Shown here piece by piece: positions 1-64,000 of a stretch of 64,000 nucleotides of DNA. This DNA is from Burkholderiaceae bacterium. GTDB taxonomy: Bacteria > Pseudomonadota > Gammaproteobacteria > Burkholderiales > Burkholderiaceae_C. Location: positions 1-64,000 of the forward strand of contig JAGOPK010000020.1 in assembly GCA_017992055.1 (NCBI GenBank), in the 5' to 3' direction. Every line of letters starts with the position of its first letter. Within the stretch, counting starts at the first letter, position 1. The notes under the pieces were generated by a model. It was not told the origin of the DNA and searched no databases. It saw nothing but the letters and a program-made list of their open reading frames with translations. Both the position numbers and the translations under genes were made by a program.

Positions 1-719
<719 letters not shown>

Positions 720-1141
720 ACAACCCCAGGCCCAGCGGGGCTGCAGGCTGTTGCGGGCGGCCAACGGGCCAGGGGACAGCGCTCTAGAGTCCAGCCTCTA
801 GCCACATGACTGCGGGGGGGTGTGGATCGCCCCGCCGCTCGCCGCTAAGTGCCTGATGTGCTGCTGCTTTCGGCGCGGCGATGGTGCGTGCACGCACCAT
901 CGCGCGGCCCGCTGCGCCATTGCGGGACGCGGCTGGGGCTTTCCCTAAAACTGGCGACGTGAAGTCGCCCGTGACAATGCGGTTACACCAAGCCGCCCAA
1001 ACAGCAACACAGGTTTACAAAGCCAGAGATTGCAGGGGTTGCCATGGGTCACCGGCCGGCATTGATTCATTTCGGTGCGGGTCGATTCATCACCGAGATC
1101 GCCAGGCTTTACCAAAGGCCTCACAACACTGGAGTAGCCCC
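720..1141. other. Intergenic region with inverted repeats upstream of a TonB receptor
   Basis: There is no convincing gene in these 420 bases. The receptor's frame stays open upstream from 881, but the translation there (881-1141) lacks export features and the real start is at 1142. Three inverted repeats stand out: 784-789/796-801, the 26-bp perfect palindrome at 878-903, and 953-958/964-969 with a 5-base loop. None is followed by a T-run, so they look more like operators or mRNA structures than terminators. I found no cobalamin-riboswitch B12-box sequence. Confidence 0.6.
878..903. promoter_or_regulatory. 26-bp perfect palindrome, candidate operator
   Basis: The two 13-base arms (GCGATGGTGCGTG and its exact complement) meet without a spacer at 890/891. 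The site lies about 240 bp upstream of the receptor start at 1142. Perfect symmetry over 26 bp suggests a dimeric DNA-binding regulator or a cruciform. No regulator gene is visible next to it in the window, so the binding protein is unknown. Confidence 0.45.
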
Positions 1142-4108
1142 ATGGCTCGAGTTGTCCGAAGAATTCATCCAACCCCGGTCTGCCTGGCAGTCTGGGCCAG
1201 CCTGGCCGCCCCGCTGGCCATGGCGCAGACGGCGCCCGCGCCCGCACCGGCCGGCGCCAAGCCGGCCGAAGAAGTGGTGATCTCGGGCTCGCGCATCAAG
1301 CGCGACAACTTCACCTCGATCGCGCCGCTGCAGATCATCCGCTCCGACGATTCGGCGATGGCCGGCTTCAGCTCGACGGCCGAGGTGCTGCAGGGCACGG
1401 CGGTCACCGGTGGCCAAGGCCAGATCAACAACGCCTACGGCGGCTATGTCACCGACGGCGGCCCCGGCGCCAACACCCTGGGCCTGCGTGGCCTGCGCCC
1501 GACCCAGACCCTGGTGCTGCTGAACGGCCGCCGGCTGGCGCCCTCGGGCACGCGCGGCGCCGTCGGTGCCGCCGACCTGAACGTGCTGCCCAATGCCATC
1601 ATCGACCGCATCGAGGTGCTGAAGGACGGCGCCTCGTCGATCTACGGTTCTGACGCCATCGCCGGCGTGGTGAACATCATCACCAAGAAGAACCTCAACG
1701 GCATCACGGCCTCGACCAAGCTGAAGTTCACCGAAGGCGGCGGCGAGGAACGTGGCCTGTCCCTGGTGGGCGGCTTTGTCTCCGACCGGGCCCACATCTC
1801 GGGCTCCTACGACTACTACGAGCGCCTGGAACTGACGCTGGGCGACCGCGACTGGACGCGCTGCAACACCGACTACCGCCGCACCAGCAGCGGCGGCGTG
1901 GTGGGCGAGTGGGGCAGCTTCGACTTCAAGGACCCGCTCACCGGCAAGCCCAAGTGCTACCCGATCAGCGGCACCGGCTCCAACGGCGTGACCATCAATA
2001 CGCTGGGCACCAGCAACATCACCGGCGTCGGCGCGGCCGGCTCGGTGGGCACGGCCTTCAACCGCTGGCGTCCCAACTCGGCCATCACCACCGGCCTGGT
2101 GGGCTATGAAGGCGTGGGCGGCGGCACCAACAACCTGAATGTGCGCGATACGTTTGATCCGCGCACGCTGAACCGCTCGCTGATCTCGCCGACCAAGAAC
2201 CACAGCCTGTTCCTGCAGGGCGGCTTCGATCTGAGCGCCCTGGGCGATGCCGAGGCCTATTACGAGCTGCTGTACGGACGCCGCGAGTCCTCGCAGGTCG
2301 GCTATCGCCAGCTGTCGCTGGACTACATGAAGGGCAGCCCGCTGATCCCGGCCGGCCTGGCCGCCAGCACCTTCTCGGGCCCGACCAACATCAGCAACGG
2401 CGCCAACGTGGGCGTGCGCGGCTTCATCGGCTTCGGCAACGACGAGTCCTCGCAGTCGGTGGACTTCTACCGTGCGGTGGCCGGCCTGCGTGGCTCGGTG
2501 CTGAAGACCGGCTGGGACTATGACGTGGTCGTTGCCCACAGCGAAGGCAAGGGCGTCTACACCTCGCAGTCCTGGCTCACCGACCGCATGGCCCAGAGCC
2601 TGAACGTGGTGTCCAACGGCGCCGGCGGCTTCAACTGCGTGAACCCGGCCAACGGCTGCGTGGCCGCTCCGGCGCTGACCGCCGCGGTCATCGGCGGCCA
2701 GCTGCCGCAGGCCTGGACCAACTTCGTCTGGCAGCCGGTGACGGGTGTCAGCAAGTACAAGGAAGACACGCTGTCGGCCTCGGTCACCGGCAAGCTGCTG
2801 GACCTGCCCTACGGCAAGCTGAAGGGCGCCTTCGGCTTCGAGACCCGCTCGTACTCGATCGACGACACGCCGCCCATCGATTCGCAGACCGGCAACCTGT
2901 ACAACCTGACCTCGGCCACGCCGACGCGCGGCAAGGACCGGGTGTTCGACACCTTTGCCGAAATCGATGCGCCGCTGCTGGCCAACCTGCCGGGCGTGCA
3001 TGAGCTGAGCCTGAACGTCTCGGGCCGCTGGTCCGACTACAAGTCCTATGGCAAGGGCTCGACCTACAAGGTGGGCGGCCTGTGGTCGCCGGCCAAGTGG
3101 GTGACGCTGCGCGCCACCACCGGCACCTCGTACCGCGCCCCGGCGCTGTATGAGCAGTTCCTGGGCGCCACCAGCGGCTTCCTGTCGCAGCAGAACGATC
3201 CCTGCAACAACTGGGATGCGGCCTCGAATGCCGGCACCACACGTGCCGCCAACTGCGCCAGCGAAGGCCTGCCCGCGGGCTTCAATGCCACGTCCAGCAT
3301 CGCGGTCATCAACTCCGGCGGCGCCAAGGCCGGCCTGAAGGCCGAGACCTCGAAGAACGGGACCGTCGGCCTGGTGCTGCAGCCTGCGCTGGGCACCGGC
3401 TGGGGCGATCTGTCGGTGGCGATCGACTACTTCGACATCCAGATCGACAACGGCGTGGCCCGTGCCGGCGCCACGTCCATCCTGAGCCGCTGCTACGACG
3501 ACCCGCAGTTCCGCAGCGGTGGTGGCTTCTGCCGACTGGTCGATGCGCGCAATGCCTCGTCGAATGCGCTGACGGTGAACGACAGCTATGTGAACCTGGC
3601 CACCGACAAGGTGCGTGGCCTGGACTACACGGCGCGTTACTCCAACACCATCGGCAACGGCAAGCTGCGCCTGAACCTGAACGTCACCGAGTTCCGCCTG
3701 CAGGCCAACAAGCTGTTCGCCGAGGACGCGCTCGACAACGACAACGGCACCATCGGCAAGCCGAAGTGGTCGGGCACGCTGGACGTCAACTACGACTACC
3801 AGAACTGGCGCTTCTATTACGGCATGGACTGGGTCGGCAAGATGGACTCCTACGAGTACCTGGGCCAGAACCCCGCCACCAGCACCTACAAGCTGGACAC
3901 GCCCAACTACTACAAGCACACCGTCTCGGTGGGCTATGTGGAAACCGGCAAGTGGGACGTGACCCTGGGCATCCGCAACCTGGCCGACATCAAGCCGCCC
4001 CCGATCTCGGCCCAGGCCGGCTACAACCGCGTCGGCAACGCCCCGCTGTACAGCGGCTTCGACTATGTCGGCCGCACGGTGTTCCTGAACGCCAGCAAGA
4101 CCTTCTGA
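1142..4108 (+). CDS. TonB-dependent outer-membrane receptor (copy 1 of receptor-peptidase module)
   Basis: This is a 988-residue outer-membrane beta-barrel for TonB/ExbB/ExbD-driven import. I chose the ATG at 1142, preceded by GGAG, because it places a signal peptide at residues 1-28 (cleavage AMA/QT). An Ala/Pro linker and a TonB-box-like stretch (EEVVISGSR, about 43-51) follow, then the plug domain (about 45-165) with the conserved LNGRRL, RIEVLKDGASSIYGSDAIAGV-type motifs. The rest is barrel, ending in the C-terminal Phe expected by the BAM machinery. The type resembles the large receptors abundant in Xanthomonas, Caulobacter and related groups, whose substrates are mostly unknown. The exported peptidase 72 bp downstream and the peptide ABC ATPase upstream suggest a peptide-like ligand, which is inference. 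Confidence 0.92.
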   Translation: MARVVRRIHPTPVCLAVWASLAAPLAMAQTAPAPAPAGAKPAEEVVISGSRIKRDNFTSIAPLQIIRSDDSAMAGFSSTAEVLQGTAVTGGQGQINNAYGGYVTDGGPGANTLGLRGLRPTQTLVLLNGRRLAPSGTRGAVGAADLNVLPNAIIDRIEVLKDGASSIYGSDAIAGVVNIITKKNLNGITASTKLKFTEGGGEERGLSLVGGFVSDRAHISGSYDYYERLELTLGDRDWTRCNTDYRRTSSGGVVGEWGSFDFKDPLTGKPKCYPISGTGSNGVTINTLGTSNITGVGAAGSVGTAFNRWRPNSAITTGLVGYEGVGGGTNNLNVRDTFDPRTLNRSLISPTKNHSLFLQGGFDLSALGDAEAYYELLYGRRESSQVGYRQLSLDYMKGSPLIPAGLAASTFSGPTNISNGANVGVRGFIGFGNDESSQSVDFYRAVAGLRGSVLKTGWDYDVVVAHSEGKGVYTSQSWLTDRMAQSLNVVSNGAGGFNCVNPANGCVAAPALTAAVIGGQLPQAWTNFVWQPVTGVSKYKEDTLSASVTGKLLDLPYGKLKGAFGFETRSYSIDDTPPIDSQTGNLYNLTSATPTRGKDRVFDTFAEIDAPLLANLPGVHELSLNVSGRWSDYKSYGKGSTYKVGGLWSPAKWVTLRATTGTSYRAPALYEQFLGATSGFLSQQNDPCNNWDAASNAGTTRAANCASEGLPAGFNATSSIAVINSGGAKAGLKAETSKNGTVGLVLQPALGTGWGDLSVAIDYFDIQIDNGVARAGATSILSRCYDDPQFRSGGGFCRLVDARNASSNALTVNDSYVNLATDKVRGLDYTARYSNTIGNGKLRLNLNVTEFRLQANKLFAEDALDNDNGTIGKPKWSGTLDVNYDYQNWRFYYGMDWVGKMDSYEYLGQNPATSTYKLDTPNYYKHTVSVGYVETGKWDVTLGIRNLADIKPPPISAQAGYNRVGNAPLYSGFDYVGRTVFLNASKTF

Positions 4109-4128
4109 TCCTCATCTGACCGTTGAGG

Positions 4129-4155
4129 CCTCTGCAGCGCAGGTCGCTGCAGAGG
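4129..4155 (+). terminator. Perfect 11-bp stem-loop between receptor and peptidase genes
   Basis: Arms 4129-4139 (CCTCTGCAGCG) and 4145-4155 pair perfectly around a 5-base loop and are followed by the weakly T-rich TCGTCTTACTTCT. It may be a partial terminator or an mRNA-stabilising structure that lowers peptidase expression relative to the receptor. Confidence 0.5.
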
Positions 4156-4180
4156 TCGTCTTACTTCTGGGGTTCCCAAT

Positions 4181-6262
4181 ATGTCGAGAAATCAATGGCG
4201 GGCATTGCGCTGGGCGGGCCTGAGCGCTGCCGCCCTGGCCATCACGCCGGTGCTGGGCCAGACCGCGGCCAGCGCGGAGGTGATGCCGCTGCAGGCGCCC
4301 ACCGTCGAGCAGCTGGCCCAGCATCCGCGCATGACCGGCTTCCGGCTGTCGCCCGACGGCAAGCACATCATCGCCATCGAGAGCCAGGGCGATGTGCGCA
4401 ACATCCTGGTCTGGCAGACCGACAAGCTGTCGGCCAAGCCGCAGGTCATCGGCGCCAGCAACATGCGCATCCAGTCGGCATCGTTCCTGAAGAACGACAT
4501 GCTGGCGGTGACGCTGATGCAGCCCTATGACGCGCGGCTGGATGGCGTGCTGACCAAGACCTTCATCAACAAGCTGCTGGTCACCGACCTGGCCGGCAAG
4601 ACCTGGAAGGAGCCGCTGGAGGCCGCGAACATCACGCGCTCCGACGACTACAAGCGCCTGGCGGCGCTGGCCCTGCCGACCATCAAGAGCCGCATGCCGC
4701 GCGATCCGGACAATGTCATCGTCGAGAGCGATGGCCTGGGCCGCGAGCGCGACCTGTTCCGCTACAACCTGCGCACCGGCGAGGCGGCACGCATCCTCAG
4801 GCTCAGCGAGCACGACCAGGACGTGCTGGTCGATGCCGCGGGCCGGCCGCGGGCCAAGACCCGCTCGGGCTCCGACAGCAAGGGCTTCTACATCGCCACC
4901 GACCTGCGCAATGCCGCGTCCGGCCAGTGGGAGGAGCATTTCCGCTCCTATGTGAAGGACCGCGACGTGGTCGACATCGTCGGCCTGGGCACCACGCCCA
5001 ACACCGTGGTGCTGCGCAGCAACGTCGGCCGCGAGGTGGCGGCGCTGTTCGAGTACGACGTGCAGGCCCGGGCCATCAAGAGCACGCTGTTCGAGCACAA
5101 GTTCTTCGAGTCCACCGGCACGCGGCTGCTGTCGGGCGACGACCCCGACGAGGCCAACAGCTTCGACGGCTTCAGCTACCACGGCGTCTACGGCATCGAG
5201 ACCCACTGGGCCCATCCGCGCCATGCGGCCGTGGTCAAGGGCGTGGCCCAGTACCTGCGCATCCCCGAGGTGGCCCAACCCCTGGTCGACGTGGCCAGTG
5301 GCAAGCGCGTCGAGGTGCCGGCCTTCGACGGCGTGAGCATCGCCATCACCGGCTTCCATGCCGGCGAGACGCCGACCTATCTGGTGCGGGTGGCGGGGCT
5401 GAACTATCCGGCCGAGCACTACATGCTGCGCGGCCAGCGGCTGACGCTGCTGGCCAAGGAGCATCCGCAGCTCGACCGGCGTGCGCTGGGCAAGTCCAGC
5501 CTGGCCTACTACAAGGCCCGCGACGGGCTGAACATCCCGGCCATCCTGACCGTGCCCAATCCGGCGCTGTGCGGCCCGGGGCCCTATGCCGCGGTGGTGC
5601 ATCCGCATGGCGGCCCCTGGGCCCGCGACGACATGGACTTCGACAGCTCGGGCTGGGTGCCCTTGCTGGTGTCGCGCTGCCGGGTCGTGCTGCAGCCGCA
5701 GTACCGCGGCTCGGCCGAATGGGGCCGCACGCTGTGGATGTCCGGCGACGCGCAGTGGGGCCAGAAGATGCAGGACGACAAGGACGACGGCGTGCAGTGG
5801 CTGGTCAGCGAAAAGCTGGCCGACCCCAAGCGCGTGGCCATGTTCGGCTTCTCGTATGGCGGCTATGCGGCCTTTGCCGCGGCAGTGCGGCCGAACGGCC
5901 ACTACAAGTGCGCCATCGCCGGGGCCGGCGTGTCCGACATCGAGCGCATCTGGGCCAAGTTCTACACCAACCCCTACTTCCGCGAGGGCCAGGAACCCAC
6001 GGTCAAGGGCCTGAGCCCGCTGACGCAGGCCGACAAGATCAAGATCCCGATCATGGTCTACCACGGCGAGCGCGACCAGATCGTGCCGCTGATCCAGTCG
6101 GAGCTGTTCGTCGAGAAGGCGCGCAAGTCCGATCAGGCCGTGGAGTACCACATGCTGCAGGACTATGCCCACGGCCCGGCCTGGACGCGCGACATCATGG
6201 CCCGGCAGCTGAGGATCATCGACCAGTACCTGGCCAAGGGTTGCGGCGGCTCCGGTCTGTAG
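4181..6262 (+). CDS. Exported S9-family (prolyl oligopeptidase-like) serine peptidase, copy 1
   Basis: A 693-residue serine hydrolase of the S9 family, which cleaves short peptides, often at proline or acyl-amino-acid bonds. The N-terminus (hydrophobic about 11-25, then GQTAASAEV) looks like a Sec signal peptide, so action in the periplasm is likely. The first ~400 residues contain the LSPDGK motif of the WD40-like beta-propeller. The C-terminal alpha/beta-hydrolase domain has the nucleophile motif GFSYGGY with Ser558, acid Asp632 (GERDQIVP) and His664 (DYAHGP). The 32-residue Asp-His spacing is normal for S9. It lies 72 bp after the receptor gene on the same strand and is presumably co-transcribed. 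The exact substrate cannot be read from sequence. Lasso-peptide isopeptidases are S9 relatives found beside TonB receptors and are a possible alternative. Confidence 0.88.
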   Translation: MSRNQWRALRWAGLSAAALAITPVLGQTAASAEVMPLQAPTVEQLAQHPRMTGFRLSPDGKHIIAIESQGDVRNILVWQTDKLSAKPQVIGASNMRIQSASFLKNDMLAVTLMQPYDARLDGVLTKTFINKLLVTDLAGKTWKEPLEAANITRSDDYKRLAALALPTIKSRMPRDPDNVIVESDGLGRERDLFRYNLRTGEAARILRLSEHDQDVLVDAAGRPRAKTRSGSDSKGFYIATDLRNAASGQWEEHFRSYVKDRDVVDIVGLGTTPNTVVLRSNVGREVAALFEYDVQARAIKSTLFEHKFFESTGTRLLSGDDPDEANSFDGFSYHGVYGIETHWAHPRHAAVVKGVAQYLRIPEVAQPLVDVASGKRVEVPAFDGVSIAITGFHAGETPTYLVRVAGLNYPAEHYMLRGQRLTLLAKEHPQLDRRALGKSSLAYYKARDGLNIPAILTVPNPALCGPGPYAAVVHPHGGPWARDDMDFDSSGWVPLLVSRCRVVLQPQYRGSAEWGRTLWMSGDAQWGQKMQDDKDDGVQWLVSEKLADPKRVAMFGFSYGGYAAFAAAVRPNGHYKCAIAGAGVSDIERIWAKFYTNPYFREGQEPTVKGLSPLTQADKIKIPIMVYHGERDQIVPLIQSELFVEKARKSDQAVEYHMLQDYAHGPAWTRDIMARQLRIIDQYLAKGCGGSGL

Positions 6263-6588
6263 GAAAAAGCCCCAGACGCAACAGCCTCCGGGATGTTGTG
6301 GGTTACCAACAGGTACATGCCCTTGGTCTGTGCGCAGATGTTGCGGTCGGCGCCGTGCACGACCGTTTCGCAAGAACACTGCGTGGCGAGCCAAGTATTT
6401 GATTTGAAAGTGTATTTGGAGCCAATGCCGGCAATCATGGGCGGCGATTCCCGATCCCGGCAGGCCGCCGGTCGGGCATTCGCGACACGGCCGCCGACCC
6501 AGGTGGAGGCGTGCAGCTTCATGACGCTGTGACAATCCGGACACGGTTCTTCGTGGATGGAACGGTCCGTGCTAACCCGCAGGATCAC
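6163..6588 (-). CDS. Possible small Cys-containing hypothetical protein, antisense to the intergenic region
   Basis: I do not recognise this 141-codon frame. It starts with GTG at 6588 and fills the gap between the first peptidase and the second receptor, running 100 bp into the peptidase 3' end on the other strand. Two Cys pairs (CPDC near residue 16, CSC near residue 72) could bind zinc. In the non-overlapping part the third positions are fairly GC-rich, but base composition is noticeably more AT-rich than the neighbours, as expected for acquired or decaying DNA. The upstream sequence is only a weak ribosome-binding site. It may be a real small zinc-ribbon-like protein, a gene remnant, or chance. 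Confidence 0.3.
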   Translation of the reverse strand: MILRVSTDRSIHEEPCPDCHSVMKLHASTWVGGRVANARPAACRDRESPPMIAGIGSKYTFKSNTWLATQCSCETVVHGADRNICAQTKGMYLLVTHNIPEAVASGAFSYRPEPPQPLARYWSMILSCRAMMSRVQAGPWA

Positions 6589-6648
6589 GTTCCCCGCGAG
6601 GGCGTGGTTGAAACCAACCTTGACCTCAATCTCTGACTAGGAGAGTTC
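6263..6648. other. 386-bp gap between the two receptor-peptidase modules
   Basis: On the plus strand I see only leader structure: a small hairpin (6606-6610/6615-6619) and an AGGAGA ribosome-binding site directly before the ATG at 6649. The composition is lower in GC than the flanks, especially around 6380-6440. The only coding candidate is the minus-strand frame at 6163-6588. Confidence 0.5.
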
Positions 6649-9231
6649 ATGTTTCATCGTTCCAAACTCAGTGCCGCGGCGCTGACCGCCCTCGGCGGCG
6701 CCATGGTGGTGCTGTCGTCCACCGCTGTCGCCCAGAACGCCCAGCGCGTCGAGATCACCGGCTCGGCGATCAAGCGCACCACCGCCGAGGGTCCGGCCCC
6801 GGTTGAAGTCATCACCAAGAAGGACATCGAGCGCACCGGCGCCACCTCGATCAACGAACTGCTGCGTTCGCTGGCCTCGGTCGACATCTTCGACCAGGGC
6901 GAACTGGCCTCGAACTCTCCCGCCGGTTCGGGCACGGCGTCGATCCGCCTGCGCGGCCTGAGCGAAAGCGACCTGCTGGTGCTGGTGAACGGCCGCCGCG
7001 TGCCGATCAATGCGCTGTACGACTCGTCGGGCGCCGGCGCGGCCTTCGACATCAACTCGCTGCCCATCGGTGCCATCGAGCGCATCGACATCATGAAGGA
7101 CGGCGGCTCGGCCATCTACGGCGCCGACGCCGTGGCCGGCGTGATCAACTTCATCACCAAGACCGACTACCAGGGCGTCGAGGTCACCGGCAGCTACGGC
7201 ACCAGCAGCCGCAGCGACGGCAAGGAAACCCGCCTGGGTGCCTCGGCCGGCTTCGGCGACCTGGCCAAGGACGGCTGGAACGTGCTGCTGGGCCTGGACG
7301 TGTTCAAGCGCGACCCGATCCTGCGCAAGGACCGCGAGATCTCCAAGTCGGTGGACTTCCGCCGCTATGGCGCCGGTGACGGCCGCAGCGGCTTCTCGCC
7401 CTACGGCAACGTGATCGACCCGATCACCGGTGCTTTCGTCGGCCTGCCCTACACCACCTGCCCGACCGAGAACCTGCGTGCCGGCGTCTGCCGCTACGAC
7501 TTCAACGCCAGCCTGCTGACGGCCTACAACGCGGCCGACCGCGTCAGCGCCATGGGCCTGGGCACGCTGCGCCTGGGCGCCGACATCCGCGCCTTCGCCG
7601 AAGTCATCGCCTCGACCTCGAAGAACACCTTCCTGGCCCACCCGGTGCCCGACTACTTCATCGTGCCCATCACCGATGCGGCGCAGCGTCCGTACGAGAT
7701 CAAGGATGCGCAGGGCGTCGGCACCAACCAGGTCTACATCGCCGGCCGCTTCATGCAGGGTGGCCCGCGCACGACCGAGCGCAAGTCGGACTTCTTCAAC
7801 GCCGCCACCGGCGTCGAAGGCTTCACCGCCGGCCTGGACTGGAAGGTGAGCGTCAGCCACGGTTTCAGCAAGGTCACCAACAACGACAGCAACTACTTCG
7901 ACGCCACCAAGTGGGCGGCGGCCACGACCTCCGGCAGCCTGGACCCGACCAAGACCACCAACAGCGCCACCCTGGTCGATGGCCTGAAGGTGCGCCCGGT
8001 GCGCGTGGGCAAGTCTGAGCTGACCACCTTCAGTGCGCAGGTCAGTGGCGACCTGTTCAAGCTGCCCGGCGGCGTCAGCAAGTACGCGGTGGGCATCAAC
8101 TCCAACCGCGAGACGCTGGAGGACACGCCGGACGCCCTGACCCAGGCCGGTCAGGTGGTCGGCAGCATCCAGCAGTCGGCGGTGTCGGCCTCGCGCACCT
8201 ACAACGCGGTCTACGGTGAGCTGCAGCTGCCGCTGCTGAAGGATCTGGAAGGCCAGATCGCCCTGCGCTATGACAGCTATCCCAACAACGTCAGCCGCAG
8301 CAGCCCCAAGATCGGCCTGAAGTACACGCCGATCCCGGCCCTGGCGCTGCGCGGTTCGTACAGCGAGAGCTTCCGCGCCCCGGTGCTCAAGCAGCTGTAC
8401 GGCGCGCAGGAAGAAGGTGCCATCACCATCACCACGCCGTCGCAGTGCACGGCGCTGGGCGTGCCGCTGGCCACCGACGGCACCTGCCTGCTCAACGCCT
8501 ACCAGGTCAACGGCTCCAATGCCAACCTGAAGCCCGAAACCGCCAAGACCTTCAACCTGGGTCTGGTGTTCGACGACGGCGGCCTGTTCAGCTCCAGCAT
8601 CGACTGGTGGAAGATCGAGAAGTCTGACGACATCTCGTCGCCGACGATCAGCAGCGCCATCAACGCGGGCCTGTTCGCGAAGATCGGCCCGCGCTACTAC
8701 ATCTACACCAACCTGCAGAACATCGCCCAGCGCGAAGTGTCGGGTACCGATGTGGAAGCACGCCTGCGCTTCAAGGGCACGGCCCTGGGCAACGTGACCG
8801 TGCGCAACATGTTCACGTACTTCGACACCGTCAAGACGCGCTCGTCGGCGACCTCGGACTGGGCCGAGTACAACGCCACCTACCGCTATCCGCGTTGGCG
8901 CAATACGCTGACCGTGCGTTCCGAGTTCGGTCCCTGGGATCTGAGCGGCGCCTGGCGCTCGGTGGCTGGCTTTGCCGACACCGACCTGCCCCAGCCGGTG
9001 GCCGCCGGCACGCGCCGGGTGGGCACGCACGAGGAGCTGGACCTGTCGGGCCGCTATTCGGGCTTCAAGGGCTGGGAGCTGAGCTTCACGGTCAAGAATG
9101 CCCTGGACCGCATGCCCCCGCTGAGCCTGACCAACGCGCTGGACAACACCTACACGCAGATGGGCTTTGCCGAGCTGTACACGGCGCGTGGCCGTTACTT
9201 CCAGCTGGGTGCCAAGTACACCTTCCGCTGA
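6649..9231 (+). CDS. TonB-dependent outer-membrane receptor (copy 2 of receptor-peptidase module)
   Basis: An 860-residue TonB-dependent receptor. Residues 1-28 form a signal peptide (cleavage AVA/QN). After it come the TonB-box-like RVEITGSAIKR and the plug with LVNGRRVP, IERIDIMKDGGSAIYG and DAVAGVINFITK motifs. The C-terminal barrel strand ends YTFR. A clear AGGAGA lies 8 bases before the ATG. It shares the plug motifs and the GSxIKR start with the receptor at 1142 but is about 130 residues shorter and clearly diverged, so it is an older paralogue rather than a recent duplication. It is separated from its peptidase by strong hairpins, so the pair may not be expressed at equal levels. Substrate is unknown; peptides are suggested by context. 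Confidence 0.92.
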   Translation: MFHRSKLSAAALTALGGAMVVLSSTAVAQNAQRVEITGSAIKRTTAEGPAPVEVITKKDIERTGATSINELLRSLASVDIFDQGELASNSPAGSGTASIRLRGLSESDLLVLVNGRRVPINALYDSSGAGAAFDINSLPIGAIERIDIMKDGGSAIYGADAVAGVINFITKTDYQGVEVTGSYGTSSRSDGKETRLGASAGFGDLAKDGWNVLLGLDVFKRDPILRKDREISKSVDFRRYGAGDGRSGFSPYGNVIDPITGAFVGLPYTTCPTENLRAGVCRYDFNASLLTAYNAADRVSAMGLGTLRLGADIRAFAEVIASTSKNTFLAHPVPDYFIVPITDAAQRPYEIKDAQGVGTNQVYIAGRFMQGGPRTTERKSDFFNAATGVEGFTAGLDWKVSVSHGFSKVTNNDSNYFDATKWAAATTSGSLDPTKTTNSATLVDGLKVRPVRVGKSELTTFSAQVSGDLFKLPGGVSKYAVGINSNRETLEDTPDALTQAGQVVGSIQQSAVSASRTYNAVYGELQLPLLKDLEGQIALRYDSYPNNVSRSSPKIGLKYTPIPALALRGSYSESFRAPVLKQLYGAQEEGAITITTPSQCTALGVPLATDGTCLLNAYQVNGSNANLKPETAKTFNLGLVFDDGGLFSSSIDWWKIEKSDDISSPTISSAINAGLFAKIGPRYYIYTNLQNIAQREVSGTDVEARLRFKGTALGNVTVRNMFTYFDTVKTRSSATSDWAEYNATYRYPRWRNTLTVRSEFGPWDLSGAWRSVAGFADTDLPQPVAAGTRRVGTHEELDLSGRYSGFKGWELSFTVKNALDRMPPLSLTNALDNTYTQMGFAELYTARGRYFQLGAKYTFR

Positions 9232-9241
9232 TCGACCGCTC

Positions 9242-9261
9242 GGGCAGGCTGCGGCCTGCCC
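9242..9261 (+). other. Stem-loop after receptor 2
   Basis: GGGCAGGC pairs with GCCTGCCC around a TGCG tetraloop, just upstream of the intrinsic terminator. It probably protects the receptor mRNA 3' end or assists termination. Confidence 0.45.
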
Positions 9262-9272
9262 GGACGCTCACC

Positions 9273-9299
9273 GGGGCGCCTATCATGGGCGCCCCTTTT
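9273..9299 (+). terminator. Rho-independent terminator of receptor 2
   Basis: The 8-bp GC stem GGGGCGCC/GGCGCCCC (9273-9280 and 9288-9295) with a 7-base loop is followed directly by TTTT. It sits 29 bp before the peptidase start, so the peptidase either depends on read-through or has its own weak promoter. Confidence 0.75.
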
Positions 9300-9327
9300 C
9301 ATTGGTGCCTGCACTGATCGACCGAGC

Positions 9328-11337
9328 ATGAGCAACGACACCGACTTCTCCCTGGATCGCCGCCAGCTGATGCTGGCCGGTGCCGCGCTGAGCGCGGCCC
9401 CCATGGCCTGGGCCCAGAGCGCGGCACAGGCCGCCATTCCGCTGCAGGACTTCTTCCGGTCCGAGGCCATTCGCGGTGCGCGGCTGTCGCCGGCCGGCAC
9501 CCATGTGGTGGCCATCCGTCCGCACAACGGCCGCGACAACCTGGTGGTGTTCGACCTGGCCACGCGCAAGACGGCCATCATCACCAACTTCAACGACGCC
9601 GACGTCGGCGGTGTGCGCTGGGTCAACAACGACTGGCTGCTGCTGTCGCTGTACGAGGCCGACCGCGGCGGCGGCGACCAGGTATCGGGCGGCATGTACT
9701 CGATCCGCCGCGACGGATCGGATTACCGCGAACTGGCCGAACGCAGCTTCCTCAGCTCGGGTCGGCGCCTGCTGGCCTACGGCGCCCGCTTCAAGGCATC
9801 GGTGACCGATGCCGAGGGCCGGCCCACCGAGGAGATCATCGCCGAGGTGCCGCGGGCCCAGGGCCGCGGCCGCTTCGACGCGCACCTGTACCGCGTCAAC
9901 GTCAGCAACGGCCACTTCAGCCAGCTGGACATGGTGGGTGCACCGGCCGAGGTGGCCGATTGGGTGCTGGACCGGGATCAGGTGCCGCGAGCGGCCGTGG
10001 TCGTCGACAACGTCGGCACCACCCACCTGCATGTGCGCGACGGTGCCAAGTCGCCGTGGCGGCGCCTGCTGAGCTATGCCGTCACCGACGCCGGCGGGGC
10101 CGTGACGCCGGTGGCCTTTGACCGTGCGGGCCAGCTCTATGTGGCCGCCAATGCCGGCAACGACACCCAGGGCATCTACACGCTCGACCTGGCCAGTGGC
10201 AAGCTCAGCGCCGAGCCGGTGGTGGCGGTCAAGGGTTTCGACCTGGGGGAGAACCTGCTGTTCTCGCGCGGCGGCCAACGCCTGCTGGGCGTGAGCTTCG
10301 AGGTCGACCAGCCGATGACGGTGTGGTTCGACGAGGCCTACGACAAGCTGCAGGCCCAGATCGACAAGCTGCTGCCGGGCCGCGTCAACGATCTGAGCAT
10401 CGCCGGCCTGGACGCCGCGGGCAAGGCGCCGGTGCTGGTGTTCACGCGGGCCGACACCGACCCGGGCAGCTATCTGCTGTACGACCGCGGCACGCAGCGC
10501 CTGACGCCGCTGGGCTCGCGCCGGCCCTGGATACGTCCGGAGCAGATGCGGCCCACGCAGTTCTTCCGCTACGACACGCCCGACGGCCTGTCGATCCCGG
10601 CCCAGCTGACCACGCCGGCCGGCAAGGGACCGTTCCCGCTGGTGGTGCTGCACTACGGCGGGCCCTGGGTGCGGGCCATCCACTACGGCTGGGATGCCCG
10701 TGTGCAGTTCCTGGTGTCGCGCGGCTATGCGGTGTTCATGCCGGCGCCGCGGGCCTCCACCGGCTTTGGCCAGAAGCTGTTCCGCGCCGGCTGGAAGCAG
10801 TGGGGCCTGGGCATGCAGGACGACGTGGCCGTGGGCGTGCGCAAGCTCATCGCCGATGGCGTGGCCGACGCCAAGCGGGTGGCCATCACCGGCGCCAGCT
10901 ACGGCGGCTACCTGACCATGATGGGCCTGGTCAAGCATCCCGACCTGTACCGCTGCGGCATCAACTGGGTGGGCGTCACCGACCCGGCCTTCATGCACAC
11001 CGTCACCTGGTCGGACTTCAGCCGCGCCGACAGCGGCCGTTTCCGCCTCGACCTGACGCTGGGCGATCCGGAGAAGGACAAGGCCCAGTTCGAGCAGACC
11101 TCACCGCTCAAGCGTGCAGCCGAGATCAAGCAGCCGGTGCTGATGGCCTATGGCGCCCAGGACGAGCGCGTGCCCATCATCCACGGTGAGCGCATGCGCG
11201 ACGCGCTCAAACCCCACAACCCGAACGTCGAGTGGGTGGTCTATGCCGACGAGGGCCATGGCTTCTACAAGCCGGCCAACGAACTGGACTTCTGGGGTCG
11301 GTTCGAGCGCTTCCTGGCCAAGCACCTGAAGGCCTGA
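9328..11337 (+). CDS. Exported S9-family (prolyl oligopeptidase-like) serine peptidase, copy 2, with Tat-like signal
   Basis: A 669-residue S9 peptidase. The N-terminus has a twin-arginine pair (LDRRQLML, Arg11-Arg12) followed by a hydrophobic stretch and AWA/QS cleavage site, so export by Tat rather than Sec is likely. Beta-propeller sequence (LSPAGTH start) covers roughly residues 40-400. The hydrolase domain carries Ser524 (GASYGGY), Asp612 (GAQDERVP) and His644 (DEGHGFY). The stop codon abuts the stop of the convergent sulfotransferase gene with no spacer. With the receptor before it, this forms the second receptor-peptidase module. Dipeptidyl- or acylaminoacyl-peptidase activity is the general family expectation, and the true substrate is not known. 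Confidence 0.9.
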   Translation: MSNDTDFSLDRRQLMLAGAALSAAPMAWAQSAAQAAIPLQDFFRSEAIRGARLSPAGTHVVAIRPHNGRDNLVVFDLATRKTAIITNFNDADVGGVRWVNNDWLLLSLYEADRGGGDQVSGGMYSIRRDGSDYRELAERSFLSSGRRLLAYGARFKASVTDAEGRPTEEIIAEVPRAQGRGRFDAHLYRVNVSNGHFSQLDMVGAPAEVADWVLDRDQVPRAAVVVDNVGTTHLHVRDGAKSPWRRLLSYAVTDAGGAVTPVAFDRAGQLYVAANAGNDTQGIYTLDLASGKLSAEPVVAVKGFDLGENLLFSRGGQRLLGVSFEVDQPMTVWFDEAYDKLQAQIDKLLPGRVNDLSIAGLDAAGKAPVLVFTRADTDPGSYLLYDRGTQRLTPLGSRRPWIRPEQMRPTQFFRYDTPDGLSIPAQLTTPAGKGPFPLVVLHYGGPWVRAIHYGWDARVQFLVSRGYAVFMPAPRASTGFGQKLFRAGWKQWGLGMQDDVAVGVRKLIADGVADAKRVAITGASYGGYLTMMGLVKHPDLYRCGINWVGVTDPAFMHTVTWSDFSRADSGRFRLDLTLGDPEKDKAQFEQTSPLKRAAEIKQPVLMAYGAQDERVPIIHGERMRDALKPHNPNVEWVVYADEGHGFYKPANELDFWGRFERFLAKHLKA

Positions 11338-12792
11338 TCAGGCCAGGCCCAGGGCCTGCTTCAGCGGGCCCAGGTGGGCCTGGTAATGCCGGGCCCGGCC
11401 CGAGGCGCGCATGTACAGCGGCTCGCGCACCTGCCAGGCGCTGGGCGTCTGCACCTGCGTGAGCGCCTCGTGCGGCCGCAGGCAGCCCTCGTGCCAGGGC
11501 AGGCCGGCATGGTCCAGCAGGGCGCGGATCACCGGCTCGGGCCGGCGCACCAGGTCGTCGTAGTGCAGGTCGTGGATGCGGCCCGGATACAGCCGCTGCC
11601 AGTGCGCCATCAGCCGCCGGTACTGGCCGTACCAGTGGCCGATGTGGTCCAGCCGGCGCGCCCAGGACATGGCATCGCCCAGGTGCAGGAAGAACATCGA
11701 CAGGCAGTTGTCCAGCACCGCCCGCGTGGTGTGCACCACCACCGCCTGCGGAAACAGCGCCAGCACCAGGCCCAGGTACAGGAAGTTGTCCAGGCGCTTG
11801 TCGGTGATCACCCGCGCCTGCGGATGCACCGCGGCCATGGCATCGCTGTAGCTGCGCCGCATGGCCTGCAATTCGTCGGGCCGGGGCGGCCCCGGCGGCT
11901 GGCGGTGCAGCAGGTCCAGGGCCAGGCGCGGCATCACGTCGAACTCGCCGGCCGGCGTGACCTCGGGGTGGCAGGCCAGGATCTGCTCGGCCAGCGACGA
12001 GCCCGAGCGGAACATGCCGCAGATGAAGATGCGCCGCGGCCCGTCGGCCTCGCCCTCGGCCTGGGCTTCGGCCGGGCGGTCGAACATCGCGATCAGCCGG
12101 TCGACCAGGCGCTCGTGGGCCTGGGGGTCGTAGGCCGAGCCCGGCGCATCGGCCACGCAGGCCGCGTTGGCTGCGGCATAGGCGGCAAAGGCCTGGTCGT
12201 AGCGGGCCAGCGCATCGAGGCTGCGGCCCAGCGCAAAACCCAGGTCGGCCCGCTCGTCGGGCCGGCGGCCCGGTTCGGCCAGGGCCTGCTGCAGTGCCTG
12301 GGCAGCGGCGTCCAGTGCTGCCGGCCCTTCCACCAGGCCCGCCCGCCGCGCCAGCGCCAGGGCATGGCCGGCCTGCAGCCGCAGCACCTGGTCATAGGCC
12401 TGCAGGGCCGGTTCGCGCTGGCCCAGCTGTTCGTGGATGTTGCCCAGGTTGAGCAGGGCGCCCAGGTGGTCGGGCTGCAGGGCCAGCACCTGTTGCAGCT
12501 CGGCGATGGCCGCCTGCGGCTGGGACAGGGACTGGGCCAGCAGCACGGCGCGGTTCAGGTGCACCTCGGCCGGGCCGTCGATGCCCCGGGCCAGCGCCTG
12601 GTCGTAGGCCTGCAGCGCAGCCTGGGGCTGGCGCACCTGGCCCAGCAACCAGCCCAGGTTGTACCAGCTGTCGGCATCGGCCGGCACGGCCTGCAGCAGG
12701 GCCCGGTAGGCCGCGATGGCATCGCCCAGGCGGCCGGCCGACATCAGCCGTTCGGCCTGGTCACGCAGCAGGGAAGGGGGCAGGCCGGCCAT
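11338..12792 (-). CDS. TPR-repeat sulfotransferase family protein
   Basis: A 484-residue two-part protein. Residues 1-210 are tetratricopeptide repeats (for example WYNLGWLLGQVRQPQAAL and LLNLGNIHEQLGQREPAL, each about 34 residues), a protein-interaction scaffold. Residues about 254-484 form a sulfotransferase domain that would use the sulfate donor PAPS. The 5'-phosphosulfate loop is FICGMFRSGSS (256-266), and a 3'-phosphate-type region follows (VVHTTRAVLDNCLSMFF). No signal peptide is seen, so it is probably cytoplasmic. I took the ATG at 12792 because the repeats begin directly after it. The frame stays open upstream only as an overlap with the neighbouring dehydrogenase. The acceptor molecule is unknown. 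Confidence 0.85.
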   Translation of the reverse strand: MAGLPPSLLRDQAERLMSAGRLGDAIAAYRALLQAVPADADSWYNLGWLLGQVRQPQAALQAYDQALARGIDGPAEVHLNRAVLLAQSLSQPQAAIAELQQVLALQPDHLGALLNLGNIHEQLGQREPALQAYDQVLRLQAGHALALARRAGLVEGPAALDAAAQALQQALAEPGRRPDERADLGFALGRSLDALARYDQAFAAYAAANAACVADAPGSAYDPQAHERLVDRLIAMFDRPAEAQAEGEADGPRRIFICGMFRSGSSLAEQILACHPEVTPAGEFDVMPRLALDLLHRQPPGPPRPDELQAMRRSYSDAMAAVHPQARVITDKRLDNFLYLGLVLALFPQAVVVHTTRAVLDNCLSMFFLHLGDAMSWARRLDHIGHWYGQYRRLMAHWQRLYPGRIHDLHYDDLVRRPEPVIRALLDHAGLPWHEGCLRPHEALTQVQTPSAWQVREPLYMRASGRARHYQAHLGPLKQALGLA

Positions 12793-12824
12793 GGTGCAGG
12801 GGAGGGCAGATGCGGGATCGCAGC

Positions 12825-13592
<768 letters not shown>

Positions 13593-13622
13593 GTTGTGCT
13601 CCTCGTGGGTTGATGGGTGACG

Positions 13623-13638
13623 TTGACGTAAACGTCAA
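13623..13638 (-). promoter_or_regulatory. LiuR-like operator upstream of the SDR dehydrogenase
   Basis: TTGACGT and ACGTCAA form an inverted repeat of 7 bp with a 2-base spacer. The site resembles the ACGT-centred palindromes described for the MerR-family regulator LiuR, which controls branched-chain amino acid degradation genes in proteobacteria. Position and gene function fit, but the assignment is from memory of the motif. Confidence 0.5.
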
Positions 13639-13665
13639 TTGTGCGATGCGCCGCCACAAACGACA

Positions 13666-13690
13666 ACGGCCACGCGGTGTGCGTGGCCGT
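13666..13690 (-). terminator. Intrinsic terminator of adk
   Basis: A perfect 10-bp stem (ACGGCCACGC/GCGTGGCCGT, 5-base loop) lies 21 bp after the adk stop. Read on the minus strand it is followed by the T-rich TGTCGTTTGTGG. Confidence 0.6.
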
Positions 13691-13710
13691 CGTGGCGGGG
13701 GCGTGTGCCG

Positions 13711-14484
<774 letters not shown>

Positions 14485-14546
14485 TCACGCGCCTCCCTGC
14501 ACGAAACTGACGCCAGGGCGTCAGCGGGCGGGGGCGGTCCGGCCCG

Positions 14547-15320
14547 TCAGGGGCTGGTGAACAGCGCGCGCACGCGCGCCAGATCCTCGGGCGTGTCGAC
14601 GCCGGGACCGGGCCGCTCGGGGCTCACATGCACGGCGATGCGCTCGCCATGCCACAGCACGCGCAGCTGCTCCAGCGATTCCAGCGTCTCCAGCGGCGCC
14701 ACCGGCAGCGTGGGATAGCGGCGCAGAAAGCCGGCGCGGTAGGCATACAGGCCCACATGGCGCAGCGGCGCCTGGGCCGGTGGCAGTGGCGTGGCGGCGT
14801 CCAGGCCCTTGGCAAAGCCGTCGCGCCACCAGGCGATCGGCGCGCGCGAGAAGTACAGCGCCCGGCCGGCGGCATCCAGCACCACCTTGACCACGTTGGG
14901 ATTGATGAACTCGGCCGCATCGTCGATGGCATGGGCCACGGTGCTCATCACGCAGTCGGGCCGCGCCGCCAGCAGTTCGGCACAGGCGTCGATCATCGCC
15001 GGCGCGATCAGCGGCTCGTCGCCCTGCACATTGACCACCGTGGCATCGCCGTCCAGGCCCAGCTGCTGGCAGGCCTCGGCCAGGCGGTCGCTGCCGCTGG
15101 GATGGTCGACACGCGTCAGCACCGCCTGCACGCCATGGCTGGCGCAGGCCTCGACGATGCGCACATCGTCGGCCGCCACCACCACGCGGCGGGCGCGGCT
15201 GCGTGCCGCGGCCTGGGCCACGCGCACCACCATCGGCGCACCGGCGATGTCGGCCAGCGGCTTGTCGGGCAGGCGGGTGCTGGCCAGCCGGGCCGGGATC
15301 AGGACGGTGAAGTCGCTCAT
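14547..15320 (-). CDS. kdsB: 3-deoxy-manno-octulosonate cytidylyltransferase (CMP-KDO synthetase)
   Basis: A 257-residue enzyme that activates KDO with CTP for lipopolysaccharide inner-core synthesis. The N-terminal nucleotide-binding signature [15 protein letters not shown], the [11 protein letters not shown] core and the C-terminal GVDTPEDL motif are all intact. The ATG at 15320 overlaps the stop of the Trm112-like gene by 4 bases (ATGA), indicating translational coupling. It is the last gene of the exbB-exbD-lpxK-Trm112-kdsB run. Confidence 0.97.
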
Positions 15321-15544
15321 GGGGCGGTCGACGCGGCGACGGTGCTGCCCAGGGTCTCGCCGGCGTCGATGGCGCGGGCCTCGGCCTCCAGCATCACCGG
15401 GATGCCGTCGCGCACCGCAAAGCCCAGGCGGTCGGCCGGGCATTGCAGCTCGGCCGGCCGGCCCTGGGCATCGCGGGCCAGGCTCAGCGGGCCCTTGCAG
15501 ACGGGACAGACCAGCAGGTTCAGCAGGCGGTGGTCCAGGCTCAT
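15317..15544 (-). CDS. Trm112-family small zinc-ribbon protein (YcaR-like)
   Basis: A 75-residue protein of the Trm112/UPF0434 family. It starts [18 protein letters not shown] and has one CPVC zinc knuckle near residue 13, with a second Cys (LQCPADRL) and the family ending RDGIPVML. Members partner methyltransferases in eukaryotes and archaea, and the bacterial role is uncertain. Its place between lpxK and kdsB is conserved in many proteobacteria. It starts 10 bp after the lpxK stop. Confidence 0.92.
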
Positions 15545-15554
15545 GGTGTGGGAT

Positions 15555-16637
15555 TCAGGCGGGGAAAGGGGGCCGGCGCCGCAGCGGCGTCACCAGGCTG
15601 GCAAGTGCGGCATCGAAAGCCGCTTCGGGCTGGAAGTCTAGCGTCGCCACCCAGACCTGCGGGCCGCCGGCCACCGCCTCCGGTGGCAGCTTGACGGCGT
15701 CCTTCTCGGTCAGCACCAGCTCGGTGGTGTCGGCCGGCCAGGGCGGCGGCTGCAGGCTGTGGTGGTCGGCCAGCGGCAGGCGGCGGATGCTCAGGCCACG
15801 CGCCTCCAGCATGCGGAAGAAGGCCTCCGGCCGCGCCAGGCCGGCGGCGGCCAGCACCGGCCGGCCCCGTGCCGGCAGCACGGCCCAGCCATCGGCCACG
15901 CCGGCCTCGCCAGGCTGGGCGCCACGCCACCAGTCGGCCAGTGGCAGCAGGGCACCCAGCTGGCGCGTGCCGATGCAGCCGGGCAGCGGCGTGCTGGCCT
16001 GGCCGGCGGTGTAGAGCACGCGGGCATGTGCCGGCACGCGGCGTGGCAGCGGCTGGCGCAGCGGCCCGGCCGGCAGCAGCAGGCCGTTGCCGGCGCCACG
16101 TTCGTCGAACACCCAGACCTCGGCCTCGCGGGCCAGGCGGTGGTGCTGCAGGCCGTCGTCGGTGACGATCAGGTCGACCTCGGCATGGGCGGCGCACAGC
16201 GCCTGCGCGGCGGCCACGCGGTCGGCGCCCACCACCACCGGCACGCGGCCACGGCGGTGGATCAGCAGCGGCTCGTCGCCGACCTCGCTGGCGCGGCTGT
16301 GCTCCAGCACCTCGCACAGCCCGGTGCCGCGCCGGCCATGGCCACGCGACACCACGCCGGGCGTGAAGCCCAGCGCACGCAGCCGCGGCAGCAGGGCCAG
16401 CACCGTGGGCGTCTTGCCGCCGCCGCCGGCCACCAGGTTGCCGACCACCAGCACCGGCACCGGCGCGCGCCGGGCCGGTTTCAGGCCGCTGCGGTACAGG
16501 CCGCGGTGCAGGGCCGCCAGGCCGGCATACAGCCAGGACAGGGGCTGCAGCAGGCGCGCGCGCCAGCCGGGGCGGGGGCCGGCCCAGTCCCGCTGCAGGG
16601 CGGCGGAAAAGCCGGCCGGGCCGGGGTCAGCGGCCAC
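15555..16637 (-). CDS. lpxK: Tetraacyldisaccharide 4'-kinase
   Basis: A 360-residue inner-membrane-associated kinase that phosphorylates the lipid A precursor at the 4' position. An N-terminal hydrophobic helix (about 30-45) is followed by the P-loop VAGGGGKTP, the VSRGHGR motif and VTDDGLQHHRL, the lipid kinase core. I used the GTG at 16637, which overlaps the exbD stop by 11 bases. No ATG fits the N-terminus. It sits in the exbBD-kdsB envelope operon. Confidence 0.95.
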   Translation of the reverse strand: MAADPGPAGFSAALQRDWAGPRPGWRARLLQPLSWLYAGLAALHRGLYRSGLKPARRAPVPVLVVGNLVAGGGGKTPTVLALLPRLRALGFTPGVVSRGHGRRGTGLCEVLEHSRASEVGDEPLLIHRRGRVPVVVGADRVAAAQALCAAHAEVDLIVTDDGLQHHRLAREAEVWVFDERGAGNGLLLPAGPLRQPLPRRVPAHARVLYTAGQASTPLPGCIGTRQLGALLPLADWWRGAQPGEAGVADGWAVLPARGRPVLAAAGLARPEAFFRMLEARGLSIRRLPLADHHSLQPPPWPADTTELVLTEKDAVKLPPEAVAGGPQVWVATLDFQPEAAFDAALASLVTPLRRRPPFPA

Positions 16638-17070
16638 TGCCGTCGGCCGGCAACTGGGTGGCGAAGGTCAGCTTGGGCAGGCCGGCGCGCCGCGCCGCAT
16701 CCAGCACATTGATCACGCTCTGGTGCGCGGCCAGCGCATCGGCCGAGACGATGACCACCGCGCGCTCGCCGTCGGCACCGGCGGCGGTGCGCAGGGCCGC
16801 GCTCAGCGGCTCGACCGAGCGGCCCTCGACCGGCTGGCGGTTGACGCTGTAGCGGCCGTCGGCCGAGACGCTGACCAGCACCTCGGCCGGCTTGTCCTTC
16901 AGCGGCGCGGCGTCGGCCGTGGGCAGGGTGATCTGCAGCTCGGAATAACGGCTGTAGGTGGTGGACAGCATCAGGAAGATGATGACCACCAGCAGCACGT
17001 CGATGAACGGGATCAGGTTGATCTCGGCATCGCCATCGTCCTGGCGGCGGCCGCGGCGGTGGAAGTTCAT
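16627..17070 (-). CDS. exbD: ExbD/TolR-family biopolymer transport protein
   Basis: A 147-residue inner-membrane component that, with ExbB, uses the proton gradient to energise TonB. A short basic cytoplasmic N-terminus leads into the single membrane helix INLIPFIDVLLVVIIFLML, which contains the conserved proton-carrying Asp. A periplasmic domain with PTADAAPL and a typical C-terminal VVIVSADA region follows. The ATG at 17070 is preferred to an upstream start because the preceding codons are Arg-rich and unlike the family. It starts 13 bp after the exbB stop. No tonB gene is nearby. Confidence 0.93.
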   Translation of the reverse strand: MNFHRRGRRQDDGDAEINLIPFIDVLLVVIIFLMLSTTYSRYSELQITLPTADAAPLKDKPAEVLVSVSADGRYSVNRQPVEGRSVEPLSAALRTAAGADGERAVVIVSADALAAHQSVINVLDAARRAGLPKLTFATQLPADGSGR

Positions 17071-17083
17071 GGCCTGCAGCCGT

Positions 17084-17734
17084 TCAGCGCGCCGCCGGCG
17101 CGGCCGACGACGGGCGCACGGCAAAGCGCATCAGCTGCGGCAGCAGGCGCTCGGCCGACAGCTCCAGCGCCAGCTGGTGGCGGTCGGCCAGGGCGCGGAA
17201 ATGGCGGTGGAACATCAGCGCTGGGATGGCGATGATCAGGCCGAAGGCGGTGTTGTACAACGCGATCGAGATGCCATGTGCCAGGGCCGCCGGATTGCCG
17301 GCACCGCTGGCCGGCTGCGAGCCGAAGATCTCGATCATGCCCACCACCGTGCCCAGCAGGCCCAGCAGCGGCGCCGCGGCGGCGATGGTGCCCAGCGTGG
17401 TCAGGTAGCGGTCGAGCTGGGCGGCGGCGGCACGGCCGGCGATCTCGAAGGACTGGCGCAGCTGCGGCTCGGTGATGCGCGGCTCGGCGATCACCGCGCG
17501 CAGGCCGGCGGCCAGCACCTGGCCCAGCATCGAGTTGTCGGCCAGCTTGGCCACCACGTCGCTGGTGGGCAGGCTGGCGCGCGTCAGCGTCAGCACCTCA
17601 TCGAGCAGGTTCGGCGGCAGCAGGCGCTTGCCGCGCAGGCTGAACAGGCGTTCGATGATCAGGGCCAGGCCCACGACAGAGCACAGGATCAGCGGCCAGA
17701 TCGGCCAGCCGGCGGCTTGTATGATCGACAGCAA
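17084..17734 (-). CDS. exbB: ExbB/MotA-TolQ-family proton channel protein, TTG start
   Basis: A 216-residue three-helix inner-membrane protein forming the proton channel with ExbD. The core motif LGLLGTVVGMIEIF and the final helix region (ALYNTAFGLIIAIPAL) are intact. The frame stays open for a further 189 codons upstream, but that sequence is unlike any ExbB. The best start is TTG at 17734, with GAGG 6 bases upstream, giving MLSIIQAAGWPIWP. It heads the envelope operon running to kdsB. Confidence 0.9.
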   Translation of the reverse strand: MLSIIQAAGWPIWPLILCSVVGLALIIERLFSLRGKRLLPPNLLDEVLTLTRASLPTSDVVAKLADNSMLGQVLAAGLRAVIAEPRITEPQLRQSFEIAGRAAAAQLDRYLTTLGTIAAAAPLLGLLGTVVGMIEIFGSQPASGAGNPAALAHGISIALYNTAFGLIIAIPALMFHRHFRALADRHQLALELSAERLLPQLMRFAVRPSSAAPAAR

Positions 17735-18173
17735 CGAGGGCCTCGGCTTCGGATGTTCGGGTCGTGGACTCGGGATGGTGTGCACCGGCCCGCTCGGCCG
17801 GCACGGCCGCGATGATACGGCCGCCGCACCGGTGGTCCGCTCGAATGCCCGAGCCGCGCCACCCGACGCCACCGTCACCCGCCTGTAACCATCCACCGAT
17901 GCTGTGGACAACTGTGTGGGCAACCCGGTGGCGGCGACGCCAAACCCGCGCCAAATCGGGCCCGATCTTGGATTGCCACTTTTTTCAGCAGACGATTCCT
18001 GTTGTGAATCAAGCACTTGCACCACACCCGTGCGTTCTTGACGGGTCCATGACAGCCACCCCGGGGGTGGGGCGCCGCTGTGGAATTCCGCAGCGCGGTG
18101 CCCTGGCGGCGGCCGGTTGCCGGGCCAGGCCGGAATTGCTGCACCTGCATCCAGGCCGGGACGGGGGGCGTTG
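17735..18173. other. Divergent intergenic region between exbB and xseA
   Basis: These 440 bases separate two divergent operons and must hold both promoters. Open frames cross it in several phases, but none has a ribosome-binding site and a recognisable product. A locally AT-rich stretch at about 17975-18025 (ACTTTTTTCAGC, TTGTGAATCAAG) is the likeliest promoter region. I could not identify a convincing Fur or FNR box. Confidence 0.5.
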
Positions 18174-19520
18174 ATGGTGGCGCTGTCGGGCCCGGCCGCG
18201 CCACGCGCCTGGAGCGTGGCCGCGCTGCTGCTGGCGGTGGCCGATGCGCTGGCCGCCCGCTTGGGCGCGGTGACGGTGCGCGGCGAGCTGTCGGGCTTCA
18301 CCCGCGCGGCCAGCGGCCACTGCTACTTCACGCTGAAGGACGCCGACGGCCAGTCCGCGGTGCTGCGCTGCGCCATGTTCCGCCGTGCGGCGATGCAACT
18401 GGACTTCCAGCCCGCCGACGGCCAGCAGGTCGAGCTGCGCGGCCGCGTCGGCGTCTACGAGCCGCGTGGCGAGCTGCAGTGCGTGGTCGAGAGCCTGCAG
18501 CGCCTGGGCGCCGGCACGCTGTACGAGCTGTTCCTGCGCCAGAAGGCGCGGCTGGAGGCGGCCGGCCTGTTCGACGCCGCGCGCAAGCGGCCGTTGCCGG
18601 CCCATCCGCAGGCGCTGGGCGTGGTCACCTCGCTGGGCGCGGCGGCGCTGCACGATGTGCTGACCGCCATCCGCCGCCGTGCGCCCCAGGTGCGGGTGGT
18701 GATTTATCCCGGCCTGGTGCAGGGCGCCGAGGCGCCGGCCCAGCTGGTGCAGGCCATCGGCCTGGCTGTGCAGCGCGACGAGGTCGATGCGCTGATCGTC
18801 TGCCGCGGCGGTGGCTCGCTGGAGGACCTGTGGGCCTTCAACGACGAGCTGCTGGTGCGGGCCATCGCCGCCTGTCCGCTGCCGGTGGTCTGCGGCGTCG
18901 GCCACGAGACCGATCTGACGCTGGCCGAGCTGGCCGCCGACCTGCGCGCGCCCACGCCCACCGCCGCCGCCGAACTGGCCACGCCGCTGCGCGCCGAGGA
19001 GCTGGTGCGGCTGCAGGCCCTGGCCCAGCGCCTGCAGCGCGCGGCCACGCGCCGGCTCGACGTGCAGGCCCAGCGGCTGGACCGCCTGGCGCTGCAGATG
19101 GGCCGCCCGGCGCGCCTGCTGGCCCAGCAGCTGGGCCGGCTGCAGGCCCTGCGGCAGCGCCGCGACCAGGCCTTGCGCCACCGCCTGCAGCGCGAGCGCC
19201 AGCGCCTGCAGGCCCTGGCCCACCGGCTGCGCCTGGCCGGCAGCCAGCAGCTGCAGCGCCAGGCCCAGCTGCAGCAGGGCCTGGCCTTGCGGCTGGACGC
19301 GCTGGACCCGCAGCATGTGCTGGCCCGCGGTTATGCCTGGTTGGCCGACGAGCAGGGCCGGCCGGTGACGCGTGCCGCCGGCCTGCAGCCCGGCCTGCGG
19401 CTGGATGCGCGCTGGGCCGACGGCCGGGCCCAGGTCGAGGTGCTGCAGGTGCAGGCCGATGCGGCCGCGCCGGCGCCGGCCGCCAGGCGCCGCCGGCCGG
19501 CCGCCCCCAAGCCCGGCTGA
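18174..19520 (+). CDS. xseA: Exodeoxyribonuclease VII large subunit
   Basis: A 448-residue cytoplasmic nuclease subunit that degrades single-stranded DNA in both directions. The N-terminal OB-fold ([19 protein letters not shown]), the catalytic core ([42 protein letters not shown]) and a long Arg/Leu/Gln-rich coiled-coil (about 290-400) are present, with the final VLARGYAWL motif. I chose the ATG at 18174, which has a G-run ribosome-binding site, over the ATG 19 codons upstream. The small subunit xseB is not in the window. Confidence 0.95.
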
Positions 19521-19571
19521 GCCATGCCCACTTTCAGACCAGTCCGCGCAGTGGGGATTGCCGCGGCTGCC

Positions 19572-19577
19572 TACAAT
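19572..19577 (+). promoter_or_regulatory. Candidate -10 element for sodB
   Basis: TACAAT in the context GGCTGCCTACAATCC lies 66 bp before the sodB start. No clear -35 hexamer is visible. The same local pattern (GGCTGGCTACAATCA) occurs before thrS. Confidence 0.35.
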
Positions 19578-19642
19578 CCGCCGCGATCTCCCAGCAACCC
19601 GCCGGCCGCGCTCAGGCGCTGCCGCACACGCAAGGACACCCC

Positions 19643-20224
19643 ATGAGCTTCACCCTGCCGGCCCTGCCCTACGCCCCCGATGCCCTGGCCCCGCACATGT
19701 CGGCCGAGACCTTCGAGTACCACCACGGCAAGCACCACCAGGCCTATGTCACCAACCTGAACAATCTGGTCGGTGGCACCGAGTTCGCCGGCCTGTCGCT
19801 GGAAGAGATCGTCAAGAAGAGCAGCGGCCCGATCTTCAACAACGCCGCCCAGGTGTGGAACCACACCTTCTTCTGGAACTGCCTGAAGCCCGCCGGCGGT
19901 GGCGAGCCCAAGGGCGCGCTGGCCGCGGCCATCAATGCCAAGTGGGGCAGCTATGCCGCCTTCAAGGAAGCCTTCACCAAGAGCGCGGTGGGCAACTTCG
20001 GTTCCGGCTGGACCTGGCTGGTGAAGAAGGCCGACGGCTCGGTGGACCTGGTCAACACCAGCAATGCCGCCACGCCGCTGACCGGCGCCGACAAGCCGCT
20101 GCTGACCATCGACGTGTGGGAGCATGCCTACTACGTCGACTACCGCAATGCGCGGCCGAAGTTCGTCGAGACCTTCCTGAACAGCCTGGTCAACTGGGAC
20201 TTCGCCGAAGCCAACTTCGCCTGA
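19643..20224 (+). CDS. sodB: Superoxide dismutase, iron type
   Basis: A 193-residue cytoplasmic enzyme converting superoxide to peroxide and oxygen. Metal ligands His27, His74, Asp157 (DVWEH) and His161 are all present. Gln70 in NNAAQVWNH is the second-sphere residue typical of Fe-SODs, whereas Mn-SODs carry it at a different position. It starts 122 bp after xseA and has its own terminator, so it is probably a single-gene unit. Confidence 0.96.
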
Positions 20225-20261
20225 TCGAACGCGGCCCCGTCCCGGGGCCGGCCGTCAGCGC

Positions 20262-20296
20262 GGGCCGCCCGTCCATGCCGGATGCGCGGCCCTTTT
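20262..20296 (+). terminator. Intrinsic terminator of sodB
   Basis: GGGCCGC (20262-20268) pairs with GCGGCCC (20286-20292) across a 17-base loop and is followed by TTTTCCTTTTCC. A second hairpin without a T-run precedes it at 20233-20249. Confidence 0.6.
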
Positions 20297-20324
20297 CCTT
20301 TTCCGCTTCGCTACCATCGCCGCC

Positions 20325-21008
20325 ATGCGCATCCTGCTGGTCGAAGACGACGCCGCCCTGAGCCTGGGCATCAGCCGGGCCTTCGAGCACGAGGGCTGGC
20401 GCGTCGACGTGCTCGACGACGGCCAGACGGCGATGGCCGAGGGCCTGGCCACGCCCTACGACGTGGTGGTGCTCGACCTGGGCCTGCCGCGGCGCGACGG
20501 CATGGAGGTGCTGCGCCACTGGCGTGCCCGCGGTGCGCGCATGCCGGTGCTGCTGCTGACCGCCCGCGACGAGCTGGCCGACCGCGTGCAGGGCCTGGAT
20601 GCCGGCGCCGACGACTACCTGGCCAAGCCCTTCGACGTGCCCGAGCTGGTGGCGCGGCTGCGCGCGCTGAAGCGCCGCTCCGACGGCCGCGTCGGCGAGC
20701 AGCTGCTGGTCGGCCCGCTGGTGCTGGACCTGGCCCACCGCGAGCTGACCTGCGCCGGCGAGCGCGTGCGCCTGAGCCCGCGCGAGCTGGCCCTGACCCA
20801 GCTGCTGATGCAGCGCGCCGGCCGCGTCGTGCCCAAGGACAGCATCGTGCATGCGCTGTCCAGCTGGGAGGCCGACTTCAGCGAGAACTCGGTCGAGGTC
20901 TATGTGCACCGGCTGCGCAAGCGCTTTGCCGACCTGGGCGTGGCCATCAAGACCGTGCGCGGCTTCGGCTATGTGATGGAGCCGCAGGAACCACCCACCG
21001 AGCCATGA
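20325..21008 (+). CDS. OmpR-family two-component response regulator
   Basis: A 227-residue DNA-binding regulator. The receiver domain (1-115) has the acidic pair Asp8-Asp9, phosphoacceptor Asp51 (VVVLDLGLP) and Lys in LAKPFDVPEL. The C-terminal winged helix (about 130-220) has the OmpR-type LSPRELALTQLLMQ and VEVYVHRLRKRF signatures. It resembles the QseB/PmrA/TctD group. The partner kinase follows with a 4-base overlap (ATGA). The target genes and signal are unknown. Confidence 0.93.
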   Translation: MRILLVEDDAALSLGISRAFEHEGWRVDVLDDGQTAMAEGLATPYDVVVLDLGLPRRDGMEVLRHWRARGARMPVLLLTARDELADRVQGLDAGADDYLAKPFDVPELVARLRALKRRSDGRVGEQLLVGPLVLDLAHRELTCAGERVRLSPRELALTQLLMQRAGRVVPKDSIVHALSSWEADFSENSVEVYVHRLRKRFADLGVAIKTVRGFGYVMEPQEPPTEP

Positions 21009-22453
21009 CGCCCGTGCCGGCGCCCAGCCGCCATGGCCCCAGCCTGCGCCGCCAGCTGCTGCAGCCCCTGGTCTGGGTCTGGGCCCTGGGCATGGCCGTG
21101 GCCATGGGCGGCGCCGTGCTGCTGGCCCACAGCAGCGCCAACCGCGCCTTCGACCGTGGCCTGCAGGACGAGGCCACGGCGCTGGCCGCGCGCGTGGTGT
21201 GGAGCGAGCGTGGTCCGCTGCTGGACCTGACGCGCCAGGCCATGGAACTGGTCACCTGGGACCAGCACGACCGCAATGCCTTTGCGATGGTCGACTTCGA
21301 CGGCGAGGTGCTGGCCGGCGACGGCGGCCTGCCGGTGCTGCCGCTGGCCCAGCGCCGCGCCGCGCGCGAGCAGCCGGTGCTGTTCGACTCGGTGTGGCTG
21401 AACGAACCGGTGCGCGGCGCGGTGTTCTCCATCATGTCGCCGATGCTGGACCGCATGGTCTCGGTGGTGGTGGTCGAGACGCGGCGCCAGCGCGATGCCG
21501 CGGTGCGCGACATCCAGGTCAGCATCGTGCTGCCGGCGCTGGCCCTGGGCACGCTGACCTTTGCGCTGCTGGCCTGGGGCATACGCCGCGGCCTGCAGCC
21601 GCTGACCGAGGTGGCGGCCGAGGTCGCCGCGCGGGGCCCCGACGACTGGCGGCCGCTGGCGCTGGAGCGTGTGCCGGCCGAGGCCGTGCCGCTGATCCAG
21701 CGCATCAACCGCCTGCTCGACGACGTGCAGCATTCCATCGTCGTGCAGCGCCGCTTCATCGCCGATGCCGCGCACCAGCTGCGCACGCCGGTGGCCGGCA
21801 TGCGCGTGCTGCTGCAGGCGCTGGAGCACGAGCTGCCGGCGCCGTCCGAGGCCGCGGGTGCGGCGCGCTGGCAGCCCATCGTCGAGCAGCTGCGCGCCAG
21901 CAACGACCGCATGGCGCGGCTGATCGGCCAGCTGCTGAGCCTGGCGCGCTCGGAAACCGCGCTGGCCCACGATGCCGAGCTGCAGCACCAGGACCTGCTG
22001 CCGGTGGTGCGCGAGGCGCTGGAGCCGCTGGTGCTGCAGGCCCTGGCCCAGGGCCGCAGCATCACGCTGGATACGCCGGTGGACGATGCCGGGGCCGACC
22101 TGCCGGTTGGCGCCCGCGTGCATGCGCTGTGGTTCGGCGAGGTGCTGATCAACCTGGTCGACAACGCGCTGCGCTATGGCGGCGCGCAGATCGGCGTGCG
22201 CGTGGCGCCGGCCGACGACGGCGGCGCCTGCGTGCTGGTCAGCGACGACGGGCCGGGCGTGGCGCCCGAGGAACTGCCGCGGCTGTTCGAGCCGTTCTGG
22301 CGCGGCGACCGCGCCGACCGCCGCAACGACGGCGGCACCGGCCTGGGCCTGGCCATCGCGCGCGAGATCATGACCCGCCTGGGCGGCACGCTGCAGGCGC
22401 GCAGCCGCCCGGAATTCGACGGCATGCTGTTCGAAATTCGCCTGCCGAAGTGA
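21005..22453 (+). CDS. Two-component sensor histidine kinase (QseC/TctE-like)
   Basis: A 482-residue membrane kinase. A first membrane helix (about 22-42) and a second (about 175-195) enclose a periplasmic sensor of about 130 residues. A HAMP-like linker, the phosphoacceptor His257 in ADAAHQLRTP, and the ATP-binding N, G1 and G2 boxes (NLVDNALRYG, DDGPGVAPEE, GGTGLGLAIA) follow. The architecture fits the class that responds to periplasmic signals such as metals or organic acids. It would phosphorylate the regulator encoded directly upstream. Confidence 0.93.
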   Translation: MTPVPAPSRHGPSLRRQLLQPLVWVWALGMAVAMGGAVLLAHSSANRAFDRGLQDEATALAARVVWSERGPLLDLTRQAMELVTWDQHDRNAFAMVDFDGEVLAGDGGLPVLPLAQRRAAREQPVLFDSVWLNEPVRGAVFSIMSPMLDRMVSVVVVETRRQRDAAVRDIQVSIVLPALALGTLTFALLAWGIRRGLQPLTEVAAEVAARGPDDWRPLALERVPAEAVPLIQRINRLLDDVQHSIVVQRRFIADAAHQLRTPVAGMRVLLQALEHELPAPSEAAGAARWQPIVEQLRASNDRMARLIGQLLSLARSETALAHDAELQHQDLLPVVREALEPLVLQALAQGRSITLDTPVDDAGADLPVGARVHALWFGEVLINLVDNALRYGGAQIGVRVAPADDGGACVLVSDDGPGVAPEELPRLFEPFWRGDRADRRNDGGTGLGLAIAREIMTRLGGTLQARSRPEFDGMLFEIRLPK

Positions 22454-22461
22454 CTCGGTGA

Positions 22462-22932
22462 CTACTTCTTCGCGTCCGCCTGGAACGGCGGCCCGCCGAG
22501 CTTGAAGCCGGCCTTGATGCCACGCTTGGCAAACCAGCCCTGGTTCATCTCCAGCGCCAGCCGCACCGGCTTGGCCGAGCAGTGCGAGGCCTCGTCGAAG
22601 GGCTTCATGTCGGCGATGTTGACGATGCGGCCATCGTCGGCGATGAAGGCGATGGACAGCGGCGTGGGCGTGTTCTTCATCCAGAAGCACTGCGGCTGAG
22701 CGTCCTCGAACACGAACAGCATGCCCTCGTGCTGGGCCAGGTCCTTGCGGCCCATCAGGCCGATCTGGCGCTGCTCGGGCGTCATCGCCACCTCGGCGCG
22801 GATGGCGTGCATGCCGGCGGTCAGCTGCACGGCCGGCAGGCGCTGCGGCTGGGGCTGGGCCGACGCCACGGCCGCGGCCAGCAGGCCCGCAGCCCAGGCC
22901 AGGGTGAACCCGGCCGCCTTGACATAGATCAT
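22462..22932 (-). CDS. DUF192-family exported protein
   Basis: A 156-residue protein with an N-terminal signal peptide (cleavage near ASA/QP, residue 25). The DUF192 core covers about 40-150: motifs LMGRKDL, GMLFVF and FWMKNTP are the family hallmarks. Function is unknown. I chose the ATG at 22932 because it gives a clean signal peptide. The gene is divergent from ccoI, with only 46 bp between the starts, and convergent with the histidine kinase. Confidence 0.85.
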   Translation of the reverse strand: MIYVKAAGFTLAWAAGLLAAAVASAQPQPQRLPAVQLTAGMHAIRAEVAMTPEQRQIGLMGRKDLAQHEGMLFVFEDAQPQCFWMKNTPTPLSIAFIADDGRIVNIADMKPFDEASHCSAKPVRLALEMNQGWFAKRGIKAGFKLGGPPFQADAKK

Positions 22933-22978
22933 GCTGTACCCTAGTGAGAACCAGTAGATTGGCGGGCAATATTTCACC

Positions 22979-25324
22979 ATGCCCACTGCTGCCAGCCTTT
23001 CAGTTTCAGCCCGCGTCGGCGACCTGCCCGTTGAGCCCGCCGACGACCTGTCTGTGCTGGACGATCCGGTCGAGCAGCGCCGCTTCACGCGCTATGCCGC
23101 CGATGCGCTGGCCGGCGGCCAGCCGTCCTGGGCCGAATCCGCGCTGCGCCTGAGCGGCATGCACTGCGCGGCCTGCGCCGGCAGCATCGAGGCCGCCCTG
23201 CACGGCGTGCCCGGTGTCATCGAGGCCCAGGTCAGCGCCGCCGGCGAGCGTGCCCTGGTGCGCTGGCGGCCAGGGCAGGGCAGTGTGGCGGCGATGGTGC
23301 GGGCCATCCGCCACGCCGGCTACGACGCCACGCCCGATGCAGCGGCCGGGTCGCGGGCCCAGCGCACGGCCGAGCAGCGCCAGGCCATCTGGCGGCTGTT
23401 CGTCGCCGCCTTCTGCATGATGCAGGTGATGATGATGGCCACGCCCAGCTACATCGCCCACCGCGACGAGCTGGCGCCCGACCTCGCCCAGCTGCTCAAC
23501 TGGGGCAGCTGGCTGCTGACCCTGCCGGTGATGGTGTTTTCGGCCGGGCCGTTTTTCAGCGGCGCCTGGCGCAGCCTGCGCCAGCGCCGCATCGGCATGG
23601 ACGTGCCGGTGGCCCTGGGCCTGGCGGTGGCCTTTGTCGCCAGCAGCGGTGCCACCTTCGATCCGCAGGGCATCTTCGGCCACGAGGTGTATTTCGACTC
23701 GGTGACCATGTTCGTCAGCTTCCTGCTGGCCGGCCGCCTGCTGGAAACGCGGGCCCGGCACCGCGTGGCCCAGGTGCTGGAGTCGGCCCTGGCCGGCATG
23801 CCCGAGACCGCCGAGCGCCTGCTGGACGACGGCGGCGACGAGGGCCGGGGCGCCTGGCGCACCGAGACCGTCAGCGTGCAGCGCCTGGTGGCCGGCGATC
23901 GGGTGCTGGTGCCGGTGGGCCAGGCCTTTCCCGGCGACGGCCAGGTGCTGGACGGCGAGACCCGCGCCGACGAATCCCTGCTCACCGGCGAGAGTGCGCC
24001 GGTGGCCAAGCCGACCGGCGCCAGCGTGGTGGCCGGCAGCATCAACCTGGGTGCGCCGGTGCGGGTGCGGCTGGCGCGGGTGGGCGAGGACACGCGCCTG
24101 GCCGGCATCGTGGCCCTGATGCGCGATGCCATGAGCCAGCGCCCGGCGCTGGCGCGCACCGCCGACCGCATCGCCGGGCCGTTTCTGTGGACGGTGCTGC
24201 TGCTGGCCGCCGGCGCGGCCGCGGTGTGGAGCCTGATCGATCCGTCGCGTGCGGTGTGGGTGGCGGTGGCGGTGCTGATCGTCACCTGCCCCTGCGCGCT
24301 GTCGCTGGCCGCGCCCTCGGCCCTGCTGGCCGCGGCCAGCGCGCTGGCGCGGCGTGGCGTGCTGCTGCAGCGCCTCGATGCGCTGGAGGCGCTGACGCGG
24401 GTGCAGCGCCTGTACCTGGACAAGACCGGCACCGTCACCGACGCGGCGCTGCACTGCCTGGGCGCGCAGCGCCTGGCCGCGCCCACGGCCGCCGTGCCGC
24501 AGGACGAGGCCCAGTTGCAGGCCGAGGCCGCGGCGCTGGCCGCCTGGTCGGCCCATCCGCTGTCCAAGGCCCTGGTCGCGGCCACGCCGCGGCCGGCGGC
24601 GGCCGACACCTGGAGCCAGGTGCAGGAACTGCCTGGCCAGGGCCTGCAGGCCTGCGATGCCCAGGGCCGGCTGTGGCGCCTGGGCGCACCGTCCTTCGTC
24701 GCCCCGGGCGATGCGCGGGCGGCGCTCGACGGCCGGGCCGAAGGCGCCACGGTCTGGTTCGGGCCGCAGCAGCAGTCGCTGATCGCCTTCCGCTTCGACG
24801 AGGCCTTGCGCGCCGATGCCGCCCAGGCCGTGCGCGCGCTGCGCGCCGATGGCGTGGCCGTGCTGCTGCTGTCGGGCGACCGGCCCGAGCGTGCCCAGCG
24901 CATGGGCGCGCGCCTGGGCGTGGATGCGGTGATCGGCGGCGCCACGCCCGAGGACAAGCTGGCCGAGGTGGCGCGCGCCCAGGCCGAGGGCCGGGTGGTG
25001 GCCATGGTCGGCGACGGCATCAACGATGCGCCGGTGCTGGCCCGGGCCGATGTCTCGCTGGCCATGGGCCAGGGCGCGCTGGTGGCGCGGGCCCAGGCCG
25101 ATGCGGTGATCGCCTCGGGCCGGCTGGCCGACATCGCCGCCGCGCGCAGCCTGGCCCGGCGCACGCTGCGCGTGGTGCACCAGAACCTGGCCTGGGCCGC
25201 GGCCTACAACCTGACCTGCATTCCGCTGGCCCTGCTGGGCTGGCTGCCGCCCTGGGCCGCCGGCCTGGGCATGGCGCTCAGCTCGCTGGGCGTGATTGCC
25301 AACGCGCTGCGGCTGGCGCGCTGA
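22979..25324 (+). CDS. ccoI: Copper-translocating P1B-type ATPase for cbb3 oxidase assembly
   Basis: A 781-residue inner-membrane ATPase that exports copper for the CuB centre of the cbb3 oxidase. An N-terminal HMA domain carries the copper-binding GMHCAAC (Cys63, Cys66). The transmembrane CPC motif is at 437-439, the phosphorylated Asp481 lies in DKTGT, and the hinge GDGINDAP follows. The location directly before ccoS and ccoN assigns it to the CcoI/FixI group rather than general copper detoxification. An N-terminal extension of about 55 residues before the HMA domain is of no known function. Confidence 0.94.
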   Translation: MPTAASLSVSARVGDLPVEPADDLSVLDDPVEQRRFTRYAADALAGGQPSWAESALRLSGMHCAACAGSIEAALHGVPGVIEAQVSAAGERALVRWRPGQGSVAAMVRAIRHAGYDATPDAAAGSRAQRTAEQRQAIWRLFVAAFCMMQVMMMATPSYIAHRDELAPDLAQLLNWGSWLLTLPVMVFSAGPFFSGAWRSLRQRRIGMDVPVALGLAVAFVASSGATFDPQGIFGHEVYFDSVTMFVSFLLAGRLLETRARHRVAQVLESALAGMPETAERLLDDGGDEGRGAWRTETVSVQRLVAGDRVLVPVGQAFPGDGQVLDGETRADESLLTGESAPVAKPTGASVVAGSINLGAPVRVRLARVGEDTRLAGIVALMRDAMSQRPALARTADRIAGPFLWTVLLLAAGAAAVWSLIDPSRAVWVAVAVLIVTCPCALSLAAPSALLAAASALARRGVLLQRLDALEALTRVQRLYLDKTGTVTDAALHCLGAQRLAAPTAAVPQDEAQLQAEAAALAAWSAHPLSKALVAATPRPAAADTWSQVQELPGQGLQACDAQGRLWRLGAPSFVAPGDARAALDGRAEGATVWFGPQQQSLIAFRFDEALRADAAQAVRALRADGVAVLLLSGDRPERAQRMGARLGVDAVIGGATPEDKLAEVARAQAEGRVVAMVGDGINDAPVLARADVSLAMGQGALVARAQADAVIASGRLADIAAARSLARRTLRVVHQNLAWAAAYNLTCIPLALLGWLPPWAAGLGMALSSLGVIANALRLAR

Positions 25325-25346
25325 AGCGGCATCCCGCCCGGCCTCC

Positions 25347-25586
25347 ATGGACATCCTCTACCTGCTGATCCCGCTGTCGGCCGTGCTGGTGCTGGCCATC
25401 ATCGGCGTGTTCGGCTGGGCCGTGCACCGCGGCCAGTTCGACGACCTGGAGCGCGAGGGCCAGCGCATCCTGGAGGCCGAGGCACCCGGCGATGGATCGG
25501 CGGTTGACACCGATCAACCCCCGGCCAGAGCGGCTCCCGAACAATGCCCTGATCGTCAGTCCGGTCTTTCCCGAACGCTGAAGTGA
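25347..25586 (+). CDS. ccoS: Cbb3 oxidase maturation protein CcoS
   Basis: A 79-residue single-span membrane protein ([20 protein letters not shown]) followed by the family pattern [14 protein letters not shown]. CcoS is needed for cofactor insertion into the cbb3 oxidase. Its C-terminal tail is extended (about 25 residues, Pro/Ala-rich), and the DNA encoding it contains a near-perfect FNR box, so part of the tail may be constrained by regulation rather than protein function. Confidence 0.92.
25504..25517 (+). promoter_or_regulatory. FNR/ANR-type box upstream of ccoN
   Basis: TTGAC-ACCG-ATCAA matches the FNR consensus TTGAT-N4-ATCAA at 9 of 10 defined positions. It lies inside ccoS, about 90 bp before ccoN, a suitable distance for oxygen-responsive activation of ccoNOQP. 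The regulator encoded at 30930-31688 is the obvious candidate. Confidence 0.75.
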
Positions 25587-25605
25587 ACTCTTGAAGGAGG
25601 AGTCC

Positions 25606-27045
25606 ATGTCCAACCCATCCACGTCCACCACAGCGGTGTACAGCGACACGGTCGTCAGACTGTTTGCGCTGGTCGCCGTGCTGTGGGGCATCGTGGGCAT
25701 GCTCGTCGGTGTGATCATCGCGGCACAGCTCACCTGGCCCGAACTCAACCTGGGCATTCCCTGGCTCAGCTATGGCCGCCTGCGGCCGCTGCACACCAAT
25801 GCGGTGATCTTCGCCTTCGGTGGCTCGGCGCTGTTCGCCACCAGCTACCACGTGGTGCAGCGCACCTGCCAGACCAAGCTGTTCCTGCCCGGGCTGGCCA
25901 TGTTCACCTTCATCGGCTGGCAGATCGTCATCGTCGCCGCGGCCATCACCCTGCCGCTGGGCATGACCCAGGGCAAGGAATACGCCGAGCTGGAATGGCC
26001 CATCGACCTGCTGATCGCCGCCGTCTGGGTGGCCTATGCGGTGGTGTTCTTCGGCACCGTGGGCACGCGCAAGGTGCGCCACATCTACGTGGCCAACTGG
26101 TTCTTCGGCGCCTTCATCCTCGCCGTGGCCCTGCTGCACATCGTCAACAGCGCGGCCATCCCGGTGGACCTGACCAAGAGCTACTCGGCCTATGCCGGCG
26201 TGCAGGACGCGATGGTGCAGTGGTGGTACGGCCACAACGCGGTGGGCTTCTTCCTGACCGCGGGCTTCCTGGGGATGATGTACTACTACATCCCCAAGCA
26301 GGCCGGCCGCCCGGTGTACAGCTACCGGCTGTCCATCGTGCACTTCTGGGCGCTGATCTTCACCTACATGTGGGCCGGCCCCCACCACCTGCACTACACC
26401 GCGCTGCCCGACTGGGCGCAGTCGATCGGCATGATCTTCAGCCTGGTGCTGCTGGCGCCCAGCTGGGGCGGCATGATCAACGGCATCATGACCCTGTCGG
26501 GGGCCTGGAACAAGCTGCGTGACGACCCGATCCTGAAGTTCCTGATCGTCAGCCTGTCGTTCTACGGCATGAGCACCTTCGAGGGCCCGATGATGTCGAT
26601 CAAGACCGTGAATGCGCTGTCGCACTACACGGACTGGACCGTCGGCCATGTGCACTCGGGCGCGCTGGGCTGGGTGGGCCTGATCTCGATGGGCTCGCTG
26701 TACTACCTGATCCCGCGCATGTACGGCAAGAAGCAGATGTTCAGCACCAAGGCCATCGAGCTGCACTTCTGGGTGGCCACCATCGGCATCGTGCTGTACA
26801 TCGCCGCGATGTGGATCGCCGGCGTGATGCAGGGCCTGATGTGGCGCGCGGTCAACCCCGACGGCACCCTGGTCTACAGCTTCGTCGAGAGCGTCAAGGC
26901 CACCTTCCCGTTCTATGTCATCCGCCTGGGTGGTGGCCTGCTCTACCTGAGCGGCATGATCATCATGGCCTGGAACGTGATCATGACGGTGCGTGGCACC
27001 CAGCCGGCCCAGGCGCGCATCCCCGCCGCCCTGGCCCACGCCTGA
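25606..27045 (+). CDS. ccoN: Cytochrome c oxidase cbb3-type subunit I
   Basis: A 479-residue, 12-helix catalytic subunit binding haem b and the haem b3-CuB centre where oxygen is reduced. Conserved features include LRPLHTNAV with a haem His, [15 protein letters not shown] around Cu[17 protein letters not shown], and [13 protein letters not shown]. The start at 25606 has a strong AAGGAGGAG ribosome-binding site. An ATG 5 codons upstream would include that site in the coding sequence and is rejected. First gene of ccoNOQP. Confidence 0.97.
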
Positions 27046-27070
27046 GCGTCCGCACAAGGAGAACAAAGCC

Positions 27071-27694
27071 ATGGCCAACCATGCACACAGCCCTGTCGGT
27101 CACGAGAAGATCGAGACCAGCAACTTCCTGATGATCGTGCTGATCCTGCTGGCCGTCGCCTTCGGCGGCCTGGTGGAGATCGTGCCGCTGTTCTTCCAGC
27201 GCAGCACCACCCAGCCGGTCGAGGGGCTCAAGCCCTATACGCCGCTGCAGCTGGCCGGGCGCGACGTCTACCTGCGCGAGGGCTGCTACAACTGCCACTC
27301 GCAGATGGTGCGCCCGTTCCGCGCCGAGACGCTGCGCTACGGTCCTTACTCGACCGCCGGCGAGTTCGTCTACGACCATCCGTTCCAGTGGGGCAGCAAG
27401 CGCACCGGCCCGGACCTGCACCGCGTCGGCGGCCGCTACTCCGACGAGTGGCACCGCGTGCACCTGAACAACCCGCGCGACGTGGTGCCCGAGTCCAACA
27501 TGCCGGCCTATCCCTGGCTGGAAAAGGCCACCGTCGCGCCCGAGGGCATGGCGCCGCGCATGAAGGCGCTGCGCGTGGTCGGCGTGCCCTACAGCGATGA
27601 CGAGATCGCCAAGGCCGGCGAGGCGGTCAAGGGCAAGACGGAGATGGAGGCGGTGATCGCCTACCTGCAGGTGCTGGGCACGGCCCGCAAGTGA
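27071..27694 (+). CDS. ccoO: Cytochrome c oxidase cbb3-type subunit II (mono-haem cytochrome c)
   Basis: A 207-residue subunit anchored by one N-terminal helix (about 18-38), with a periplasmic cytochrome c domain. One haem site, CYNCH (Cys72-His76), is followed by the family motif [18 protein letters not shown]. It transfers electrons from CcoP towards CcoN. It starts 25 bp after ccoN. Confidence 0.97.
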
Positions 27695-27728
27695 TTCCTG
27701 CATCGACCCGTCCAAGGATCTGAGCATC

Positions 27729-27908
27729 ATGGAACTGAACGATCTGCGCAGCGGTGTCACGCTGCTGTCCTTCCTGGCCTTCATCGGCATCGTGGTCTGG
27801 GCCTGGTCGGCCCGCCGGCGCGAAGACTTCGACCGCGCGGCGCAGCTGGCGCTGCAGGACGACGACATCGACGCCGCCGCGCAGCGTTCGCAAGGAGCAA
27901 GGCAATGA
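27729..27908 (+). CDS. ccoQ: Cbb3-type oxidase small subunit CcoQ/FixQ
   Basis: A short 59-residue frame between ccoO and ccoP: a single membrane helix (LLSFLAFIGIVVWAWSA) followed by a charged cytoplasmic tail (RREDFDRAAQLAL), as in CcoQ, which stabilises the oxidase complex. It starts 34 bp after ccoO, and its stop overlaps the ccoP ATG by 4 bases. Confidence 0.9.
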   Translation: MELNDLRSGVTLLSFLAFIGIVVWAWSARRREDFDRAAQLALQDDDIDAAAQRSQGARQ

Positions 27909-28822
27909 GCGATTTCATCAACAGCGGCTGGTCGCTGTTTGTCGCCGGCATCACCGTCGCCGGTCTGGTCTTCTGCATCTTCGTGCTGATCGTGGCCAGC
28001 AAGCGCAAGGTGATGGCCAACGACAACACCACCGGCCACGTCTGGGACGAAGACCTGCGCGAGCTGAACAACCCGCTGCCGCGCTGGTGGCTGTGGCTGT
28101 TCGTCATCACCGTGGTCTTCGCCGCCATCTACCTGGCGCTGTACCCGGGTCTTGGCACCAACGCGGGCACCTTCAAGTGGACCAGCACCGGCCAGTGGGA
28201 GGCCGAGCAGGCCAAGGCCCATGCGGCCATGGCCCCGGTGTACGAGAAGTTCAAGGGCCAGTCGGCCGCCGACCTGGCCAAGGACCCGGCCGCGATGGGC
28301 ATTGGCGAGCGCCTGTTCGTCAACAACTGCGCCCAGTGCCATGGCTCGGACGCGCGTGGCAGCAAGGGCTTTCCCAACCTGACCGATGCCGACTGGCTGG
28401 GCGGCAGCGGCGCCGAGTACGTGGCCACCACCATCACCAAGGGCCGCCAGGGCATGATGCCGCCGATGGCCGCCGCGGTGGGTTCGGCCGAGGACCTGAA
28501 GAACGTGGCCAACTATGTGCTGAGCCTGTCGGGCAGCCCGCACAACAACGTCGCCGCCCAGCTGGGCAAGGCCAAGTACGCGGCCTGCGCGGCCTGCCAC
28601 GGCCCGGACGGCAAGGGCAACCAGGCCCTGGGTGCACCCAACCTGAGCGACAAGGTCTGGCTGCACGGCTGGGGCGAAGAAGCCATCACCGCGATGGTCG
28701 TCAACGGCAAGACCAATGTCATGCCGGCCTTCGAGAAGCGCCTGACGCCCGAGCAGGTGCAGGTGCTGGCCGCCTACGTCTGGAACCTGTCGCAGACGAC
28801 CGCGGTGGCCGCTGCCAAGTGA
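27905..28822 (+). CDS. ccoP: Cytochrome c oxidase cbb3-type subunit III (di-haem cytochrome c)
   Basis: A 305-residue subunit with two membrane helices (about 10-30 and 60-80). Two haem c sites follow in the periplasm: CAQCH (Cys142-His146) and CAACH (Cys228-His232). It accepts electrons from soluble cytochromes and passes them to CcoO. The HVWDEDLRELNNPLPRWW stretch between the helices is characteristic. Translation is coupled to ccoQ through the ATGA overlap. Confidence 0.97.
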   Translation: MSDFINSGWSLFVAGITVAGLVFCIFVLIVASKRKVMANDNTTGHVWDEDLRELNNPLPRWWLWLFVITVVFAAIYLALYPGLGTNAGTFKWTSTGQWEAEQAKAHAAMAPVYEKFKGQSAADLAKDPAAMGIGERLFVNNCAQCHGSDARGSKGFPNLTDADWLGGSGAEYVATTITKGRQGMMPPMAAAVGSAEDLKNVANYVLSLSGSPHNNVAAQLGKAKYAACAACHGPDGKGNQALGAPNLSDKVWLHGWGEEAITAMVVNGKTNVMPAFEKRLTPEQVQVLAAYVWNLSQTTAVAAAK

Positions 28823-28832
28823 TGCGGCCGGC

Positions 28833-30311
28833 ATGAGTGATCCGGCGAGTCTTGCGCGGCGGGGTGGTGAACCCCAGGCGCCCGGTCCCGACGACTCGTC
28901 GGGCACGGTCGTCTCGCTGTACCAGAAGCAGAAGAAGATCTATGCCCGCGCCGTCAGCGGCTGGTTCGCCGGCTGGCGCTGGGGCCTGGTGTGGTTCACC
29001 CAGCTGCTGTTCTACGGCGCCCCCTGGCTGAGCTGGAACGACCGCCAGCTGGTGCTGTTCGACCTGGCGGCGCGGCGCTTCTACATCGGCCCGCTGGTGC
29101 TGTATCCGCAGGACTTCATCTTCCTGACGGCACTGCTGATCATCTCGGCCTATGCGCTGTTCCTGTTCACCGCGGTGGCAGGCCGGCTGTGGTGCGGCTA
29201 TGCCTGCCCGCAGACGGTCTACACCGAGATCTTCATGTGGGTGGAGCAGCGCTTCGAGGGCGACCGCATCGCCCGCATGCGGCTCGACCAGGCGCCCTGG
29301 AGCTTCAACAAGCTGTGGCGCAAGACCGGCAAGCAGCTGGCCTGGGTGGCCATCTCGCTGTGGACCGGCTTCACCTTCGTCGGCTATTTCACGCCCATCC
29401 AGACCCTGCTGGCCGAGGCGCTGAGCCTGGGCTTCGGTCCCTGGGAATGGTTCTGGGTGCTGTTCTACGGCCTGGCCACCTATGGCAATGCCGGCTTCCT
29501 GCGCGAGCAGGTGTGCAAGTACATGTGTCCTTACGCGCGCTTCCAGAGCGCGATGTTCGACAAGGACACCCTGGTCATCAGCTACGACACCGAGCGCGGC
29601 GATCCACGCGGCTCGCGCAGCCGCAAGGCCGATCCGCGCGTGCTGGGCCTGGGCGACTGCGTGGACTGCGGCCTGTGCGTGCAGGTCTGCCCCACCGGCA
29701 TCGACATCCGCAACGGCCTGCAGTACGAGTGCATCGGCTGCGCCGCCTGCATCGACGTGTGCAATGGCGTGATGGACAAGATGGGCTATGCGCCCGGCCT
29801 GATCCGCTACGACACGCAGAACGGCCTGGCCCAGCACCTGACGCGCACGCAGAAGCTGCGCCGCATCTTCCGCCCGCGGGTGCTGATCTACAGCGCCATC
29901 CTGGTGCTGATCGTCATCGCGCTGTTCGTGGCCATCGCGCTGCGCCATCCCTTCCGTGCCGACGTGGTGCGCGACCGCGCCTCGCTGGCGCGCATGGTCG
30001 AGGACGGCCGCATCGAGAACGTCTACCGCATCCAGATCATGAACGCCACCGAGCAGGCGCAGCGCTATCGCATCGGCGTGCAGGGTCTGCCCGGCATCGT
30101 GCTGACGGCGTCGCCCGAGCTGAAGCTGGCCGCTGCCGAGGCGCGCTGGGTCACCGTCGCCGCCCAGCTGCCGCACCAAAGCGCGCGCCAGATCGGCCCC
30201 GGCGCCCATGGCATCCGCTTCGTCATCGAGCGGCTGGACGACGCGGGCGGCGGCCCGTCCGTCGGCGGCGCCTCGCTGAGCGAAAAATCCACCTTCGTCG
30301 TGCCGCGCTGA
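28833..30311 (+). CDS. ccoG: Cbb3 oxidase accessory protein CcoG (FixG), polyferredoxin-like
   Basis: A 492-residue inner-membrane protein with about five helices and two 4Fe-4S clusters. The ferredoxin motifs are CVDCGLCVQVCP and CIGCAACIDVC, with further Cys motifs at CGYACPQTVY and CKYMCPYARFQ. A C-terminal Ig-like periplasmic domain follows the last helix. CcoG is a cupric reductase that helps deliver copper to the oxidase. It begins 10 bp after ccoP. Confidence 0.95.
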   Translation: MSDPASLARRGGEPQAPGPDDSSGTVVSLYQKQKKIYARAVSGWFAGWRWGLVWFTQLLFYGAPWLSWNDRQLVLFDLAARRFYIGPLVLYPQDFIFLTALLIISAYALFLFTAVAGRLWCGYACPQTVYTEIFMWVEQRFEGDRIARMRLDQAPWSFNKLWRKTGKQLAWVAISLWTGFTFVGYFTPIQTLLAEALSLGFGPWEWFWVLFYGLATYGNAGFLREQVCKYMCPYARFQSAMFDKDTLVISYDTERGDPRGSRSRKADPRVLGLGDCVDCGLCVQVCPTGIDIRNGLQYECIGCAACIDVCNGVMDKMGYAPGLIRYDTQNGLAQHLTRTQKLRRIFRPRVLIYSAILVLIVIALFVAIALRHPFRADVVRDRASLARMVEDGRIENVYRIQIMNATEQAQRYRIGVQGLPGIVLTASPELKLAAAEARWVTVAAQLPHQSARQIGPGAHGIRFVIERLDDAGGGPSVGGASLSEKSTFVVPR

Positions 30312-30343
30312 GGCGGCGACGATCCGTCCGAGGAGATCCGAAC

Positions 30344-30610
30344 ATGAGCAGCCCGCAACAAGCCGCCAGCCCAGGCACCGTGTCAACCCGGTCCACGCCG
30401 TGGTGGCGCGTGGGCATGGTCTGGCTGGTGCTGGGGGGGCCGGCCGCCGTGGTGGTGGCCGGCGTGGCCACCGCCGTCATCGCCTACCACGGCGCCGACG
30501 AGGTGCTGCTGGCGCCGCCCGCGGTGCGTGAGCGCATGGCCGAGCCGGGCGCCGACACGCCGGCGGTGCAGGCGCGCAACCATGCCGCCACTGCCGCGGT
30601 GAAGCCCTGA
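30344..30610 (+). CDS. Short FixH-like membrane protein
   Basis: An 88-residue protein with one hydrophobic segment (VGMVWLVLGGPAAVVVAGVATAVIAY, about 23-48) and an Ala/Pro-rich tail. Its place after ccoG is that of FixH/CcoH. CcoH proteins are usually roughly twice this length with a periplasmic domain that is missing here. It has a good AGGAG ribosome-binding site 32 bp after ccoG. Function in cbb3 assembly is inferred from position only. Confidence 0.75.
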   Translation: MSSPQQAASPGTVSTRSTPWWRVGMVWLVLGGPAAVVVAGVATAVIAYHGADEVLLAPPAVRERMAEPGADTPAVQARNHAATAAVKP

Positions 30611-30632
30611 GGCAGCGCAGCGCAGGCCCGGC

Positions 30633-30914
30633 ATGAGTGCCCACCCGACCGCTGCCGCCAAGGCCATGGCCGTGCTGTGGCCGGCCTTTCTGATGGCCGG
30701 CGTGCTGGAGATGCTGGTGTTCGCCCTGGTCGATCCGGGCGGCCTGCACTGGTTTGGCGGTGCGCCGGTCGAGCTGCCGCCGGCCGCCGTCTACACGCTG
30801 GCCTTCTTCGTGTTCTGGGGCGTCATCGCCCTGGCCGGCCTGCTCACCCAGCTGCTGCTGCAGAGCGCCGACGAGGTCAACCACCCGGGCCGCGGGCGCT
30901 GGCCGGCGGCCTGA
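30633..30914 (+). CDS. Small two-helix membrane protein of unknown function in the cco cluster
   Basis: I do not recognise a named family for this 93-residue protein. Two membrane helices (about 12-32 and 52-76) are joined by a short loop containing GGLHWFGGAPVELPP. It starts 22 bp after the FixH-like gene and is convergent with the FNR-type regulator, only 15 bp apart. Position suggests a role in cbb3 assembly or no related role at all. Confidence 0.7.
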   Translation: MSAHPTAAAKAMAVLWPAFLMAGVLEMLVFALVDPGGLHWFGGAPVELPPAAVYTLAFFVFWGVIALAGLLTQLLLQSADEVNHPGRGRWPAA

Positions 30915-30929
30915 GCCGCCCGTCCAGCC

Positions 30930-31688
30930 TCAGCAGCTGGCGCCGTTGACCAGGCTTTGCAGCTTGTCCTGATCGATGATCTGGATCTGGCGCTGCTTGA
31001 CCTCGAGGATGCCCTCGTCCTGGAACTTGCTGAAGGTGCGGCTCACCGTTTCCAGCTTCAGCCCCAGGTAGCTGCCGATCTCCTCGCGCGTCATGCGCAG
31101 GATCAGCGCCGAGGCCGAGAAGCCACGGGCCTTCAGCCGCTGCGTCAGGTTCAGCAGAAAGGCCGCCAGCCGCTCCTCGGCGCGCATGCTGCCCAGCAGC
31201 AGCATCACGCCATGGTCGCGCACGATCTCGCGGCTCATGATCTTGTGGAACTGGTGCTGCAGCTCGTTGAACTCGCGCGACAGGCTTTCCAGCTGGTGGT
31301 AGGGGATCACGCAGACCTGCGAGTCCTCCAGCGCCACCGCGTCGCAGGTGTGGTTGTCGGTGCTGATGCCGTCCAGGCCCAGCAGTTCGCCGGCCATCTG
31401 GAAGCCGGTGACCTGGTCGCGGCCGTCTTCCGACGACACGCAGGTCTTGAAGAAGCCGGTGCGCACCGCATACAGCGACTGGAACTCGTCGCCGGCGCGG
31501 AACAGCGTATCGCCGCGCCCCACCGTGCGCCGCGTGGCCACCAGGGTGTCCAGGCGGTCGAGGTTGTCGCGGCTCAGTCCCACGGGCAGGCACAGTTCGC
31601 GCAGATTGCAGCTCGAACAGGCCACCTTGAACGCATCCGGGCGGATGCGGGAGGCGTCGGCAGAGGGGCTCGTGCTCATGGAACTCAT
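30930..31688 (-). CDS. fnr: FNR/ANR-family oxygen-sensing transcriptional regulator
   Basis: A 252-residue CRP-superfamily activator that senses oxygen through a 4Fe-4S cluster. The N-terminal Cys24, Cys27 and Cys33 (CSSCNLRELC) and Cys115 (DNHTCDAV) match the four cluster ligands of FNR. The cyclic-nucleotide-binding-like barrel and dimer helix follow. The C-terminal helix-turn-helix has EEIGSYLGLKLETVSRTFSKFQ, whose recognition-helix E..SR motif reads FNR-type half-sites. It is divergent from hemN and faces the cco cluster, and FNR boxes precede both ccoN and hemN. Confidence 0.95.
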   Translation of the reverse strand: MSSMSTSPSADASRIRPDAFKVACSSCNLRELCLPVGLSRDNLDRLDTLVATRRTVGRGDTLFRAGDEFQSLYAVRTGFFKTCVSSEDGRDQVTGFQMAGELLGLDGISTDNHTCDAVALEDSQVCVIPYHQLESLSREFNELQHQFHKIMSREIVRDHGVMLLLGSMRAEERLAAFLLNLTQRLKARGFSASALILRMTREEIGSYLGLKLETVSRTFSKFQDEGILEVKQRQIQIIDQDKLQSLVNGASC

Positions 31689-31812
31689 TATGGTGGGGAA
31701 TTCGTCTCGGTCTTGGGGCGCGGGTCGGCCGAGGACTGCAGGGCCTGCAGCGGCGGTGGATGACCTCGCTCAAATCGTGCGGCCATTGTTTTCCCCAAGC
31801 CTTGCGCACCAC

Positions 31813-31826
31813 TTGAGCCATGTCAA
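31813..31826 (+). promoter_or_regulatory. FNR/ANR-type box upstream of hemN
   Basis: TTGAG-CCAT-GTCAA matches the FNR palindrome at 8 of 10 positions and is itself a near-symmetrical inverted repeat. It lies 34 bp before the hemN ATG and 125 bp before the divergent regulator start, so it could affect both. Confidence 0.6.
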
Positions 31827-31860
31827 GGCCCGCAAGTGCTGATGCGGCACAGTGGCTGCC

Positions 31861-33270
31861 ATGCACAACACCCTCGTCGAGCGCGTGCCCGAACTGACCG
31901 ACGCCATGCTGCGGCGGCTCGACCGTCCCGGCCCGCGCTACACCTCCTATCCGACGGCCGACCGGTTTGTCGAGGCCTTCGGCCCCGAGGCCTATCGCCA
32001 GGCCCTGGTCCAGCGCGCCACCGGCGCCAATGTCGGCGGCGTGCCGCCGCTGTCGCTGTATGTGCACATCCCGTTCTGCGAATCGGTGTGCTACTACTGC
32101 GCCTGCAACAAGGTCATCACCAAGCACCACGACAAGGCCGCCGAATACCTGGACGTGCTGGCCCAGGAGGTGGCGCTGAACGTGGCCCAGCTGGGCCGTG
32201 GCCAGGCGGTGTCGCAGCTGCACCTGGGTGGCGGCACGCCCACCTTCCTCAGCGACGACGAGCTGACGCGGCTGATGGCCATGCTGCGCGACAGCTTCCG
32301 CATCGCCCCGGGCGCCGAGGTGTCGATCGAGGTCGACCCGCGCACGGCCTCGCCGCAGCGCCTGGCCCATCTGGCGGCGCTGGGCTTCAACCGGCTGAGC
32401 TTCGGCGTGCAGGATTTCGACGCCGCCGTGCAGCAGGCGGTACACCGCGTGCAGTCCTTCGAGTCGGTGCGCGACCTGATGCTCGCCGCCCGCGAGCTGG
32501 GCTTCGAGTCCATCAATGCCGACCTGATCTACGGCCTGCCCAAGCAGACGCCCGAATCGTTTGCCCGCACCATCGCGCAGATCGCCGAGCTGCGGCCGGA
32601 CCGCATCGCGCTGTATGCCTATGCGCACCTGCCGCAGCGCTTCAAGCCGCAGCGGCGCATCATCGTCGAGCAGTTGCCGCCGCCCGAGCACCGCGTGTCC
32701 ATGCTGGGCCAGGCCCTGGCCGGCTTCATCGGCCATGGCTACACCTACATCGGCATGGACCACTTCGCGCTGCCCAACGATGCGCTGGCGGTGGCCAAGC
32801 GCCAGGGCCGGTTGCACCGCAACTTCCAGGGCTACAGCACCCAGCCCGACTGCGACCTGATCGGCCTGGGCGTGTCGGCCATCGGCCGCATGGGCGTGAC
32901 CTACAGCCAGAACGCCAAGACCCTGGACGAGTACTACGACGCCGTGCGCCAGGGCCAGTTTCCCATCGTGCGCGGCCTGGCCCTGACCCGCGACGACCTG
33001 GTGCGCCGCGCTGTGATCATGGCCCTGATGTGCCAGGGCCGCGTGCTGTTCGAATCCATCGAGCTGGCACACTTGATCTCCATGAAGGACTACTTCCGCG
33101 CCGAGCTGGACGAGATGGTCGAGCTGCAGGACCTGGGCCTGGTGACGCTGTCACCCGAAGGCATCCAGGTCACGCCCACCGGCTGGTACTTCGTGCGCGC
33201 CGTGGCCATGGTCTTCGACCGTCACCTGCGCGCCGACCAGGCGCGCGAGCGCTTCTCGCGCATCATCTGA
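31861..33270 (+). CDS. hemN: Oxygen-independent coproporphyrinogen III dehydrogenase (radical SAM)
   Basis: A 469-residue cytoplasmic enzyme that converts coproporphyrinogen III to protoporphyrinogen IX without oxygen. The radical-SAM cluster motif is CESVCYYCAC, with Cys73, Cys77 and Cys80 as ligands and Cys82 also conserved in HemN. The LHLGGGTPTFLS SAM-binding region and the C-terminal HemN domain are intact. I prefer the ATG at 31861 to the in-frame GTG three codons earlier. Regulation by the adjacent FNR-type protein fits its anaerobic role. Confidence 0.96.
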   Translation: MHNTLVERVPELTDAMLRRLDRPGPRYTSYPTADRFVEAFGPEAYRQALVQRATGANVGGVPPLSLYVHIPFCESVCYYCACNKVITKHHDKAAEYLDVLAQEVALNVAQLGRGQAVSQLHLGGGTPTFLSDDELTRLMAMLRDSFRIAPGAEVSIEVDPRTASPQRLAHLAALGFNRLSFGVQDFDAAVQQAVHRVQSFESVRDLMLAARELGFESINADLIYGLPKQTPESFARTIAQIAELRPDRIALYAYAHLPQRFKPQRRIIVEQLPPPEHRVSMLGQALAGFIGHGYTYIGMDHFALPNDALAVAKRQGRLHRNFQGYSTQPDCDLIGLGVSAIGRMGVTYSQNAKTLDEYYDAVRQGQFPIVRGLALTRDDLVRRAVIMALMCQGRVLFESIELAHLISMKDYFRAELDEMVELQDLGLVTLSPEGIQVTPTGWYFVRAVAMVFDRHLRADQARERFSRII

Positions 33271-33282
33271 CGCGGACCGGCG

Positions 33283-33996
33283 ATGGACCAGGCGCTGCTG
33301 GTCAGCGCGGTGCTGATGGGCCTGGCCGGCACGCCGCACTGCCTGGCCATGTGCGGCGCGGCATGTGCCGCGGCCAGCGGCGGCCCACGCGGCCTGCTGC
33401 CCTTCCACCTGGGTCGCGCCGCGGCCTACATGGCCGCAGGCGCCGTGGTCTCGGCCAGCGTCGGCAGCCTGGCCGCGCTGGGCCAGGCGGTGGCGGCGCT
33501 GCGCCCGCTGTGGACCCTGGTGCATGTTGCGGCCCTGGCCCTGGGCCTTTACCTGATCTGGCGCGCCCGCCAGCCGGCCTGGATGGAGCGGCTGGGCACG
33601 GTGCGCGCCGGCGCCACTGTCGGTCACCGCGGCGGGCGCTGGCAGGTGGTGCAGGGGCCGGCACGCAGCGCCGGTCTGGGCCTGGCCTGGGTGGCCTGGC
33701 CCTGCGGCCTGCTGCAGTCGGCGCTGCTGGTGGCTTCGCTGGCCAATACGCCGCTGCAGGGCGCGCTGGTGATGGGCGGCTTTGCCGCTGCCTCGGCGGC
33801 GGGCCTGCTGCTGGGGCCGGCGCTGTGGTATCGCTGGGCCGGCGGGCGCTCCGCCAGCTGGCTGACGGGCGCACTGGGGGGCGGATTGGCGGGCGGACTC
33901 GCCGTGCGCCTGGCCGGCCTGGCCCTGGTGCTGGCCTCGGCCTGGGCCCTGGGCCACGGGCTGTGGCTGCGCTTCGCCGCCTGGTGCTTCTCTTGA
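33283..33996 (+). CDS. SafE/TauE-like (UreH-type) membrane protein
   Basis: A 237-residue polytopic protein with about six helices and the conserved GTPHCLAMCGA motif near the N-terminus, as in sulfite exporter TauE/SafE and UreH-like families often found beside cbb3 assembly genes. Ala/Leu/Gly-rich helices make up the rest. It starts 12 bp after hemN and probably shares its transcript. A role in metal or thiol transport for oxidase maturation is plausible but unproven. Confidence 0.8.
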   Translation: MDQALLVSAVLMGLAGTPHCLAMCGAACAAASGGPRGLLPFHLGRAAAYMAAGAVVSASVGSLAALGQAVAALRPLWTLVHVAALALGLYLIWRARQPAWMERLGTVRAGATVGHRGGRWQVVQGPARSAGLGLAWVAWPCGLLQSALLVASLANTPLQGALVMGGFAAASAAGLLLGPALWYRWAGGRSASWLTGALGGGLAGGLAVRLAGLALVLASAWALGHGLWLRFAAWCFS

Positions 33997-34020
33997 GCCT
34001 GATGGCGGCCTGAAAGCAAA

Positions 34021-34042
34021 ACACCCGGCCGGGGCCGGGTGT
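34021..34042 (-). terminator. Intrinsic terminator of the Lys/Ala-rich protein gene
   Basis: ACACCCGG and CCGGGTGT form the stem. On the minus strand it is followed by TTTGCTTTC, and it lies 41 bp after the stop of the small gene at 34083. Confidence 0.65.
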
Positions 34043-34082
34043 CTGCAGGGGCGCCTCGAGCAGCGCCCGACCGATGAAGAAA

Positions 34083-34262
34083 TTACTTCTTCGAAGCGGC
34101 GGCGGCGGCCGGAGCGGCGGCCTTCTTGTCTTCCTTCTTGTCAGCCTTGGAAGCGGCGGCGGCCGGGGCGGCGGCCTTCTTCTCTTCCTTCTTGGCGTCG
34201 GAGGCGTAGGCGCCAGCGGTGGCGAAAGCAGCAGCGATCAGGGCGGCCAGGAACTTGTTCAT
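34083..34262 (-). CDS. Small exported Lys/Ala-rich repeat protein
   Basis: A 59-residue product. Residues 1-20 (MNKFLAALIAAAFATAGAYA) form a clear signal peptide with cleavage AYA/SD. The mature part is two imperfect tandem repeats of about 18 residues, of the form DAKKEEKKAAAPAAAASK and DKKEDKKAAAPAAAAASKK. It contains no Cys, aromatic or bulky hydrophobic residues, so it is probably disordered and strongly positive in the periplasm. Its own terminator lies 41 bp after the stop. Function is unknown. Nucleic-acid, phosphate or LPS binding would be possible from charge alone. Confidence 0.75.
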   Translation of the reverse strand: MNKFLAALIAAAFATAGAYASDAKKEEKKAAAPAAAASKADKKEDKKAAAPAAAAASKK

Positions 34263-34415
34263 TTGAATGCCTATCTAGATGAGGTTGAAACAACTGCCCT
34301 CCGGTGGGGCAGCACAACCGAAACGCAGCGACAAGTCAGTCGGTTGACAGCGCGAGTGGCCTAGAATTTGTAGGTTGTTTCCCCAACCCAGCGCAGCGCG
34401 CGGAGCCACAAGCAC

Positions 34416-35669
34416 ATGTACCAGCACATCAAGGTGCCCGAAGGCGGGCAGAAGATCACTGTCAACGCGGACTTCTCGCTGAACGTCCCCGCCCAGCCGA
34501 TCATTCCGTACATCGAGGGCGATGGCACCGGTTTCGACATCACGCCGGTGATGCTGAAGGTGGTGGACGCGGCCGTGGCCAAGGCCTATGGCGGCCAGCG
34601 CAAGATCCACTGGATGGAGGTCTACGCCGGCGAGAAGTCGACCAAGATCTACGGCCCCGACGTCTGGCTGCCCCAGGAAACCCTGGACGTGGTGCGCGAG
34701 TACGTGGTGTCGATCAAGGGCCCGCTGACCACGCCGGTGGGCGGTGGCATCCGCAGCCTGAACGTGGCGCTGCGCCAGGAGCTCGACCTCTACGTCTGCC
34801 TGCGGCCCATCCAGTACTTCAAGGGCGTGCCCAGCCCGCTGAAGGAGCCCGAGAAGACCAACATGGTGATCTTCCGCGAGAACTCGGAAGACATCTACGC
34901 CGGCATCGAGTACGAGGCCGAGAGCGACAAGGCCAAGAAGCTGATCAAGTTCCTCATCGACGAGATGGGCGTCAAGAAGATCCGCTTCCCCAACACCTCG
35001 GGCATCGGCATCAAGCCGGTCAGCCGCGAAGGCACCGAGCGCCTGGTGCGCAAGGCCATCCAGTACGCCATCGACAACGACAAGCCCAGCGTGACCATCG
35101 TGCACAAGGGCAACATCATGAAGTTCACCGAAGGTGGCTTCCGTGACTGGAGCTATGCGCTGGCCCAGCGTGAGTTCGGTGCCGAGCTGATCGACGGCGG
35201 CCCGTGGTGCAAGATCAAGAATCCGAAGACCGGCAAGGACATCGTCGTCAAGGATTCGATCGCCGACGCCTTCCTGCAGCAGATCCTGCTGCGCCCGGCC
35301 GAGTACTCGGTGATCGCCACGCTCAACCTCAACGGCGACTATGTCTCCGACGCGCTGGCGGCCCAGGTCGGTGGCATCGGCATCGCCCCGGGTGCCAACC
35401 TGTCGGATTCGGTGGCCATGTTCGAAGCCACCCATGGCACGGCGCCCAAGTACGCCGGCAAGGACTATGTGAACCCCGGTTCCGAGATCCTGTCGGCCGA
35501 AATGATGCTGCGCCACATGGGCTGGACCGAGGCGGCCGACCTGATCATCGCGTCGATGGAGCGCTCCATCGCCAGCAAGAAGGTCACCTACGACTTTGCC
35601 CGCCTGATGGACGGCGCCACCCAGGTGTCCTGCTCGGGCTTCGGCCAGGTCATGATCGACCACATGTGA
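34416..35669 (+). CDS. icd: Isocitrate dehydrogenase, NADP type
   Basis: A 417-residue cytoplasmic TCA-cycle enzyme oxidising isocitrate to 2-oxoglutarate. The substrate loop [13 protein letters not shown] contains the Ser that in E. coli is phosphorylated by AceK. The metal and isocitrate motifs [17 protein letters not shown] and the cofactor region [20 protein letters not shown] agree with the E. coli-type NADP enzyme. Its 3' end is marked by a strong bidirectional terminator. Confidence 0.97.
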
Positions 35670-35707
35670 GGCCGGTCCGCGGCGCGCCCCGTGACGCGCC
35701 GCCCAAA

Positions 35708-35737
35708 GAAAAAGCCCGCCTTTGGCGGGCTTTTTTT
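35708..35737. terminator. Bidirectional terminator between icd and the cold-shock gene
   Basis: AGCCCGCC and GGCGGGCT pair around a TTT loop, with an A-run before and a T7 run after. It therefore terminates both the plus-strand icd and the minus-strand cold-shock gene. Confidence 0.85.
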
Positions 35738-35771
35738 CTGGACTGTCGAAGCGGCGTCGGTGCCGCCCGGA

Positions 35772-35996
35772 TCAGGCCGCGACTTCCTGGGCCACGGTCG
35801 GGCGGATGTTGCGTGCCAGGTTGCCCTTGGGGCCTTGCACCAGCTCGAACTCCACCTTGCTGCCTTGCTTGAGGGTGCGGAAACCCTCCATCTCGATGGC
35901 CGAGAAATGGGCGAACACGTCGCCGCCGCCCTCATCGGGCTCGATGAAGCCAAAACCCTTGGCGTCGTTGAACCACTTGACCGTTCCAATGGACAT
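35772..35996 (-). CDS. Cold-shock domain protein (CspA family)
   Basis: A 74-residue single-stranded nucleic-acid-binding protein. RNP1 (KGFGFIEPD) and RNP2 (DVFAHFSAI) motifs are intact in a five-stranded OB fold ([18 protein letters not shown]). I chose the ATG at 35996, with CGGGAG upstream, because upstream codons are unlike the family. The 5' untranslated region is probably long, as is usual for csp mRNAs. Confidence 0.95.
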
Positions 35997-36312
35997 CCTG
36001 TACTCCCGAAAACACCCACAACTCGAGGGTGAAGGATTCTTTGAATCCACCGAAAAAAGCGTCAATCGGGAGGCTTGGATCGATCCGAATAGGGAAATCC
36101 TTACAGTGCCTGTGCGGAGTCCGGGGTCGGTTTGTCGGATGGCCAGGCCTGTGCAGCCATGGCCGGCGTGTCGGATCGGGGCATCGCCGCGGTTGCACGC
36201 CAACGGCAACAACTTGGTTGTCGCGCCGCTTTTCACGGCTTGCATTCGGGCACCGGCGTCGCAACATGGGCGACTGAATCATGTTGCCGAGCGCGCCTCA
36301 GTAGAATGAACC
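35997..36312. other. Divergent intergenic region between csp gene and clpS
   Basis: These 316 bases hold the promoters for two divergent genes. The part next to the cold-shock gene is unusually A/T-rich for this genome (for example GGAAATCCTTACAG and AAAAAAGCG) and probably encodes the mRNA leader. Open frames crossing it are extensions of the flanking genes without export or domain features. Confidence 0.5.
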
Positions 36313-36665
36313 ATGCCCCAGGAAGAGCCGCCGAACCCACCGATCCGCCCCCCGGTCACACCGCGTCGGGACGACTCGGGCGCGGTGGTGGCCGAACGCA
36401 AGGCGGTCAAGACCAAGCCGCCGCGCATGTACCAGGTGGTGCTGCTGAACGACGACTTCACACCGATGGAGTTTGTCGTCATGGTCTTGCAGCACTATTT
36501 CAAGCTTGATCTCGAGACTGCCACGATGATCATGCTGAAGATCCATCACGAAGGGCGCGGTGTCTGCGGTGTCTTCACCAAGGACGTCGCCGCGACCAAG
36601 GTTGAACTCGTGCTTGCCGCGGCGCGCAGAGCCGGGCACCCGCTGCAGTGCATTATGGAGGCCGC

Positions 36666-36669
<4 letters not shown>
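36313..36669 (+). CDS. clpS: ATP-dependent Clp protease adaptor ClpS
   Basis: A 118-residue adaptor that delivers N-degron substrates to ClpAP. After a disordered Pro-rich N-terminus (about 38 residues) the core has [17 protein letters not shown], with the Asn/Asp pocket that grips N-terminal residues, and [16 protein letters not shown]. The stop overlaps the clpA start by 4 bases. Confidence 0.97.
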
Positions 36670-38987
<2,318 letters not shown>

Positions 38988-38996
38988 CCGCAGGTT

Positions 38997-39773
38997 TCAG
39001 CCCGCCGCCGGATCCTGGCGGTAGTAGCGCGCCAGCAGCCCGTACAACGCGGGGTGCTCGGCGCGCATCTCATTGGGCGTGACGAAAAAACTTTCGCTGG
39101 CGACGGCGAAAAACTCGTCGACGCCGCTGGCGCCATAGGGGTCGAGCAGGGTCTCGACCCCGGCGTCGACCTGCTCGCAAAAGGCCTCGAAGGCCGGGTC
39201 GATGACAGCGATCCAGGCTTCGCGCGCGGCCGCATCGGCCAGCGGCGGCACGCCGTCGGCCTCGCCGTCGCCCATGTCCAGCACATGGGCGAACTCGTGG
39301 ATCACCACGTTGTAGCCCCAGTCGGCCGACTCGCCCGATTCGGCCACGTCGCGCCAGCTCAGCATCACAGGGCCGCCCTGCATGGCCTCGCCGGTGAGCA
39401 CCTCGTCCCAGCTGTGCACGATGCCGTCGTCGTCCACCCATTCGCGCCGCGCCACCACCTCGTCGGCATGCACGACGATGCCGACGAAGCCGTCGTAGGG
39501 CGCCAGGCCGAAGCGCAGCACCGGCAGGCAGGCCTGGGCGGCGATGCACACGGCCATGTCGTCGCGGATCTCCAGGCCGGCGATGCCGGTGAACTCCTTG
39601 CGGTCCAGGAACAGGCTGGTCAGGCGCCGCAGTTCGGCCAGGTCGGCGTCGGATCGCCGGGCCAGAAAGGGCAGGCGGGCCAGGGTCAGCCGCCACAAGC
39701 CGTCGGGCACGGCGCGGCGCGCCAGTCCACGCGCCTCGCGCATGGCGCGCCAGCGCTGCAGCAAGGCCTTCAT
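38997..39773 (-). CDS. mtfA: M90-family zinc metallopeptidase MtfA-like
   Basis: A 258-residue cytoplasmic protein of the MtfA (YeeI) family, which in E. coli binds the Mlc repressor and has aminopeptidase activity. The zinc site HEFAH is at 159-163 (ligands His159, His163, catalytic Glu160). The family motif FFVTPNEM near the C-terminus supplies a further acidic residue. It overlaps lpxH by 4 bases, as the last gene of a five-gene minus-strand run, and is convergent with clpA. Confidence 0.9.
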   Translation of the reverse strand: MKALLQRWRAMREARGLARRAVPDGLWRLTLARLPFLARRSDADLAELRRLTSLFLDRKEFTGIAGLEIRDDMAVCIAAQACLPVLRFGLAPYDGFVGIVVHADEVVARREWVDDDGIVHSWDEVLTGEAMQGGPVMLSWRDVAESGESADWGYNVVIHEFAHVLDMGDGEADGVPPLADAAAREAWIAVIDPAFEAFCEQVDAGVETLLDPYGASGVDEFFAVASESFFVTPNEMRAEHPALYGLLARYYRQDPAAG

Positions 39774-40573
39774 CGGTGGTTGCCGGCCAGGTCGATGAAG
39801 TCCAGGCCCTGGGCCGTGAGCCGGGCGATCACGGCACGGCGCGGGCCGTGGCCGGCGTCGTCATCGAGGTGCCAATCGCCCAGCACATGGCGCTGCCGCC
39901 CACCGGGCAGGTCGTGCGTGGCCGGACGATGGGTGTGTCCGTGGATCAGCGCCTCGGCATCTGCCTCAGCCAGCCAGGCCGCGGCGGCGTCGTTGTCGAC
40001 CTCGCTGTACTGCGTGGGCGACAGTGAGGCCTGATAGGCTGTGCTGGCTTCGCGCATCGCACGCGCCTGGCGCTGTCGTTCGTCCAGCGGCAGGGCCAGG
40101 AAGCGCTGCTGCCAGTCGCTGCCGCGCACCTGCTCGCGAAAGCGCAGGTAGTCGGCATCGTCCAGGCACAGCGCGTCGCCATGGCTGAGCAGCCAGCGCC
40201 GGTCCCAGGCCAGCAGCAGCGTGGGATCGGCCAGGCGCTGCACGCCGCAGTCGGCCAGCAGCGCGTCGCCGACCAGGAAGTCGCGGTTGCCGGGCAGGAA
40301 GGCCAGCCTGCGCCGCTGTGCAGCCTCGCGCAGCACGGCCGCGCATTGCGCCTCGAAGCCGGCATGGCGCGCATCGTCGCCGACCCAGACCTCGAACAGG
40401 TCGCCCAGCATCAGCACCGCATCGGCCGGCGTGTGCAGCAGATGGCTGCGCCAGGCCTCGAAGGTGGCCGGCTGGCTGGCGTGCAGGTGCACGTCGCTTA
40501 GCAGGTCGATGGCGCGCCAGGACGGATCGGCCTGCAGCAGTTGCAGTTCGGCCGGCAGGGCGGGCGCGCTCAC
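39770..40573 (-). CDS. lpxH: UDP-2,3-diacylglucosamine diphosphatase
   Basis: A 267-residue calcineurin-fold phosphoesterase that makes lipid X in lipid A synthesis. All metal motifs are present: LLSDVHLH, MLGDLFEVW, LPGNRDFL, SHGD and HGHTHRP. It follows the ppiB-type cyclophilin by 11 bp. Together with lpxK and kdsB in the window it indicates normal LPS synthesis. Confidence 0.95.
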   Translation of the reverse strand: MSAPALPAELQLLQADPSWRAIDLLSDVHLHASQPATFEAWRSHLLHTPADAVLMLGDLFEVWVGDDARHAGFEAQCAAVLREAAQRRRLAFLPGNRDFLVGDALLADCGVQRLADPTLLLAWDRRWLLSHGDALCLDDADYLRFREQVRGSDWQQRFLALPLDERQRQARAMREASTAYQASLSPTQYSEVDNDAAAAWLAEADAEALIHGHTHRPATHDLPGGRQRHVLGDWHLDDDAGHGPRRAVIARLTAQGLDFIDLAGNHR

Positions 40574-40584
40574 CGCGGTGGCGA

Positions 40585-41088
40585 TCAGTCGACGCGCACG
40601 ACCTTCTGGATCACCACGTCCTGCTTGGGCACGTCGTCGTGGAAGCCGCTGCGGCCGGTGGCCACGCGCTCGATGGCATCGACCACCTCGGTGCCGGCCA
40701 CCACCTTGCCAAACACCGCATAGCCCCAGCCCGAAGGCGACTCGCTCTTGAAGTTGAGGAAGTCGTTGTTGGTGGCATTGATGAAGAACTGCGCGGTGGC
40801 CGAGTGCGGCGCATTGGTGCGCGCCATGGCCAGCGTGTACTTGTCGTTCTTCAGGCCGTTGCTGGCCTCGTTCTGGATCTCGGCGCCGGTGGGCTTTTGC
40901 TTCAGGCCGGGCTCGAAGCCGCCGCCCTGGATCATGAAGCCCTTGATCACGCGGTGGAAGATGGTGCCGTCGTAGTGGCCGGCGTCCACATAGCTGAGGA
41001 AGTTGGCGACGGTGGCCGGGGCCTTGGCATCGTCGAGCTCGATGCGCAGGGTGCCGGCGCTGGTGGTCATTTCGACGGTCTGGGTCAT
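40585..41088 (-). CDS. ppiB: Cytoplasmic peptidyl-prolyl cis-trans isomerase (cyclophilin B type)
   Basis: A 167-residue cyclophilin that speeds proline isomerisation during folding. The active-site motifs [14 protein letters not shown] and [10 protein letters not shown] are intact and there is no signal peptide. It starts 1 bp after the stop of the exported paralogue, an obvious tandem duplication. Confidence 0.95.
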
Positions 41089-41089
41089 G

Positions 41090-41662
41090 TCATTTCTCCG
41101 AAATCAGGGTGGCCTGCTTGATCACGATGGCCATGGTGGGCACGTTCTGGTGCCCGGACTTGTTGCCGACCGGCACCGCCTTGATGCGGTCGACGACCTC
41201 CATGCCGTCGACCACCTTGCCGAACACGGCATAGCCGCCGCCATAGCTGTCCAGGCGCGGGTTGTCGACGACGTTGATGAAAAACTGCGCGGTGGCCGAG
41301 TCGGCATCGGCCGTGCGCGCCATCGCCAGCGTGCCGCGCAGATTGGACAGGCCGTTGCCGGCTTCCAGCTTGATCGGCGCACGGGTGGGCTTCTCGTTCA
41401 GGTCGGCGCCCATGCCGCCCCCCTGGATCATGAAGCCGTCGATGACGCGGTGGAACACCGTGCCGCTGTAGTGGCCGGCCTTGACGTACTGCACAAAGTT
41501 GGCGACGGTCTTGGGCGCCTTGGCGGCATCCAGCTCGACCGTGATGTCGCCCAGCGTGGTGGCCAGGCGCACCGTCTGGGCCCAGGCCGGCGAGGTGGCC
41601 AGCAGCAGGGCCGCGGCGGCGGCCAGGCAGCGCGCCGGCAGGCGCAAGGCGGATCGGTTCAT
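41090..41662 (-). CDS. ppiA: Periplasmic peptidyl-prolyl cis-trans isomerase (cyclophilin A type)
   Basis: A 190-residue cyclophilin with an N-terminal signal peptide (cleavage AWA/QT near residue 28). It therefore works in the periplasm, probably in envelope protein folding. Core motifs [15 protein letters not shown] and [10 protein letters not shown] match the cytoplasmic paralogue downstream, with an additional [10 protein letters not shown] segment. Confidence 0.94.
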
Positions 41663-41703
41663 GCGGGGCTCCGGTGGAGAGGCTCAGGGGCTCAGGGAGG
41701 GGC

Positions 41704-42342
41704 TCAGGGACTGTTGCGCGGCTGAGGCGCCACGCCCAGCGTGCGCAGCAGTTCGCGCGACTGCTGCAGCTTGCGCTGCAGGGCCGGTTCGACACCCAGC
41801 GACGGGCTGGCCGGCTGGGCCGCCACGCCATAGGCCCGCACGGCCAGGCGCAGGTAGAGATCGCCCAGGTTCTCCTGGGCGGCGCGGTAGCCGGGGTCCA
41901 GGCGCAGCGCGGTTTCCAGCAGGTGGCGGGCGCTGTCGAGCTGGCCGGCGCCCGCGCGCAGCACCGCCAGGTTGTTGTAGGGCTCGGGCAGGTCGGGGAA
42001 GTCTTCGATCATGCGCTCGAACAGCACGCCGGCCTCGGTGCTGCGGCCGCGGTCGGCCGTCAGCACGGCCTGCAGAAAGCGCAGCGGCGCCTGGCCGGGC
42101 TCGGCCACCAGGGCCTGCTCCAGCCGCTGCAGCGCGCCTTGTGCATCGCCGCGGCGGTACTGCTGCTCCAGCTCGGCCACGGTGGGCCGGGTTTGGCTTT
42201 GGGCCCGGGCCGGGGTGCCGGCGGCCAGACCGGTGGCCAGCAGCAGGCCGATCAGGCCGCGCCACGCGGCCTGGCACGGCAAGGGGCGCAGGGCGGTGGG
42301 CGGCAAGGAAGGCGGGCGTTGGATCACGGGGCGGGCGGTCAT
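41704..42342 (-). CDS. Exported tetratricopeptide-repeat protein
   Basis: A 212-residue protein with a signal peptide (long N-region, hydrophobic 31-43, cleavage ARA/QS) and three TPR units (about 53-160), including PYNNLAVLRAGAGQLDSA and AQENLGDLYLRLA. TPRs bind other proteins, here presumably in the periplasm. It heads the run TPR-ppiA-ppiB-lpxH-mtfA, which suggests a link to envelope protein quality control. A specific partner cannot be named. Confidence 0.8.
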   Translation of the reverse strand: MTARPVIQRPPSLPPTALRPLPCQAAWRGLIGLLLATGLAAGTPARAQSQTRPTVAELEQQYRRGDAQGALQRLEQALVAEPGQAPLRFLQAVLTADRGRSTEAGVLFERMIEDFPDLPEPYNNLAVLRAGAGQLDSARHLLETALRLDPGYRAAQENLGDLYLRLAVRAYGVAAQPASPSLGVEPALQRKLQQSRELLRTLGVAPQPRNSP

Positions 42343-42370
42343 GGGCGGATGCCATGGCAGGGGCCGCCGC

Positions 42371-42376
42371 TATACT
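42371..42376 (+). promoter_or_regulatory. Candidate -10 element for cysS
   Basis: TATACT lies in the 207-bp divergent gap between the TPR gene and cysS, in a short AT-rich patch (42371-42388). A matching -35 is not obvious. Confidence 0.35.
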
Positions 42377-42549
42377 GATTTGATTGTATCGACCCCCGCC
42401 TCGGCGAGGCCCCGCGGCCGGCTGCGTCCCCTTGTCGCGGGCCGTGTCGGCGCCAGCGGCCCGCGGGGTCCGCTCCACCAACCCTGCGCTTCCCGTTGCC
42501 CGTTGCCAGCCCGCCGCGCTTGGCGGCAGGCTGCGTCCACTGCCGGCCC

Positions 42550-43932
42550 ATGACCCTTCGCCTGTTCAATTCGCTGACCCGCCGCCTGGAGGACTTCCAG
42601 CCCCTGATCCCGGGCCAGGTGCGCATGTACGTCTGCGGCATCACGGTCTACGACCTCTGCCACATGGGCCATGCGCGCATGATGATCGCGTTCGACGTGG
42701 TCTACCGCTGGCTGCGCGCGCGTGGCTACCAGGTGACCTATGTGCGCAACATCACCGACATCGAAGACAAGATCATCAAGCGCGCGCTGGACCGCGGCAT
42801 CAGCATCCGCGCGCTGACCGACGAGATGATCGCGGCCATGCACCAGGACTTTGCTGCCATCGGCACGCTGCCGCCCACGCACGAGCCGCGGGCCACCGAC
42901 TATGTGCCGCAGATGCTGTCCATCATCCGCACGCTGGAAGGCAAGGGCCTGGCCTACCGCGCTGGCAATGGCGACGTCAACTACGCGGTGCGCAAGTTCG
43001 CCGGCTACGGCAAGCTGTCGGGCAAGAGCCTGGACGATCTGCGCGCCGGCGAGCGCGTGGCCGTGGCCGAGGGCAAGGACGATCCGCTGGACTTCGTGCT
43101 GTGGAAGTCGGCCAAGGCCGACGAGCCCGACGACGCCAAGTACGACGGCGAGGGCTATGGTGCCGGCCGCCCCGGCTGGCACATCGAGTGCTCGGCGATG
43201 AGCTGCGCCCTGCTGGGCGAGCGCTTCGACATCCATGGTGGCGGCATGGACCTGCAGTTCCCGCACCACGAGAACGAGATCGCGCAGAGCGAGGGTGCGC
43301 TGGGCCATGCCTTCGTCAACGTCTGGATGCACAACGGCTTCCTCAACGTCGACAACGAGAAGATGTCCAAGAGCCTGGGCAACTTCTTCACCCTGCGCGA
43401 TGTGCTGAAGGACCACGACGGCGAGACGCTGCGCTTCTTCATGCTGCGCACGCACTACCGCAGCCCGTTCAACTACAGCGATACGCTGCTGGACGATGCA
43501 CGCAGCGCGCTGCGCCGGCTTTACACGGCGCTGGACGGCGTGGCGCTGCCGGCCGACCCGGTGGCCGTCGACTGGAGCCAGCCCCAGGCCGCCGCCTTCG
43601 GCGCCGCGATGGACGAGGACTTCAATACGCCGCAGGCCCTGGCCCAGCTGTTCGAGCTGGCCGGCGAGGTCAACCGCAGCGGCTCGGTGGCGGCGGCGCA
43701 GCAGCTGCGCGCGCTGGGTGGCCTGCTGGGCATCCTTCAGCAGCCGCCGCGGGCCTATCTGCAGGGCGGCGCCCCGGACGAAGCCGCTGACATCGAAGCG
43801 CAGATTGCCGCGCGGGCGGCGGCCAAGGCGGCGCGCGATTTCGCCGCCGCCGACCGCATCCGTGCCGAGCTGCTGGCCCAGGGCATCGTGCTCAAGGATT
43901 CGCCGCAGGGCACGACCTGGGTGCGGGCCTGA
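42550..43932 (+). CDS. cysS: Cysteinyl-tRNA synthetase
   Basis: A 460-residue class I synthetase charging tRNA-Cys. The HIGH-equivalent HMGH is at 38-41, the zinc Cys29 and later HIECSAMS and [10 protein letters not shown] ligands are present, and KMSKS is at 271-275. The C-terminal DALR-type domain is intact. I took the ATG at 42550 since the upstream extension does not match the family. Confidence 0.97.
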
Positions 43933-43934
43933 GC

Positions 43935-44606
43935 ATGCCGACCAAGACCGCAGCCGCCGTCGCGGCGGCCGAGGGCATCACCCCGCCTTACTGGGACGAG
44001 GCCTGCAAGCATTTGTCGCGCCGCGACCGGGTGATGAAGAAGCTGATCCCGAAGTTCGGCGAGGCGCGGCTGCAAAGCCGCGGTGATGCCTTCACCACGC
44101 TGGCGCGCTCCATCGTCGGCCAGCAGATCTCGGTCAAGGCCGCGCAGTCGGTGTGGGACCGCTTTGCCGTGCTGGCCGGCGGCCCGTCCACCCATCTGGC
44201 GCCGGCCGCGGTGCTGGCGCTGGACGTGCCGGCGCTGCGCGGCGCCGGCCTGTCGGCGCGCAAGGCCGAGTACCTGGGTGATCTGGCGCGGCACTTCGAC
44301 GCCGGCCAGGTGCATGTGGCCCAGTGGCAGCAGATGGACGACGAGGCCATCATCGACGAGCTGGTGGCCATCCGCGGCATCGGTCGCTGGACGGCCGAGA
44401 TGTTCCTGATCTTCCACCTGATGCGGCCGAACGTGCTGCCGCTGGACGACCTGGGCCTGCTCAAGGGCATCTCGCAGAGTTATTTCAGCGGCGAGCCGGT
44501 GTCGCGGGCCGAGGCGCGCGAGGTCGGCGAGGCCTGGGCGCCGTACCGCTCGGTGGCCACCTGGTACCTGTGGCGCAGCCTGGACCCGCTGCCGGTAGAC
44601 TACTGA
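43935..44606 (+). CDS. DNA-3-methyladenine glycosylase (HhH-GPD, AlkA-type)
   Basis: A 223-residue base-excision repair enzyme. The helix-hairpin-helix [11 protein letters not shown] is followed by the catalytic Asp region [23 protein letters not shown] is the usual first HhH-GPD motif. It lacks the Fe-S Cys cluster of Nth/MutY. Start is 2 bp after cysS, so the two are co-transcribed. Confidence 0.92.
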
Positions 44607-44652
44607 CCGTGTTCCGCCACCGCGGTCCGATCCACCCCGAAGACCTGCGCCG

Positions 44653-45624
44653 ATGAGCAAACGACATTTCCTCGAGTTCGAGCAGCCGATCGCCGAGCTC
44701 GAATCCAAGATCGAAGAGCTGCGCTATGTGCAGTCCGAGTCCGCCGTCGACATCTCCGAGGAGATCGGCCGGCTGGACAAGAAAAGCCAGCAGCTGGCCA
44801 AGGACATCTACAGCAACCTGACGCCCTGGCAGGTGACGCAGATCGCCCGCCATCCGCAGCGGCCGTACACGCTGGACTACGTCAACGAGCTGTTCACCGA
44901 CTTCCAGGAACTGCACGGCGACCGGCACTATGCCGACGACCTGTCCATCGTCGGCGGCCTGGCGCGCTTCAACGGCCAGGCCTGCATGGTGCTGGGCAAC
45001 CAGAAGGGCCGCGACACCAAGGAGCGTGCGGCGCGCAACTTCGGCATGCCGCGGCCCGAGGGCTACCGCAAGGCGCTGCGGCTGATGAAGCTGGCCGAGA
45101 AGTTCGGCCTGCCGGTGTTCACCTTCGTCGACACGCCGGGCGCCTATCCCGGCATCGGCGCCGAGGAGCGCGGCCAGAGCGAGGCCATCGGCCGCAACAT
45201 CTTCGAGATGGCTCAGCTGGAGGTGCCGATCATCACCACGGTGATCGGCGAAGGTGGCTCGGGCGGCGCGCTGGCCATCAGCGTGGCCGATCAGGTGCTG
45301 ATGCTGCAGTTTGCGGTGTACTCGGTGATCTCGCCCGAGGGCTGCGCCAGCATCCTGTGGAAGACCGCCGAGCGCGCCAGCGATGCCGCCGAGGCCCTGG
45401 GCATCACCGCCCACCGCCTGAAGGCCCTGGGCTTGATCGACAAGGTCATCAGCGAGCCGGTGGGCGGTGCCCACCGCGACCTGCGCCAGATGGCCTCGCA
45501 GCTCAAGCGCGCGCTGGGCGATGCGCTGCGCCAGGTGTCGGACCTGAAGACCAAGGACCTGCTGCAGCGCCGCTACGAGCGCTTGCAGGCCTATGGCCGC
45601 TTCAGCGACACCAAGGATCGCTGA
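44653..45624 (+). CDS. accA: Acetyl-CoA carboxylase carboxyltransferase subunit alpha
   Basis: A 323-residue subunit of the enzyme that makes malonyl-CoA for fatty-acid synthesis. N-terminal coiled region ([18 protein letters not shown]) and crotonase-type core with [19 protein letters not shown] and [10 protein letters not shown] oxyanion-hole motifs are intact. Partner accD is not in the window. Confidence 0.97.
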
Positions 45625-47002
45625 GCCGTCACCATCGGTTCCGCCCCTGCCATGTGAAGGCAGGGCGCCGGTGGTGGCCGTGGCCTTCAGCGGCGGCCGC
45701 GATTCCCTGGCCCTGCTGCATGCCAGCTGCCGTGCCGCCCAGGCGCTGGGCCTGCAGGTGCTGGCCCTGCATGTGCACCACAACCTGCTGCCCGAGGCCG
45801 ATGCCTGGCTGGCCAGCGCGCGCCGGCTGTGCGCGCGCTGGGCCCGCAATGGCTGGCCATTGACGCTACGCTGGACCCGTCTGAGCAGCGCGCCGGCCGC
45901 AGGCGACAGCCTGGAAGCCTGGGCCCGCGCCGGCCGCCACCAGGCGCTGGCGGCGATGGCCCGCGAGGCCGGCGCCAGCCTGCTGCTGCTGGGCCAGCAC
46001 CGGCGCGACCAGGCCGAGACTGTGCTGCTGCAGCTGCTGCGTGGTGCCGGCACGGCCGGCCTGGCGGCCATGCCTGGCCAGGCCCTGCGCGACGGCCTGG
46101 TCTGGGCCCGGCCCTGGCTGGAGCAGCCGCGCGAGGCCATCGAGGCCTATGTGGCGCGGCACCGGCTGCGGCCGGTGGAAGATCCGTCCAACGCCGATGT
46201 GCGCCTGGCCCGCAACCGCCTGCGGCTGCAGGTCTGGCCGGCGCTGTGCCAGGCCTTTCCCGAGGCCGAGGTGGCACTGTCCCTGGCCGCGCGCCGCGCC
46301 CACGAGGCCGATGCGGCGCTGGCCGAGCTGGCCGCCGCCGACCAGGCCGTCTGCTGCGAAGGCCAGGCGCTGCGTATCGAGGCCTGGCGCGGGCTGTCGC
46401 CGGCGCGGCGTGCGCTGCTGCTGCGTGCCTGGTGGCGCAGTCTGAGCGGCCGCGGCGCAACCGAAGCCCTGGTGCAGCGGCTGTTGCAGGACCTGGCCGA
46501 TCCGGCGCGGCGCACTGGCCGCTGGCCGACCGGTGGTGCGGGCATGCTGAGGCTGTACCGCGGCCGGCTGGAACTGCTGATCGAGGCCGCCAGGCCGGCG
46601 CAGCCGTCGACCCCGGCACCGACCCTGGACTTGTCGCGCCCCGGCCTGTATGCGCTGCCGGCCTGGGGCGCGGCCATCGAGGTCCAGGCCAGCGCGGCCC
46701 AGGATGCGCTGCCCGCCGAAGCCTTGCGTGCCGTGCAGTGGCGCCCGCGCCGGGGAGGCGAGCGCTTCCAGGCCGGGCATGGCCGTCCGCCGCGGGCGCT
46801 GAAGAAGCAGTTCCAGGCCGCCGCCGTGCCGGCCGACCAGCGCGAGGCGCCGCTGCTGTGGACCGACGACGGGCGCCTGCTGTTCGTGCCCGGCCTGGGC
46901 ACCGATGCACGGGCCTGGGCCGAGGCCGGCCGGCCTGCACTGCAGCTGCGCTGGCGACCCGGACCGGGCGGCGCCTGCGGCCACGGCGGGTCGGCCGGAT
47001 AG
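45593..47002 (+). CDS. tilS: tRNA(Ile)-lysidine synthetase
   Basis: A 469-residue enzyme that modifies the CAU anticodon of a minor tRNA-Ile to read AUA. The PP-loop SGGRDS (33-38) varies from the usual SGGxDS only at x. [15 protein letters not shown] and the RNRLR motif follow, with a C-terminal TilS domain. The ATG at 45593 lies 32 bp inside accA. A GTG at about 45671 with AAGGCAGGG upstream would remove 26 weakly conserved residues and may be the true start. Confidence 0.92.
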
Positions 47003-47074
47003 AATCGCCGGTTGCGCACCGGGGCCGCGCCACCCAGCTATCCCTCCGATTGGGCCCCGTTCCCCCCAGCAACC

Positions 47075-48349
47075 ATGGCATTGATCGTTCACAAGTACGG
47101 CGGCACGTCGATGGGCTCGACCGAGCGCATCCGCAACGTCGCCAAGCGCGTGGCCAAATGGGCCCGTGCCGGCCACCAGATGGTGGTCGTTCCGTCCGCG
47201 ATGAGCGGTGAGACCAACCGCCTGCTGGCCCTGGCCAAGGACCTGCAGCCGGCGCAGCTGGACAGCGCGGCGATGCGCGAGCTGGATGCCATTGCCGCCA
47301 CCGGCGAGCAGGTCTCGGTGGGCCTGCTGGCGCTGGCGCTGCAGGCCGAGGGCATGCAGGCCGTCAGCTATGGCGGCTGGCAGGTGCCGATCAAGACCAA
47401 TGCGGTCTACACCAAGGCGCGCATCGAGGAGATCGACGATGCCCGCGTGCGTGCCGACCTGGCCGCCGGCAAGGTGGTCATCATCACCGGCTTCCAGGGT
47501 GTGGACGAAGGCGGCAACGTCACCACGCTGGGCCGTGGCGGCAGCGACACCTCGGCGGTGGCCGTGGCCGCGGCGATGAAGGCCGACGAGTGCCTGATCT
47601 ACACCGACGTGGACGGCGTCTACACCACCGACCCGCGCGTGGTGCCCGAAGCCAAGCGCCTGGCCACCATCAGCTTCGAGGAGATGCTGGAGCTGGCCAG
47701 CCAGGGCAGCAAGGTGCTGCAGATCCGCTCGGTCGAATTTGCCGGCAAGTACCGCGTGCCGCTGCGCGTGCTGTCGAGCTTCACGCCCTGGGACATCGCC
47801 ATCGACGAAGAAGCCAAGTCGGGCACCCTGATCACTTTCGAGGAAGACGAGAAGATGGAACAAGCCGTCGTGTCGGGCATCGCGTTCAACCGCGACGAGG
47901 CCAAGATCACCGTGGTCGGCGTGCCCGACAAGCCCGGCATCGCCTACCAGATCCTGGGCGCGGTGGCCGACGCCAACATCGATGTGGACGTGATCGTGCA
48001 GAACGTGTCGCACGACGGCCGCACCGACTTCAGCTTCACCGTGCACCGCAACGACTATGCGCGCACCATGGACCTGCTGAAGAACACGGTGCAGCCGGCC
48101 ACCGGCGCGCTGAACCTGATCGGCGACGCCAAGATCTGCAAGGTGTCCATCGTCGGCATCGGCATGAAGAGCCATGTGGGCGTGGCCAGCACCATGTTCA
48201 AGGCGCTGTCGGACGACGGCATCAACATCCAGATGATCACCACCAGCGAGATCAAGACCTCGGTGGTCATCGCCGAGAAGTACATGGAGCTGGCCGTTCG
48301 TGCGCTGCACCGCGCCTTCGGCCTGGACGCGCCGGAAACGCAGGCCTGA
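47075..48349 (+). CDS. lysC: Aspartate kinase
   Basis: A 424-residue enzyme for the first step of the Lys/Thr/Met pathway. The catalytic start MALIVHKYGGTSMGS places the KYGGTS motif at 7-12. GRGGSDTSAVA follows, then two ACT domains (about 265-415) for feedback by amino acids. An internal start for a beta subunit, as in some monofunctional aspartokinases, is possible near MEQAVVSGIAFN (codon about 261). TAGAAT at 47000-47005 may be its -10 element. Confidence 0.96.
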   Translation: MALIVHKYGGTSMGSTERIRNVAKRVAKWARAGHQMVVVPSAMSGETNRLLALAKDLQPAQLDSAAMRELDAIAATGEQVSVGLLALALQAEGMQAVSYGGWQVPIKTNAVYTKARIEEIDDARVRADLAAGKVVIITGFQGVDEGGNVTTLGRGGSDTSAVAVAAAMKADECLIYTDVDGVYTTDPRVVPEAKRLATISFEEMLELASQGSKVLQIRSVEFAGKYRVPLRVLSSFTPWDIAIDEEAKSGTLITFEEDEKMEQAVVSGIAFNRDEAKITVVGVPDKPGIAYQILGAVADANIDVDVIVQNVSHDGRTDFSFTVHRNDYARTMDLLKNTVQPATGALNLIGDAKICKVSIVGIGMKSHVGVASTMFKALSDDGINIQMITTSEIKTSVVIAEKYMELAVRALHRAFGLDAPETQA

Positions 48350-48441
48350 AGTGCAGGCCTGAAGCGCGCCTGATCCAGTGACCGTGGCAGGCGCCGGGGC
48401 CGGAGGCCCTGTGCGGCTGTGCTACAGTCATGGTCTTCGCC

Positions 48442-48535
48442 GGAGACGTGACCGAGTGGCCGAAGGTGCTCCCCTGCTAAGGGAGTATGCGCGCTAAAAC
48501 GTGCATCGAGGGTTCGAATCCCTCCGTCTCCGCCA
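48442..48535 (+). tRNA. tRNA-Ser (anticodon GCT)
   Basis: The acceptor stem GGAGACG/CGTCTCC closes a cloverleaf with a long variable arm (class II, Ser-type), anticodon stem CTCCC/GGGAG with anticodon GCT at 48476-48478, T-loop GGTTCGAATCC, and encoded CCA at 48533-48535. Confidence 0.95.
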
Positions 48536-48548
48536 AGGTGAAAAACGC

Positions 48549-48573
48549 AAACGCCCCTCATCGAGGGGCGTTT
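48549..48573. terminator. Bidirectional terminator between tRNA-Ser and ribA
   Basis: A 10-bp stem (AAACGCCCCT/AGGGGCGTTT, loop CATCG) ends the plus-strand tRNA. On the minus strand it is followed by GCGTTTTT, and it lies 26 bp past the ribA stop. Confidence 0.75.
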
Positions 48574-48598
48574 GTCTTTGTGGACTGCCGGGCTGCGT

Positions 48599-49324
48599 TC
48601 AGCGCTCGTGCTGCTCGTCCTCGGTGCCGGCCTCGGCATCGGGCCGCCAGTGGCCCATGCGGCGGGCCTTGGTCTGCAAATAGCCGCGGTTGTGGCGGTT
48701 GGCCGGCGTGCGCAGCGGCACGCGCTCGGTGACGACGATGCCCAGGGCCTCCAGCCCATGCACCTTGGCCGGGTTGTTGGTCAGCAGCTTGATGCGCTCC
48801 ACGCCCAGCTTGGTCAGCAGCGTGGCGGCCACCGCATAGTCGCGTGCATCGTCGGGCAGGCCCAGCAGGCGGTTGGCCTCCACGGTGTCGGCGCCCGACT
48901 GCTGCAGCGCATAGGCGCGGATCTTGTTGACCAGGCCGATGCCGCGCCCTTCCTGGCGCAGGTAGAGCAGCACGCCACGGCCCTCGGCGGCGATGGCGCG
49001 CAGCCCGCCCTGCAGCTGCGGGCCGCAGTCGCACTTGAGGCTGAACATCGCGTCGCCGGTCAGGCATTCGCTGTGCACGCGGGTCAGCACCGGCTCGCCG
49101 TCGGCCAGGTTGCCCATGGCCAGGGCGGCATGCTCGTGGCCGGTGGCCGGATCGACCAGGCCGTGCAGGTCGAACTCGCCCCAGGCCGTGGGCAATCGGC
49201 AGCTGACCAGCTCACCGGGCGGAACCGGGCCGCTGGCGCGCAGCGGCGTGAACAGGTTGTCCGGCAGGCCGGGCCTGGAGGGGGACGAGGACGGGCTGGG
49301 GTCGGTCGGAGCGGATGCGGTCAT
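48599..49324 (-). CDS. ribA: GTP cyclohydrolase II
   Basis: A 241-residue enzyme opening GTP for riboflavin synthesis. Zinc ligands in SECLTGDAMFSLKCDCG, the GTP site (YLRQEGRGIGL) and the C-terminal NRHNRGYL signature are present. No DHBP synthase (RibB) domain is fused. I used the ATG at 49324. A frame extension of 32 codons upstream is low-complexity and overlaps the divergent promoter. Confidence 0.95.
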   Translation of the reverse strand: MTASAPTDPSPSSSPSRPGLPDNLFTPLRASGPVPPGELVSCRLPTAWGEFDLHGLVDPATGHEHAALAMGNLADGEPVLTRVHSECLTGDAMFSLKCDCGPQLQGGLRAIAAEGRGVLLYLRQEGRGIGLVNKIRAYALQQSGADTVEANRLLGLPDDARDYAVAATLLTKLGVERIKLLTNNPAKVHGLEALGIVVTERVPLRTPANRHNRGYLQTKARRMGHWRPDAEAGTEDEQHER

Positions 49325-49470
49325 CGAGGGGGTCGCGGTGCCCCGCGGCTGCGGGCCAGCCGGCATTGTCGGTGATCGTGCCCGGCCCCTCGGGGCAGGG
49401 CGCTGACGTGGACGCGGCACCCTGCTGGCGCCCAGAATCGCCGGCTGTTGTCCTGCCCTGGAGTGACGCC

Positions 49471-51867
49471 TTGCCGACGCTGCACCCGCCCCGTGGCCTG
49501 ATCGAGACGCTGCTGGCGCCGCTGCTGCGCTGGACCCTGAGGCTGGCGCTGAAGCCGGTGTTCTCGCCGCGCTGGTCGATCGGCTTCCAGCGCCGCTGGC
49601 TGCGGGGCCTGTCGCGCATCGCCATCGTGCCGCGCTCGGTGCAGGTCGAGCCCGCCACGGTGGGCGGCGTGACCGGCGAATGGCTGCGTGGCCGCGGCCG
49701 GCCCCAGGTCAAGCCCGGCGCCGTGCTCTACCTGCACGGCGGCGCCTACTGCGTGGGCGGGCCGGGCACGCACCGCGCGCTGGCGGCGCGGCTGGCGCTG
49801 GCCGGCGGTCTGCCGGTGTTCGTGGCCGACTACCGGCTGGCCCCGGAGCATCCATGTCCGGCGGCGCTGGACGATGCGCTGGCCGTGCTGCAGGCGCTGC
49901 GCCAGCAGGGCCTGGGGCCGGTGTTGCTGGCCGGTGATTCGGCCGGTGGCGGCCTGGCCCTGGCCACGGCGCTGGCGCTGCGCGATGCCGGCCTGCCGCA
50001 GCCGGCGGCCCTGGTGCTGCTGTCGCCCTGGGTGGACATGGCCGACGGCGCGCTGCCGGCCCAGGCGCCGCCCGGCGAGGCCATGCTCAGCCAGGCCTGG
50101 GCCCAGGCCTGCGGCGCCTTCTACCGCGGTCCGGGCGTGGCCGCCGACGACCCGCGTGTCTCGCCGCTGCGCGCCGATCTACGCGGCCTGCCGCCGGTGC
50201 TGATCCAGGCCGGCACCGACGAGCTGCTGCACGGCCAGGCGCTGGCGCTGGAGCAGGCGCTGCAGGCCGCCGGCGTGGCGGTGCAGTGCCAGATCACGCC
50301 CGGGCGCTGGCATGTGTTCCAGCTGCATGCCCATGCCCTGCCCAGCGCGGATGCGGCGATTGCCCGCATCGCCCGCTTCGTGCAGGGCCCGCTGGCGGCG
50401 GCCTCGGCGCCGGCCAAGCTGAGCTGCGAGGTGGCCATCCTGGGCGCCGGCATGTCGGGCCTGTGCATGGCCTACCAGCTGCAGCGCGCCGGCGAGCAGG
50501 ACTTCGTGGTGCTGGAGCGCCAGCCCGGCCTGGGCGGCACCTGGTGGGACAACACCTATCCCGGCGCCCATGTGGACGTGCCGGCGCCGGTGTACTCGCT
50601 GTCCTTCGCGCCCAATCCCGACTGGAGCCGGCGCTTTGCCGCGGCACCCGAGATCCAGCGCTACATGCAGGCGGTGGCCGAGCGCCACGACCTGCTGGCC
50701 CGGCTGCGCCTGGACACCCAGGTCTGCAGCGCCGACTTCGATGCCGAACGCGGCCGCTGGACGCTGCGCACCACGCGCGGCGATGTCATCGATGCGCGCT
50801 TCTTCGTCTGCAGCACCGGGCCGCTGAACCAGCCGCGCTGGCCCGACATTCCGGGGCTGCAGGACTTCCAGGGCAAGCTGATGCATTCGGCGCGCTGGGA
50901 CCATGGCCATGCCCTGGCCGGCCAGCGCGTGGCGGTGATCGGCACCGGCTCCACCGCCTCGCAGCTGGTGGCGCCGCTGGCCGCCCAGGTGGGGCCACAG
51001 GGGCGACTGCAGGTGTTCCAGCGCACCGCCAACTGGGTGCTGCCGCGGCTGGACCGGCGCTATGGCCGGCTGGACCACTGGCTGGCCAAGTTCCCGCCCT
51101 ATGCGCGCCTGGTGCGCTGGCTGTGGGTGGGCGTGCTGGAATGGGGCCGGCGCGGCTTCGACGAGGGCACGGCCGCGCGGCGGCGCATGCTGACGCTGGC
51201 CGCCTGGCACCGCCAGCGTCAGCTGCCCGATGCCGGGCTGCGCCAGCGCATGACGCCCACCTATCCGCTGGGCTGCAAGCGCATCATCTATTCCAACGAC
51301 TTCTACCCCAGCTTCTCGCTGCCCCAGGTGGAGCTGGTCACCGAGCCCATCCAGCGCATCACCGCCAGCGGCCTGCTCACCGCCGACGGCCGCGAGCATG
51401 GGCTGGACTGCATCGTCTGCGCCACCGGCTTCGAGACCGTGCAGCTGCTGTCCTCGGTCACGGTGCGTGGCCTGGGCGGGCGCACGCTGCGCGAGGCCTG
51501 GGCGCAAGGCCCCGAGGCCTATCACGGCATCAGCGTGGCCGGCTTTCCCAACCTGTTCCTGATGCTGGGGCCGAACACCGCCACCGGCCACACCAGCACC
51601 CTGCTGTACATCGAGCCCGAGGTGCAGCATGCGCTGGCCGCGATGCGTGCCGTGCGCCGTGGCGGCCATCGCTGGGCCGAGGTGCGGGTCGAGGTGTTCG
51701 AGGCCCACAACCGCGCGCTGCAGCAGCGCCTGGGCGGATCGGTGTGGAGCCAGTGCCGCAGCTGGTATCGCAACGACGCCGGCCGCGTCACCGCGCTGTT
51801 TCCGGGCTTCACCCGCGAGTACGTGCGCGCGGTGCGCTGGAACCCGGCCGACTACCGCTTCGGCTGA
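49471..51867 (+). CDS. Fusion of alpha/beta-hydrolase (esterase) and Baeyer-Villiger/flavin monooxygenase
   Basis: A 798-residue single polypeptide with two enzymes. Residues 1-310 are an HSL-family esterase: oxyanion motif LHGGAY, nucleophile Ser157 in GDSAGG, acid Asp in GTDELLHG, His in RWHVFQLH. Residues 320-798 are a class B flavoprotein monooxygenase: FAD motif GAGMSGL, the Baeyer-Villiger fingerprint FQGKLMHSARWD at 466-477, NADPH motif GTGSTASQ, and the ATGFE region. A BVMO turns a ketone into an ester that an esterase could hydrolyse, so the domains could act in series. The TTG start at 49471 has GGAG upstream; an ATG at 49315 would invade ribA. No signal peptide. The stop overlaps the convergent VanZ gene by 16 bp. 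Confidence 0.88.
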   Translation: MPTLHPPRGLIETLLAPLLRWTLRLALKPVFSPRWSIGFQRRWLRGLSRIAIVPRSVQVEPATVGGVTGEWLRGRGRPQVKPGAVLYLHGGAYCVGGPGTHRALAARLALAGGLPVFVADYRLAPEHPCPAALDDALAVLQALRQQGLGPVLLAGDSAGGGLALATALALRDAGLPQPAALVLLSPWVDMADGALPAQAPPGEAMLSQAWAQACGAFYRGPGVAADDPRVSPLRADLRGLPPVLIQAGTDELLHGQALALEQALQAAGVAVQCQITPGRWHVFQLHAHALPSADAAIARIARFVQGPLAAASAPAKLSCEVAILGAGMSGLCMAYQLQRAGEQDFVVLERQPGLGGTWWDNTYPGAHVDVPAPVYSLSFAPNPDWSRRFAAAPEIQRYMQAVAERHDLLARLRLDTQVCSADFDAERGRWTLRTTRGDVIDARFFVCSTGPLNQPRWPDIPGLQDFQGKLMHSARWDHGHALAGQRVAVIGTGSTASQLVAPLAAQVGPQGRLQVFQRTANWVLPRLDRRYGRLDHWLAKFPPYARLVRWLWVGVLEWGRRGFDEGTAARRRMLTLAAWHRQRQLPDAGLRQRMTPTYPLGCKRIIYSNDFYPSFSLPQVELVTEPIQRITASGLLTADGREHGLDCIVCATGFETVQLLSSVTVRGLGGRTLREAWAQGPEAYHGISVAGFPNLFLMLGPNTATGHTSTLLYIEPEVQHALAAMRAVRRGGHRWAEVRVEVFEAHNRALQQRLGGSVWSQCRSWYRNDAGRVTALFPGFTREYVRAVRWNPADYRFG

Positions 51868-52223
51868 AGCCGCGCCAGCAGGCTGCCGGCCAGCGTGGCC
51901 AGGCCCATGCCCAGCGCGATGCCCAGGGCATCGGCGAGCACATCCACCGGATCGGCCGAGCGGTTGGGCACCTGCGACTGCAGCAGCTCGATCAGCACGC
52001 CATAGGCCAGCAGCGCGGCCATGCTGCGCCAGCGTGCGCCGGCATGGGCCTGGCAGGCGCAGAAGGCCAGTGCGATGAAGGCGCTGGCATGGTTGAGCTT
52101 GTCCCAGCCCAGGTCGGCCGAGGCCGGAGGCCGCGGCGACACCGCCAGCCAGGTGACCCCGGCCACCAGCGTCCACAACAGCAGACGCCACAGCAGGGCG
52201 GTGTGCAGGCGCGGCGCGGACAT
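51852..52223 (-). CDS. VanZ-family membrane protein
   Basis: A 123-residue protein with about four membrane helices and the VanZ motifs DKLNHASAFIALAF, IELLQSQVPNRSADPVDVLADALGI. Homologues occur widely in proteobacteria with no established role, although VanZ itself gives low-level teicoplanin resistance. The ATG at 52223 fits the first helix. Upstream codons run into the tRNA-Thr gene. Confidence 0.85.
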   Translation of the reverse strand: MSAPRLHTALLWRLLLWTLVAGVTWLAVSPRPPASADLGWDKLNHASAFIALAFCACQAHAGARWRSMAALLAYGVLIELLQSQVPNRSADPVDVLADALGIALGMGLATLAGSLLARLQPKR

Positions 52224-52249
52224 GTCGGGCAGGATCGGTGCTGAAAGCA

Positions 52250-52279
52250 AAAAGGGCTCTGCGATCGCAGAGCCCTTTT
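52250..52279. terminator. 30-bp perfect palindrome, terminator of tRNA-Thr
   Basis: The two 15-base halves (AAAAGGGCTCTGCGA and its complement) have flanking A and T runs, so it can end transcription from both strands. It lies 10 bp past the tRNA-Thr 3' end and 27 bp before the VanZ start. Confidence 0.8.
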
Positions 52280-52289
52280 GACGTTGGTT

Positions 52290-52365
52290 TGGTGCCGGTG
52301 ACCGGAATCGAACTGGTGACCTTCGCATTACGAATGCGCTGCTCTACCAACTGAGCTACACCGGC
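52290..52365 (-). tRNA. tRNA-Thr (anticodon CGT)
   Basis: Read on the minus strand: acceptor GCCGGTG/CACCGGC, D-arm TAGCTCAGTTGGTAGAGC, anticodon stem-loop with CGT between CGCATT and AATGCG, T-arm GGTTCGATTCC-type (AGTTCGATTC), discriminator A and encoded CCA. Total 76 nt. Confidence 0.95.
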
Positions 52366-52551
52366 GAAGCCTCGCAGTCTAGCAGAACTTCATTGCCTTG
52401 CCGCGGCTGCGGCGCCGGGAATGTGCAATCTCACCGCGCCCGGCGGCCCCACCCCCTGTGGCACACTCGCGCGCTTTCGCGTCGACTGCGCCGACGCCCT
52501 GCGCCGCTTGGCTGCCCGCCTGCCCCGGCGACGGGATCGGCCCTCCCCATC

Positions 52552-54897
<2,346 letters not shown>

Positions 54898-54899
54898 GC

Positions 54900-57149
54900 A
54901 TGGCCCGCGGCCGCGCCTGCCTGCTGCTGGGCTGTTGGCTGGCCGTGGTGGGTGGTGGAGCCACCGCCTGGGCCCAGGTGGCGGCGCCTGCGCCGGCGGC
55001 CTCGGCCGCCGTTGCCCCTGCCAAGCCGGCCGCGGCGGCCAGCGCCGGCGGCCAGCAGGTGGTGATCGAAGGCCGCAACGACGATGCCGCCTCGCGGCGC
55101 CGCCAGGCCACGGTGGCCAGCACCATCGTCGGCCGCGACGAACTGGAGGCCCATGGCGACACCTCGGTGCTGGACGTGCTGCAGCGTGTGCCCGGCATCA
55201 GCCTGGACGGCGATGTGCCCAGGCTGCGCGGCCTGGGCGCCGGCTACACGCAGATCCTGCTCAATGGCGAGCCGGCGCCGCCCGGCTTCTCGCTGGATTC
55301 GCTGGCGCCCAGCGAGATCGAGCGCATCGAGATCGTCAAGGGCCCGACGGCCGAGTTCGGCGGCGCCGCCGGCACCATCAACGTCATCCTGCGCCAGCCG
55401 CCCAAGCTGCAGCAGCGTGAATGGCGGGCGGCGCTGGGCTACCGCGCCATCCAGCCCCAGGGCTCGACCGGCTTTCACTGGGGTGACCGCTTTGGCGCCG
55501 TGGGCCTGTTTGTGCCGATCAGCGTCTACAGCTGGGCCAATGGCGCCCAGCTGTGGCAGGAGCGGCTGTCGCGCAGGTCCGACGGCGTGCTGTCGCGCCA
55601 GCAGGTGCAGGGCCGCGACCAGTGGCTGGGCCATGGGCTGAACCTCGGCCCGCGGCTGGACTGGAAGATCTCGGACACCGAGTCCCTGCAATGGCAGGCC
55701 TTTGTGCAGCGCAACTGGCACAGCAACCAGGGCTGGCGCGACACCGTGGCGCTGGAAGGCCCCGAGCCTTCGCTGGTGCATGACGAGTCGCGCAGCCGCG
55801 GCGGCTGGCGCCTGGCGCGCAGCCAGGCCCAGTGGCAGCGCAAGCGGGCCGACGGCGAGCGCCTTGAACTCAAGGCCAGCCTGCAGGGCAGCCGCTGGAC
55901 CAGCACCGGGCGGTCCCAGGGGCTGACCCCGTCGGGCGATGACGGCGCCCTGCGCGAGTCCGATGCCAACCACAGCGAGCGCAGCCATGCGCTGGGCGCA
56001 CGCTGGCGCCGTCCCTGGGCCGACAGCCACACGCTGAGCCTGGGTGCCGACTTCGACTGGCGCCGGCGCGAGGAGCTGAACCGCCGCTTCGATGACGGCG
56101 TCGAGCAGATCACCCGCTCGGTGGGCCTGCCGTTCGAGATCGATGTGCGCAAGCAGGTGCTGTTTGCACAGGACGAATGGGCGCTGGGCGACGATGTCTC
56201 GCTGAACACCGGCCTGCGTGCCGAGTCGGTCGACACCCGGCTGGCCGCCAACGGCCCGGCCGTGCACAACCGCTACCGCCTGCTGTCGCCCACGCTGCAA
56301 TGGCGCATGGCGCTGGACCCGAAGTCGCGCGATGTGCTGCGCGCCGGCCTGGCGCGCAGCGTGCGTGCGCCCGACCTGGGCCTGCTGCTGCCGCGCTACA
56401 GCCTGAACGGCGCCTACGACAAGGACACGGCCAATACGCCGATCGCCGCCGATTCGGCCGGCAATCCGCTGCTGCGGCCCGAGCGCATCTGGGCGCTGGA
56501 CCTGGGCTTTGAGCACTATCTGCCTGGCGATGGCGTGCTCAGCGTCGGCGCCTTCCACCGCCGGGTGCAGAACCTGATCCGCCGCCGCATCGCGCTGGAG
56601 AGCGTGGCCGAGGCCAGCCAGCCGCGCTGGGTGTCGCGGCCGGTCAACCTGGGCCAGGCGCGCAGCAGCGGCCTGGAGCTGGAGATCAAGGGCCCGGCCC
56701 AGGCCTGGCTGGGCCGCTGGTGGACGGCGGCGCCCAAGACCCTGCAGCTGCGTGCCGCGCTGTCGCTGTACCGCTCCAGCGTCGAGCAGATCGACGACCC
56801 CGACGCGCGGCTGGAAGGCCAGCCGCCCTGGCAGGCCACGCTGGGCCTGGACTGGCGCGAGCTGTGGCCGGCCTGGACCCTGGGCGCCACGCTGGCCCAT
56901 ACGCCGGCCTACAGCACGGCCCAGACCGACCGCCAGCATGTCTGGCGCGGCAGCGCGCAGCGCCTCGATGCCTATCTGCTGTGGCGCCTGGACCGCAGCA
57001 CCAGCCTGCGCCTGGCGGTCAACAATCTGCTGGAGCCCGACAGCCTGGGCCGCAACAGCGTCACCGACCTCGACGGTTTCACCGCCGGCGCGACCACGCG
57101 CCGCAACACCGTGGCGCAGTTCAACGCCCATTTCCAATGGCGCTTCTGA
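54900..57149 (+). CDS. TonB-dependent outer-membrane receptor (third in window)
   Basis: A 749-residue receptor. Signal peptide (about 1-26), Ala/Pro-rich linker, TonB-box-like QQVVIEGRNDD, plug domain with LQRVPGISLDGD, YTQILLNGEPAPPG and IEIVKGPTAEFGGAAGTINV motifs, and a barrel ending in FNAHFQWRF. It belongs to a different branch from the two receptors near the left end. The start is 2 bp after the tex stop, and the gene overlaps the patatin gene by 13 bp, so all three share a transcript. Substrate unknown. Confidence 0.92.
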   Translation: MARGRACLLLGCWLAVVGGGATAWAQVAAPAPAASAAVAPAKPAAAASAGGQQVVIEGRNDDAASRRRQATVASTIVGRDELEAHGDTSVLDVLQRVPGISLDGDVPRLRGLGAGYTQILLNGEPAPPGFSLDSLAPSEIERIEIVKGPTAEFGGAAGTINVILRQPPKLQQREWRAALGYRAIQPQGSTGFHWGDRFGAVGLFVPISVYSWANGAQLWQERLSRRSDGVLSRQQVQGRDQWLGHGLNLGPRLDWKISDTESLQWQAFVQRNWHSNQGWRDTVALEGPEPSLVHDESRSRGGWRLARSQAQWQRKRADGERLELKASLQGSRWTSTGRSQGLTPSGDDGALRESDANHSERSHALGARWRRPWADSHTLSLGADFDWRRREELNRRFDDGVEQITRSVGLPFEIDVRKQVLFAQDEWALGDDVSLNTGLRAESVDTRLAANGPAVHNRYRLLSPTLQWRMALDPKSRDVLRAGLARSVRAPDLGLLLPRYSLNGAYDKDTANTPIAADSAGNPLLRPERIWALDLGFEHYLPGDGVLSVGAFHRRVQNLIRRRIALESVAEASQPRWVSRPVNLGQARSSGLELEIKGPAQAWLGRWWTAAPKTLQLRAALSLYRSSVEQIDDPDARLEGQPPWQATLGLDWRELWPAWTLGATLAHTPAYSTAQTDRQHVWRGSAQRLDAYLLWRLDRSTSLRLAVNNLLEPDSLGRNSVTDLDGFTAGATTRRNTVAQFNAHFQWRF

Positions 57150-58231
57150 TCTCATCCGGCCGGCCACCGGCCCTGGCCATCCATGCCGGCCCGCGGGCGC
57201 GCCAGCAACTGCGTGAGCAGGGCCTGCGCCCGGCCGATGTGTGCCTGGTGCCGGCCGCCGCCGGCGGGCCCAAGGGCCTGATCCTCAATCCGCTGGACCG
57301 CTTCCTGTTCGGCCACTGGCTGGCCGGCAGCGCGCACACCGTGCACCTGCTGGGCGCGTCCATCGGCGCCTGGCGCATGGCCGCCGCCGCCCAGCCCGAT
57401 GCCGATGCGGCCCTGGCCGAACTGGCCGAGGACTACATCACCCAGAGCTACGAGCATGCGCCGGGCAAGCCACCGACCGCCGCCGAGGTCAGCCGCGCCT
57501 TCGGCGCCAAGCTGGCCCAGCGCTTTCCGTCCAGCCAGCCGGGGCCGCTGGCCCATGCCAGCCGGCGCCTGCATGTGTTCACCAGCCGCGGCAAGGGCCT
57601 GCTGCATCGTGAGGGCCGCTGGCGTACGCCCTCGGGCTATCTGGGCGCCTTTGCCGCCAACCTGGCCAGCCGGCGCGCCATGGGCCGCTGGCTGGAGCGG
57701 GTGGTGTTCTCCGATCCACGTGAGCCGCTGCCGATCCCGCTGCACGACTATCCGGCGCGCCAGGTGGTGCTGGACCGAGGCAATCTGCAGCCGGCCCTGC
57801 TGGCCAGCTGCTCGATCCCGTTCTGGCTGCAGGCGGTGCATGACATCCCGGGCGGTCCCGCCGGCGCCTACTGGGACGGCGGCATCACCGACTACCACCT
57901 GCACCTCGACTATGCGGCGATGGAGCAGGGCCTGGTGCTGTACCCGCACTTCCAGCGCCAGCTGGTGCCGGGCTGGCTGGACAAGGCGCTGAAGCACCGC
58001 CATCGGCCCAGCGCACGCCTGGACAACGTGGTGGTGCTGGCGCCCAACCCGGCCTGGGTGGCCACGCTGCCTGGCGGCAAGCTGCCGGACCGGGGCGACT
58101 TCAAGGCCTTTCTGCACGACGAGGACCAGCGCATGCGCCGCTGGCGCCAGGCCGTGGCCGCCGCCGGCCAGCTGGCCGACGAGGCCGCCGAGCGGCTGGC
58201 GCAGCCCAGTGTCGAGGCCCTGCCGCTGTGA
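57137..58231 (+). CDS. Patatin-like phospholipase family protein
   Basis: A 364-residue protein with the patatin serine-aspartate dyad: Ser75 in GASIGAW and Asp247 in WDGGITD. AAAGGPKGLI (41-50) could form the oxyanion loop. No signal peptide is present, so it is probably cytoplasmic. The ATG at 57137 overlaps the receptor stop by 13 bp. The frame stays open far upstream inside the receptor gene, which is an antisense-free overlap without features. Substrate could be a phospholipid or a glycolipid; it cannot be told from sequence. Confidence 0.82.
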   Translation: MALLISSGRPPALAIHAGPRARQQLREQGLRPADVCLVPAAAGGPKGLILNPLDRFLFGHWLAGSAHTVHLLGASIGAWRMAAAAQPDADAALAELAEDYITQSYEHAPGKPPTAAEVSRAFGAKLAQRFPSSQPGPLAHASRRLHVFTSRGKGLLHREGRWRTPSGYLGAFAANLASRRAMGRWLERVVFSDPREPLPIPLHDYPARQVVLDRGNLQPALLASCSIPFWLQAVHDIPGGPAGAYWDGGITDYHLHLDYAAMEQGLVLYPHFQRQLVPGWLDKALKHRHRPSARLDNVVVLAPNPAWVATLPGGKLPDRGDFKAFLHDEDQRMRRWRQAVAAAGQLADEAAERLAQPSVEALPL

Positions 58232-58293
58232 CGGCGTGACAAAGCGCGCCGGTGCGTCGTTGTTCGGCCGATCGCGTTGCCGGGCCGGCTGGC

Positions 58294-58299
58294 TACAAT
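58294..58299 (+). promoter_or_regulatory. Candidate -10 element of the thrS operon
   Basis: TACAAT in GGCTGGCTACAATCA lies 44 bp before the leader-peptide start. A -35 hexamer is not clear. Confidence 0.4.
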
Positions 58300-58342
58300 C
58301 ACCATTCCTTCTAATCCACAAGAGCGAGAAAGGCATCTGGTT

Positions 58343-58384
58343 GTGACACCGCGAACTTCGCTGTTCGTTTTCACCGGCTGTTAG
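58343..58384 (+). CDS. Candidate thrS leader peptide (13 codons, 3 Thr)
   Basis: GTG at 58343 preceded by GAAAGG (spacing 9) opens a 13-codon frame reading [13 protein letters not shown], stopping at TAG 58382-58384. Thr codons are at positions 2, 5 and 11 (ACA, ACT, ACC). The frame lies directly in the attenuator structure before the threonyl-tRNA synthetase gene, which is the reason to call it. No conservation data are available here. Confidence 0.5.
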
Positions 58385-58430
58385 CCGGCCGCGCTGTCAC
58401 GTCGGTCTTTTTCCCTTCCCTCGGACAAGC

Positions 58431-58458
58431 AAAGCGCGGCTCACCCCCGCGCTTTTTT
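58431..58458 (+). terminator. Intrinsic terminator inside the thrS leader
   Basis: AAAGCGCGG (58431-58439) pairs with CCGCGCTTT (58447-58455) across a 7-base loop, followed by a T-run to 58458. It lies 33 bp before the thrS ATG, so it can only make sense as regulated termination or as the terminator of the upstream operon. Confidence 0.75.
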
Positions 58459-58491
58459 GTTGCCCGTCTGCAGTTTCACTCCGGAGTCCCC

Positions 58492-60399
58492 ATGGTCACG
58501 ATCACGCTTCCCGATGGTTCGAAACGCGAATTCCCCGGCCCGGTCACCGTGGCCGAGGTGGCGGCGTCCATCGGCACCGGCCTGGCCAAGGCCGCGCTCG
58601 GCGGCAAGGTCGATGGCAAGCTGGTCGACACCAGTCACCGCATCCAGGCCGATGCGGCCCTGGCCATCGTCACCGACAAGGACGCCGACGGCCTGGAGAT
58701 GATCCGCCACAGCACGGCCCACCTGCTGGCCTATGCGGTGAAGGAACTGTTTCCCGAGGCCCAGGTGACCATCGGCCCGGTCATCGAGCACGGCTTTTAT
58801 TACGACTTCTCGTACAAGCGCCCGTTCACGCCCGACGACCTGGCCGCCATCGAGAAGAAGATGGCCGACCTGGCCAAGAAGGATGAGCCGGTGCAGCGCC
58901 GCGTGCTGCCGCGCGACGAGGCAGTGGCCCACTTCAAGGGCCTGGGCGAGCACTACAAGGCCGAGATCATCGGCAGCATCCCGGCCGGCGAGGACGTCAG
59001 CCTGTACCGCGAGGGTGCCTTCGAGGACCTGTGCCGCGGCCCCCATGTGCCCAGCACCGGCCGGCTCAAGCACTTCAAGCTGATGAAGGTGGCCGGCGCC
59101 TACTGGCGTGGTGACCATCGCAACGAGATGCTGCAGCGCATCTACGGCACGGCCTGGGCCAGCAAGGACGACCTGCAGAAGTACCTGACGATGCTGGAGG
59201 AGGCCGAGAAGCGCGACCACCGCCGCCTGGGCCGCGAACTCGACCTGTTCCACATCGACGAGCACAGCCCCGGCACGGTGTTCTGGCATCCCAAGGGCTG
59301 GATCGTCTGGCAGGGCGTCGAGCAGTACATGCGCCAGGTCTACCGCGACAACGGCTACCACGAGGTCAAGGGCCCGCAGATCCTCGACCAGGGCCTGTGG
59401 GAGAAGACCGGCCACTGGGACAAGTACCGCGAGAACATGTTCGTGACCGAGTCGGAAAAACGCGACTACGCGCTCAAGCCGATGAACTGCCCCGGCCACA
59501 TGTTGATCTTCAAGCAGGGCATCAAGAGCTACCGCGACCTGCCGCTGCGCTACGGCGAGTTTGGCCAGTGCCACCGCAACGAGCCCACCGGCGGCCTGCA
59601 CGGCATCATGCGCGTGCGCGCCTTCACGCAGGACGACGGCCACATCTTCTGCACCGAAGACCAGATCCAGGCCGAGGTCAAGGCCTTCACCTCGCTGCTG
59701 CAGCGCGTCTACAAGGACTTCGGCTTCAGCGACATCATCTACAAGCTGTCGACGCGGCCCGAGAAGCGCATCGGCAGCGAGGAGAGCTGGGACCGCGCCG
59801 AGGCCGCCCTGGCCGAGGGCCTGCGCGCCTCGGGCTGCGACTTCGAGTACCTGCCGGGCGAAGGCGCCTTCTACGGCCCGAAGATCGAGTACACGCTGAA
59901 GGACGCGCTGGGCCGGCCCTGGCAGTGCGGCACCATCCAGGTCGATCCCAACCTGCCCGAGCGCCTGGATGCCGACTATGTGGGTGAAGACGGCGCGCGC
60001 CACCGGCCCATCGTGCTGCACCGGGCCATCGTCGGCAGCCTGGAGCGTTTCATCGGCATCCTGATCGAGCAGCATGCCGGAGCGCTGCCGGCCTGGCTGT
60101 CGCCGGTGCAGGTGGTCGTGGCCAGCATCACCGACGCGCAGGCGGAGTATGTTGCAGACGTCGTGAAAACACTGCAAAAACAAGGAGTTAGGGCCCAGGC
60201 CGATTTGCGCAACGAGAAGATCACGTATAAAATCCGCGAGCATTCGTTGCAAAAGGTCCCGTACATCCTGGTCGCAGGCGACAAGGAGAAGGCAAGCGGG
60301 GCCGTTGCCGTGCGCGCCCGGGGCAATCAGGATCTCGGCGTGATGCCGGTCTCCGACTTCATCGCGAAGCTCGCTGACGACATCGCCGCCAAGGTCTGA
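58492..60399 (+). CDS. thrS: Threonyl-tRNA synthetase
   Basis: A 635-residue class II synthetase charging tRNA-Thr. An N-terminal TGS domain (1-60), the editing domain with [10 protein letters not shown] and [12 protein letters not shown], the catalytic core (motif 2 [12 protein letters not shown], zinc ligands in MNCPGHM and others) and the anticodon-binding domain ([14 protein letters not shown]) are all present. It heads the thrS-infC-rpmI-rplT-pheS-pheT operon and is preceded by a candidate attenuator. Confidence 0.97.
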
Positions 60400-60501
60400 T
60401 GGCTCGTCTGCAGCGCGCATTTTTGCGTTGTGCCGTTGTCTATTTGTGCCCGTTGCTTGCCTTGGGGCCTTGGTCTTCACTGACCTGAAGGGGTTTGCAC
60501 C

Positions 60502-61053
60502 ATCGCTACGTTTCTTGATCGCCGGATGCCCAATGTCGAGCGCAAGCATCGACTGAACCGCGAAATCATGGCACCCATGGTCCGCCTGAACGGCATCAAC
60601 AACGAGCCGCTGGGCGTCGTGCCGATCATGGAGGCCCTGCGCCTGGCCGGTGAGGCCGACGTGGACCTGGTCGAGATCGCGGCGACGGCCGATCCTCCGG
60701 TGTGCCGGCTGATGGACTACGGCAAGTTCAAGTACCTTGAACAGAAGAAGGCCGCCGAAGCCAAGTCCAAGCAGAAGGTCATCGAGGTCAAGGAAGTCAA
60801 GTTCCGCCCGGGCACCGACGACAACGACTACGACATCAAGCTGCGCAATCTGCGTCGCTTCATTGCCGAGGATGGCGACAAGGGCAAGGTCACGCTGCGC
60901 TTCCGCGGCCGCGAGATCACGCACCAGGAACTGGGCATGAAGATGCTCGAGCGCATCCGCGACGAGCTGTCCGACGTGGCCGTGGTCGAGCACATGCCCA
61001 AGCTGGAAGGCCGCCAGATGATCATGGTGCTGGCGCCCAAGAAGAAGCAGTAA
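60502..61053 (+). CDS. infC: Translation initiation factor IF-3, ATC start
   Basis: A 183-residue initiation factor that rejects incorrect start codons and prevents 70S reassociation. I chose ATC at 60502, preceded by GAAGGGG, reading [22 protein letters not shown]. The only alternative, ATG at 60526, has no good ribosome-binding site. E. coli infC starts with the equally rare ATT, and IF-3 represses its own rare-start mRNA, so the same autoregulation is expected here. The N-domain ([12 protein letters not shown]), helix linker and C-domain ([17 protein letters not shown]) are intact. Confidence 0.93.
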
Positions 61054-61195
61054 GGCCTTCGGCCGTTCGATTGAATTCAGTGTTTCCGCGGTTCGGTCTG
61101 GTCACCGGGCCGCTGGAAGAGAAGCCGCCGCAGGCTGTACAAGTGTCCCGGGTTCGCCCGGGCCGCCTGTCGGGGGCAGATAAAAGGAGCAGTCC

Positions 61196-61399
61196 ATGCC
61201 CAAAATGAAGACCAAGAGCGGGGCCAAGAAGCGCTTCCGCGTCCGTCCGGGTGGCACCGTCAAGCGCGGTCAGGCGTTCAAGCGCCACATCCTCACCAAG
61301 AAGTCCACCACGCGCAAGCGCCAGCTCCGCGGCGCCGTGAACGTGCACGAGACCAACATGGGCCACATGGCGCAGATGCTGCCGTTTGCCGGCCTGTGA
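61196..61399 (+). CDS. rpmI: 50S ribosomal protein L35
   Basis: A 67-residue basic ribosomal protein ([16 protein letters not shown], ending MLPFAGL) with a good AAAGGAG ribosome-binding site. The 142-bp gap after infC may hold the usual L20-dependent regulatory structure, but I could not model it. Confidence 0.97.
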
Positions 61400-61425
61400 T
61401 CTGACGGAACGGAAAGGAAACAGCT

Positions 61426-61782
61426 ATGCCTCGCGTCAAACGTGGTGTCACCGCACGTGCCCGTCACAAGAAGATCCTGGCCCTGGCCAAGGGCTTCCGT
61501 GGTCGTCGCAAGAACGTCTTCCGCATCGCCAAGCAGGCGGTGATGAAGGCGGGCCAATACGCCTACCGTGACCGCCGTACCCGCAAGCGCGTGTTCCGCG
61601 CCCTGTGGATCGCCCGTATCAATGCCGCCGCGCGCGGTCTGGGCATCACCTACAGCAAGTTCATGGCCGGCCTGAAGAAGGCCTCGATCGAGATCGACCG
61701 CAAGGTCCTCGCCGATCTGGCCGTCAACGACCCGGCTGCCTTTGGCAGCATCGTTGCCAAGGTGAAGGCCCAGCTCGCCTGA
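61426..61782 (+). CDS. rplT: 50S ribosomal protein L20
   Basis: A 118-residue ribosomal assembly protein ([18 protein letters not shown]) with family motifs [12 protein letters not shown] and [14 protein letters not shown]. In E. coli it represses rpmI-rplT translation. It starts 26 bp after rpmI. Confidence 0.97.
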
Positions 61783-61844
61783 TCACGGTCAGCCGCCACC
61801 GGCCGCCGCGCGCGGCAGCCGGTGCGACCGACCCGTCAGCTTCG

Positions 61845-61874
61845 AAGGCCGTCACCTGTGGGCGGCCTTTTTTC
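61845..61874 (+). terminator. Intrinsic terminator between rplT and pheS
   Basis: AAGGCCG and CGGCCTT (11-base loop) are followed by TTTTTT. It is 18 bp before pheS, so some transcription must pass it or start within the gap. I found no Phe-rich leader frame before it, unlike E. coli pheM. Confidence 0.65.
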
Positions 61875-61891
61875 ATTTCCGAACCCGAGCC

Positions 61892-62941
61892 ATGAATCCT
61901 CTCGACGCGCTGGTGCAGCAGGCCAGTCAGGACTTTGCCCAGGCCCAGGCGCCTGCGGCGCTGGAAGACGCCAAGGCCCGCTACCTGGGCAAGACCGGTC
62001 GCGTGACCGAACTGCTCAAGGGCCTGGCTGCGCTGCTGCCCGATGAGAAGAAGGCCCGGGGCGCCGAGATCAACCAGGTCAAGCAGCAGATCGAAGCCGC
62101 GCTGACGGCCCGCCGCCAGGCCCTGGCCGAGGCCGAGCTGGCCGCGCAGCTGAAGGCCGAGGCGCTGGACGTGAGCCTGCCCGGCCGGGCCCGCGGCACC
62201 GGCGGCCTGCACCCGATCTCGCGCACGCTGGAGCGCATGGAGGCCATCTTCGGCTCGATGGGCTTCGAGGTCGCCGACGGCCCCGAGATCGAGGACGACT
62301 GGTTCAACTTCACCGCGCTGAACACGCCGGCCGACCATCCGGCGCGCTCGATGCACGACACCTTCTATGTGGACACCGCCGGCGCCAACGGCGGCCACCT
62401 GCTGCGCACCCACACCAGCCCGATGCAGGTGCGCCATGCGTTGCAGCATGTCAAGCGCCATGCCGCCAGCGGCAGCCGCGCCGCCATGCCCGAGATCCGC
62501 GTCATCGCGCCGGGCCGCACCTACCGCGTGGACAGCGATGCCACGCATTCGCCGATGTTCCACCAGTGCGAAGGCCTGTGGATCGGCGAGAACGTCAGCT
62601 TCAAGGACCTGAAGTCGGTGCTGGGCGACTTCTTCCGCCGCTATTTCGAGAGCGACGACCTGGTGCTGCGCTTCCGGCCCTCGTTCTTCCCGTTCACCGA
62701 GCCCTCGGCCGAGGTCGACATCGCCTTTGAGTCCGGCCCGCTGAAGGGCAAGTGGCTGGAGGTGGGCGGCTGCGGCCAGGTGCATCCGAACGTGGTGCGC
62801 AACTTCGGCCTGGATGCCGAGACCTGGATCGGCTTTGCCTTCGGCCTGGGCCCCGACCGGCTGACCATGCTGCGCTACGGCGTCAACGATCTGCGCCTGT
62901 TCTACGAGGGCGATCTGCGCTTCCTGGCCCAGTTCCGCTGA
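61892..62941 (+). CDS. pheS: Phenylalanyl-tRNA synthetase alpha subunit
   Basis: A 349-residue class II catalytic subunit. An N-terminal coiled-coil (1-85), motif 2 region ([15 protein letters not shown]), motif 3 ([18 protein letters not shown]) and the Phe-binding pocket are intact. It forms an alpha2-beta2 enzyme with PheT, encoded next. Confidence 0.97.
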
Positions 62942-62966
62942 AACCGAATCGAACACGAGTTGCCCC

Positions 62967-64000
62967 ATGCAGTTTCCTGAATCCTGGTTGCGCGAGTTCT
63001 GCAACCCGCCGCTGTCCACGGCCGAGCTGGCCGAGTTGCTGACCATGTCCGGCCTGGAGGTCGAGGAGATGCGGCCGGTGGCGCCGCCCTTCTCCGGCGT
63101 GGTGGTGGCCGAGATCATCGAGGCCGAGCAGCATCCCAATGCCGACCGCCTGCGCGTGTGCCGAGTGGACGCCGGCCCGCACAGCAAGGACGGGCCGCTG
63201 CAGATCGTCTGCGGCGCGCCGAATGCGCGCGTCGGCATCAAGGTGCCGCTGGCCCTGGTCGGCGCGCAGCTGCCGCCGGCCGAGGAGGGCGGTGCGCCGT
63301 TCGCCATCAAGGTCGGCAAGTTGCGCGGCGTGGAAAGCCTGGGCATGCTGTGCTCGGCCCGCGAGCTGAAGCTCAGCGAGGACCACGGCGGCCTGCTGGA
63401 GCTGGACGCGGCCGCGCCGCTGGGCCAGGACATCCGCGAGCACCTGAAGCTGGACGACACGGTGTTCACGCTGAAGCTGACGCCCAACCTGGCGCACTGC
63501 CTGTCGGTCTACGGCATAGCGCGTGAAGTGAGCGCGCTGACCGGCACGCCGCTGCAGTCGCCGAGCTTCCCGCCGGCGCCGGTGGCGCATGCCGACACGC
63601 TGCCGGTGCATGTGGAGTCGCCAGACCTTTGCGGCCGCTTCTCGGGCCGCATCGTGCGCGGCGTGGACACCCGCGCCAAGACGCCGGCCTGGATGGTCGA
63701 GCGCCTGGCGCGCTGCGGCCAGCGCTCGGTCAGCCCGCTGGTGGACATCTCCAACTATGTGATGTTCGAGTACGGCCGGCCCTCGCACATCTTCGACCTG
63801 GACAAGATCCACCAGCGCCTGGTGGTGCGCTGGGGCCAGCCGGGCGAGACGCTGAAGCTGCTCAACGGCAACACCGTGACGCTGGACGCCCAGGTGGGCG
63901 TGATCGCCGATGCCCAGGCCGTGGAGTCGCTGGCCGGCATCATGGGCGGCGATGCCACGGCCGTCAGCGACGACACGCGCAACATCTACATCGAGGCCGC
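62967..64000 (+). CDS. pheT: Phenylalanyl-tRNA synthetase beta subunit, 3' end cut by window
   Basis: The first 344 codons are present. The frame starts [14 protein letters not shown] and runs through the right edge without a stop. The tRNA-binding (B2) domain is seen around residues 40-150, and the B3/B4 editing region with [23 protein letters not shown] and GRPSHIFD follows. It starts 25 bp after pheS. Confidence 0.96.

Follow-up and report, generated by a model that had tools for sequence, protein, structure and literature searches.

Known systems of control at thrS and related genes

In Escherichia coli, the thr operon leader (thrL) controls threonine biosynthesis through a Thr-codon leader peptide, alternative hairpins, and an intrinsic terminator, while pheST with pheM is an example of leader-peptide control of a tRNA synthetase gene. 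The E. coli gene for threonyl-tRNA synthetase (ThrRS), thrS, is controlled at a translational operator, where binding of ThrRS blocks translation. T-box riboswitches bind tRNA directly, without a leader ORF, and raise synthetase expression when the tRNA is uncharged. Part of PMC1183508 gives the E. coli thr leader eight ACC codons, and an excerpt of PMC2965389 describes leader-peptide control of Bacillus hisS paralogs.

The leader of thrS in the window (the whole 64,000-nt stretch of DNA analysed here) shares with thrL a Thr-codon peptide, alternative hairpins, and an intrinsic terminator, but it has three Thr codons and its target is thrS rather than threonine biosynthesis. As in pheST/pheM and Bacillus hisS, a synthetase gene stands behind a leader with codons for its own amino acid, although the amino acid, the gene, and the sequence differ. 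The E. coli thrS operator acts on the same gene, whereas the window has a transcription terminator and a leader ORF instead. The T-box resembles the attenuator proposed here in that synthetase expression rises when the cognate tRNA is uncharged, but differs in its direct binding of tRNA and its lack of a leader ORF. An Rfam search of the whole window at gathering thresholds returned two tRNAs only, with no Thr_leader (RF00506) and no T-box; over 58230-58530, permissive thresholds brought up three weak matches, none of them to Thr_leader or T-box but all to other families. Among the matches listed in our literature searches we found no report of a leader-peptide attenuator at thrS; the mechanism is known, and thrS would be a target of it for which no report was found. 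Priority is uncertain because the work of Lopatovskaya et al. 2010, which reportedly deals with attenuation at operons for amino acids and aminoacyl-tRNAs, is directly relevant and may already have predicted a thrS leader. That work is cited in a passage of PMC4833913.

Leader anatomy and proposed mechanism

The features upstream of thrS are as follows.

58294-58299, + strand: putative -10 promoter element TACAAT, from the sequence, 49 nt 5' of the leader start
58318-58335, + strand: conserved 5' block ACAAGAGCGAGAAAGGCA, from the alignment, with the leader Shine-Dalgarno sequence (GAGAAAGG, 58326-58333)
58343-58384, + strand: leader ORF with GTG start, 13 codons plus stop, from sequence and comparison
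58343-58353, + strand: segment 1, pairing with 58390-58400 (10 of 11 pairs, one C-C mismatch)
58352-58367, + strand: small hairpin within the ORF, CGAAC-TTCGCT-GTTCG, in predicted folds
58374-58388, + strand: stop-codon hairpin CCGGC-TGTTA-GCCGG, in the predicted fold, with a counterpart in a subset of relatives
58389-58400, + strand: segment 2, in which CCGCGCT (58389-58395) forms the antiterminator with segment 3 and 58390-58400 pairs with segment 1
58431-58439, + strand: segment 3, the terminator 5' arm AAAGCGCGG
58447-58458, + strand: segment 4, the terminator 3' arm CCGCGCTTT and T run
58492-60399, + strand: thrS, threonyl-tRNA synthetase, with TGS, tRNA_SAD, class II core, and anticodon domains

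The 13-codon frame with three Thr codons that a preliminary description had recognised is present, with Thr at codons 2 (58346, ACA), 5 (58355, ACT), and 11 (58373, ACC), and so is the stem that it drew between segment 1 and 58390-58400. Its CCGCGCT is indeed the exact complement of 58433-58439, but starts one base before the arm to which it had been assigned. The intrinsic terminator (AAAGCGCGG-CTCACCC-CCGCGCTTT-TTT, 58431-58458) ends 33 nt 5' of the thrS start. As in an attenuator, a short ORF with cognate (Thr) codons lies 5' of the gene, and an intrinsic terminator lies between the two. When the intervening stretch was shuffled 200 times by mononucleotide, the 1:2 pairing had p=0.005 and the 2:3 pairing was reached in 0/200. 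In an alignment of 74 sequences, 11 of the 18 columns of the 5' block are at least 90% identical. Hexamers resembling a -10 element occur upstream in 61/75 leaders, the middle half of them at positions -52 to -49, versus 0/76 in a control stretch of thrS coding sequence; a consensus scan for a full -35/-10 promoter before the leader found none.

The arrangement is real, recurs across the order, and is mechanistically familiar, as far as sequence can tell. Together with the fold models, it suggests that the thrS leader is very probably a ribosome-mediated transcription attenuator responding to threonyl-tRNA supply. Transcription would start about 40 nt 5' of the leader ORF, judging from the -10 element, and a ribosome would translate the leader behind RNA polymerase. 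With ample threonyl-tRNA, the ribosome would reach the stop codon and cover segment 2, leaving segments 3 and 4 to pair and transcription to end before thrS, with a terminated RNA of about 150 nt. With scarce threonyl-tRNA, it would stall at the early Thr codons and cover segment 1; segment 2 could then pair with segment 3, RNA polymerase would read through into thrS, and more ThrRS would be made when charged threonine tRNA is low. If true, thrS control would take a third form in addition to the E. coli operator and the T-box, one spread through a large bacterial order, and the leaders would make up a natural collection in which to examine how codons and their contexts determine the sensitivity of attenuation.

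Conservation of the leader among thrS loci

Its named relatives suggest that the window's genome belongs to the Burkholderiales. This genome, 29 relatives, and 80 named records yielded 107 oriented thrS loci; three further loci (L025, L103, and L106), in which the 5' end of thrS is missing, were left out. The leader motif, mostly MTPRT..., is present at 76 of the 107, the window included, and the 76 leader-to-thrS stretches all differ from one another; as judged from these sequences, the leader is not peculiar to the window's genome. The type strains Acidovorax delafieldii DSM 64 (L033) and Acidovorax facilis DSM 649 (L055) are among those with the leader. Start codons are ATG in 69 leaders, GTG in 4, CTG in 2, and ATA in 1. 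All 76 leaders have ACA at codon 2 and CCG at codon 3, and 70 have CGA at codon 4. Thr codons, to which the preliminary description had given a regulatory role, are conserved: codon 5 is Thr in 75/76 and codon 6 in 57/76, there with a varying third base, and positions past codon 6 are Thr-rich only in frame (ACN 111/575, versus 9/499 and 13/499 in the other frames). The Thr content of ThrRS itself is 4.6%. At least three Thr codons are present in 68 leaders and at most two in 8.

Upstream genes vary: at 73 loci with the leader, the longest upstream ORFs fall into 41 crude clusters. In the window, a patatin-like gene on the same strand ends 260 nt upstream of thrS; such a neighbour occurs at just 15/73 loci, the window's included, which suggests that the leader travels with thrS and not with the upstream gene.

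Pairing, covariation, and ribosome-position models

Segment 2 occurs in two arrangements, GGCCGCG...TCAC (the window's) and GTTCGCGC, the latter a pairing partner both for CGCGAAC in the ORF and for GCGCGGAC in the terminator. A script placed a terminator in 75/76 leaders, one placement (L056) looking spurious and being dropped later. RNAalifold on 74 leaders recovered just the terminator and a 4-pair local hairpin; for this reason we counted covariation in a subset of 22 sequences from the 74, namely the window and 21 relatives picked for a GTTCGCG-type arm or near it and mostly for the GTTCGCGC arrangement. Within this set, the choice of which favours the pairing under test, 96.1% of cells are paired in 1:2, 96.0% in the antiterminator 2:3, 93.9% in the stop hairpin, and 95.5% in the terminator. 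Double changes were seen at 4/6 pairs of the stop hairpin, one terminator pair, and one of the 8 pairs of 2:3, and none in the 1:2 stem. Across 73 leaders, own 2:3 arms outpair swapped ones (19.5 vs 18.3, sd 0.24; 0/300 swaps reach the observed mean), a result inflated by the relatedness of the genomes. The best 1:2 and 2:3 arms overlap by at least 4 bases in 57/75 leaders. Shuffling gave p<=0.05 at single loci for 2:3 in 30/75 and for 1:2 in 27/75. An antiterminator arm exclusive with the terminator, and conserved or covarying, is found across the set and is often within chance at any one locus. The mutually exclusive terminator and antiterminator states first proposed agree with shared arms and with covariation of 2:3 in relatives. 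Compensatory change was found in the 2:3 arms but not in 1:2, which is simply kept; relatives that had lost both the Thr codons and the pairing would have spoken against the attenuator, and instead both the codons and 2:3 are maintained.

We modelled ribosome positions with an assumed footprint of 18 nt upstream and 12 nt downstream of the first base of the A-site codon. In the window, the 1:2 stem is predicted to form first (P 0.81 in RNAs ending at 58405-58425) and, with segment 3 out, to give way to 2:3 (P(1:2) 0.01), so its role would depend on timing. For RNA ending at 58440, the modelled P(2:3) is 0.91 without a ribosome, 0.93 with one at Thr2 or Thr5, 0.58 at Thr11, and 0.01 at the stop codon. 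In the last state segment 3 is still paired upstream with P 0.61, 0.32 of it with segment 1, and this residual pairing weakens the simple attenuation picture. Once segment 4 is out, the terminator 3:4 prevails in every ribosome state (0.94-0.96), so the switch would have to be kinetic. Averaged over 74 leaders, segment 3 is paired upstream with a probability of 0.33 in ribosome-free RNA, 0.50 for a ribosome at Thr5, 0.39 for one at the last Thr codon, and 0.36 for one at the stop codon. From Thr5 to the stop the mean falls by 0.14, versus 0.04 in shuffled middles (p=0.046), and a clear modelled switch, with a difference above 0.3, is seen in just 19/74 leaders. Upstream pairing of segment 3 is higher with shuffled middles (0.56-0.61) than with real ones whatever the ribosome state, including at Thr5 (0.60 vs 0.50, p=0.009).

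Distribution across genus, order, and class

A covariance model was built from 74 of the 76 leaders, leaving out L049 (no terminator found) and L056. In the window's genome it gave one strong match (E 1e-26; next best E 0.13), and weak second matches in five genomes contained no Thr-rich mini-ORF when read. Within the genus, 14/21 genomes match at E<=1e-6; among the others, six (G001, G002, G004, G010, G011, and G018) have an absent or incomplete thrS-grade match, and G013 has a thrS without the motif (L017). In an order sample, 173/300 genomes match at E<=0.01, a number that is not a leader count because many weak matches cover just the terminator end. In a class sample of 229 genomes, under stricter filters, matches at E<=1e-7 were confined to three, the window's genome and two members of its family; the other 226 had none and are mostly not listed by kinship.

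In a further order set of 116 other genomes with thrS, the upstream stretch was read in 109. Leaders within 5 substitutions of the 18-nt consensus were found in 15/109, and the script placed a terminator in 88/109, some placements (G084, G087) not being the one before thrS. A strict rule required CGA-ACT or CGA-ACG within a short ORF with its stop 15-65 nt 5' of the terminator. It was satisfied by 27/88 stretches from 16 families, whereas 50 dinucleotide shuffles averaged 0.4 such stretches and gave at most 3; the genomes are related, so such counts are not independent events. Outside family f1, Thr codons after the CGA-Thr core number 44/185 in frame versus 6/159 and 5/159 in the other frames. 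In an unselected test of all 20 amino acids, mini-ORFs with at least 4 Thr codons occurred in 16/88 stretches versus 3.1% in shuffles, the largest ratio among amino acids with appreciable counts; Arg mini-ORFs were also raised (28/88 versus 15.6%).

A looser Arg-Thr rule was rejected. It was satisfied by 35/109 stretches versus 13-22 in shuffles, yet also by 34 on the reverse strand, which we think is caused by upstream tRNA genes; the strict rule with dinucleotide shuffles was used in its place. Some distant leaders (L130, L133, L137, and L140) read MTPRTC, and in others (L131, L132, L134, L135, L138, and L139) the Arg codon is changed (MTPLTT, MRPPTT) and the Thr pair kept.

Alternative explanations

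The alternative that survives best, although we regard it as improbable, is that the leader holds a partial terminator and that translation in general (any stall, start-codon quality, or antibiotics), not threonine in particular, determines its readthrough. It would account for a nearly invariant MTPRT beside variable later Thr codons, for leaders with just Thr2 and Thr5, and for a window fold that is antiterminated without a ribosome too. It would also be consistent with the 31 loci that lack the motif, 22 of which retain a GC hairpin with a T run close to thrS, in 13 cases no more than 60 nt after a -10 element. It does not predict, however, that Thr codons should be enriched in frame in two sets of leaders, at the gene for the Thr enzyme.

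A feedback loop in which ThrRS binds a tRNA-like hairpin of the leader, as at the E. coli operator, is much less probable again: the gene is the same, the leader is structured, and the loop of the window's stop hairpin happens to contain UGU, but this loop varies among relatives in the alignment, by eye, and a Thr leader ORF with a terminator would be unexpected for a translational operator. Least credible of all is that the terminator simply serves the upstream gene and that the ORF arose by chance, a reading which the nearby same-strand patatin-like gene might suggest and which is already contradicted by the -10 element between that gene and the leader, by the leader's occurrence behind different upstream genes, and by the frame-specific Thr enrichment.

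The CGA-Thr pair and rare codons

Under attenuation by threonyl-tRNA supply, the CGA directly before Thr is the least explained feature of the leader. ACA, ACT, and CGA (codon 4) hardly vary in the leader, yet in eight window genes ACA makes up 1.5% and ACT 0.8% of 130 Thr codons, and CGA 1.4% of 290 Arg codons. Among the 35 order-level candidates of the loose rule, in which any Arg codon could precede Thr, 31 used CGA. The complementary GTTCG follows CGAAC in 35/74 leaders (8.3 expected) but in just 6/26 outside f1 (2.2 expected, shuffle maximum 6), so this pairing does not obviously explain CGA. The variants MTPLTT and MRPPTT lack CGA.

As a tentative and rather improbable idea, the leaders may belong to one family of thrS attenuators spread through the order, with CGA directly before a Thr codon acting as a pause site: slow decoding of CGA would keep the ribosome at the Thr codon, and even a leader that is short and poor in Thr codons would then respond to threonyl-tRNA. 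PMC1183508 describes as disputed the idea that rare codons sensitise attenuators. The conserved pair is in any case a concrete and testable oddity.

Loci without the leader and the downstream operon

At 13 of the motif-less loci (L032, L034, L035, L036, L040, L057, L064, L066, L068, L079, L083, L089, and L104), the hairpin lies 17-35 nt after the start of a -10 element, just before thrS and with no leader ORF, and so would form almost at the 5' end of the RNA. Loci that lack the motif but keep a hairpin may be decayed attenuators. In 59 of the 80 order-level stretches from other families (L166-L245), a tRNA-Val (GAC) gene lies 5' of thrS on the same strand, often with a terminator hairpin between the two. 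A tRNA terminator may have been the origin of the thrS attenuator.

In the window's genome (5.9 Mb), thrS is followed by infC, rpmI, rplT, pheS, and pheT, where rpmI, rplT, and pheT are names that we assigned from the ORF sequences. Between rplT and pheS, a terminator-like hairpin (AAGGCCG...CGGCCTTTTTT, 61845-61873) was noted by eye, with no Phe-rich leader ORF evident there on the same inspection; it is possibly a second control point of the operon. Genes for IF3 often begin at a non-standard start codon, and infC, read by eye, may begin at an ATC within 60502-60525, upstream of the listed ATG. If so, the GTG, CTG, and ATA starts of some leaders might be IF3-sensitive.
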